A DNA stretch of 35,105 bases, taken from positions 1-35,105 of the forward strand of contig JAEEJN010000039.1 in assembly GCA_016281935.1 (NCBI GenBank), given 5' to 3'. Both the position numbers and the translations under genes were made by a program. Below, in pieces: positions 1-35,105 of this stretch (the stretch's first letter is position 1; every line of letters starts with the position of its first letter). The notes under the pieces are model-generated. The model searched no databases. It had not been told where the DNA came from and worked only from the letters and a program-made list of their open reading frames with translations. This DNA comes from Bacillota bacterium (GTDB lineage Bacteria; Bacillota; Clostridia; Christensenellales; UMGS416).

Positions 1-1
1 C

Positions 2-190
2 CCGGTTCTCATCATCAATGGAGACAGTGATTTCGTGGTACCGCTTCCTGCAGTAGAGAAGGCTCAGGAGGTCTATGATGACTGTGACATGGTCATCATC
101 GAAGGCGCAGGACATGGCTACAGAGATGAGGACCTCAGCCTTGCAAGGCTGAGAACGGCGGAGTTCGTGAAAGGAGAAAGAGATGCCTGA
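2..190 (+). CDS. alpha/beta hydrolase, C-terminal end (5' end outside window)
   Basis: Only the last 62 codons are present. The visible end has the two features expected at the C-terminus of an alpha/beta-hydrolase: an ING-D-VP stretch, where the acidic member of the catalytic triad normally lies, and a GAGHG motif about 30 residues later that carries the catalytic histidine. Substrate cannot be told from this fragment; esterase, lipase or acyl-peptidase-like members all share these motifs. The stop codon (188-190) overlaps the start of the Nudix gene by 8 bases, so the two are very probably co-transcribed and translationally coupled. Confidence 0.75.
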   Translation, partial: PVLIINGDSDFVVPLPAVEKAQEVYDDCDMVIIEGAGHGYRDEDLSLARLRTAEFVKGERDA

Positions 191-737
191 AAGGGAAGTG
201 TTCGATCTCTATACTGCGGATAGGGCAAAAACAGATCAGATGGTCTTCAGGGGGGAACCTATACCTGTAGGATTCTATCACCTTGTCGTGCATATCTGTA
301 TCTTCGATAGCTGCGGAAGGATGCTGATCCAGCAGCGGCAGCCGTTCAAGCAAGGTTTTTCCAATCTGTGGGACGTGAGTGTAGGAGGAAGCGCTGTACA
401 CGGTGACAACAGTCAGTCCGCAGCTGAACGGGAAACATTCGAGGAGCTCGGGCTCAAAGTTGATCTCACGGACATGCGGCCGGCTCTGACGATTAACTGG
501 GAGCGTGGATTTGATGATTATTATGTGCTGAAAAAGGACGTAGATCTCAATGAGCTGCATCTCCAGTATGAGGAAGTCCAGAGCGTACGTTGGGCAGCTC
601 TCGAAGAGATCGAAGAAATGATTGATGAGGGAACGTTCATCCCATATGAGAAAGGCCTGATTCATCTTTTGTTCCATTTGAAAGATCACAGCAGCGCTCA
701 TACGAAACCTGATCCGACTGCAAAACAGAAAGGATAA
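183..737 (+). CDS. Nudix hydrolase (YfcD/IDI-like)
   Basis: A 184-residue protein of the Nudix superfamily, which hydrolyses nucleoside diphosphates linked to another moiety, or in the IDI-like branch handles isoprenoid diphosphates. The Nudix box is clear at about residues 67-91: GG-x4-GD-x4-AAERET-x-EELGL. The first acidic residue of the box (normally Glu, G-x5-E) is Asp here, while the metal-binding REx2EE core is intact. The N-terminal VFDLYTADR and the FYHLVVHICIFDS strand are typical of the YfcD/IDI-like subgroup. A GGAGAAAGAG site lies just upstream of the ATG, inside the preceding hydrolase gene. Substrate not predictable. Confidence 0.85.
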   Translation: MPEREVFDLYTADRAKTDQMVFRGEPIPVGFYHLVVHICIFDSCGRMLIQQRQPFKQGFSNLWDVSVGGSAVHGDNSQSAAERETFEELGLKVDLTDMRPALTINWERGFDDYYVLKKDVDLNELHLQYEEVQSVRWAALEEIEEMIDEGTFIPYEKGLIHLLFHLKDHSSAHTKPDPTAKQKG

Positions 738-742
738 CGGCC

Positions 743-1135
743 ATGAAACAAGCCGAACAGATATGGATCGTTGCAGGAGATAAGATGGCTGAGCTCATGT
801 CGATGAGAGATCCGGAAAGGATAACTGTCCCGTTCCGGGAAGATCTGTCCAGAGGCAGCTGGTCCGGTTTCGTTTTGGATGAAGATTTTATAAGAGAAAG
901 AAGTGCATTCTGGAACGTTCCAAAGGATGAATATGCTGAAAAGATGATGCCGATCATGAATCTTGATCCGAATGGAGACTATGTGCTCTGCTTTGGAGAA
1001 GATGCCTGCTGCCGTGAGAATCTGGCTTTTATGCTGGGGTATCTCAAGACAAAGGGACGTTCTCATCCTGTCCGTGTGAGGATCGTGGATGAACTAACCC
1101 TCGATCTCCTGCGGACGTATACCGCCGAGATGTGA
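743..1135 (+). CDS. DUF1835-like hypothetical protein
   Basis: A 130-residue soluble protein that starts 5 bases after the Nudix gene, so it is the third gene of the same transcript. It has an N-terminal IWIVAGDKMAELM strand-helix, a conserved-looking ITVPFREDLSRGSW segment, then FVLDEDFIRERSAFW and a DYVLCFGEDACCRENLAFMLGYL segment. That order (GD near the start, a RE-L-GPW-like segment, R-x-FW, and an acidic -D-CR-NL helix) resembles the DUF1835 domain; the assignment is from memory of the family pattern and is tentative. No catalytic residues can be named and no function is claimed. Confidence 0.6.
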   Translation: MKQAEQIWIVAGDKMAELMSMRDPERITVPFREDLSRGSWSGFVLDEDFIRERSAFWNVPKDEYAEKMMPIMNLDPNGDYVLCFGEDACCRENLAFMLGYLKTKGRSHPVRVRIVDELTLDLLRTYTAEM

Positions 1136-1238
1136 ACCAGCCTGTTGTGTTGGCTGCATCCGGACAGGATAACGAAGAGCAGCCATACAGCAGGACCCAA
1201 AAGTGCTCATCATGATCTGCCGATCATTCTGAAATGAC

Positions 1239-1267
1239 AGGCGGTACAGCTGTTTGCTGTACCGCCT
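1239..1267. terminator. hairpin between convergent genes
   Basis: A perfect 12-bp stem (1239-1250 with 1256-1267) closes a 5-base loop. It lies between the plus-strand three-gene unit ending at 1135 and the minus-strand MoaF-like gene ending at 1318, so it can serve both. There is no clean T-run on either side, so termination is inferred from position and stem strength. Confidence 0.6.
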
Positions 1268-1317
1268 TCCTGTCTGTAAGATGTTCATGCGGACAATAAG
1301 CAGGAGGTCCTTGTAGA

Positions 1318-2265
1318 TCAGTCTTCCTGGATCTCCCAGTTCAAGGTCGGCATTCCAGTCAGAACGGACCAGTCGTAAGGGGAGGGAACGGTATCGATCG
1401 GATCGCCATCCGAATTCTTCTCTCCGTAAGCTGTAAGAAGATAGGTGTCACTGTACCGGTAATTGTCCGGATTGAAACAGAGCCCCACGTCGATCAGTCT
1501 TTCAATATCCTGAAGGACGATCATGCCTCCGCCGCCTTCTTTGAAACCCGGGGAATGACGGCAAATGTTTTCCTCGATGAAGCTGAACAGGTTCAAATGA
1601 TCGTTGATCCAGATGTGAAAAGCCGGTTCCTCATAGAAGGGATACATGCGACGGAATTCGCGCTGATACTTCATCTTAGCTTCCGCCTGTGCTATGACTG
1701 CCGGATCATCGGAAGCCAGTTCTTCTGAAAACCTTTTCTTCAGTTCTTCCTCAAAATCACCCGGGAAGGCGCTTCCACGTACGCAGTGATCATTATGATA
1801 GATGTGCTGGAAAGTAAAGCCCGGCATGTAATGCCAGCGAATGTGTTCTCCTGCCATACGACGGCTGAGATGATGACGAATGGACGGTGCAGGCAGCCCT
1901 GAAACCCGTATTGTGCCGAACCACGGGATGACCTGCATCAGGCGGGGATGCTCCGGATCGTAGCCTTCCTGGACTGTGACCCATGTAACGAGCCTTTGTT
2001 CAGTGTCCAGGATGAAGACCCAGTTGACGAGATCGTGTGACAGAGCCGGCTGGATGTGGACGAAGTATGTCGATCCATCTGCCTTCATGGCGTGGTAGCG
2101 TTCCCATATGAAGGGCTTTCCGGGTTCCGAGATCTGCAGATTCTCTTCGTCAAGGAAATGAAGAAAACAGTCCGGACATTTGTCCATGGCGAGTGAAAAG
2201 GTTCGGCCGGCCAATTCATATGACAGCGGTACGCGGTACTGGTCCAACTGAATCGTATCAGCCAT
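1318..2265 (-). CDS. MoaF-like calycin-fold protein
   Basis: 315 residues from the chosen start. The N-terminal part (LSYELAGRTFSLAMD..., then a long antiparallel pattern with YFVHIQP and LVNWVFILDTEQRLVTWV) looks like the MoaF N-terminal domain, and the rest like the MoaF C-terminal domain; MoaF was named from a gene near a monoamine oxidase operon and its biochemical role is not settled. The longest frame begins at 2280, but the ATG at 2265 is preceded at 7 bases by GGAGGA, which lies inside the extended frame, so 2265 is preferred. It is monocistronic on the minus strand, downstream of the flavoprotein operon's terminator. No clear promoter was recognised. Family call moderate. Confidence 0.6.
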   Translation of the reverse strand: MADTIQLDQYRVPLSYELAGRTFSLAMDKCPDCFLHFLDEENLQISEPGKPFIWERYHAMKADGSTYFVHIQPALSHDLVNWVFILDTEQRLVTWVTVQEGYDPEHPRLMQVIPWFGTIRVSGLPAPSIRHHLSRRMAGEHIRWHYMPGFTFQHIYHNDHCVRGSAFPGDFEEELKKRFSEELASDDPAVIAQAEAKMKYQREFRRMYPFYEEPAFHIWINDHLNLFSFIEENICRHSPGFKEGGGGMIVLQDIERLIDVGLCFNPDNYRYSDTYLLTAYGEKNSDGDPIDTVPSPYDWSVLTGMPTLNWEIQED

Positions 2266-2316
2266 AACAGATTCCTCCATATTGTTTGGTTGCCTACAGA
2301 GTAAATCATAAAATGC

Positions 2317-2367
2317 AAAAAAACAAGTGCCTGCAATTCATGAGATCAGAACTGCAGGCACTTGTTT
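2317..2367 (-). terminator. intrinsic terminator of the GlpO-like operon
   Basis: A perfect 15-bp stem (2321-2335 with 2353-2367) with a 17-base loop, followed on the minus strand by a run of seven U (2317-2323). It lies 12 bases after the stop of the DUF1667 gene and separates that operon from the MoaF-like gene. Confidence 0.9.
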
Positions 2368-2378
2368 CCGTAAAAGGG

Positions 2379-2720
2379 TTAAAGATCTCTTGTCGCGATG
2401 ATGTCCGCTCCGGTACCGCAGACATCCTTGACGATGATATCTCCGACATGCACGGGCGAGTGAACGACAATGCCGTCCAGAGAGCGCACGACTTCGAACA
2501 TTTTCTCCTTGGGGACAGACTGACTGGTTTTGACCGGCAGACGGCGGAAACGACCACCTTCCAGCTTTACCGTAGACGTGATCATCCGGACGGGATGCGT
2601 CAGTTCGTTGCGGCCGTATTCTTCGCCGCGGGGACAGGAATTGCCGCGGACTTCCAGCGTTTTTTCATCCACGGTCAGATGACAGCCTTTAGGGCAGGTA
2701 ATGCAGATGATCTCAGCCAT
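2379..2720 (-). CDS. DUF1667 family Cys-rich protein
   Basis: A 113-residue protein with an N-terminal CITCPKGC cluster and a second CPRGEEYG motif near residue 29, the hallmark of DUF1667. These Cys residues suggest metal or iron-sulphur binding, which is inference. In Firmicutes this family is commonly found as the small third partner of a GlpO-like oxidase and an FAD/NAD oxidoreductase, exactly as here. The start lies 2 bases after the stop of the upstream gene, so translation is coupled. It may be the small electron-transfer subunit of a membrane-peripheral glycerol-3-phosphate dehydrogenase-like complex, but no substrate is proven by the sequence. Confidence 0.85.
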   Translation of the reverse strand: MAEIICITCPKGCHLTVDEKTLEVRGNSCPRGEEYGRNELTHPVRMITSTVKLEGGRFRRLPVKTSQSVPKEKMFEVVRSLDGIVVHSPVHVGDIIVKDVCGTGADIIATRDL

Positions 2721-2722
2721 GG

Positions 2723-3982
2723 TTATGCCTCCTCAATCGCGATCGTGATCTCCTCACCGGCTTTGTCAAGCAGGACACGGGGAAGGATGATCTTCTCCAT
2801 TTCGCCGGGTGCCAGGCGTTCCCGCTTGAATCCGGCAATACGGGTTTCTCCGCTCATCACCTGAATGACGGATGCTCCGCAGACGCGGTTGACGCGGAAC
2901 AGGATCTCCGCGCTTTTATCGATGTTCTCCATACGGATGCAGGAGGGGACCGTATAGGTCACAGCATTGCCGTTCTTCACGGTGATGTGTCTGGAAGGTT
3001 CCGGTTCTCCGGCAATCGCATACTTGGCTGCCGCGGCACCGGCTTTCTGAGCTTCTGCAGTTACATAATCCACGAGATCATGTACGTGCACGACGTTGCC
3101 GGCGGCAAAGACCCCCGGCATGGAAGTCTCCATGTTTTCATAAACGACGGGACCGTTCGTGCGGCGGTCAATCTGGATCCCTGCGGCTCTTGTCAGCTCG
3201 TTCTCGGGAATGAGCCCAACGGAGAGAAGAAGGGTATCGCAGTCGAAAATCATTTCAGTGCCGGGGATCGGATTGCGGTTTGCATCCACTTCCTGTACCG
3301 TCACACGCTCGACACGTCCTTCTCCTTCAATCTTTGTGACCGTGTGGGAAAGATAGAGCGGGATATTGAAGTCATGCAGGCACTGTACGATGTTTCGGGT
3401 CAGACCGCCGGAGTAAGGCATGACTTCCACGCAGGCCAGGACTTTCGCGCCTTCCAATGTCATGCGGCGGGCCATGATGAGACCGATGTCGCCGGATCCC
3501 AGGATCACGACACGTTTGCCGACCTGATAGCCTTCAATGTTCACATAGCGCTGGGCTGCGCCTGCGGTGAAGACACCGGCAGGACGGGTGCCGGGGATCG
3601 AGATCGCTCCGCGCGTTCTTTCACGGCAGCCCATGCACAGGACGATGGAACGGCTCTTCAGGATCTGATAACCTTTCTGACCGTTGACTGCATGGATTTC
3701 CCGTTCAGGAGTGATATCCAGAACCATGGTGTCGGTTTGGACTTCCACGTTTGTTTTGTTTACGAGTTCGATGAACCGTCCGGCATATTCGGGGCCTGAC
3801 AGTTCTTCTTTGAAATAATGCAGACCGAAACCATTGTGGATGCACTGGTTCAGAATGCCGCCCAGCGTCTGGTCGCGTTCCAGAATCAGGACATCTTTGG
3901 CACCGTTGTTATAGGCAGCTTCTGCAGCGGCAAGTCCTGCAGGACCGCCGCCGATGATGATGACGTCATAGATCTTGGTCAC
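2723..3982 (-). CDS. FAD/NAD(P)-binding oxidoreductase (GlpO partner)
   Basis: 419 residues. The N-terminal GGGPAGLAAAEAA dinucleotide-binding motif (residues about 11-24) binds FAD; a second Rossmann motif, ILGSGDIGLIMARR near residue 160, binds NAD(P); a GVFAAGNV motif near residue 290 closes the FAD domain. ILNQCIHNGFGLHYF after the first motif is typical of the subgroup that sits next to GlpO-like proteins. The start is GTG and overlaps the stop of the upstream oxidase gene (GTGA), so the two are translationally coupled. Likely role: moves electrons between NAD(H) and the GlpO-like protein. That pairing is inferred from the operon. Confidence 0.85.
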   Translation of the reverse strand: MTKIYDVIIIGGGPAGLAAAEAAYNNGAKDVLILERDQTLGGILNQCIHNGFGLHYFKEELSGPEYAGRFIELVNKTNVEVQTDTMVLDITPEREIHAVNGQKGYQILKSRSIVLCMGCRERTRGAISIPGTRPAGVFTAGAAQRYVNIEGYQVGKRVVILGSGDIGLIMARRMTLEGAKVLACVEVMPYSGGLTRNIVQCLHDFNIPLYLSHTVTKIEGEGRVERVTVQEVDANRNPIPGTEMIFDCDTLLLSVGLIPENELTRAAGIQIDRRTNGPVVYENMETSMPGVFAAGNVVHVHDLVDYVTAEAQKAGAAAAKYAIAGEPEPSRHITVKNGNAVTYTVPSCIRMENIDKSAEILFRVNRVCGASVIQVMSGETRIAGFKRERLAPGEMEKIILPRVLLDKAGEEITIAIEEA

Positions 3983-5406
3983 AGCGTGCCTCCTTTGGTC
4001 TCGCCGATGATGATGACTGAACCGGCCTTGTCTTTGAGAACATCCTTGGGATCCATTCCCAGTTCTCTTGCGATGATTTCATGGACCCGGGGACCGCAGA
4101 AACCTCCCTGGCAGCGTCCCATGCCCGCGTTGCAGCGGCGCTTTACGCCGTCAATGGTATGGGGAGGCAGAACACCGTGCAGTGCGTCGACGATTTCGCC
4201 TTCGGTTACAGTCTCGCAGCGGCAGATGACGCGGCCGTAAAGAGGGTTCTTCCGCACTGCTTCCGCTTTCTGCTCGGGTGTAAGATGACGGAAAACCGTT
4301 ACCTCACGGCTGTCGACGTATTCGGGCTTCTCTTTGAGAACAAGGGTCCTGCCAATCAGCTTCAGCGCGTCTTCGGCGATTGCAGGAGCGGAGGAAAGAC
4401 CAGGGCTCTTGATGGCGCCGAGAGTGATGAAACCGGGCTTTGTCTCTTCGATCACAAAGTCAGATGCAGTCGAATTGGCGCGGACACCGGCAAAATTGCG
4501 GATGTTATCCCTAAAGGATACACCGGGGACCGACTTCACGGCCATCTTGCGTACGAAAGCCATTCCTTCAGGCGTTGTCGCAGTGTCGCCGCGTTCACAG
4601 GGGGAGGCATTGGGACCGACGATCAGATTTCCATGTACAGTAGGGGAGACGAGCACGCCCTTGCCGTCCTTGTTCGGACACTGGAAGATGACGTGATGCA
4701 CGGTCTCGCCCTGTGACTTGTCAAGAAGATAATATTCACCTTTGTTGGGCTGAGTCGTAAAGGAGGGGGCCGCAACGAGTCCGGTCACCTGATCGGCTTC
4801 GACGCCGGCTGCATTGACGACGACTTTTGCATCTACGGAACCGGTGGGTGTCGTCAGACGGTAGCCGCCTTCAATTACCTCGATCTTCTCGACGGGAGAA
4901 TTGAAGCGCATTTCGCATCCGTTTTTCACTGCGGCTTCGGCGAGAGCAAAGCAGAGTTCCCACGGCGCAACGATGCCGGCACTGGGAGCGTACAGGGCAG
5001 TGCGTACCTCCGGGCTCAGATTGGGCTCCATTTTCAGGACTTCTTCTCTGGAGAGGATCTTCAGTCCGGGAACACCGTTGGCGCAGCCGTTGGCGTACAG
5101 CTTTTCTACCGTTTTTTCATCCGCTTCATCAAAGGCAAGAACGAGAGATCCGATCTGCTTGTAGGACACATGATAAGCTTCGCACTGTTTGCGGGTCAAT
5201 TCGTTACCGCGGACGTTCAGGCGTGCCATATCCGTGCCGGGTTCCGGGTCATATCCAGCGTGGATGATCGCGCTGTTCGCACGGGTCGTCCCCATGGATA
5301 CGTCGTTCTCTTTTTCAAGAACGACAAGTCTGAGATCGCAGCGGGAGAGCAGATTGGCGACGTTTGCGCCTATGATCCCGCAACCGATCACAGCTACATC
5401 ATACAT
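3979..5406 (-). CDS. GlpO-like FAD-dependent oxidase/dehydrogenase with BFD-type [2Fe-2S] tail
   Basis: 475 residues from the chosen start. The N-terminal VAVIGCGIIGANVANLL motif binds FAD (DAO superfamily; glycerol-3-phosphate dehydrogenase or L-2-hydroxyglutarate oxidase type), followed by the MGTTRANSAIIHAGYDP segment usual for this group. The C-terminal roughly 90 residues form a BFD-like [2Fe-2S] domain, with CRC near residue 400 and RRCNAGMGRCQGGFC supplying the remaining Cys. The longest frame starts at 5436, but AAAGGAGG lies 8 bases before the ATG at 5406, inside the extension, so 5406 is used. First gene of a three-gene operon with its own promoter and terminator. Confidence 0.88.
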   Translation of the reverse strand: MYDVAVIGCGIIGANVANLLSRCDLRLVVLEKENDVSMGTTRANSAIIHAGYDPEPGTDMARLNVRGNELTRKQCEAYHVSYKQIGSLVLAFDEADEKTVEKLYANGCANGVPGLKILSREEVLKMEPNLSPEVRTALYAPSAGIVAPWELCFALAEAAVKNGCEMRFNSPVEKIEVIEGGYRLTTPTGSVDAKVVVNAAGVEADQVTGLVAAPSFTTQPNKGEYYLLDKSQGETVHHVIFQCPNKDGKGVLVSPTVHGNLIVGPNASPCERGDTATTPEGMAFVRKMAVKSVPGVSFRDNIRNFAGVRANSTASDFVIEETKPGFITLGAIKSPGLSSAPAIAEDALKLIGRTLVLKEKPEYVDSREVTVFRHLTPEQKAEAVRKNPLYGRVICRCETVTEGEIVDALHGVLPPHTIDGVKRRCNAGMGRCQGGFCGPRVHEIIARELGMDPKDVLKDKAGSVIIIGETKGGTL

Positions 5407-5448
5407 GTAACGTTCCTCCTTTGGCGTTATAAACAAGTGCTACCCAAG

Positions 5449-5477
5449 ATTATAGCATAAATCGGCTGTTTCGTACA
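5449..5477 (-). promoter_or_regulatory. promoter of the GlpO-like operon
   Basis: On the minus strand: -10 TATAAT (5449-5454) preceded by TGC (an extended -10), 17-bp spacer, and a weak -35 TGTACG (5472-5477). It lies 43 bases before the start at 5406. Confidence 0.7.
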
Positions 5478-5666
5478 GTTGTATTCTGTGTCTGGAACGG
5501 CTTGAAAGCTTTGAAAAAAACATGATGCAGGGAACGAATGTATATTATGCGCATATTTGAATACAGTATGCACCGAATTATGCAACTGCAAGGAACGATA
5601 AGTGAGTATTCAACTGATATGCACATATTCATGCAAATATTGTGAGAAATTTGTGTAAATAGGGGG
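5478..5666. other. divergent regulatory region with short inverted repeats
   Basis: This non-coding stretch lies between the GlpO-like operon and the amino acid transporter. No convincing gene is present. It is AT-rich and carries repeated TGAATA/TATTCA half-sites (5558-5563, 5607-5612, 5626-5631, then 5678-5683 in the promoter) plus short dyads: TATGCGCATA (5546-5555) and ATATG-CA-CATAT (5617-5628). The ten-base word TATTCATGCA at 5626-5635 recurs inverted at 5674-5683. Operators for a transporter repressor are the likeliest reading; the regulator is unknown. Confidence 0.5.
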
Positions 5667-5695
5667 TTGACAATGCATGAATATGCATATATAAT
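5667..5695 (+). promoter_or_regulatory. fully consensus sigma-A promoter of the amino acid ABC transporter
   Basis: TTGACA (5667-5672), exactly 17 bp, then TATAAT (5690-5695). The spacer contains the inverted copy TGCATGAATA (5674-5683) and the palindrome ATATGCATAT (5681-5690), so a repressor bound there would block polymerase. Confidence 0.9.
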
Positions 5696-5748
5696 AGGCG
5701 CATGATCTTTGATCAGCCCACAAATTTCCATGAAAGGAATTCAATACA

Positions 5749-6594
5749 ATGAAAAAGATCACCGCTCTCCTGCTTGCAGTCCTGCTGCTCTTCAGCCTGG
5801 CTGCCTGTGCCAAGAAAGAGACCAAAAAGACACTGACCGTCGCCATTTCTCCGGACTTCGCTCCCATGGAATTCGTTGACACCAGCAAAACGGGTCAGGA
5901 TCAGTACATTGGTTTCGACGTTTCCCTGGCTAAGTACATTGCCCAGGAAATGGGCCTCACGCTTGAGATCAAACCCATGAGTTTCGATGCGTGCCAGGCA
6001 GCTGTACAGACCGGTGCCGTTGACATGTCCATCTCCGGCTACTCTGTGACTGCTGAACGCAAGGAAAACTACAGCCTTTCCGACTATTACTATGCCGGCG
6101 ACAACGAGACTGAACAGATCATCATCACGACTTCTGAGAATGCAGGCAAGTGGACCAAGGCCGAGGACTTCTCCGGCAAGACCGTGGGAGCCCAGACCGC
6201 TTCTCTGCAGATGAACCTCTGCAATGAACAGCTTCCTGCTGACTGCACGATCAAGGAATTCACCGATATCGGAACTGCGGTCGAATCCCTGCGTAACGGC
6301 AACATCGACGCGCTGGCAGTAGCCAAGGGCAACGGTGACGCCATTATCGCCCAGAACCCCAACCTGGCTCCTACTGGTTTCGAATTTGTTGTGGACGAAG
6401 AAGCCGAGAACAACGTCATTCTGCTCAAAAAGGGAGATGTCGAACTGACGAAGAAGGTCAACGAGATCCTGGCTAAGGCTTATGCTGCCGGTCTGTACGG
6501 AGAATGGTATGCCGAGGCTGAGCGCCTTGCCGGTATCGATACTGCTGAAGAAGTCTCCTACGACGACAGCGGCGAAGTAGCCAAGGGGGACTGA
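5749..6594 (+). CDS. amino acid ABC transporter, substrate-binding lipoprotein
   Basis: 281 residues. The signal peptide is a type II lipoprotein signal: KK at residues 2-3, a Leu-rich core, then LAAC with the lipidated Cys at residue 20. After it comes a periplasmic-binding-protein type 2 domain of the polar amino acid family (TVAISPDFAPMEFVD, GFDVSLAKYIAQEMG, MSISGYSVTAERKENYSLSDYYY). The protein is anchored outside the membrane and delivers substrate to the permease encoded next. Substrate (cystine, glutamine, arginine or another polar amino acid) cannot be fixed by eye. A hairpin between this gene and the permease probably keeps its mRNA more abundant than that of the downstream genes. 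Confidence 0.92.
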   Translation: MKKITALLLAVLLLFSLAACAKKETKKTLTVAISPDFAPMEFVDTSKTGQDQYIGFDVSLAKYIAQEMGLTLEIKPMSFDACQAAVQTGAVDMSISGYSVTAERKENYSLSDYYYAGDNETEQIIITTSENAGKWTKAEDFSGKTVGAQTASLQMNLCNEQLPADCTIKEFTDIGTAVESLRNGNIDALAVAKGNGDAIIAQNPNLAPTGFEFVVDEEAENNVILLKKGDVELTKKVNEILAKAYAAGLYGEWYAEAERLAGIDTAEEVSYDDSGEVAKGD

Positions 6595-6621
6595 TTCCTT
6601 TCCCTTGAATCAGACAATTCG

Positions 6622-6648
6622 CATCGGGGCCGTTTTACGGCCCTGATG
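6622..6648 (+). other. intercistronic hairpin between binding-protein and permease genes
   Basis: A 12-bp stem (6622-6633 with 6637-6648, one G-U pair) closes a 3-base loop. No U-run follows, so it is unlikely to be a full terminator. In ABC transporter operons such hairpins commonly protect the upstream binding-protein mRNA or partly terminate transcription; that role is inferred here. Confidence 0.65.
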
Positions 6649-6667
6649 TCTCCTGTGGAGGTTTCCT

Positions 6668-7342
6668 TTGATCGAGTATTTTGAGAATATCGTGAAGATC
6701 CTGGCCCAGTACTGGCAGATCTTCGTGCTCAAAGGCATCGGCTATACGCTGCTGCTTTCAGCCATAACTGTGTTTTTCGGTGCCATTCTGGGCGTGTTTC
6801 TCTGCCTGGGGCGGATGTCCCGCTTCAAACCGCTCAACTGGCTCGTCGTAGCGATCGTCGAAGTCGTTCGCGGCACTCCGATCCTGCTTCAGCTCTATGT
6901 CGGCTACTTCCTTGTCCCGAAGCTGCTGCCGTTTACTGTCTCGGATTTCTTCTCTGTCTGTGTTGCCTTGATCATCAACTCAGCCTGCTATGTATCTGAA
7001 GTTTTCCGCTCCGGAATCCAGGCAGTCGACAAGGGCCAGACGGAAGCGGCCCGCAGTCTGGGATTGAATGCGTCCCAGACTATGAGCAGGATCGTGCTTC
7101 CTCAGGCAATCAAGAACATTCTGCCTGCTTTGGGCAATGAATTTGTCATGATCGTCAAGGAGACTTCACTGGCATCGACTTTCTTTATCGGAGAACTCAT
7201 GACTTCCTACCTGATCGTCAAAGGCAGAACTTATCTGACGATGGAGTGCCTCCTGATCGTCGGCGTCCTGTACTTTGTACTGACCTTCATCCTGAGCAAG
7301 GGTGTCGGTGCCTTTGAGAGGAGGCTGAAAGCACATGATTAG
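6668..7342 (+). CDS. amino acid ABC transporter permease (HisMQ/GlnP family)
   Basis: 224 residues with about five membrane helices, of the polar amino acid permease family. The start is TTG, supported by GGAGG at a good distance upstream (GGAGGTTTCCT then TTG). The family motif [12 protein letters not shown] is present at about residues 65-76, and the cytoplasmic EAA loop reads [22 protein letters not shown] at about residues 126-147, which docks on the ATPase. The 3' end overlaps the ATPase gene by 8 bases. It acts as a homodimer in the membrane with the ATPase and binding protein encoded on either side. Confidence 0.93.
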
Positions 7343-8075
7343 AACTGAAAACCTGCACAAGAGCTTCACGATCGAAGGCAAGGGAACGCTGCATGTGCTC
7401 CGCGGAGTCAACGAACATGTAGCCAAGGGTGAAGTCGTATCGATCATTGGACCTTCCGGCGGCGGAAAGAGCACTTTCCTTCGTTGTCTGAACCTTCTGG
7501 AGACTCCCGAAGAAGGCAAGATCTTCTTTGAAGGTGTAGAGATCACAAACAGTAAGGTGGACATCAATGTGCACCGTCAGAAGATGGGCATGGTCTTCCA
7601 GCACTTCAACGTGTTTCCGCATCTCAGTGTGAAAGAGAACATCACGCTGGCACCCGTACTTCTGAAGAAGAAAACCCAGGCTGAAGCGGACGATATGGCA
7701 ATGGAACTCTTGAACCGTGTTGGCCTGGCGGACAAAGTGGACGAACATCCCGGACGTCTTTCCGGCGGACAGAAGCAGCGTCTGGCAATCGTCCGGGCAC
7801 TGGCCATGGAACCTGATGTCATGCTTTTCGATGAACCGACTTCAGCATTGGATCCCGAGATGGTGGGTGAGGTGCTTGACGTCATCAAGCGGCTTGTGAA
7901 GGATGGCATGACCTCCGTGATTGTGACACATGAGATGGGATTCGCACGTGAAGTTTCAGACAGGATCCTGTTCATGGATGAAGGTGTCATTGCGGAATCC
8001 GCCAAGCCTGAAGAACTGTTTGCCCATCCGCAGAATCCGCGCACGAAGGAGTTCCTGAGCAAAGTTCTGTACTGA
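7335..8075 (+). CDS. amino acid ABC transporter ATP-binding protein (GlnQ family)
   Basis: 246 residues, a complete ABC ATPase. Walker A is GPSGGGKST (residues 39-47), the Q-loop follows in [13 protein letters not shown], the signature is LSGGQKQR near residue 140, Walker B is [15 protein letters not shown], and the switch His is in [16 protein letters not shown] and the DPEMVGEVL run place it in the polar amino acid importer subgroup (GlnQ/ArtP/TcyC type). The gene overlaps the permease gene by 8 bases and is followed by a strong terminator. Confidence 0.95.
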
Positions 8076-8090
8076 CAACAGAAAGGTATA

Positions 8091-8116
8091 AAAAGCTGCG
8101 CGATAGCGCAGCTTTT
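8091..8116 (+). terminator. intrinsic terminator after the ABC transporter
   Basis: A perfect 11-bp stem (8091-8101 with 8106-8116) with a GATA loop; the right arm ends in four U. It lies 15 bases after the ATPase stop. Since the amidohydrolase starts 21 bases later with no evident promoter of its own, some readthrough is likely. Confidence 0.8.
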
Positions 8117-8136
8117 GATTCACAGGGAGAAGACTC

Positions 8137-9588
8137 ATGACTGAAAACTGCAAGAATATCGCTTATAACTATGTGGACGGGATCTCAGAGAAGATCACCG
8201 AACTGTCTCACGCCATCTGGGATTTCGCAGAATTGTCTCTCAAAGAACACAAGTCCGCAGCACTGTACAAAAAGCTTCTCAGAGAAGAGGGCTTCGAACT
8301 GGCGGAGAACATCTGCGGGATAGAAACGGCCTTCTCAGGAAGCTATGGAGAGGGATACCCTCATATCGGGATCCTCGGTGAGTTCGATGCGTTGTCCGGT
8401 CTGTCTCAGAAAGCCGGCGCACTGGAACGTTGTGAGCGCGAACACAACGGTTCCGGACACGGCTGCGGACATAACATGCTCGGCGCCGCGGCTTTTGGTG
8501 CGGCCTGCGCTGTCAAACGCTTTCTCGAAGAAACTGGACTGCCGGGGAAAGTGACTTTCTATGGATGCCCCGGGGAAGAGGGCGGGGCTGCCAAAGCCTT
8601 TATGGCAAGGGATGGCATCTTCAACGATCTATCCTGTGCTCTGACCTGGCATCCCAGTGATGCTTATGAAGTCGGGACAGGCACGAACAACTCCTGCACT
8701 CAGGTCCTTTATCAGTTCCATGGGGTCGCATCTCACGCGGCCGGGGCACCGGAAAAAGGCCGTTCGGCACTGGATGCTGTTAGTCTCATGAACGTTGGAG
8801 TCCAGTTTCTCAGGGAACACATGCCCACAGACGGAAGGATCCATTATGCGATCGTGGATGGGGGAGGGCTGTCTCCCAATGTCGTGCAGCCGCATGCGTC
8901 CGTTCTTTATATGGTCCGTTCCAATAAAGTCAGAGATACCTTGGAACTGCAGCGGAGGGTCGATCTGATCGCTCAGGGGGCTTCTCTGATGACGGAAACG
9001 ACTTACGACCGGATCTTCGTAGACGGGACAGCCGAGCTTTTGCCGAACAGCACGCTGGAGAAAGTCGTTTACGATAATTTCCTGGAAAACCCGCTTCCGC
9101 AGTATACGAAGGAAGAATGGACGTTTGCCAAAGCTCTCAAATCTACGTTTCCCGGGACCGCTGTTGTGCCCGGATTCGGCGCGGCTCACGACCCCGGGAT
9201 CGCGGAGCAGGTGAAGAAACTGAGTGACGGAGGGAGACGCGCGATCAACGATTTCATCATGCCGCTGTTCACGAGCAATGAATTCGAACCCGGATCCACA
9301 GATGTAGGCGATGTGAGCTGGATCGTGCCGACCGTTCAGTTCTATACAGCGACCTGGCCTTCCGGTGCTCCGGGACACTCCTGGCAGAACGTATCCTGCG
9401 GCGTTACGAGCATGGCGGATAAAGGCATGCTCTATGCCGCAAGAGTACTGGCTGGAGCCGCCGTAGATCTGTTCCTTGATCACAGCCTGATCGAAAAGGC
9501 GTGCGAGGAGTTCAGGGAAAGAACAAAAGATGGAGGATATGTCTGCCCGATCCCTGCTGATGCAGTTCCCTATATCGTGGAAGAATAA
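8137..9588 (+). CDS. M20-family amidohydrolase, AbgB-like
   Basis: 483 residues. It resembles AbgB, a subunit of p-aminobenzoyl-glutamate hydrolase, and related M20 aminoacylase-type peptidases. Metal-site motifs are visible: GEFDALSGL near residue 80, GHGCGHNMLG near residue 108 (metal-ligand His), PGEEGG near residue 146 (catalytic Glu pair), and a late GAPGHSW segment supplying the final His. The dimerisation (lid) domain lies between residues about 190 and 320. An AGGGAGAA site precedes the ATG. Its place right behind an amino acid importer suggests it cleaves an N-acyl amino acid or small peptide conjugate that the transporter brings in; that is inference. Confidence 0.88.
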   Translation: MTENCKNIAYNYVDGISEKITELSHAIWDFAELSLKEHKSAALYKKLLREEGFELAENICGIETAFSGSYGEGYPHIGILGEFDALSGLSQKAGALERCEREHNGSGHGCGHNMLGAAAFGAACAVKRFLEETGLPGKVTFYGCPGEEGGAAKAFMARDGIFNDLSCALTWHPSDAYEVGTGTNNSCTQVLYQFHGVASHAAGAPEKGRSALDAVSLMNVGVQFLREHMPTDGRIHYAIVDGGGLSPNVVQPHASVLYMVRSNKVRDTLELQRRVDLIAQGASLMTETTYDRIFVDGTAELLPNSTLEKVVYDNFLENPLPQYTKEEWTFAKALKSTFPGTAVVPGFGAAHDPGIAEQVKKLSDGGRRAINDFIMPLFTSNEFEPGSTDVGDVSWIVPTVQFYTATWPSGAPGHSWQNVSCGVTSMADKGMLYAARVLAGAAVDLFLDHSLIEKACEEFRERTKDGGYVCPIPADAVPYIVEE

Positions 9589-9620
9589 AGTGAGCTGTGC
9601 CGCTGTACGGGATAATGAAG

Positions 9621-9648
9621 AGGAACCGGAGGGATCTGGTTCCTTTTT
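9621..9648 (+). terminator. intrinsic terminator after the amidohydrolase
   Basis: A 10-bp stem (9621-9630 with 9635-9644, one G-U pair) with a GGGA loop, followed by four U. It lies 32 bases after the stop and before the feo promoter. Confidence 0.85.
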
Positions 9649-9671
9649 GAGTTCACTGACGTGGGAAAGTG

Positions 9672-9700
9672 CTGACGGAATTCTCTTTTTCAGCTATAAT
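9672..9700 (+). promoter_or_regulatory. promoter of the feoAB operon
   Basis: CTGACG (-35, 9672-9677), 17-bp spacer, TATAAT (-10, 9695-9700). GCTGA at 9671-9675 and TCAGC at 9690-9694 form a small dyad around the spacer that could be an operator. I do not see a recognisable Fur or DtxR box. Confidence 0.7.
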
Positions 9701-9787
9701 ATAACCGATCCGCAGAGGCTGTTGTCTATGGCCTGCATCCGAATCGCGGAAGACAGAAAAACTGTGTGCATACGGACAGGAGAGAAC

Positions 9788-12130
9788 ATGAAACTGAATC
9801 AACTGGAACCTGGAAAGACTGCAAAGATCGAGAGTGTCGGAGGATCTGGAGCGCTGAGACAGCACTTTCTGGACATGGGCGTGATACCGGGAGCGGAGGT
9901 TACGACGATTAAGTTCGCACCTATGGGTGATCCTGTGGAACTGAGAATCCATGGATATGAACTGACACTGAGACTTGCGGACGCAGAACAGATAGAAATC
10001 TCTCCCATCGATGCAGGTTCAGAGCAGGGTGTGCAGAAGAATGTACGCGGAAAGACCGAACACCCCGGCCTTGGCGAAGAAGGACGTTTCCATCCGAAAG
10101 GAAGCGGAGATCCTCTTCCGGAAGGCACGGTGCTGACATTTGCTCTTGTAGGCAACCAGAACAGCGGCAAAACGACGCTTTTCAACCAGCTTACAGGAGC
10201 CAATCAGCATGTCGGCAACTTTCCCGGCGTAACGGTAGACCGAAAGGACGGCGTCATCCGGGGCCATACAGACACGCTGATCACTGATCTTCCGGGGATC
10301 TACTCTATGTCCCCTTATTCGAGCGAAGAGCTTGTGTCCCGTGATTTCGTTCTGGACGAGAAACCCAAAGCTATCATCAATATCGTGGATGCGACCAATA
10401 TAGAGCGTAATCTGTATCTAACGATGCAGCTTCTGGAGATGGACGTTCCCATGGTTGTCGCCCTGAATATGATGGATGAGATGCGCGGAAACGGCGGCAC
10501 CGTAGACGTGAACATGATGGAATCCATGCTGGGTGTACCTGTCGTCCCGATCTCCGCAGTAAATAATGAAGGCGTAGATGAGCTTGTACGGCATGCTGTA
10601 CATATCGCGAAATACCAAGAGAAACCGCTGCAGCAGGATTTCTGCGGAGCAGAAGACCACGGCGGAGCCGTTCACAGAGCGATCCATGCAGTATGTCACC
10701 TGATTGAAGACCATGCTGAACGATCCGGACTTCCGCTTCGTTTTGCAGCCTGCAAGCTGCTGGAGGGAGACGAAAGGGTCGCACAGCGCTTGGAACTTGA
10801 TCCGAATGAAACGGAGATGCTGGAGCATATCCTCCTGCAGATGGAGCGGGAGAGAGGACTGGATCACAGCGCAGCTATGGCCGAAATGCGTTTCGACTTT
10901 ATCGGTAAAGTGTGTGACACATGCGTGATCAAGCCGAGGGTGAGCCGTGAACATGTCAGAAGCCAGAAAATGGATGAGATCCTGACCGGCCGTTATACTG
11001 CGATCCCCGTTTTTATCGGAATCATGGCATTCGTGTTCTATCTGACATTCTTCCTTGTCGGACCGTTCCTGCAGGACCTCCTCGCCGGAGGTATCGACTT
11101 GCTGAAGGAACTTGTCAGCCGTGGAATGGAGACCGTCCACGTCAATGAAACAATCCGCAGCCTTGTTCTGGATGGGATCTTTGAGGGCGTAGGGACCGTC
11201 GTTTCCTTCCTGCCCATCATCATCATCCTGTTCTTCTTCCTGTCTTTGCTGGAGGACAGCGGGTACATCGCGCGAGTGGCATTCGTTATGGATAAACTGC
11301 TCCGGCGCATCGGCTTGTCCGGAAGAAGCATCGTCCCCATGCTTTTGGGGTTCGGCTGCACCGTTCCTGCTGTCATGTCCACCCGGACGCTTCCCAGCGA
11401 GCGTGACAGGCGGATGACTATCCTTCTGACTCCTTTCATGTCCTGTACGGCGAAGCTGCCGATCTATGGCTTTTTCGTAAACGCGTTTTTCCCGAAACAG
11501 AGTTGGCTCATCATCACAGGACTGTATCTCCTTGGGATCCTGATGGGTATCCTCGTTGCTTTTATATTCAAAAACACCCTGTTCAAAGGGGAAGCGGTTC
11601 CCTTCGTCATGGAACTCCCGAATTACCGGTTCCCCAGCGCCCGAAATGTCGCACAGCTTCTGTGGGAAAAAAGCAGGGATTTTCTGCACAGGGCATTCTC
11701 TGTGATCCTTATCGCTACGATCGTTGTCTGGTTCCTCAGCAACTTCGATTTCCATTTCAATCTGGTAGAGTCTTCGCATGAGAGCATGCTGGCGTTTGTT
11801 TCCGGGATCCTCGTTCCGGTTATGAGACCGATCGGGCTGGGAGACTGGAGAATCATCACGTCGCTGATCAGCGGATTTATGGCCAAAGAGAGCGTTGTAT
11901 CGGTCATGGAGACGCTGTTCGGGGAAGGAGTCTCTGCCATCGGAACACTTTCTGCCGTTTCCATGCTCGTTTTCAGCCTGCTGTACACGCCCTGTGTCGC
12001 GGCTGTGGCTGCTGTGCGCAGAGAACTCGGAAGAGGATGGTCACTGGGTGTCGCTTTCTGGCAGTGCGGCATCGCGTGGATCGCAGCGCTCGTCGTCCGT
12101 CTGATCGGCCTCATGTGCGGACTGGGATAG
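9788..12130 (+). CDS. feoB: fused FeoA-FeoB ferrous iron transporter
   Basis: 780 residues. Residues 1-75 form a FeoA (SH3-like) domain (LRQHFLDMGVIPGAEV, ELRIHGYELTLR), joined by a charged linker to a complete FeoB. The G-domain has G1 GNQNSGKTT, switch I VGNFPGVTVD, G3 DLPGIYS and G4 NMMDE. The membrane part contains the gate motif GFGCTVPAVMSTRTL and ends with a hydrophobic LIGLMCGLG tail. It imports Fe(II), driven or gated by GTP hydrolysis. An open frame continues upstream to 9530, but that extension crosses the amidohydrolase gene, a terminator and the promoter; the ATG at 9788 has AGGAGA just upstream and begins the FeoA domain exactly. Confidence 0.95.
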   Translation: MKLNQLEPGKTAKIESVGGSGALRQHFLDMGVIPGAEVTTIKFAPMGDPVELRIHGYELTLRLADAEQIEISPIDAGSEQGVQKNVRGKTEHPGLGEEGRFHPKGSGDPLPEGTVLTFALVGNQNSGKTTLFNQLTGANQHVGNFPGVTVDRKDGVIRGHTDTLITDLPGIYSMSPYSSEELVSRDFVLDEKPKAIINIVDATNIERNLYLTMQLLEMDVPMVVALNMMDEMRGNGGTVDVNMMESMLGVPVVPISAVNNEGVDELVRHAVHIAKYQEKPLQQDFCGAEDHGGAVHRAIHAVCHLIEDHAERSGLPLRFAACKLLEGDERVAQRLELDPNETEMLEHILLQMERERGLDHSAAMAEMRFDFIGKVCDTCVIKPRVSREHVRSQKMDEILTGRYTAIPVFIGIMAFVFYLTFFLVGPFLQDLLAGGIDLLKELVSRGMETVHVNETIRSLVLDGIFEGVGTVVSFLPIIIILFFFLSLLEDSGYIARVAFVMDKLLRRIGLSGRSIVPMLLGFGCTVPAVMSTRTLPSERDRRMTILLTPFMSCTAKLPIYGFFVNAFFPKQSWLIITGLYLLGILMGILVAFIFKNTLFKGEAVPFVMELPNYRFPSARNVAQLLWEKSRDFLHRAFSVILIATIVVWFLSNFDFHFNLVESSHESMLAFVSGILVPVMRPIGLGDWRIITSLISGFMAKESVVSVMETLFGEGVSAIGTLSAVSMLVFSLLYTPCVAAVAAVRRELGRGWSLGVAFWQCGIAWIAALVVRLIGLMCGLG

Positions 12131-12139
12131 GAGCGTGCA

Positions 12140-12334
12140 GTGGGGATCTGGGACATCATTGTTCTTGCTGCCGTTGGAATCATTGCCGGATTCGCATTTC
12201 GGAGCATCTTGAAAGGAAAAGGCTCTTCGTGCGGAGGCGCCTGCCCGGATTGTTCCGGCTGTGCATACCGAGGGGAATCCTGCGGACGGAGAAAGCACGT
12301 TTCTGCCGATGAAAACAAAGAGGGTAAACTGTGA
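12140..12334 (+). CDS. FeoB-associated Cys-rich membrane peptide
   Basis: 64 residues, starting at GTG with AGGAG upstream, 9 bases after feoB. One N-terminal membrane helix (IIVLAAVGIIAGFAF) is followed by a Cys cluster: CGGAC-PDCSGC-AYRGESC, six Cys in about 18 residues. This is the small FeoB-associated Cys-rich protein found behind feoB in many Firmicutes, where it may take the place of FeoC. A metal-handling or iron-delivery role is assumed from context and not shown. Confidence 0.85.
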   Translation: MGIWDIIVLAAVGIIAGFAFRSILKGKGSSCGGACPDCSGCAYRGESCGRRKHVSADENKEGKL

Positions 12335-13020
12335 TCAGAAATGTGATCTTCGACTGCTTCGGAACCCTGATCGATACGGGTACAGGTTCCGTTGATGCAG
12401 TCAGGCGCATCCTGAAGAATATCGGATTGGATACAGATGCGGTACGTTTCTATTCGGAATGGAAAGCGCTCAAAAAAGAGATGATGATAGACGGCCCTTT
12501 TTTCAGCGAGAAGGAACTGTTCAGACTCAGTCTTGAGAAGCTTTTTGAAGAGTACCGTATAGATGCAGATACGGACGAAGCTGTCCGCCCGATGATACAA
12601 AACTTGTTTGGTGTCCGTACGGTGTTCTCTGATACGAAGGAAATACTGAGGTGGCTGGACAGGGAGGGCATATCATATGCAGTCGGTTCAGTATCCGATT
12701 CAGACTCGATGGATCATTTTCTCAGACTGAACGGCCTTGAGATCGGACGGGTCTACACTTCGGAGGATCTGGGTGCCTATAAACCTGTTCCGGTTTTCTA
12801 TCAGAAGATCCTGGACAGTACCGGGTGGAAACCAGAGGAATGTCTCTTTGTGGGGGATGATCCCATGGATGATGTCGCTGGTCCTCAATCGGCAGGCATG
12901 AAGGCAGCGCTTTTGGACCGCAGGGGAGGCCGCATCTTCGGGATGAACGTTGAACCGGACTTTGTACTGCATTCGCTCCGGGAACTGCCTGATGTGCTTG
13001 TGAAGCTCAAAACCGAATGA
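12331..13020 (+). CDS. HAD-superfamily hydrolase (haloacid dehalogenase/YjjG-like)
   Basis: 229 residues, starting at a GTG that overlaps the stop of the Cys-rich gene (GTGA), so it is the third gene of the feo transcript. The HAD motifs are: I, FDCFGTL (residues about 7-13), with the nucleophilic Asp followed at +2 by Phe rather than the second Asp of phosphatases; II, VGSVSDSD; III, the Lys in AYKPVPVFY; IV, FVGDDPMDDVAGPQSAG. The helical cap lies between residues about 15 and 90. DCFGT rather than DxD is usual in the haloacid-dehalogenase-like group, but the natural substrate is unknown. No link to iron is evident apart from position. Confidence 0.88.
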   Translation: MIRNVIFDCFGTLIDTGTGSVDAVRRILKNIGLDTDAVRFYSEWKALKKEMMIDGPFFSEKELFRLSLEKLFEEYRIDADTDEAVRPMIQNLFGVRTVFSDTKEILRWLDREGISYAVGSVSDSDSMDHFLRLNGLEIGRVYTSEDLGAYKPVPVFYQKILDSTGWKPEECLFVGDDPMDDVAGPQSAGMKAALLDRRGGRIFGMNVEPDFVLHSLRELPDVLVKLKTE

Positions 13021-13042
13021 ATGCATATCCGAGATGAAACAG

Positions 13043-13067
13043 AAAAGCCGTCTCATTACGAGACGGC
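13043..13067 (-). terminator. terminator of tRNA-Arg (also faces the HAD gene)
   Basis: A perfect 8-bp stem (13047-13054 with 13060-13067) and a 5-base loop. On the minus strand it is followed by UUUUC, making it the tRNA terminator. It lies between convergent units and can stop the HAD transcript too. Confidence 0.8.
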
Positions 13068-13074
13068 CTTATAC

Positions 13075-13151
13075 TGGCGTGCCCAGAGGGATTCGAACCC
13101 CCGACCTTCTGGTCCGTAGCCAAACGCTCTATCCAGCTGAGCCATGGGCAC
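13075..13151 (-). tRNA. tRNA-Arg (anticodon ACG), CCA encoded
   Basis: The minus strand folds as a full cloverleaf. The acceptor stem has 7 perfect pairs (13145-13151 with 13079-13085). The D-arm has GCTC/GAGC. The 7-base anticodon loop is CTACGGA, giving anticodon ACG, which reads CGU (and CGC/CGA once A34 is deaminated). The T-loop is TTCGAAT, the discriminator is G, and the 3' CCA is encoded (13075-13077). Confidence 0.97.
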
Positions 13152-13176
13152 ATGCTTCATTTCGGAAGCAAAAAGA

Positions 13177-13205
13177 ATGATACCATAAAGTCATCTTCTT
13201 GTCAA
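13177..13205 (-). promoter_or_regulatory. promoter of tRNA-Arg
   Basis: On the minus strand: TTGACA (13200-13205), 17-bp spacer, TATCAT (13177-13182), with TGG directly before the -10 as an extended -10. Strong, as expected for a stable RNA. Confidence 0.88.
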
Positions 13206-13248
13206 GAATAATTTTAATCTTTTCGAAACGGAATTCTTGGCTTCCAAC

Positions 13249-13277
13249 TTGACGGACAGTATGCTTTCTGCTATTCT
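13249..13277 (+). promoter_or_regulatory. promoter of DUF3842 and probably the lar module
   Basis: TTGACG (13249-13254), 17-bp spacer, TATTCT (13272-13277). It is divergent from the tRNA promoter and 30 bases upstream of the DUF3842 start. No comparably good promoter was found between DUF3842 and larB. Confidence 0.75.
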
Positions 13278-13307
13278 TTGCGCATAAGGACGAAATGAGG
13301 TGCGATG

Positions 13308-13730
13308 ATGAAGATACTTGTCGTGGATGCTCAAGGCGGTGGCGTGGGAAGACAGCTTATCACTGCTGTCCGGCAGGCAATCCCTGAGGCCGAGATCACA
13401 GCGGTGGGAACGAACAGCGCAGCGACGACCGCGATGCTCAAAGCCGGAGCGGATTCTGCGGCTACGGGTGAGAATGCACTGATCGTGAATGCGCGAAGGA
13501 CCGATCTCATCGTGGGGCCCATAGGCATCGTTATAGCCGATTCCATGCTGGGAGAGATCACGCCTGCTATGGCAACGGCTGTGGCTCAGAGCTCTGCTAA
13601 ACGCATTCTGATTCCCTTTACTCATTGTGACAATATCCTGGTCGGAGTACAGGACTATTCGATCGGACGTCTGATCGCATGTGCGGTTGAAGAAGTCAAA
13701 AAGGAAGCAGCGGCTTCTGAAAAGAACTGA
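13308..13730 (+). CDS. DUF3842 family protein
   Basis: 140 residues, a small alpha/beta protein. It begins MKILVVDAQGGGVGRQL, a strand and Gly-rich loop resembling a nucleotide-binding turn, followed by a GTNSAATTAMLKAGAD segment, ending NILVGVQDYSIGRLI. This is the pattern of DUF3842, which has no assigned function. Two ATG codons are adjacent; GAGG sits 7 bases before the second (13308) and only 4 before the first (13305), so the second is used. It is the first gene after the promoter at 13249 and is followed by a leader with terminator and then larB. Membership in the nickel-cofactor module is possible but unproven. Confidence 0.85.
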   Translation: MKILVVDAQGGGVGRQLITAVRQAIPEAEITAVGTNSAATTAMLKAGADSAATGENALIVNARRTDLIVGPIGIVIADSMLGEITPAMATAVAQSSAKRILIPFTHCDNILVGVQDYSIGRLIACAVEEVKKEAAASEKN

Positions 13731-13948
13731 CTGGCAGGTACTATCGATATCCGTACGTAGGAAACGGACGGAAAACACAGAAGCGCAGCACCTGGGATCA
13801 CATAAAACATGTGTACAGGGAAGGTACGCAGTTTCCGGAAGGAAAACGCATACCTTTCTTTTTTTGATCCGGGGCTCCGGGATGCTTTTGTATATTTGTG
13901 CATTGCGTTCATGCCGTAAATCATGTAGGATACACAAGGAGGGAAAAG
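13731..13948 (+). promoter_or_regulatory. structured leader upstream of larB, possible attenuator or riboswitch
   Basis: A 218-base non-coding stretch. A hairpin CACAT/ATGTG (13799-13813) is embedded in a CCTG/CAGG stem. GAACTG at 13725-13730 could pair with CAGTTT at 13829-13834, which is part of the 5' arm of the terminator at 13821. GGAAAC near 13760 could also pair with GTTTCC in the same arm. Such competing pairings are what an attenuator or riboswitch would need. I do not recognise a known aptamer class. The simpler alternative is a plain terminator after DUF3842. Confidence 0.4.
13821..13866 (+). terminator. intrinsic terminator between DUF3842 and larB
   Basis: A long imperfect stem (arms 13821-13836 and 13841-13856, 13 of 16 positions paired) with a GGAA tetraloop, followed by a T-rich run to about 13865. 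It lies 90 bases past the DUF3842 stop and 82 before larB, with no good promoter after it, so readthrough or regulated antitermination is expected. Confidence 0.8.
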
Positions 13949-14704
13949 ATGGAAAATGAACTGAGAGAACTGCTGGAATCTGTTCGGTCCGGAAGGCTTT
14001 CCGTAGAGGAAGCTCTGTCCGAATGGAATAAACAAAGCTATGAAGATATCGGTTATGCCAAGGTGGATCTGGGACGGCAAAAACGTCAGGGCGTTTCCGA
14101 AGTGATTTATGGTGCCGGTAAGACAGGAGATCAGATCTGTGGTATCGCGAAGACTCTGGCTGAAAGGGGACAGACTCCTGTCGTGATAACCCGGATGAGT
14201 GAAGACAAAGCGGCAATGGTGGGGGATGTTCTTCCGTTGCGGTATGATCCGATTTCCCATTGCGGAATCATCGGAGAAATGCCGATACCCTCCGGGATCG
14301 GCTGCATTGCAGTTGCATGTGCAGGTACCAGTGATCTCCCTGTCGCGGAAGAAGCGGCACTGTGCGCGGAGGTTTTCGGAAACGAGGTCATACGGTTGTA
14401 TGACGTTGGTGTCATCGGGCTGGACAGGCTTCTGAGCCATTTGGATGAATTAAGATCCGCTTCTGTTGTGATCGCAGTGGCGGGCATGAATGGTACCCTT
14501 CCCACAGTTATCGGCGGACTTGTATCCTGTCCTGTCATCGCTGTACCTACGAGCGTAGGTTATGGTACGTCTTTCGGCGGCGTGACCGCCCTGTTATCTA
14601 TGCTGAATACTGCCGCGAGCGGTGTCACCGTCGTCAATATCGACAATGGTTTCGGTGCGGCTTACTCAGCCAGTCTGATCAATCACATGGAGGTTGGAAA
14701 ATGA
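13949..14704 (+). CDS. larB: LarB, pyridinium-3,5-biscarboxylic acid mononucleotide synthase
   Basis: 251 residues. LarB carboxylates and hydrolyses nicotinic acid adenine dinucleotide to make the first intermediate of the nickel-pincer nucleotide cofactor (known for the family). The N-terminal helical part (LLESVRSGRLSVEEAL) leads to a PurE-like C-terminal domain with VIYGAGKT, a VACAGTSDLPVAEEAA segment like the PurE active-site loop, and the C-terminal PTSVGYGTSFGG motif. The frame stays open to 13898, but AGGAGG lies 6 bases before the ATG at 13949. Its stop overlaps the larC start (ATGA), so the two are translationally coupled. Confidence 0.93.
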   Translation: MENELRELLESVRSGRLSVEEALSEWNKQSYEDIGYAKVDLGRQKRQGVSEVIYGAGKTGDQICGIAKTLAERGQTPVVITRMSEDKAAMVGDVLPLRYDPISHCGIIGEMPIPSGIGCIAVACAGTSDLPVAEEAALCAEVFGNEVIRLYDVGVIGLDRLLSHLDELRSASVVIAVAGMNGTLPTVIGGLVSCPVIAVPTSVGYGTSFGGVTALLSMLNTAASGVTVVNIDNGFGAAYSASLINHMEVGK

Positions 14705-15972
14705 AAATCCTTTATCTGGATTGCGGCATGGGCGCTGCCGGTGACATGCTGACGGCCGCTCTTCTCGAACTGTTTCCGAATAAAGAGGAAATGGTTGAAA
14801 AACTGAACGCTCTGGACATTCCTGGTGTAACGTTCAATGCCGATCCGTCGGTCAAATGCGGCATCACAGGGACACATATGACGGTCCTCGTAAATGGTGA
14901 GGAAGAACATGAGTTCATGCATCATCATCACCATGATCACGAGCATGATCATGAACATGAGCACGAGCATGATCACGAGCACGAGCATAATCATGATCAC
15001 GAGCATGAGCATAATCACCATGGTCATGAACACAGTCACAGTGGAATGCATGACATCGAGCATATCGTCCGGGGACATATGCGGCTTCCTGAAGAAGTGC
15101 AGAAGGATGTCATGGCAGTGTATGGACTCATTGCAGAGGCGGAAAGCCATGCGCACGGTGTACCTGTGACAGAAATCCACTTCCATGAAGTGGGGACGAT
15201 GGATGCGGTTGCTGATATTGCAGCAGTCTGTCTGCTTCTTCACGAACTTGCTCCTGATCGGATTGCGGCATCTCCGGTACATGTCGGCTCAGGACACGTA
15301 CATTGTGCACACGGGATTCTTCCTGTGCCAGCACCTGCAACAGCCTACATCCTGCGGGATGTTCCGATCTATGGGGGAGCAGTCAAGGGCGAACTTTGCA
15401 CACCTACAGGTGCAGCTCTGCTGAAACATTTTGTGACGGAATTCGGAGATATGCCTGTCATGAAAACGGAATCCATCGGATATGGCATGGGCAAGAAAGA
15501 CTTCGAACAGGCGAACTGCGTGCGTGCTCTTCTGGGTGAGACTGAAGGGGCGACCGAAACAATCTGTGAACTCAACTGCAATGTGGATGATATGACCGGC
15601 GAAGCGCTTGGCTTTGCCATGGACCGCCTGTTGGAAGCAGGAGCCAGAGAAGTGTTCACAGTACCTGTAGGCATGAAAAAATCAAGGCCCGGCATCCTCC
15701 TGAAAGTGATCTGCACACAGGATGTAAAAGCCAGAATGGTCGAGATGATGTTTGCCCATACAACGACTCTCGGAATCAGAGAATCCGAGATGCGCCGGTA
15801 TACACTGGACCGCCGTTTTGAAACGGTGCAGACAGCCTGGGGCCCTGTCAGCCGGAAAGTCTCCGAAGGCTATGGTGTTAAGCGGGCAAAATATGAATAC
15901 GAAGATCTGGCCCGGATCGCAAAAATACATAGCATGAGTCTGGAAGAACTGTTGGAAAAACTCAAAGGCTGA
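14701..15972 (+). CDS. larC: LarC, nickel-pincer cofactor nickel insertase, single frame
   Basis: 423 residues. LarC uses CTP to insert nickel into the pincer nucleotide, the last step of cofactor assembly (known for the family). It begins with the typical LYLDCGMGAAGDMLTAAL. Residues 70-117 hold 25 His, mostly alternating with Glu, Asp or Asn, a likely nickel store or delivery segment. The region after it has ESHAHGVPVTEIHFHEVGTMDAVADI, then LCTPTGAALL. The C-terminal ferredoxin-like domain starts at about residue 280 (ELNCNVDDMTGEALG). In Lactiplantibacillus plantarum the gene is split by a programmed frameshift (larC1/larC2); here it is one uninterrupted frame. larE and larA are not in this window. 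Confidence 0.95.
   Translation: MKILYLDCGMGAAGDMLTAALLELFPNKEEMVEKLNALDIPGVTFNADPSVKCGITGTHMTVLVNGEEEHEFMHHHHHDHEHDHEHEHEHDHEHEHNHDHEHEHNHHGHEHSHSGMHDIEHIVRGHMRLPEEVQKDVMAVYGLIAEAESHAHGVPVTEIHFHEVGTMDAVADIAAVCLLLHELAPDRIAASPVHVGSGHVHCAHGILPVPAPATAYILRDVPIYGGAVKGELCTPTGAALLKHFVTEFGDMPVMKTESIGYGMGKKDFEQANCVRALLGETEGATETICELNCNVDDMTGEALGFAMDRLLEAGAREVFTVPVGMKKSRPGILLKVICTQDVKARMVEMMFAHTTTLGIRESEMRRYTLDRRFETVQTAWGPVSRKVSEGYGVKRAKYEYEDLARIAKIHSMSLEELLEKLKG
14908..15051 (+). repeat. low-complexity His-codon repeat inside larC
   Basis: Tandem, slightly varied units of CAC/CAT with GAG/GAT/AAT codons encode the alternating His/Asp/Glu/Asn stretch. This kind of sequence is prone to slippage, so its length may differ among strains. 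It is coding and not a CRISPR array. Confidence 0.85.
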
Positions 15973-15990
15973 TGCTGAAAGGAATAACAT

Positions 15991-17547
15991 ATGGGAAATG
16001 AGCTGAAGAAAGCGCTCCTTTCCAAACTGTGGGAAGCACTTCTTTCCGTACTTCCCGTAGCTGGAATCGTTCTTCTTGTTTCATTCACGCCGGCGGCCCC
16101 GCTGACATGGAGGGAACGGGGAGTATTTGCCGTGAGCTCTCTTCTTCTGGTCGCCGGGATCGGGCTGTTCAATCTCGGCGCAGATCTGGCCATGACTCCT
16201 ATGGGACGCCATGTGGGCGAAGGCTTGACTCGGTCAAGAAAGCTTGGTCTGCTCATTACCGCCTGCTTTTTCCTGGGAGTTCTCATCACTGTTGCGGAAC
16301 CTGATCTTTCCGTTCTGGCGGGTCAGGTCGAAGCGGTTATCAATCCGACTCTTCTTATTGTGACAGTGGGAGTTGGCGTAGGCCTGTTCCTTGTTCTTTC
16401 TGTCGTTCGCATGGTGACAAAAACGGATTTGACGGCTCTGCTGCTGTTTTTCTACATGCTTTTGTTTGCATTTTCCGCTTTGCTGATCGCATCTGGGAAA
16501 ACATCTTTCCTGCCGCTGTCTTTCGATTCGGGCGGCGTGACCACAGGACCCATCACAGTACCGTTCATCATGGCTCTCGGACTTGGTATCGCAAAGATGC
16601 TGGGCGGAAGAAACGTGGGAGAGAACAGTTTCGGTCTCATTGCACTCTGCTCTGTCGGCCCTGTGCTCGCAGTCCTGCTTTTGTCTGTTTTTTTCGGAAA
16701 CGGTGAAATTGTATGGGAGATCCCCGATTACTCGATCCCTGGAAACCTGGGTTCTTCAGTGCTGAGGCTTTTCGGTGAAACGGCTTGGGATGTGGTCAAA
16801 TCTCTTTTGCTCATGACGACCTTTTTCCTGATCCTTCAGTTCGCCGTTCTGCGTCTTCCAGGACGCAGGCTTCTTCAGATCGGCTCCGGACTGGGATTTG
16901 CCTTTATCGGACTCGTCATCTTCCTTGTGTCTGTATCTGTCGGTTTTATGCCGGTCGGATACAGCCTTGGACGATCTATAACGGGTTTTAGTGACAAAGC
17001 CATGCTGGCTTTTGCCTTTGTCATCGGTATGGTCGTCGTGCTTGCAGAGCCGGCGGTCCATGTCCTGAACCGCCAGGTAGAAGATGTCACAGGCGGGACC
17101 GTGACAAAACGTCAGATGACCATAGCACTGTCCGTTGGTGTCGGCGTTTCGATCGGACTCTCTATACTTCGTCTGATTGTCGGCTTTTCGCTTCTGTATT
17201 ATCTGATCCCGGGTTACCTTCTGAGTCTGGGCCTGTCCTTCTTTGTTCCGAAGATCTATACGGCAATTGCTTTTGACTCAGGCGGAGTTGCCAGCGGGCC
17301 GCTGACGAGCTCATTTATCCTGCCTATGGCCATAGGAGCATGTGTTTCTCTCCGAGGGGCGGATGCTGTGATGGATTTTGCTTTCGGCGTGGTGGCTCTG
17401 GTAGCAATGACACCTCTTATCACGATTCAAAGCCTCGGTTTCCGAGCTGTTGTATCACGAGAAGTGAAAGCGGAAGTCAAACTGCGCAGGATGCTCTCTT
17501 CAGATGATGCGCAGATCATCAGGTTTGAATGGAAGGAGGGAAAGTGA
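15991..17547 (+). CDS. DUF1538 membrane protein with two repeats
   Basis: 518 residues with roughly 12-14 hydrophobic helices. It is an internal duplication: AEPDLSVLAGQVE (near residue 102) recurs as AEPAVHVLNRQVE (near residue 352), and DSGGVTTGPIT (near 179) recurs as DSGGVASGPLT (near 430). This is the two-DUF1538 architecture. The half-repeats with polar motifs inside membrane segments suggest a transporter with an inverted-repeat fold; the substrate is unknown. It starts 18 bases after larC, with AAAGGAA upstream, and is followed immediately by two P-II genes. A P-II-gated channel or transporter is the natural reading, by analogy with AmtB-GlnK. Confidence 0.88.
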   Translation: MGNELKKALLSKLWEALLSVLPVAGIVLLVSFTPAAPLTWRERGVFAVSSLLLVAGIGLFNLGADLAMTPMGRHVGEGLTRSRKLGLLITACFFLGVLITVAEPDLSVLAGQVEAVINPTLLIVTVGVGVGLFLVLSVVRMVTKTDLTALLLFFYMLLFAFSALLIASGKTSFLPLSFDSGGVTTGPITVPFIMALGLGIAKMLGGRNVGENSFGLIALCSVGPVLAVLLLSVFFGNGEIVWEIPDYSIPGNLGSSVLRLFGETAWDVVKSLLLMTTFFLILQFAVLRLPGRRLLQIGSGLGFAFIGLVIFLVSVSVGFMPVGYSLGRSITGFSDKAMLAFAFVIGMVVVLAEPAVHVLNRQVEDVTGGTVTKRQMTIALSVGVGVSIGLSILRLIVGFSLLYYLIPGYLLSLGLSFFVPKIYTAIAFDSGGVASGPLTSSFILPMAIGACVSLRGADAVMDFAFGVVALVAMTPLITIQSLGFRAVVSREVKAEVKLRRMLSSDDAQIIRFEWKEGK

Positions 17548-17925
17548 GTGGCTGAGAAGAGTAATCTTGCGCCGAATCGGCTTGTGATCCTGGTTACTGT
17601 CGTCAATAAAGGCAAAGGCACTTTTTTTGCTGATCTCCTGCAGAATTATGATGTGAATCTGCAGATGAGCTTTGTGGGAACGGGTACGGCTCATCGGAAT
17701 CTGATTGAATTCCTCGGACTCAAGGACAGCCGCAGAAGCGTGATTTTCTCCGTGCTGCGTGCAGAGAAAGTGGATACTGTTCTTGCTGCGCTGGAAGAAC
17801 GCTTCCAGACGGTCAATTCCGGAACGGGGATCGCGTTTACACTGCCGATGAGCAGCATGATCGGCAGAACAGCTTACGGTTTTCTTAGTAATGAGCGGAG
17901 GCTCGTTGGGGAGGATGAAGGATGA
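17548..17925 (+). CDS. P-II family signal-transduction protein (first copy)
   Basis: 125 residues, GTG start directly after the DUF1538 stop, with GGAGGG upstream. The ferredoxin-like P-II fold is visible: a VILVTVVNKGKGTFFADLL strand-helix, a GTGTAHRNLIEFLGL segment at the T-loop position, RSVIFSVLRAEKVDTVLAAL, and the C-terminal GTGIAFTLPMSSMIG strand and C-loop. The T-loop differs from classical GlnB: the uridylylated Tyr motif (GAEY) is not seen. It probably senses a small nucleotide-type ligand and controls the adjacent membrane protein; both statements come from family knowledge and context. Confidence 0.85.
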   Translation: MAEKSNLAPNRLVILVTVVNKGKGTFFADLLQNYDVNLQMSFVGTGTAHRNLIEFLGLKDSRRSVIFSVLRAEKVDTVLAALEERFQTVNSGTGIAFTLPMSSMIGRTAYGFLSNERRLVGEDEG

Positions 17926-18254
17926 CGGACAAGAGATATGAGGCGATCTTCTGCATCGTAAATGAAGGCAGGTCCGAAATCGTCATGGATGCCGCATGGA
18001 AAGCGGGAGCCGGCGGAGGAACTGTCCTCAACGGAAGAGGAACAGCCCGCCGTGAAGCGGAGGAGATGTTCAACATCCGTATCCAGCCGGAGAAGGAACT
18101 CGTCATGATCCTGGTGCCGGAAGAGATCAGGGATAAAGTGCTCCAGGCGCTGTATGATACAGCCGGCCTTGATACGGAAAGCATGGGCATTGCATTTTCG
18201 CTTCCTGTAGAGCGCGTGATCGGCCTTGATCGTCAGAAGAAAGAGGCTGACTGA
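17922..18254 (+). CDS. P-II family signal-transduction protein (second copy)
   Basis: 110 residues, overlapping the first P-II gene by 4 bases (ATGA). It has YEAIFCIVNEGRSEIVMDAAWKAG, then GAGGGTVLNGRG, which is close to the classical P-II GA-GGT-RG segment, then a short T-loop (TARREAEEMFNI), then EKELVMILVPEEIRDKVLQAL and GIAFSLPVERVIG. It is shorter and more GlnB-like than the first copy, so the pair are diverged paralogues and may form mixed trimers or sense different ligands. Last gene of the DUF1538 unit. Confidence 0.88.
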   Translation: MTDKRYEAIFCIVNEGRSEIVMDAAWKAGAGGGTVLNGRGTARREAEEMFNIRIQPEKELVMILVPEEIRDKVLQALYDTAGLDTESMGIAFSLPVERVIGLDRQKKEAD

Positions 18255-18271
18255 TCCGCTGAGAGTTCAAT

Positions 18272-18305
18272 ATAGCCAGTGCGGCACTTAGGCTGCACTG
18301 GCTAT
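18272..18305. terminator. hairpin between convergent P-II and E2-like genes
   Basis: A perfect 11-bp stem (18272-18282 with 18295-18305) and a 12-base loop. No long U-run on either side. Position between convergent genes supports a bidirectional terminator. Confidence 0.7.
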
Positions 18306-18339
18306 TATTCTGTAATACATTATTAGGTAATAGAGACTG

Positions 18340-19179
18340 TTAGTAGGTCTCATCGTGATTGACGACTTTGGGCGGCCCCTCCAGCAGGTGCGGGTCTTTG
18401 AGGTAAACGGAGACCCGGTTGAACGCACGAGCATAATAGGTGCCGGAACAGATGCGCTCATCCATCACAAGACCGATAGGCATGCACTTCTCAAAAACGA
18501 TCTCTCCTTTGACGCGCTTTGGAACTTCAATCGTATTACCCATGGCGGCAATCATAGAAGTGGTCCCGAAATCGTATACATGGTGATAGATGTAATTTGT
18601 ACGGATGGAAGAGAGATTGGTGATGACCATCGTGTTGTGGAAAGGACTGGCATCCACAATTGCCTTAGGAAGTCCGAAATGAAGATCCCAGAAACGAAGC
18701 AGGGCTGTGCCGACCGTAAGCAGTCCGGGAATTCCCAGAAGGATGTTGATGATCTTATCCGTGGAATTCGTATCGCCCTGTTCACGGTTGGCTTCCACAT
18801 ATTCCGTGATTTTGCGCTGGACTTCGAATACATCATCTTCCAGCTGGAAATGCATTTTGTTCATTGTGCCGTCCAGGTCGCCCGACTTCAGAACGACCAT
18901 GCCGACCGCAAACTCGTTGCGTGCATAGATTTTTTTGTTTACGATGAAACGATTCAGATAAGGAAATTCTGCGGTCGTGCGGAGAAAGGCCGCAATGACG
19001 AGAGCCAGATAGGAGATGTCGACTCCTTCAGCACGCTTTTCATGGACATATTTAGCCATGGGATCGAAGGGAATATTGACTTCGATCATATTCTGGGAAT
19101 CATGCCGATGGACCATGAAATAAGGGGAAACGGCATACATGGCGGGAACATTCTTCACAAGTCTTCCGTCTTTGCGCAT
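18340..19179 (-). CDS. stand-alone E2/CAT-fold acyltransferase-like protein lacking the HxxxDG motif
   Basis: 279 residues with the fold of the 2-oxo acid dehydrogenase E2 catalytic domain: DISYLALVIAAFLRTTAEFP near residue 55, MVVLKSGDLDGTM, FHNTMVITNLSSI near residue 180, and a C-terminal DERICSG (residues 240-246). In E2 enzymes that last motif is DHRVxDG, and its His and Asp are catalytic; here they are Glu241 and Ser245, so ordinary acyl transfer is unlikely. No lipoyl or E1-binding domain is present. AGGAGG sits 7 bases before the ATG and a good promoter lies upstream. Probably a derived enzyme, or a structural or binding protein, of unknown role. Confidence 0.8.
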   Translation of the reverse strand: MRKDGRLVKNVPAMYAVSPYFMVHRHDSQNMIEVNIPFDPMAKYVHEKRAEGVDISYLALVIAAFLRTTAEFPYLNRFIVNKKIYARNEFAVGMVVLKSGDLDGTMNKMHFQLEDDVFEVQRKITEYVEANREQGDTNSTDKIINILLGIPGLLTVGTALLRFWDLHFGLPKAIVDASPFHNTMVITNLSSIRTNYIYHHVYDFGTTSMIAAMGNTIEVPKRVKGEIVFEKCMPIGLVMDERICSGTYYARAFNRVSVYLKDPHLLEGPPKVVNHDETY

Positions 19180-19208
19180 GAATAAGCCTCCTAAACAGGT
19201 TTGACATC

Positions 19209-19237
19209 ATAATAATGTAATGGGATGCGAATTGCAA
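19209..19237 (-). promoter_or_regulatory. promoter of the E2-like gene
   Basis: On the minus strand: TTGCAA (19232-19237), 17-bp spacer, TATTAT (19209-19214). It lies 30 bases before the ATG at 19179. The remainder of the gap to the aldolase terminator (19238-19426) holds one 9-bp-stem hairpin (19326-19334 with 19343-19351) without a U-run, and nothing else recognised. Confidence 0.75.
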
Positions 19238-19426
19238 GAAGAATCTCGGATTGTGCCGATATTTCGGGATCTGATACACCGAAAGAAACAGGATTCCGAG
19301 GCGGGTTTCCGCAGAATGCATCATGACTCTGTTTATCCAATGAAACAGAGTGCCGAACAAGAACCGAAGGCCTCCAGATCATGAGATCACAGAAGGTATC
19401 GAATGGCCGCGGAGGATTGGGTGTAG

Positions 19427-19454
19427 AAAAAAGGCGTTCCGTGAGGAACGCCTT
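19427..19454 (-). terminator. intrinsic terminator of fructose-bisphosphate aldolase
   Basis: A perfect 10-bp stem (19431-19440 with 19445-19454) with a GTGA/TCAC tetraloop. On the minus strand it is followed by four further U. It lies 16 bases after the aldolase stop. Confidence 0.92.
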
Positions 19455-19470
19455 ATACAGTGTGCATATT

Positions 19471-20436
19471 TTACGCTTTGCCGTCACAGCCGAGAACGTC
19501 GACCATCTTGTGAGCGACCATCGCTTTGATGGCATCACGGGCGGGCTTGAGATACTGGCGGGGATCGAAGTGGGAGGGATTCTCCACCAGATATTTGCGT
19601 ACAGCCGCGGTCATGGCAAGACGGATATCAGAGTCGATGTTGATCTTGCAGACAGCAGAGGTCGCAGCTTTGCGGAGCTGATCCTCGGGGATGCCGATGG
19701 CATCGGGCATCTGGCCGCCATAGCTGTTGATGATCTTCACGAATTCCTGGGGAACGGAAGAAGCGCCGTGGAGCACGATCGGGAAACCGGGGATACGCCT
19801 GCTGACTTCCTCAAGGATGTCGAAACGCAGGGGCGGAGGCACCAGAAGGCCTTCCTCGTTGCGGGTGCACTGAGCGGCGGTGAATTTGTAAGCGCCGTGG
19901 CTCGTTCCGATTGCGATAGCCAGGGAATCAACGCCCGTGCGGGAAGCAAACTCTTCGACTTCTTCGGGACGGGTGTAGGAGGAATCCTCAGCGGAGACCT
20001 TCACGTCATCCTCGATGCCGGCCAGACGGCCAAGTTCGGCTTCGACCACAACGCCGTGATCGTGAGCATACTCAACGACTTTACGGGTGATCTCGATGTT
20101 CTCTTCGAAAGAGTAGTGGGAGGCGTCGATCATTACGCTGGTGAAACCGCCGTCCACGCAGGACTTGCAGATCTCAAAATCAGCGCCGTGATCCAGGTGC
20201 AGAGCGATCGGTACATCGGTCTCTTCCACGGCAGCCTTAACAAGGTGCATGAGATAAGCGTGGTTGGCGTACTTGCGGGCGCCGGCAGAGACCTGGAGAA
20301 TCACAGGAGCTTTCAGCTCCTGGGCAGCTTCGGTAATGCCCTGGATGATCTCCATGTTGTTGACGTTGAAAGCGCCGACGGCATAGCCGCCTTCATAGGC
20401 TTTCCGGAACATTTCGGTCGTGGTAACTAAAGGCAT
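19471..20436 (-). CDS. fba: class II fructose-1,6-bisphosphate aldolase
   Basis: 321 residues. It splits fructose-1,6-bisphosphate into glyceraldehyde-3-phosphate and dihydroxyacetone phosphate in glycolysis, using zinc. The class II signature is present: ALHLDHGADFE (catalytic Asp82 and zinc-ligand His83), the zinc-ligand Glu region VVEAELGRLAG, AIGTSHGAYK with the next zinc His, and IVLHGASS with the last. The longest frame starts with a GTG at 20445, but AAAGGAG overlaps that codon and sits 8 bases before the ATG at 20436, so ATG is the start. Single-gene unit with its own promoter and terminator, divergent from the phosphofructokinase. Confidence 0.97.
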   Translation of the reverse strand: MPLVTTTEMFRKAYEGGYAVGAFNVNNMEIIQGITEAAQELKAPVILQVSAGARKYANHAYLMHLVKAAVEETDVPIALHLDHGADFEICKSCVDGGFTSVMIDASHYSFEENIEITRKVVEYAHDHGVVVEAELGRLAGIEDDVKVSAEDSSYTRPEEVEEFASRTGVDSLAIAIGTSHGAYKFTAAQCTRNEEGLLVPPPLRFDILEEVSRRIPGFPIVLHGASSVPQEFVKIINSYGGQMPDAIGIPEDQLRKAATSAVCKINIDSDIRLAMTAAVRKYLVENPSHFDPRQYLKPARDAIKAMVAHKMVDVLGCDGKA

Positions 20437-20483
20437 GGGTAACACTCCTTTACACGGGCGTGAGCCCGAAATTCGCTGGCTCT

Positions 20484-20511
20484 ATTGTATCATAAACTCC
20501 CGAAAAAGCAA
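20484..20511 (-). promoter_or_regulatory. promoter of fba
   Basis: On the minus strand: TTGCTT (20506-20511), 16-bp spacer, TACAAT (20484-20489) with TGA before it (extended -10). The 5' leader contains a small GC hairpin (20455-20459 with 20464-20468). Confidence 0.75.
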
Positions 20512-20520
20512 GGGCGCGCC

Positions 20521-20549
20521 TTGTCCGCCATTCCGAATTGTGATAGAAT
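20521..20549 (+). promoter_or_regulatory. promoter of the PPi-phosphofructokinase
   Basis: TTGTCC (20521-20526), 17-bp spacer, TAGAAT (20544-20549). Its -35 lies only 9 bp from the -35 of the divergent fba promoter, so the two glycolytic genes share one control region. Confidence 0.78.
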
Positions 20550-20606
20550 ATGAACCGATCCCATGGTTTTGCGCAATATGTAACAAAACAATTCTGGAGG
20601 TATATC

Positions 20607-21860
20607 ATGTCCGTATTGAAAGGCGCAGCTGTTATCGGTCAGTCCGGCGGTCCGACTTCCGTAATCAACGCGAGCGCGCTGGGCTGCATCAAGACCGCCC
20701 TCGCAAATGAGAACATCACCAACGTTTATGCCGCCGAGTACGGCATTCTGGGAATTCTGCACGATCGCCTGTTCGACTGCGGCAAAGAAGATCCCGCTGA
20801 ACTCGACCTCATGAAATTCACACCCGCCTCCGCGCTTGGTTCCTGCCGTTACAAACTCAAGGATCCCGATGAAGACGATACCGACTATCGCCGCATTCTT
20901 GAGATCTTCAAAAAGTACAACATCCGTTATTTCTTCTATAACGGCGGCAATGATTCCATGGATACCTGCAACAAGGTCAGCAAGTACATGATGAAAGTCG
21001 GCTATGAATGCCGGATCATGGGTATTCCGAAGACGATCGACAACGATCTGATCGGGACGGATCACTGCCCCGGATATGCCAGCGCAGCCAAGTATATCGC
21101 GACATCCATCGCCGAGATTTCCCGTGACGCTCACGTGTACGAGACGGGCACGATCATCGTGTTCGAGATCATGGGCCGCAATGCGGGCTGGCTTACTGCG
21201 GCCGCTGCGCTTGCGGACGTCTGCGGGGAAGGCCCCGATCTGATCTACCTGCCTGAGATCACTTTCGACATGGACCGCTTCCTGAAGGAGGTCACTGAGG
21301 TCTATGAGAAGCAGAAGTACTGCATCGTTGCTGTTTCCGAAGGTGTGAAAGACAAGGACGGACGCTTTATTTCTGAGTACGGCTCCGATCTTGCAACCAA
21401 TACCAAGGACGTGTTCGGACATTCGCAGATGGGCGGCCTTGCGGCTACACTCGTACAGTATATCAAGAACTACAACGGTGCTAAGACCCGCGGCATTGAG
21501 TTCTCTCTGCTTCAGCGCTGCGCTGCCCACTGTGCTTCTCTGACAGACATCGAGGAATCCTATGCAAGCGGCAAAGCCGCCGTTGAGTGTGCTCTGGATG
21601 GCATCACCGACAAGATGGTCGGATTCGAGCGCCCTGAGGAAGGTGCTTATGAATGCAGGATCAAGCTGATCGACCTGACCGCTGTTGCCAATGCTGAAAA
21701 GACGATTCCGAGAGACTGGATCAACGAAGCGGGCAACCGCATGCTTCAGCCCTTCTATGATTACGCGCTGCCTCTGATCCAGGGATTCCCCGTGATTCCG
21801 ACTGAGAACGGTATGCCTCGTTATCCCAGACTGAAGAAAGTCTTTGCCAACGAACAGTAA
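20607..21860 (+). CDS. pfp: pyrophosphate-type 6-phosphofructokinase
   Basis: 417 residues. It phosphorylates fructose-6-phosphate in glycolysis. Two residues point to PPi rather than ATP as donor: the donor loop reads GGND (residues 113-116), where ATP enzymes have GGDG, and PKTIDND (141-147) has Lys where ATP enzymes have Gly (PGTIDND). These are the classical discriminators, known for the family. The MGRNAGWL substrate motif is present. An open frame reaches back to 20550, but GGAGG sits 6 bases before the ATG at 20607. Single-gene unit, followed by a terminator. The PPi reaction is reversible, so the enzyme can also serve gluconeogenesis. Confidence 0.93.
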   Translation: MSVLKGAAVIGQSGGPTSVINASALGCIKTALANENITNVYAAEYGILGILHDRLFDCGKEDPAELDLMKFTPASALGSCRYKLKDPDEDDTDYRRILEIFKKYNIRYFFYNGGNDSMDTCNKVSKYMMKVGYECRIMGIPKTIDNDLIGTDHCPGYASAAKYIATSIAEISRDAHVYETGTIIVFEIMGRNAGWLTAAAALADVCGEGPDLIYLPEITFDMDRFLKEVTEVYEKQKYCIVAVSEGVKDKDGRFISEYGSDLATNTKDVFGHSQMGGLAATLVQYIKNYNGAKTRGIEFSLLQRCAAHCASLTDIEESYASGKAAVECALDGITDKMVGFERPEEGAYECRIKLIDLTAVANAEKTIPRDWINEAGNRMLQPFYDYALPLIQGFPVIPTENGMPRYPRLKKVFANEQ

Positions 21861-21879
21861 TCCATTTCGAACCATAATC

Positions 21880-21907
21880 AAGCTGACCGGGTTTCCGGTC
21901 AGCTTTT
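21880..21907 (+). terminator. intrinsic terminator of pfp
   Basis: A perfect 11-bp stem (21880-21890 with 21895-21905) with a GTTT loop and a short U-run. It lies 19 bases past the stop. Confidence 0.88.
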
Positions 21908-21944
21908 GTCAATAGGAAGAAGGATGCTGAGATTGAACGGGCTC

Positions 21945-21974
21945 TTGACCATTGACCTCATTAGGCTCATACTA
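21945..21974 (+). promoter_or_regulatory. probable promoter of the P1 peptidase-acpS-nnrD unit
   Basis: TTGACC (21945-21950), then either CATACT (21968-21973, 17-bp spacer) or TACTAG (from 21970, 19-bp spacer). The spacer contains a small near-dyad (TGACCT and AGGCTCA). The longer spacing with a dyad would be MerR-like; this is weak evidence. Confidence 0.5.
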
Positions 21975-21994
21975 GCGGGAGGAGGGTATGGAAG

Positions 21995-22912
21995 ATGGAG
22001 AGTTTCCTGAAAAACCTATATATCGGTCATTGGACGGATAAGGATAATCATACGGGCTGCACTGTCTTCGTGACTCCCGAAGGCGCTGTGGGCGGTGTTG
22101 ACGTGCGCGGTGCCGCTCCCGGTACCAGGGAGACGGATCTTTTGAGACCCGGTAATCTGGTGGAACGTGTACACGCAGTCGTACTGTCGGGGGGATCTGC
22201 CTTCGGATTGGAGGCGGCCTGCGGCGTGATGGACTGCCTGGCTGACAGAGGAATCGGTTTGGATGTAGGGGTCGCTCGAGTTCCCATCGTTCCTTCAGCC
22301 GTTCTATTCGATCTGGCGGATGGCAGCTCTGTGTTCCCGAAAAAGGAAGCCGGCTATGCTGCGTGTGCTGAGGCGTTGGACGGCAGAGAACCTCCGGCCT
22401 GGGGCCGAGTGGGAGCCGGGGCCGGAGCGACAGTGGGGAAGATCCTCGGCATGGAGCACTGCATGAAGGGCGGAATAGGCTGCAGTTGTGCTGAACTCCC
22501 TGGAGGCGCGACGGTCTTGGCTTTTGCCGCAGTCAACGCTCTGGGCGATGTTCTGGATGAGAATGGGTCGATACTTGCCGGAGCCAGGAAAGAGGACGGA
22601 TCATTCGCAGATACTCAAAGGCTCCTGATGGACGGATGGCTGTCCCGTCCTTTGGCCGGAACGAATACGACGCTCGGCCTTGTTGTCACTGACGCTGCAA
22701 TGGACAAAGCACAGGCTAATCGGCTGGCCAGTCTGGCTCATGACGGTTATGCGCGATCCATCCGGCCTGTGCATACACAGAACGACGGAGACACGATTTT
22801 TGCGCTGTCATGCGGTGTAAAACAGGTGGATTTCATGACGCTCTGTGCTGCAGCTGCCGAAGCGATGGCAGAAGCGGTGCGGAAGGCTGTGACTGAAGGA
22901 GACAGATCATGA
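21995..22912 (+). CDS. P1-family (DmpA/BapA-type, S58) peptidase
   Basis: 305 residues. This family are self-cleaving N-terminal-nucleophile hydrolases acting as aminopeptidases or beta-peptidases. Motifs: GCTVFVTPEGAVGGVDVRG near the start, AVVLSGGSAFGLEAA near residue 65, GAGAGATVGK near residue 140, KGGIGCS and TNTTLGLVVTDAAM near residue 225, the last being where the autocleavage nucleophile (Ser or Thr) lies in relatives. The physiological substrate is unknown. GGAGG is present upstream of the ATG at a slightly long spacing. The stop overlaps the acpS start (ATGA), linking this peptidase to acpS and nnrD. Confidence 0.9.
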   Translation: MESFLKNLYIGHWTDKDNHTGCTVFVTPEGAVGGVDVRGAAPGTRETDLLRPGNLVERVHAVVLSGGSAFGLEAACGVMDCLADRGIGLDVGVARVPIVPSAVLFDLADGSSVFPKKEAGYAACAEALDGREPPAWGRVGAGAGATVGKILGMEHCMKGGIGCSCAELPGGATVLAFAAVNALGDVLDENGSILAGARKEDGSFADTQRLLMDGWLSRPLAGTNTTLGLVVTDAAMDKAQANRLASLAHDGYARSIRPVHTQNDGDTIFALSCGVKQVDFMTLCAAAAEAMAEAVRKAVTEGDRS

Positions 22913-23277
22913 TCATAGGTGTAGGATGCGATCTGGTGAGAACTGAACGCATCGCCAAAGCGGTCAGGAACCCGCACTTTCTGGAACGAATCTATTCCGA
23001 AGCAGAGATTATGGCAATGGAAAAATCCGGGCTGCCGGATGAATTTGCCGCAGGACGCTGGGCGGCCAAAGAAGCTGTCGCCAAAGCAATGGGATGCGGG
23101 ATCTCTCTGTGTCCGCCCTGTGACGTGGAGATCCTTCCCGATGTACTGGGAAAACCCTGTGTTTCACTGAAGGATGCCGCGCTGGAGAGGATGCATACTC
23201 TGGGGGGGAGTTCTTTGCAGCTGTCCATCAGTCATGAAGGGGGATTCTCCATGGCGTTTGCAGTGCTGGAGGAATAA
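22909..23277 (+). CDS. acpS: holo-[acyl-carrier-protein] synthase
   Basis: 122 residues, the usual length. It transfers 4'-phosphopantetheine from CoA to apo-ACP, activating fatty acid synthesis. Motifs: GVGCDLVRTERI (residues 4-15; the Asp binds Mg), then the FAAGRWAAKEAVAKAMG helix carrying the second Mg ligand Glu in WAAKEA, and a C-terminal LSISHEGGFSMAFAV strand. It overlaps the peptidase gene by 4 bases and precedes nnrD by 2; acpS next to nnrD is a common Firmicutes arrangement. Confidence 0.96.
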   Translation: MIIGVGCDLVRTERIAKAVRNPHFLERIYSEAEIMAMEKSGLPDEFAAGRWAAKEAVAKAMGCGISLCPPCDVEILPDVLGKPCVSLKDAALERMHTLGGSSLQLSISHEGGFSMAFAVLEE

Positions 23278-23279
23278 TC

Positions 23280-24140
23280 ATGAATGAATTGACTGCGGAC
23301 TATGCTGCATCTCTTCTTCCGCCTAGACCTGAAACAGCTCATAAGGGCAGTTTCGGCTTTGCTGTCTGCGTTGCGGGAAGCGAGGGTATGTGTGGTGCAG
23401 GTGCCCTTGCGTCCCTTTCGGCGCTGAGAGCGGGATGCGGCCGTGTCACATGGATCCATCCGGGACGTGCGACAGCACGTCCTGCATGGGAAGTCATGAC
23501 TCTTCCGCTTGGAGGTATAGCTTTTTCGGACGAAGATGCGGAAGCGGTCGTCGCTTATCTCGAGCGCGCTCAGGTCCTGTGTATAGGACCGGGGCTGGGA
23601 AGAAGGGAGGAGACGTTTGCATTTGTCAGGAGAGTGCTGGAAAAGATCTCGATTCCCTTCGTTCTTGATGCGGACGGGCTCATGGCTTTTGCGGGCTGTC
23701 CTGAGAGGATACCGGAAGGAAAACGCTGCATTCTGACCCCTCACGAGGGTGAAGCTTCAGCGCTCCTCGGTCTGCCCTCCGCCTGGGTAAAGGACCACAG
23801 GGAAGAGACAGTCCGCCTCCTCGCTGAGAAGACTGGAGGTGTTGCCGTCCTGAAAGGACACAACACTCTTATCTGCTGTGGGGAAGAAGTATGGCGAAAC
23901 TCAACAGGAAATGCAGGGATGGCAACTGCGGGCTCCGGTGATGTCCTGACCGGCCTCATAGGCGGGCTCCTGGCGCAGGGAATGCCGGTCAAAGACGCGG
24001 CACTGTCCGGCGTGTGCCTGCACGGTACCGCCGGCGACCTTGCCGCTCGTTCCGGGTCCCGTGGTCTCATAGCCTCAGACCTGATCGAGTCTGCAAGGGC
24101 TGTGTTGGCTTCGTGGGACGGCGAATCGGAACGCGTGTGA
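23280..24140 (+). CDS. nnrD: ADP-dependent NAD(P)H-hydrate dehydratase
   Basis: 286 residues. It repairs damaged NAD(P)H hydrates, a ribokinase-fold enzyme. Motifs: GAGALASLSALRAGCGRVTW near residue 40, VLCIGPGLGRREE near residue 100, LDADGLMAF near 135, TPHEGEASALLG near 155, and the diagnostic GNAGMATAGSGDVLTGLIGGLLAQG near residue 218, with the catalytic Asp in GSGD. Only the dehydratase domain is here; the N-terminal NAD(P)HX epimerase (NnrE) domain present in many bifunctional homologues is absent. Starts 2 bases after acpS. Confidence 0.94.
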   Translation: MNELTADYAASLLPPRPETAHKGSFGFAVCVAGSEGMCGAGALASLSALRAGCGRVTWIHPGRATARPAWEVMTLPLGGIAFSDEDAEAVVAYLERAQVLCIGPGLGRREETFAFVRRVLEKISIPFVLDADGLMAFAGCPERIPEGKRCILTPHEGEASALLGLPSAWVKDHREETVRLLAEKTGGVAVLKGHNTLICCGEEVWRNSTGNAGMATAGSGDVLTGLIGGLLAQGMPVKDAALSGVCLHGTAGDLAARSGSRGLIASDLIESARAVLASWDGESERV

Positions 24141-24157
24141 AGGGTTATTAGGTAAAG

Positions 24158-25516
24158 ATGGAAGAACGCAGGATCTTCGATACTGAACGGCTGATACCGA
24201 CATGGTTCAGGATGGCGCTGCCTGTCGTTGTGACGATGGTCATCACGCTCATTTATAATCTGGCGGATACTTATTTCATTGCCAGGACGAACAACGCTAT
24301 GCTGGTGGCAGGAGTTTCGCTCTGTGCGCCGCTGTTTACGGCGCTAATGGCTCTGGGAAACATCTACGGACAGGGAGGGAACTCTCTGATATCCCGCCTT
24401 CTGGGGAAAGGCGACAGCGACAGTGTTCGGCGTGTGAGCTCTTTTTGCTTCTGGACGGCGATCCTGACTGGATTTGCGGTCGCGATCCCTCTTCTGGTCT
24501 TTCGCAGGCCCTTACTGGGGCTCCTGAGTGCGAGCGAATACACATATGCCTATGCAGAATCCTATTATACGGTCATAGCCGCCGGTGCACCTCTCGTGAT
24601 CCTTTCCTTTATCCATTCGAATCTCATCCGCAGCGAAGGAATGCCTGCTTTGTCAATGACCGCGCAGGTATCCGGGTCGCTCCTGAACATCATACTCGAT
24701 CCGATCTTTATCAGTGTTTTGGGTTGGGGGGCAAGAGGCGCGGCTCTGGCGACCGTCATGGGATATACACTGACAGATGTCCTCTGTCTCGTCTTCGTAC
24801 TGAAAAAGACGCGAACCATGTCTGTCGATATCCGAAAGGCACGCGTGAATCGGGGAGAAGTCGGCCAGATATTCGCGGTGGGAATCACGGCTGCCATCAC
24901 GAACATTGCTTCCAGTATCTGCATCATCGTTCTCAATCAGTTTCTCGCGACCTACGGAGACGAAAAAATCGCCGCTCTGGGCATCGTCATGAAAATCGCA
25001 ATGATCGTTCAGTTGATCCTTGTCGGCTTTTCTTTCGGGGGTGTTCCGCTCTTTGGATTCCTGTACGGTGCAGGGGAAAAGGGCAAACTGAGATCTTTGC
25101 TGCGTTTCGCGACACTGTTCCTGTGCAGCCTGGCATTGGTGGAATCCCTGGCAGTGTTTCTGTTGGCGGACCCGCTCATGAGAGCCTTCATTCATGACCC
25201 AGGCATCATAGCTGATGGTATCGTCATGCTGCGCTGGCAGGTCTCCGGCATGGTGTTCAGCGCCGTCGTCCTGCTTCATACCTGTCTGTTCCAGGCAAGC
25301 GGTAAGGCGCCTCAGGCTCTGGCCATGTCGCTAAGCCGGCAGGGCATTCTGTTCCTTGTCGTTTTCTTTGCCGCAACGGCGCTGTTCAGATATCAGGGAT
25401 TCCTCGCTGCACAGCCGCTTGCGGATTTCCTCAGTTCCTGCCTGGCCCTCATCCTGTTCCGTCAGGCATTCGGGCTGCAAAACCAGGATGAGAGCCGGGG
25501 GTATAAAACAGACTGA
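24158..25516 (+). CDS. MATE-family multidrug efflux transporter
   Basis: 452 residues with about 12 membrane helices in two halves, the size and pattern of the MATE (NorM/DinF-like) family, which exports cationic drugs or metabolites with Na+ or H+. Typical segments: PVVVTMVITLIYNLADTYFIA in helix 1, ALGNIYGQGGNSLISRLLGKGD, then in the second half QLILVGFSFGGVPLFGFLYGAG. It starts 17 bases after nnrD with only a weak GG-rich ribosome site, so expression may be low or coupled. Substrate not predictable. Confidence 0.92.
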   Translation: MEERRIFDTERLIPTWFRMALPVVVTMVITLIYNLADTYFIARTNNAMLVAGVSLCAPLFTALMALGNIYGQGGNSLISRLLGKGDSDSVRRVSSFCFWTAILTGFAVAIPLLVFRRPLLGLLSASEYTYAYAESYYTVIAAGAPLVILSFIHSNLIRSEGMPALSMTAQVSGSLLNIILDPIFISVLGWGARGAALATVMGYTLTDVLCLVFVLKKTRTMSVDIRKARVNRGEVGQIFAVGITAAITNIASSICIIVLNQFLATYGDEKIAALGIVMKIAMIVQLILVGFSFGGVPLFGFLYGAGEKGKLRSLLRFATLFLCSLALVESLAVFLLADPLMRAFIHDPGIIADGIVMLRWQVSGMVFSAVVLLHTCLFQASGKAPQALAMSLSRQGILFLVVFFAATALFRYQGFLAAQPLADFLSSCLALILFRQAFGLQNQDESRGYKTD

Positions 25517-25546
25517 AGCACCTGAAGCGATCCCGTTTTTCTACAT

Positions 25547-25591
25547 AACACAGAAGTCTCCCGCGGCGGGTGCCGGGGAGACTTCTGTGTT
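25547..25591. terminator. strong hairpin between convergent MATE and FMN reductase genes
   Basis: A perfect 16-bp stem (25547-25562 with 25576-25591) with a 13-base loop. It lies between convergent genes with no other feature; no U-run on either side, so it may act as a bidirectional terminator or mRNA end stabiliser. Confidence 0.7.
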
Positions 25592-25600
25592 GTGCGGACG

Positions 25601-26236
25601 CTATAGGAACCATTCAGCGCCGAGACGGTAAACCTTTTCACATTCTGCCGGAAAGATTGTTTCATGCCGGATTTTTTTCGCTTCGGGATCAAAGAGGGAC
25701 CAGGGCCAGTCTGTGGCTTCGTAGTTCTTCAGCTGCAGAGTGTCTCCGCTGACAAAAACGGCCGTGGGACCGATAAAACGGTCCAGTGTCTGCCGATAGT
25801 TTTCAAGCAGCGCCGTGTAAGCCGTGTCCGATGCGTTGCTTGTCATGATGAGCAGGACGGGGATCCTTCGCTGTGTACAGCAGGGGTCTTCACGGCTGTA
25901 AGTGAGGTTCTGGAAGATGAGCCGTTCATAGAACGCACGGAACGAAGCTGTCAGGTTTCCGAGATAATTGGGAGAACCTATGATCAGTCCGTCGGAATCC
26001 CGCACGGAGTCCAGAATGGGGGTCAGTGCGTCACGGCAGATGCAGCGTCCTTTGTTTTTTTCCTTTTTGCATCCGAAACAGGAGATGCAGCCCGTGTACC
26101 TCTGAAGGGAGAAGAGATCAAACCGCTCTACGGATGCACCAGATGATTCTGCGCCTTCGGAAGCTTTTGTGATAAGGGTGTCGGTGTTCCAGCCTTTTCT
26201 CGGCCCGGCGTTGACGGCAATGATCTTTCTGTTCAT
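25601..26236 (-). CDS. NADPH-dependent FMN reductase / flavodoxin-family protein
   Basis: 211 residues from the chosen start. Flavodoxin-like fold with KIIAVNAGPRKGWNTDTLI (FMN phosphate loop) at the start and IIGSPNYLGNLTASFRAFYERL for the second FMN loop. Between them GCISCFGCKKEKNKGRCICRD supplies five Cys, as in the Cys-bearing iron-sulphur flavoprotein/quinone reductase subgroup; whether it holds a cluster is unknown. A frame extends upstream to 26464 across a promoter and ffs sequence, but AAGGAG lies 6 bases before the ATG at 26236. Single gene with its own promoter. Confidence 0.88.
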   Translation of the reverse strand: MNRKIIAVNAGPRKGWNTDTLITKASEGAESSGASVERFDLFSLQRYTGCISCFGCKKEKNKGRCICRDALTPILDSVRDSDGLIIGSPNYLGNLTASFRAFYERLIFQNLTYSREDPCCTQRRIPVLLIMTSNASDTAYTALLENYRQTLDRFIGPTAVFVSGDTLQLKNYEATDWPWSLFDPEAKKIRHETIFPAECEKVYRLGAEWFL

Positions 26237-26300
26237 ATCATTCTCCTTGTCATAGCCCGATATAGGGCAGTATCTGTACGTGTTTTTTCCGGATAAAACA

Positions 26301-26329
26301 TTTATACCATGCAGGACACAGGAAAACAA
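26301..26329 (-). promoter_or_regulatory. promoter of the FMN reductase
   Basis: On the minus strand: TTGTTT (26324-26329), 17-bp spacer, TATAAA (26301-26306) with TGG before it (extended -10). It is 65 bases before the start. Confidence 0.75.
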
Positions 26330-26409
26330 GAGACCGGGTTTTTTCTTTGCGGAATCAGAGGGCAGGAAACCGAGACGGAGAGGGAATGAGGCAAAACGCG
26401 GCATTATAC

Positions 26410-26438
26410 TTGCCAAGGCGTCTGGTTTCCTGTATAAT
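26410..26438 (+). promoter_or_regulatory. promoter of ffs (SRP RNA)
   Basis: TTGCCA (26410-26415), 17-bp spacer, TATAAT (26433-26438). Near-consensus strength, as expected for an abundant stable RNA. Transcription should begin close to 26445. Confidence 0.9.
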
Positions 26439-26444
26439 AACTCA

Positions 26445-26641
26445 GTACCCTTCGGGGCACCCATGCCGCGGCTTCGCCGAGCGTGTCCCGGGATTACAGT
26501 CCGTACAGAACGCGGGCCCTGTGCAACGGTCCGCCGTGAACCATGTCAGGGCCGGAAGGCAGCAGCATTCAGCGGAATGGCATCGTGTGCCGCAGGTTCA
26601 CCTGCGCAATGTTCGGGCTCCCGGGAGACTACGGCGGTTTT
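26445..26641 (+). ncRNA. ffs: signal recognition particle RNA (Firmicutes type)
   Basis: The RNA component that binds Ffh for co-translational protein export. The universal helix 8 is clear at 26542-26567: ATG and CAT arms, then TCAGG opposite AGCAG as the symmetric loop, GCC/GGC and the GGAA tetraloop. Around it, helix 5 can form (TGTGCA 26520-26525 with TGCGCA 26603-26608, and the CCCGGGA arms near 26487 and 26620). Upstream of helix 5, TTCG-capped hairpins (about 26448-26457 and 26469-26479) look like an Alu-type domain. The 5' end is set by the promoter; the 3' end near a short T-run at 26638-26641 is an estimate. Confidence 0.88.
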
Positions 26642-26669
26642 GCCCGGCATGGCTTCATCAATATGGTAT

Positions 26670-26875
26670 TACGGGAATCATACCGGTTCAGTTTCAGAGA
26701 GCCTGCCCCTTGGCTGAAAGGCAGTCGTTATCCGGTTACCCGCTCCCGTACCGCGCAGGGGCAGCAACCTGCGCCGCAAACCGGCGTTATGGAACGAAGC
26801 GGACGCATAAGCGTCAATTTTGGGTGGTACCGCGGTCTGAGATCGTCCCGAATCCGGGACGGCTTTTTCATTTTT
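26670..26875 (+). promoter_or_regulatory. T-box riboswitch leader, proline specific
   Basis: The T-box sequence TGGGTGGTACCGCGG is at 26821-26835; its TGGT bulge can pair with the acceptor end of uncharged tRNA-Pro. Stem I closes with TACGGGA (26670-26676) and TCCCGTA (26744-26750); a second helix is ACCGG/CCGGT. The internal loop between them carries the specifier CCC (26739-26741), a Pro codon followed by a purine, as usual. AGAGAG and CTGAAAGGCAG in the apical part are typical of stem I. Low charged tRNA-Pro should favour the antiterminator and raise proS expression. Confidence 0.93.
26844..26868 (+). terminator. T-box terminator before proS
   Basis: A perfect 7-bp stem (26844-26850 with 26855-26861) with a 4-base loop, followed by UUUUU and a second U-run. 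It competes with the antiterminator that contains the T-box sequence just upstream. Confidence 0.92.
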
Positions 26876-26889
26876 CAGGAGGTTTTGAC

Positions 26890-28338
26890 ATGGCTAAAAA
26901 ACAGGAATCCTTTGTAGAATTCATTGCGAATCCGAAGGTGGATTTTCCCCGTTGGTATACGGATGTGATCCTTCAGAGTCAGATGGTCGACTATGGCCCC
27001 GTACACGGAACTATGGTCATCCGTCCCTACGGCTACCGCATCTGGGAACTCCTTCAGGCTCAGCTCAATGAAAGGATCATTGCGACGGGACATGAGAACG
27101 CCTATTTCCCGCTGTTTATCCCCGAAAGCTATTTGAGAAAGGAAGCTGAGCATATCGAAGGCTTCGCTCCTGAGGTTGCCTGGGTTACCCAGGGGGGAGA
27201 CGAAGTCCTCACTGAACGTATTGTCGTCCGTCCTACTTCGGAAACAATCTTCTGCGCCATGTATTCCAAGTGGGTTCAGTCCTGGAGAGATCTGCCCATG
27301 AAGCTGAATCAGTGGGCCAATGTCGTGCGGTGGGAAAAGACGACCCGTCCTTTCCTGCGTACGTCCGAGTTCCTCTGGCAGGAGGGACACACGATTCATG
27401 CGACGCCCGAAGAAGCAGAAGAAGAGACCATGCTCATGCTGGAGGTCTACAGGGAATTCTGTGAATCCGTACTCGCGATCCCCATGGTCACAGGACGCAA
27501 GACTGAAAAGGAAAAATTCGCCGGTGCTGTGTCTACCTTCTCCATCGAGGCGCTCATGCAGGACGGAAAAGCTCTGCAGTCCGGTACTTCCCACAATTTT
27601 GCTCAGCATTTCTCCAAGGTCTTCGATATCAAGTTCCAGAACAAGGAAGGTCAGGAAGAATACGTATACGAGACAAGCTGGGGCGTTTCCACAAGACTGA
27701 TCGGAGCCATTGTTATGGTTCATGGTGATGAACGCGGTTTGGTCCTTCCGCCCCGTGTCGCTCCTCATCAGGTGGTTATCGTGCCCGTTGCGGCGCATAA
27801 GGGCGGAGTCAGTGAAGCCTGTGAAGCACTGTATGAACGCCTGACGAAGGCGGGAATCCGCGTGAAGCTGGATGACAGGGATACTGTATCTCCCGGTTTC
27901 AAATTCAACGAGTGGGAACTCAAAGGTGTTCCGCTGCGGCTTGAAATCGGTCCCCGTGACTTGGAGAAGAACCAGGCGTACTGCCTGCGCAGGGATACTC
28001 TGGAGAAGTTCAACCTGTCTCTTGACGACATCGAAGACAGCGTGAAGGAGATTCTGGACTCCATCCACGATACAATGCTTGAAAAGGCGCGCGCTTTCCT
28101 CGCCGCGCATACCTTCGATGCACACAGCCTGGAAGAGATGCAGGATCGTCTTGACAACGGTCGTGGATATGTGCGTGCCATGTGGTGCGGTGATCAGGCG
28201 TGCGAGGATAAAATCAAGGAACTCTATTCCGCAACGTCCCGCAACTACTCCACTGATCCCAATGACCATATCGACGACGTGTGCGTCTGCTGCGGCAGAA
28301 AAGCGCAGCATCTCGTATATTGGGCGAGGGCTTACTGA
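26890..28338 (+). CDS. proS: prolyl-tRNA synthetase (short, archaeal/eukaryotic-type)
   Basis: 482 residues, charging tRNA-Pro. Class II motifs: the motif 2 region carries RWEKTTRPFLRTSEFLWQEGHT near residues 148-167, VRPTSET lies near residue 115, and QSGTSHNFAQHFSKVF near 235 binds substrate. The anticodon-binding domain follows from about residue 285 (VAPHQVVIVPVAAHKGG). It lacks the large insertion domain of the longer bacterial ProRS, and ends with a C-terminal domain containing MWCGDQAC and CVCCG, a probable zinc-type Cys cluster, and a terminal Tyr. A frame stays open far upstream to 26347 through ffs and the T-box; the real ATG is preceded by AGGAGG. Confidence 0.96.
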   Translation: MAKKQESFVEFIANPKVDFPRWYTDVILQSQMVDYGPVHGTMVIRPYGYRIWELLQAQLNERIIATGHENAYFPLFIPESYLRKEAEHIEGFAPEVAWVTQGGDEVLTERIVVRPTSETIFCAMYSKWVQSWRDLPMKLNQWANVVRWEKTTRPFLRTSEFLWQEGHTIHATPEEAEEETMLMLEVYREFCESVLAIPMVTGRKTEKEKFAGAVSTFSIEALMQDGKALQSGTSHNFAQHFSKVFDIKFQNKEGQEEYVYETSWGVSTRLIGAIVMVHGDERGLVLPPRVAPHQVVIVPVAAHKGGVSEACEALYERLTKAGIRVKLDDRDTVSPGFKFNEWELKGVPLRLEIGPRDLEKNQAYCLRRDTLEKFNLSLDDIEDSVKEILDSIHDTMLEKARAFLAAHTFDAHSLEEMQDRLDNGRGYVRAMWCGDQACEDKIKELYSATSRNYSTDPNDHIDDVCVCCGRKAQHLVYWARAY

Positions 28339-29732
28339 TGTCACGATACTATCTCGGGATCGATATCGGCACGACCTATGTCAAAAGCGCACTTCTCAAC
28401 CTGGATGAAAGACGCCTGGAGGAGATCCAGCGTTTTCCCACCCCCATGGCTGAAGACGTGACAGGAGAAGTGTATGAGATCCCCATGGAACGCCTGGCGT
28501 CTCTCCTGCGGCGTGATATTGAACGCCGCGACAGAGAGACACCGCTCGAAGGTATTGTAATGAGCCTCCAAATGCATGGCATGATGCTCTGGAGCGAAGA
28601 TGACAGGCCCTTGACTGATTACAGGACATGGATGGACGGCCGAGCATCTCGCAAGGGAGAATACGGCCTTTCTGCAGTGGAACGGATGGAAGCCATCCTG
28701 GGAAGAACGGCATTCCGTACAACAGGCATGCGTCTCAACCCATCCCATACGGCGGCAATGCTCCACAGTGTGAAAGAACAGTATGAGAATCGGCCTGTTC
28801 GCCTTTCCCTTCTTGGAGATGGGGTCACGGAGTTTCTGACGGGCCATCGTGCTGCTGTACATGAGACAAATGCGCAGTCTACCGCCATGTATGATATCCT
28901 GACCGGGGACTGGCGTGAAGACATCGTAGAAGCTACGGGCTTGAAAAAACTCACGCTTCCCAAAATCACGCGGGGAACGGATCCGGTAGGCACTCTTGAA
29001 CTCAATGGACACGAGATTTCCATCTATGCTGCCGTAGGCGATCAGCAGGCATCTATCCTTGGGGCGATGGCAAAACCGGGCGAACTGCTGATTAACGTGT
29101 CGACAGGAGGCCAGGTGATCTGGCTGGAGAGGGAACCTCATTTCGGTAATTATGAGACACGTCCCGCCATGGACGGCCTCTATATGAGGACAGTCTCGGA
29201 TCCCCCTGCCGGACACTGCCTGAATTCCGCCGTAGACTTCATCGAGGATATCGGCACGAGGATCTTCTCTGAAACGATGCCCAGGGATAAACTCTGGACT
29301 CGTATTCTGAGAGCGGTGGATGAACTGGAAAGTGCAGACGGCCTGGAAGCGGACATCCATTTCCATGCGCTGGGAGATCATGGCCAACGTGCCTATATCC
29401 GCGGAATGACAGGTGATAATTTCACTTTCGATCGCTGGTTCTTCGCAATCTATGAGGGAATGGCTAATGATTATTTTGAAGCTTTCTCACGGATGAAAGA
29501 TGAAACCGTAGTGCCCGAGAGTATTGCGGCTTTCGGTGGAGTCATGCAGAAAACGCCTGCATTCAGACGGGCATTGCGTGATAAATTCGGCTTGGAGATC
29601 CGTCTGGCTTCCGCAAAGGAAGATACCCTTACCGGCTTGATCCGTCTGGCTGCCTGGTATTCCGGAACCTGTTCCTCGCTTTCCGAAACGGCTTCCTGGC
29701 TGATGGATAAGGAAGAACGAAAAGAATACTGA
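28338..29732 (+). CDS. FGGY-family carbohydrate kinase
   Basis: 464 residues. The N-terminal YYLGIDIGTTYVKSALLNL is the phosphate-1 loop of the FGGY/actin-fold kinases; SLQMHGMMLW near residue 80 is the sugar-site MH motif; AVGDQQASILGA near residue 240 holds the catalytic-base Asp in GDQ; NVSTGGQV and AFGGVMQKTPAFR complete the ATP domain. Xylulokinase- or sedoheptulokinase-like, but the sugar cannot be named. The ATG shares its A with the last base of the proS stop codon, so it is translationally coupled to proS and placed under the same proline T-box, an odd pairing. The longer frame from 28281 would run inside proS and is not needed. Confidence 0.88.
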   Translation: MSRYYLGIDIGTTYVKSALLNLDERRLEEIQRFPTPMAEDVTGEVYEIPMERLASLLRRDIERRDRETPLEGIVMSLQMHGMMLWSEDDRPLTDYRTWMDGRASRKGEYGLSAVERMEAILGRTAFRTTGMRLNPSHTAAMLHSVKEQYENRPVRLSLLGDGVTEFLTGHRAAVHETNAQSTAMYDILTGDWREDIVEATGLKKLTLPKITRGTDPVGTLELNGHEISIYAAVGDQQASILGAMAKPGELLINVSTGGQVIWLEREPHFGNYETRPAMDGLYMRTVSDPPAGHCLNSAVDFIEDIGTRIFSETMPRDKLWTRILRAVDELESADGLEADIHFHALGDHGQRAYIRGMTGDNFTFDRWFFAIYEGMANDYFEAFSRMKDETVVPESIAAFGGVMQKTPAFRRALRDKFGLEIRLASAKEDTLTGLIRLAAWYSGTCSSLSETASWLMDKEERKEY

Positions 29733-29820
29733 TAGCGCCATACTCATGCCATAATTCGGGTTTATAGTTATGGACACAAGGGAGGGATCTCCTGATTTTG
29801 AAGTGGAGGATAGCCGTCGG

Positions 29821-30316
29821 AATGAGAAGGATCATGGCGTGCTGCCTTGTTGGGCTTCTGCTTTGCTGCGGATGCAGTGCACAGGGAAAACCCAAACCGA
29901 TTCATCTGGAGGATGAGGCGGGCTTGGCCGGCCTTCTTCCCGGCTCAGACAAAAACGCACCGGAAGCCACGTCCAGGCCTACCGGTTCTGATGTTCTGGA
30001 TCAGTTGCTGGGTCTGCAGGAAGAATTGGATATTCCTCAGATCGAGGGGATAGACGCTGAAGCGCTGTACAGAGAGTACCTTGCGCTCAAAGCGGATGTG
30101 GATAAGATCGGTAAGAGCGAAGAGGTCGATCAGGAAGATCTTCTTTCCCGAATCAGCAGAGCCCAGGATACACTGAACCTTACGATTATGCAGGCGACAT
30201 CTGCGAAGGCTGAAGGAAAGATCACAGAAGAACAGGCAGACATGCTGAACAAATTCATCGAAAAGCTCAATGAAGGTCTGGCTGATATGAAAGAGTCATT
30301 ACGACAGGTACAGTAG
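29821..30316 (+). CDS. small secreted or lipoprotein-like protein, function unknown
   Basis: 165 residues from the ATG at 29821. The N-terminus MRRIMACCLVGLLLCCGCSAQG is a basic-then-hydrophobic export signal ending in a Cys-rich lipobox-like site (LLCCGC), so it is probably a lipoprotein although the box is not canonical. The mature part is hydrophilic and mostly helical: DVLDQLLGLQEELDIPQ, then two long charged helices with heptad-like spacing (about residues 80-160), suggesting a coiled coil. No known domain. The frame extends to a TTG at 29798; both starts have a GGAGG at slightly long spacing, so the choice is uncertain. Followed by a strong terminator. Confidence 0.65.
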
Positions 30317-30346
30317 ACAGACGCGCTCTGTTTTCTGCAGAATGAT

Positions 30347-30390
30347 AACTCCCTTGACGGATACAATGCAATCCGCTCAGGGAGTTTTTT
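30347..30390 (+). terminator. intrinsic terminator after the lipoprotein-like gene
   Basis: An outer 8-bp stem (30347-30354 with 30379-30386), an inner CGGAT/ATCCG stem, then a run of six U (30385-30390). Confidence 0.92.
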
Positions 30391-30410
30391 AGAGCAGTCT
30401 TCTCTATATG

Positions 30411-30428
30411 TGAACTGAATTCTGTTCA
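30411..30428. promoter_or_regulatory. 18-bp near-palindrome upstream of the SDR gene, possible operator
   Basis: TGAAC (30411-30415) and GTTCA (30424-30428) flank a GAATTC core; 16 of 18 positions are symmetric. It lies 108 bases before the SDR start in a 146-base gap that otherwise shows no clear promoter. A repressor or activator site is the likely reading. Confidence 0.4.
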
Positions 30429-30536
30429 GGAAAACAGAAGCTCAATAAACATGTACAGTGATGAAGGCTGGATGAGAAGGAGAATATTTGACTGTGTCGA
30501 ATATAACATAGAAGATTTTTTCTGCAGGAGGTAAGC

Positions 30537-31559
30537 ATGAAAGCACTCTTCATCGGCGGAACCGGAACCATTTCGACATCCGTTACAAAACAGGCATTGA
30601 AAAAAGGATGGGAACTGACCCATCTGAATCGAGGACAGCGGGCGGCATCTCCCGAGGGCGTGGAAACGATCCACTGCAATGTTCGTGATGAGGAAGCTGT
30701 TCAGGCTGCTCTGAAAGGACGCCGCTTTGATGCAGTATTCAACTTCATCGGGTATACGGCAGAACAGGTGGAACGGGATTATAGGATCTTCCGTGATAAA
30801 ACGGATCAGTATCTCTACGTTTCATCCGCTGCTGCATATGCAAAGCCCTGTGCAAGCCCTTATATCACAGAAGGAACCGTTCAGGGCAACCGTTTCTGGC
30901 AGTATGCAAGAGACAAGATCGCAGCTGAACATTTTCTTCTGACAAAGCACAGGGAAGAAAGTTTTCCCGTAACGATTGTACGTCCCAGCCATACCTATTC
31001 CGACAGGGCACTTCCCGTCGGCGTTCAGGGACGCTCTACCTGGCAGGTGGCCAGACGTATGCTGGAAGGCAAACAGGTTATCATGCACGGAGACGGCACG
31101 AGCCTTTGGACCATGACACACGCGGATGATGTGGCCGTAGGTTTTGTCGGCCTCATGGGAAAACCTGAAGCGATCGGTGAGGTTTTCGGCGTTACAAGTT
31201 CGGAAACCTTGACATGGAACCAAATCTACACACATATCGCAAATGCTCTCGGTGTTCCCTATAAACCCTATTATGTGACATCGACCTTTGTCGCCGAGAC
31301 TTCCCCCTATGGAGCGGATCTCTGGGGCGACAAGGCGAATTGCGTCATTTTCGACACGACGAAGATTCGCCGGATCGTACCGGAGTTCAATCCGACGATA
31401 GGCTTTGCTGAGGGCGCCAGGAGAACTGTATCCTATATCCTCGATCATCCGGAGTGTCAGACTTCTGATCCTGCCTACGATGCGTGGTGTGATCGTGTGA
31501 TTGCTGTACAGGAAAAAGCAAAGGCTGAGCTCATTGCGTTGAATGAACAGGCTAAGTAA
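30537..31559 (+). CDS. NAD-dependent epimerase/dehydratase (extended SDR)
   Basis: 340 residues. N-terminal ALFIGGTGTISTSV is the nucleotide-binding Gly motif; catalytic YxxxK is YARDK near residue 122, with the Ser of YVSSAAAYA near residue 100. The acceptor-side part includes VRPSHTYSDRALP and MTHADDVAVGFVGLM, both usual for extended SDRs acting on nucleotide sugars or related substrates. AGGAGG precedes the ATG. Some homologues act as RNA-binding or chloroplast-type CSP41-like SDRs, so a sugar epimerase role is not certain. Confidence 0.88.
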   Translation: MKALFIGGTGTISTSVTKQALKKGWELTHLNRGQRAASPEGVETIHCNVRDEEAVQAALKGRRFDAVFNFIGYTAEQVERDYRIFRDKTDQYLYVSSAAAYAKPCASPYITEGTVQGNRFWQYARDKIAAEHFLLTKHREESFPVTIVRPSHTYSDRALPVGVQGRSTWQVARRMLEGKQVIMHGDGTSLWTMTHADDVAVGFVGLMGKPEAIGEVFGVTSSETLTWNQIYTHIANALGVPYKPYYVTSTFVAETSPYGADLWGDKANCVIFDTTKIRRIVPEFNPTIGFAEGARRTVSYILDHPECQTSDPAYDAWCDRVIAVQEKAKAELIALNEQAK

Positions 31560-31573
31560 AGCACAGCGAGGAT

Positions 31574-32425
31574 ATGATGAACATGGATCCCGAAACCCGT
31601 GAACTGCCGCCTGAGGATTATGTAGAGCCCAGATGTGTCCTTTGTGGCGAACCGTTTGGTGCTGAACCCGAAATAAGGGCTGTTCCTCAGGAACGGATTA
31701 TACGGAAGATGGATGAGTATATGAGCCGGCGGGACTATGCCGGAGCAGAGCGTCATCTGCTCTACTGGCTGGAAGAGGCCAGACTCGGCCATGATCTCCG
31801 CGGTGAGCTTTTGCTGAACAATGAGCTTGTGGGCCATTATCGCAAAATCGGGGACAAGTCCAAAGCGTTTTCTCATGCCGCGGAAGCGCTTCATCTTCTG
31901 GACATCATGGATTTCGGAGGAACGATTTCTGCCGGTACGACATACATCAATGCCGCAACGGCCTATCAGGCTTTCGGGGAGACTGAGGCGGCCTTGCCTC
32001 TCTTCCTGAAAGCCAGGGAAGTGTATGAGAACAGCCCCGGTACGCAGCCGCAGCTGCTCGGAGGTCTGTACAACAATATGGCGCTCGCATGTGCCTCAAT
32101 GAGACGCTTTGATGAAGCATATGATCTGTATGACCGTGCAATGGAAGCTATGTCTCATGTTGAATGCGGGCAGTGGGAACAAGCCATCACTTGTCTGAAC
32201 CGCGCCAATGCGGTGGAAGCTGAATTCGGAATGGAGAGAGGAGAGAACCGTATCTTTGATCTTCTTGACCAAGCTTACGATCTCCTTGATACCCGGGGGC
32301 TTCCTCGGAACGGGTATTATGCATTTGTGTGTGAGAAGTGTGCGCCGACCTTTTCCTATTATGGATATTTCCAGGCCGCAAGGACACTGAAGGAACGATC
32401 GGAGGCCATTTATGCGGGGACTTGA
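31574..32425 (+). CDS. TPR-repeat protein with terminal Cys pairs
   Basis: 283 residues. The central part (residues about 45-240) is a run of tetratricopeptide-type helix pairs, for example YINAATAYQAFGETEAALPLFLKA and YNNMALACASMRRFDEAYDLYDRAM, a protein-interaction scaffold. An N-terminal CVLCGEPFG and a C-terminal CEKCAPTF each supply a Cys pair, which together could bind zinc; this is inference. Two ATG codons are adjacent at the start (31574 and 31577). It overlaps the DUF4037 gene by 14 bases, so the two products probably work together. No function assigned. Confidence 0.8.
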   Translation: MMNMDPETRELPPEDYVEPRCVLCGEPFGAEPEIRAVPQERIIRKMDEYMSRRDYAGAERHLLYWLEEARLGHDLRGELLLNNELVGHYRKIGDKSKAFSHAAEALHLLDIMDFGGTISAGTTYINAATAYQAFGETEAALPLFLKAREVYENSPGTQPQLLGGLYNNMALACASMRRFDEAYDLYDRAMEAMSHVECGQWEQAITCLNRANAVEAEFGMERGENRIFDLLDQAYDLLDTRGLPRNGYYAFVCEKCAPTFSYYGYFQAARTLKERSEAIYAGT

Positions 32426-33353
32426 GATTTCCCGTGCTTATTTTGAAACATATGGGCGTCCAATGCTGGATTCTGATTTTCCGGATCTCCTGCCGTATCT
32501 TGCGGCAGGGTTTTTCGGTGCCGGGTCAGAATGCTTCGGCTACGACGATGAAGTGTCCCGTGACCATGATTTTGAACCGGGATTTTGTCTGTTTCTGCCC
32601 GGAGAAGATGTAGTGGACAGACGAAGAGCCTTCCTTCTGGAGCGGGCGTATTCCCGGCTTCCGCGAGAGTTTATGGGCCTGAAGCGGAGCCTTATGGCTC
32701 CTGTGGGAGGTGCGAGAAGGGGCGTCTTGAGAACCGGTGAGTTTTTTGCTGAAAAAACAGGTTCCGGTACAGGAAAGCTTACTCCTTTGCAATGGCTCGC
32801 GGTTCCCGAACAAGCTTTAGCGGAAAGCGTGAACGGAGAGGTGTTTTTTGATCATCTCGGAGAGGTCAGCAGGATCCGCGCATGCCTTTCAGCCTATCCG
32901 GAAGACATACGTCGAAAAAAACTGGCCGGAGCGCTTCTGCTCATGGCTCAGTCAGGACAGTACAATTATGCCCGGTGTCTTGCACACGGAGAGGAAGCAG
33001 CAGCGCAACTGGCTGTATGCGAGTTTGTGCAGGTGGCCATGCATGCGGTCTTTCTCATCAACGGCAAATATATGCCTTATTACAAATGGGCATTTCGGGC
33101 GATGAGGACCTTGCCTGAGCTTTCGATCGAAGCTGAATTGCTTGAATATCTGCTGACTACCGGTAACGATGAAGAGACTGCGGAAGAAAAGGGAAGGGTC
33201 ATCGAGGGAATCGTAGCAGATGTGATAGATGTTCTGGTCGACAGGAAACTGACTCATGCAAACTGCGGCGATCTGGAAAAACACGCGTATTCCGTCAATG
33301 ATGGAATAGAGGATCCGGAGATTCGGAATCTGCATATTCTCGCAGGCGTTTAA
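32412..33353 (+). CDS. DUF4037 nucleotidyltransferase-like protein
   Basis: 313 residues. The N-terminal part matches DUF4037: LAAGFFGAGSECFGYDDEVSRDHDFEPGFCLFL at residues about 34-67. GSE-x-G-DDE-S-DHD resembles the GS-x(n)-D-x-D core of nucleotidyltransferases (the DNA polymerase beta fold). The C-terminal half is helical. The start at 32412 has GGAGG 6 bases upstream, inside the TPR gene. What it modifies is unknown; the overlapping TPR gene suggests a dedicated partner. The next gene, nrdG, starts 11 bases after it, so the three may be co-transcribed. Confidence 0.82.
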   Translation: MRGLEISRAYFETYGRPMLDSDFPDLLPYLAAGFFGAGSECFGYDDEVSRDHDFEPGFCLFLPGEDVVDRRRAFLLERAYSRLPREFMGLKRSLMAPVGGARRGVLRTGEFFAEKTGSGTGKLTPLQWLAVPEQALAESVNGEVFFDHLGEVSRIRACLSAYPEDIRRKKLAGALLLMAQSGQYNYARCLAHGEEAAAQLAVCEFVQVAMHAVFLINGKYMPYYKWAFRAMRTLPELSIEAELLEYLLTTGNDEETAEEKGRVIEGIVADVIDVLVDRKLTHANCGDLEKHAYSVNDGIEDPEIRNLHILAGV

Positions 33354-33364
33354 TGGAGGACATT

Positions 33365-34060
33365 ATGAAAATCCACGGACTGCAAAAGATGACGCTTTTG
33401 GATTTCCCCGGGAAAGTTGCTTGTACGGTTTTCCTCGGCGGGTGCGATTACCGCTGCCCTTTCTGTCATAATTATGAACTCGTGGACGGCAGTGCTCCTC
33501 CTGTCATGGATGACACAGAGCTTCTGGCCTTTCTCGAGAAGAGAACAGGCCTGCTGGACGGCGTTGCATTTACCGGCGGAGAACCTTGTCTGCATCCCGG
33601 CTTGCCGGGTCTGATTAGAAAGATCCGAGAGCTTGGGTTCGCCGTAAAGCTGGATACCAATGGATGTCATCCTGATATGCTGGCTCATCTCCTTGAGGAA
33701 AGACTCATTGATTATACGGCCATGGATATCAAAAACAGCCCTGGCAAGTATGCTGTGACGGTGGGCCTTGAATCTATTGATCTGACACCTGTGATGGAAT
33801 CTGTCCGTATACTGAAGCAGGGGACTGCGGATTTTGAATTCCGTACGACGGTCGTTGCAGAATTCCACACGGAGAAAGATTTTGAGGAGATGGGTCCGAT
33901 CCTTGCAGGAGCACCTCGCTATTTCCTTCAGAAATTTACGGACAGGGATTCGGTCCCTTTCGGTAATCTTCATGCTCCGACCAACGGGGAGATGAGACGG
34001 TATCTGGAGATCGCACAGCAGTTTGTGCCATCTGCGGAACTTAGGGGGGTAGACCTCTGA
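33365..34060 (+). CDS. nrdG: anaerobic ribonucleoside-triphosphate reductase activating protein
   Basis: 231 residues, a radical-SAM enzyme that makes the glycyl radical on NrdD. The cluster motif is CDYRCPFCHN (CxxxCxxC, residues about 27-36); GGEPCLHPGLPGLI near residue 62 is the SAM-binding GGE segment; KLDTNG near residue 96 and YTAMDIKNSPGKY follow. The frame could start at 33353, but GGAGG lies inside that extension and 5 bases before the ATG at 33365. It is upstream of nrdD; the usual order is the reverse, and a separate promoter lies between them. Confidence 0.93.
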   Translation: MKIHGLQKMTLLDFPGKVACTVFLGGCDYRCPFCHNYELVDGSAPPVMDDTELLAFLEKRTGLLDGVAFTGGEPCLHPGLPGLIRKIRELGFAVKLDTNGCHPDMLAHLLEERLIDYTAMDIKNSPGKYAVTVGLESIDLTPVMESVRILKQGTADFEFRTTVVAEFHTEKDFEEMGPILAGAPRYFLQKFTDRDSVPFGNLHAPTNGEMRRYLEIAQQFVPSAELRGVDL

Positions 34061-34108
34061 CCACAATATGTGGTAGATGCACAAGAAAATTCGTTCTACA
34101 TATTGACA
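34061..34108 (+). promoter_or_regulatory. pair of NrdR-box-like operators
   Basis: Box 1 at 34061-34076 centres on CAATATGTGG; box 2 at 34093-34108 centres on CTACATATTG. Against the known NrdR core (CwAtATaTwG) they match 8 and 9 of 10 positions. They are 32 bp apart, about three helical turns, the usual spacing for NrdR, and box 2 overlaps the -35 hexamer of the nrdD promoter. Confidence 0.75.
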
Positions 34109-34131
34109 GACGCTCACTAATGCGATAGGAT
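34103..34131 (+). promoter_or_regulatory. promoter of nrdD
   Basis: TTGACA (34103-34108), 17-bp spacer, TAGGAT (34126-34131). It lies 70 bases before the nrdD start and overlaps NrdR box 2. Confidence 0.82.
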
Positions 34132-34200
34132 ATCCTTGTACAGAATCGGCCAATGCGGATCGGTCCGCAGTGCTGTAAATCTATCGTGAGGTGAGCTTTT

Positions 34201-35105
34201 ATGTACCAGGTCGTCAAGAGAGACGGAAACATCGTAGAATTTGACATTTCCAAAATCAGCAAGGCCATTACCAAGGCTTTTGTTGCACTGAAAAAGGAAT
34301 ACCATCCCAACGTGATCGATCTGATCGCCCTTCGGGTGACGTCGGATTTTGAAGAGAAGATCCATGACGGCAAGATCACCGTGGAAGACATTCAGGACTC
34401 TGTCGAAAAGGTCCTGTCCGAAGCGGGTTATTCGGATGTCGCAAAAGCCTATATCCTGTATCGCCGTCAGCGCGAAAAGGTTCGCAATATCAATTCGGCC
34501 CTGCTCAATTACAAGGATCTTGTAGACAACTATCTGAAGATCTCCGATTGGCGAGTCAAAGAGAATTCTACCGTGACCTATTCTGTAGGCGGCCTGATCC
34601 TTTCCAATTCCGGTGCTATCACTGCGAACTACTGGCTGAGCGAAGTCTATGACGACGAGATCGCAGAAGCTCATCGCAGTGCTGCTATCCACCTCCATGA
34701 TCTGTCCATGCTCACCGGTTACTGCGCAGGCTGGAGCCTGAAGCAGTTGATCCAGGAAGGCCTCGGAGGGGTCCCCGGAAAGATCACCTCTTCTCCTGCA
34801 AATCATCTTTCCACGCTCTGCAACCAGATGGTCAATTTCCTGGGCATCATGCAGAACGAGTGGGCCGGTGCACAAGCTTTCTCCTCCTTTGATACATATC
34901 TTGCTCCCTTCGTCAAGGTCGACAATCTGAGCCAGAAGGAGGTCAAGCAGTGCATCCAGTCCTTCGTTTACGGTGTCAATACGCCCAGCCGCTGGGGAAC
35001 ACAGGCGCCTTTCTCCAACATCACTCTGGATTGGACCGTACCGAACGATCTGAAAAACCTGCCTGCGATTATCGGCGGCAGGGAGATGGATTTCACCTAC
35101 GGCGA
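34201..35105 (+). CDS. nrdD: anaerobic ribonucleoside-triphosphate reductase, N-terminal part (cut by window end)
   Basis: The first 301 residues. Residues 1-90 are the ATP-cone regulatory domain (YQVVKRDGNIVEFDISKISKAI...YILYRRQREKVR), which senses dATP/ATP. The glycyl-radical reductase body then begins (NSTVTYSVGGLI, AAIHLHDLSMLTGYCAGWSLKQL, SFVYGVNTPSRWGTQAPFSNI). The catalytic C-terminus and radical Gly lie beyond the window. It reduces ribonucleoside triphosphates to deoxy forms without oxygen. GAGGTGAG lies upstream of the ATG. Regulated by the NrdR-like boxes and its own promoter. Confidence 0.95.
   Translation, partial: MYQVVKRDGNIVEFDISKISKAITKAFVALKKEYHPNVIDLIALRVTSDFEEKIHDGKITVEDIQDSVEKVLSEAGYSDVAKAYILYRRQREKVRNINSALLNYKDLVDNYLKISDWRVKENSTVTYSVGGLILSNSGAITANYWLSEVYDDEIAEAHRSAAIHLHDLSMLTGYCAGWSLKQLIQEGLGGVPGKITSSPANHLSTLCNQMVNFLGIMQNEWAGAQAFSSFDTYLAPFVKVDNLSQKEVKQCIQSFVYGVNTPSRWGTQAPFSNITLDWTVPNDLKNLPAIIGGREMDFTYG

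Follow-up and report, generated by a model that had tools for sequence, protein, structure and literature searches.

A probable transcription attenuator between DUF3842 and larB and its family of Clostridia leaders before genes linked to nickel-pincer-nucleotide supply

The window, the whole 35,105-nucleotide stretch of a Bacillota bacterium genome that was analysed, carries a DUF3842 gene followed, across an intergenic gap, by larB and larC (Table 1). Downstream of larC, positions 15991-18254 encode a protein with DUF1538 in duplicate, similar to the UmpAB antiporter, and two small proteins, of which the second is P-II-like. These genes probably belong to the same operon as larB-larC, and a terminator-like hairpin comes next (18272-18305). 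Elsewhere in the window there is a bacterial small SRP RNA (26510-26610, 62.9 bits). This draft genome is 88% complete; no larE in it scores above the curated cut-off (best 44.6 bits against a cut-off of 150), and Lar_N gives only partial matches (41.8 and 26.9 bits), larB and larC both being present. The promoter-like site upstream of DUF3842 is a possible start for one DUF3842-leader-lar transcript. A second, weak site overlaps the 3' end of the DUF3842 gene, and a consensus scan finds no strong promoter 5' of the leader in the window.

Table 1. Features of the DUF3842-larB locus, in window coordinates.
Feature	Position	Strand	Basis or remarks
Promoter-like site for DUF3842, TTGACG-17-TATTCT	13249..13277	+	9/12 consensus
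DUF3842 gene	13305..13730	+	141 aa; PF12953, E 2.8e-50
Weak promoter-like site 5' of leader, CTGAAA-16-TACTAT	13717..13744	+	8/12, consensus match only
H1 hairpin, CCGTaCGT-AGGAA-ACGgACGG	13751..13771	+	pentaloop AGGAA, one A.G mismatch
Degraded H2, loop C-AGAA-G at the family position, without continuous stem	13778..13783	+	sequence compared with L054, L124, L222 and others
Attenuator core, R3 match	13809..13862	+	39.5 bits, E 6.1e-6
Antiterminator hairpin, GUGUAC-AGGGAAG-GUACGC	13811..13829 (13811-13816 with 13824-13829)	+	covariation; -7.4 kcal/mol; leave-one-out match
Intrinsic terminator	13821..13866 (13818..13866 in the fold scan)	+	fold scan: -18.9 kcal/mol, z -3.25
Terminator lower stem	13822-13829 with 13848-13855	+	fold and covariance model
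Terminator apical hairpin, C-GGAA-G	13832-13845	+	fold
Terminator U-run	13855-13865	+	sequence
larB	13949..14704	+	first gene 3' of attenuator
larC, nickel insertion protein	14701..15972	+	PF01969, E 7.5e-138

The preliminary description had held that the gap is structured, that it contains a strong terminator with no good promoter after it, and that it matches no known aptamer class, and in all of this it was borne out. The DUF3842-larB stretch as a whole folds better than its shuffles (z -3.0), a stable intrinsic terminator lies 5' of the first regulated gene as in an attenuator, and Rfam matches no known RNA element in the gap. No good promoter is seen between the terminator and larB, since the top sigma-70 match in a consensus scan reaches only 7/12. 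The same description had named GAACTG (13725-13730) and GGAAAC (13760-13765) as the segments of an antiterminator. Both are able to pair with the upper 5' arm of the terminator, at a frequency expected by chance (2 six-nucleotide complementarities observed against 2.15 in shuffles), and GGAAAC belongs to a separate conserved hairpin at 13751-13771.

The closest larB relatives are only ~60-65% identical, and a leader sought directly 5' of larB in them met larE in most cases, rather than DUF3842; the leader therefore sits before larE or further up. At two loci (L068 and L124) DUF3842 precedes larE-larB-larC, and there too a terminator closes the gap, directly against the start site. Leaders before larE carry repeated small hairpins, and a motif scan found pairs of these directly 3' of DUF3842 and 5' of other genes. 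A covariance model of the attenuator core built from 8 sequences (R1) recovered further leaders (L107 at 62 bits, L023, L068, L022, L027, L030 and others); the R2 model comprised 19 sequences and the R3 model 35 leaders, with the window left out. R3 has a single significant match within the window, at the core (E 6.1e-6, on covariance-model E-values that are rough), which makes the window a member of the family. Rfam holds no family for the leaders at gathering scores, and relaxed E-values gave nothing convincing at them. R2 matches with E of ~4e-4 to 0.007 in five DUF3842-negative genomes (G051, G090, G099, G337 and G236) were rejected, those inspected having the look of plain terminators or coding sequence.

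Across the family the terminator helix is paired in 97-98% of cells, with double or compensatory changes in 10 of its 12 pairs and slid versions far behind. Its 5' arm doubles as the 3' arm of an upstream hairpin, for which the family form is GUAUAC paired with GGUAUGC, so that the two helices are mutually exclusive. This antiterminator helix, left unpaired in the covariance model, pairs in 89-92% of cells in the family leaders, and its covariation score of 0.438-0.465 compares with 0.293 in shuffles, of which 0/500 reach it; slid versions score far lower. On two stricter measures, the pair counts and the pair-type counts, it does no better than the shuffles when the larger set is used, and the support for the antiterminator is hence good yet less complete than that for the terminator. 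Of the two folds in the window, the terminator is by a clear margin the more stable, so termination is the expected default. The covariance search of homologous leaders suggested earlier as a check thus finds covariation in both exclusive helices, and the window is found by a model from which it was left out; the proposed attenuator layout stands, with a different antiterminator from the two segments first named. We regard it as very likely that the DUF3842-larB gap contains an attenuator.

Upstream of the core the leaders carry small hairpins of one kind. A count over the 160 nt 5' of each of 37 leader cores gives 50 hairpins whose loop of 4-5 nt ends in GAA, against 3.1 +/- 1.8 in shuffles. 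At least one is present in 32 of the 37 leaders and two are present in 18, and of 66 small loops closed by C-G, 42 end in GAA. The loops AGGAA, ACGAA or AGAA, closed by C-G, are repeated in the leaders before larE, and the GAA motif recurs in the antiterminator loop and in the apical loop of the terminator. This part of the leader is eroded in the window, where the strict count of such hairpins is 0. H1 is counted there if one mismatch is allowed, with only three pairs beside its loop, and a hairpin like it (again with one mismatch) occurs in 0.03-0.2% of shuffles. CsrA sites were rejected as a general account of the loops, because GGA is restricted to the AGGAA type and is absent from ACGAA and AGAA.

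A second terminator-like hairpin (approximately GCGGUUyUGyC...GrCArAaCCGC with a U-run) was seen at L049, L060, L077, L078, L084, L110, L140, L142 and L144. It is placed between a gene whose product carries MTLLTTVFAA and, 16-80 nt further on, larB or larE, with little or no room for a promoter. The copies before larB in L049, L060, L077 and others were considered as the same element as the leader and rejected; they are a separate feature, as they have no GAA loops and are located after membrane-protein genes.

The genes 3' of the leaders recur from locus to locus. They are larE-larB-larC (L068 and L124), the same genes, optionally joined by a pair of small membrane proteins (L003, L021/L204, L107 and L235), a Nik/Opp-type ABC operon (L275) or a FecCD ABC operon (L205) followed by larE-larB-larC, larE-larB-larC-CbiM-CbiQ-CbiO-DUF3842 (L206), larC alone or after these membrane proteins (L228 and L231), and substrate-binding protein (SBP) and Nik-type permease genes (L274 and L278). 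The Nik-type proteins score below the curated equivalog cut-offs of their families, and the case for nickel as their substrate is their location within lar operons. The two small membrane proteins, found between the leader and larE, larB or larC at L003, L021, L107, L204, L226 and L235, begin MACFLVPxAEAV... (~140 aa) and MTLLTTVFAAII... (~105 aa) and have no Pfam or NCBIfam match; they are possibly parts of a nickel transporter.

A further arrangement is a cassette of DUF3842, leader and an ECF S component (PF12822), found at L020, L027, L030, L036, L242, L244 and L246-L248, mostly in genomes without larB and several times in genomes with LarA. In genomes that lack larB, the presence of LarA goes together with that of DUF3842 (odds ratio 4.3, p 1e-5); of the 13 such genomes that have a leader, 6 give a strong LarA (Lar_N) match. 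LarA without larB was rejected as the reason for all ECF-type leaders, strong Lar_N matches being present in only about half of these larB-negative leader genomes. The S component is a candidate importer of nickel-pincer nucleotide (NPN) or a precursor. Control by a metal or cofactor fits the genes common to the downstream regions, and we consider it likely that the leaders control nickel uptake and NPN supply. Comparative sequence analysis places the leader of the window in an uncatalogued family, spread over many gut Clostridia and recurring in distant ones, with two exclusive helices, repeated GAA-loop hairpins and common downstream genes.

DUF3842 is present in 135 of 391 genomes and in all 23 of those with a leader at E<1e-3 (Fisher p 6e-12), a co-occurrence partly due to construction, as the training set included leaders discovered beside DUF3842. 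Leader genomes outside model training have it in 10 of 10 cases. The leader lies at most 330 nt 3' of DUF3842 in 13 of the 23 genomes and is unlinked to it in 8. Among 52 order-level genomes that formed a second set, inspection confirmed three leaders (G017, G029 and G006), all of them in DUF3842-positive genomes; the single DUF3842-negative match at E<1e-3 there (G051) proved to be a plain terminator. A confident leader occurs in only ~23 of the 135 DUF3842 genomes, implying either divergent leaders that the model misses or other roles for DUF3842. In one genome (G112:C32:353675-353803) a DUF3842 fragment of residues 91-133 stands ~150 nt 5' of the lar leader, with a full copy on another contig; it looks like a relic of the gene-leader arrangement.

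The AlphaFold model of DUF3842 is confident (pLDDT 93.9) and Rossmann-like. Fold comparison gave generic Rossmann matches only (Z up to 9.8) and no solved relative, and the sole domain match is PF12953, with no known RNA-binding domain. The modelled fold suggests that DUF3842 is probably nucleotide-binding. Given its constant co-occurrence with the leader, a protein partner is no less likely than a riboswitch, and DUF3842 may well be the trans-acting factor of the leader. More tentatively, DUF3842 could represent an antiterminator of a new kind, in which a nucleotide-binding protein of Rossmann-like fold senses NPN, a precursor or nickel, binds the repeats of the C-(A)NGAA-G hairpin, and switches on nickel uptake, cofactor synthesis or import.

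The strongest alternative, which we think rather unlikely, is a true riboswitch in which Ni2+, Co2+, NPN or a pyridine-nucleotide precursor is the direct ligand of the GAA-loop hairpins and DUF3842 is just another protein of the pathway. A regulon of uptake and biosynthesis genes is typical of riboswitches, the loops are highly conserved, and short paired hairpins can bind a ligand, as those of guanidine-II do. However, the strongly conserved parts of the leader are only repeats of one small loop at variable spacing, which resembles a repeated protein site, and DUF3842 is found in every leader genome, even when unlinked. Guanidine-II (mini-ykkC) also has a pair of small hairpins whose short conserved loop is closed by C-G, but the loop is ACGR rather than (A)NGAA, the genes are others, and Rfam reports no such match at the leaders. 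The NiCo (czcD) riboswitch has nickel and cobalt in common with the leaders; it controls metal export, whereas the leaders precede genes for uptake and cofactor synthesis, and it too gives no Rfam match.

A terminator that is translation-linked, or partial and fixed, and that only reduces lar expression compared with that of DUF3842, independently of any signal, is improbable. Relatives do have other terminator-like hairpins inside lar operons just before larB or larE, but these have neither the GAA-loop repeats nor an overlapping antiterminator, and the leader family keeps both.

Slightly less credible still is a leader read by a known type of antiterminator protein, of the BglG/LicT or the ANTAR (EutV/NasR) class. 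In licT-RAT-bglP the regulator gene lies directly 5' of the leader and its target, and the antiterminator overlaps the terminator. The DUF3842 leaders share this order and this overlap with the BglG/LicT-SacY RAT systems, but the proteins of those systems carry a CAT-RBD where DUF3842 matches PF12953 only, the RAT is a single stem-loop rather than a series of small repeated GAA-loop hairpins, and the targets of the leaders are not sugar PTS genes. ANTAR target leaders (eutP/eutG of Enterococcus faecalis with EutV, and nasF with NasR) have two small hairpins 5' of the terminator, the second overlapping it, and work by protein antitermination (PMC3369931). The overall layout, with paired small hairpins and then an antiterminator overlapping the terminator, is thus alike (PMC3369931). 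However, the loops of ANTAR targets are hexanucleotides with A1 and G4 (PMC3369931), and the loops found here are of 4-5 nt, end in GAA and are closed by C-G; an ANTAR protein is encoded in 14 of 26 leader genomes and is absent from the other 12, several of which are 98-100% complete. Since both loops and proteins differ, the leader would work like the ANTAR and RAT systems and is not a member of either.

In the window the terminator ends ~82-83 nt before larB, further than in most lar leaders, and a weak promoter 3' of it is therefore conceivable; in the lar-type relatives the terminator directly adjoins the ribosome-binding site, leaving no room for one. That the terminator simply belongs to DUF3842, with a larB promoter in the ~82 nt downstream (where 7/12 matches occur) and an accidental alternative hairpin, is nevertheless very unlikely, given that the antiterminator covaries across genera, that the core is recovered here by a model built from other leaders only, and that the relatives have no space for such a promoter.

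Taken as a whole, the account we favour as probable is a termination/antitermination leader for nickel or NPN supply, most likely operated by DUF3842. By default the nascent RNA would fold into the terminator and transcription would stop before larB. When NPN or nickel is needed, the upstream hairpin that uses the terminator 5' arm would be held, the terminator blocked and larB-larC transcribed; we infer both this direction of response and its signal. The DUF3842 protein would act as the antiterminator by gripping the GAA-loop hairpins.

The literature searched, a limited open-access set, describes no regulator of nickel-pincer cofactor supply in Clostridia. The RNA family, the list of its target genes and the candidate regulator DUF3842 can be tested together. 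For bacteria with no larB but with LarA, the enzyme that uses the cofactor, the ECF transporter is a possible route of entry for the cofactor or a precursor. If the reading of DUF3842 is true, there would be a dedicated regulon for the nickel-pincer cofactor.
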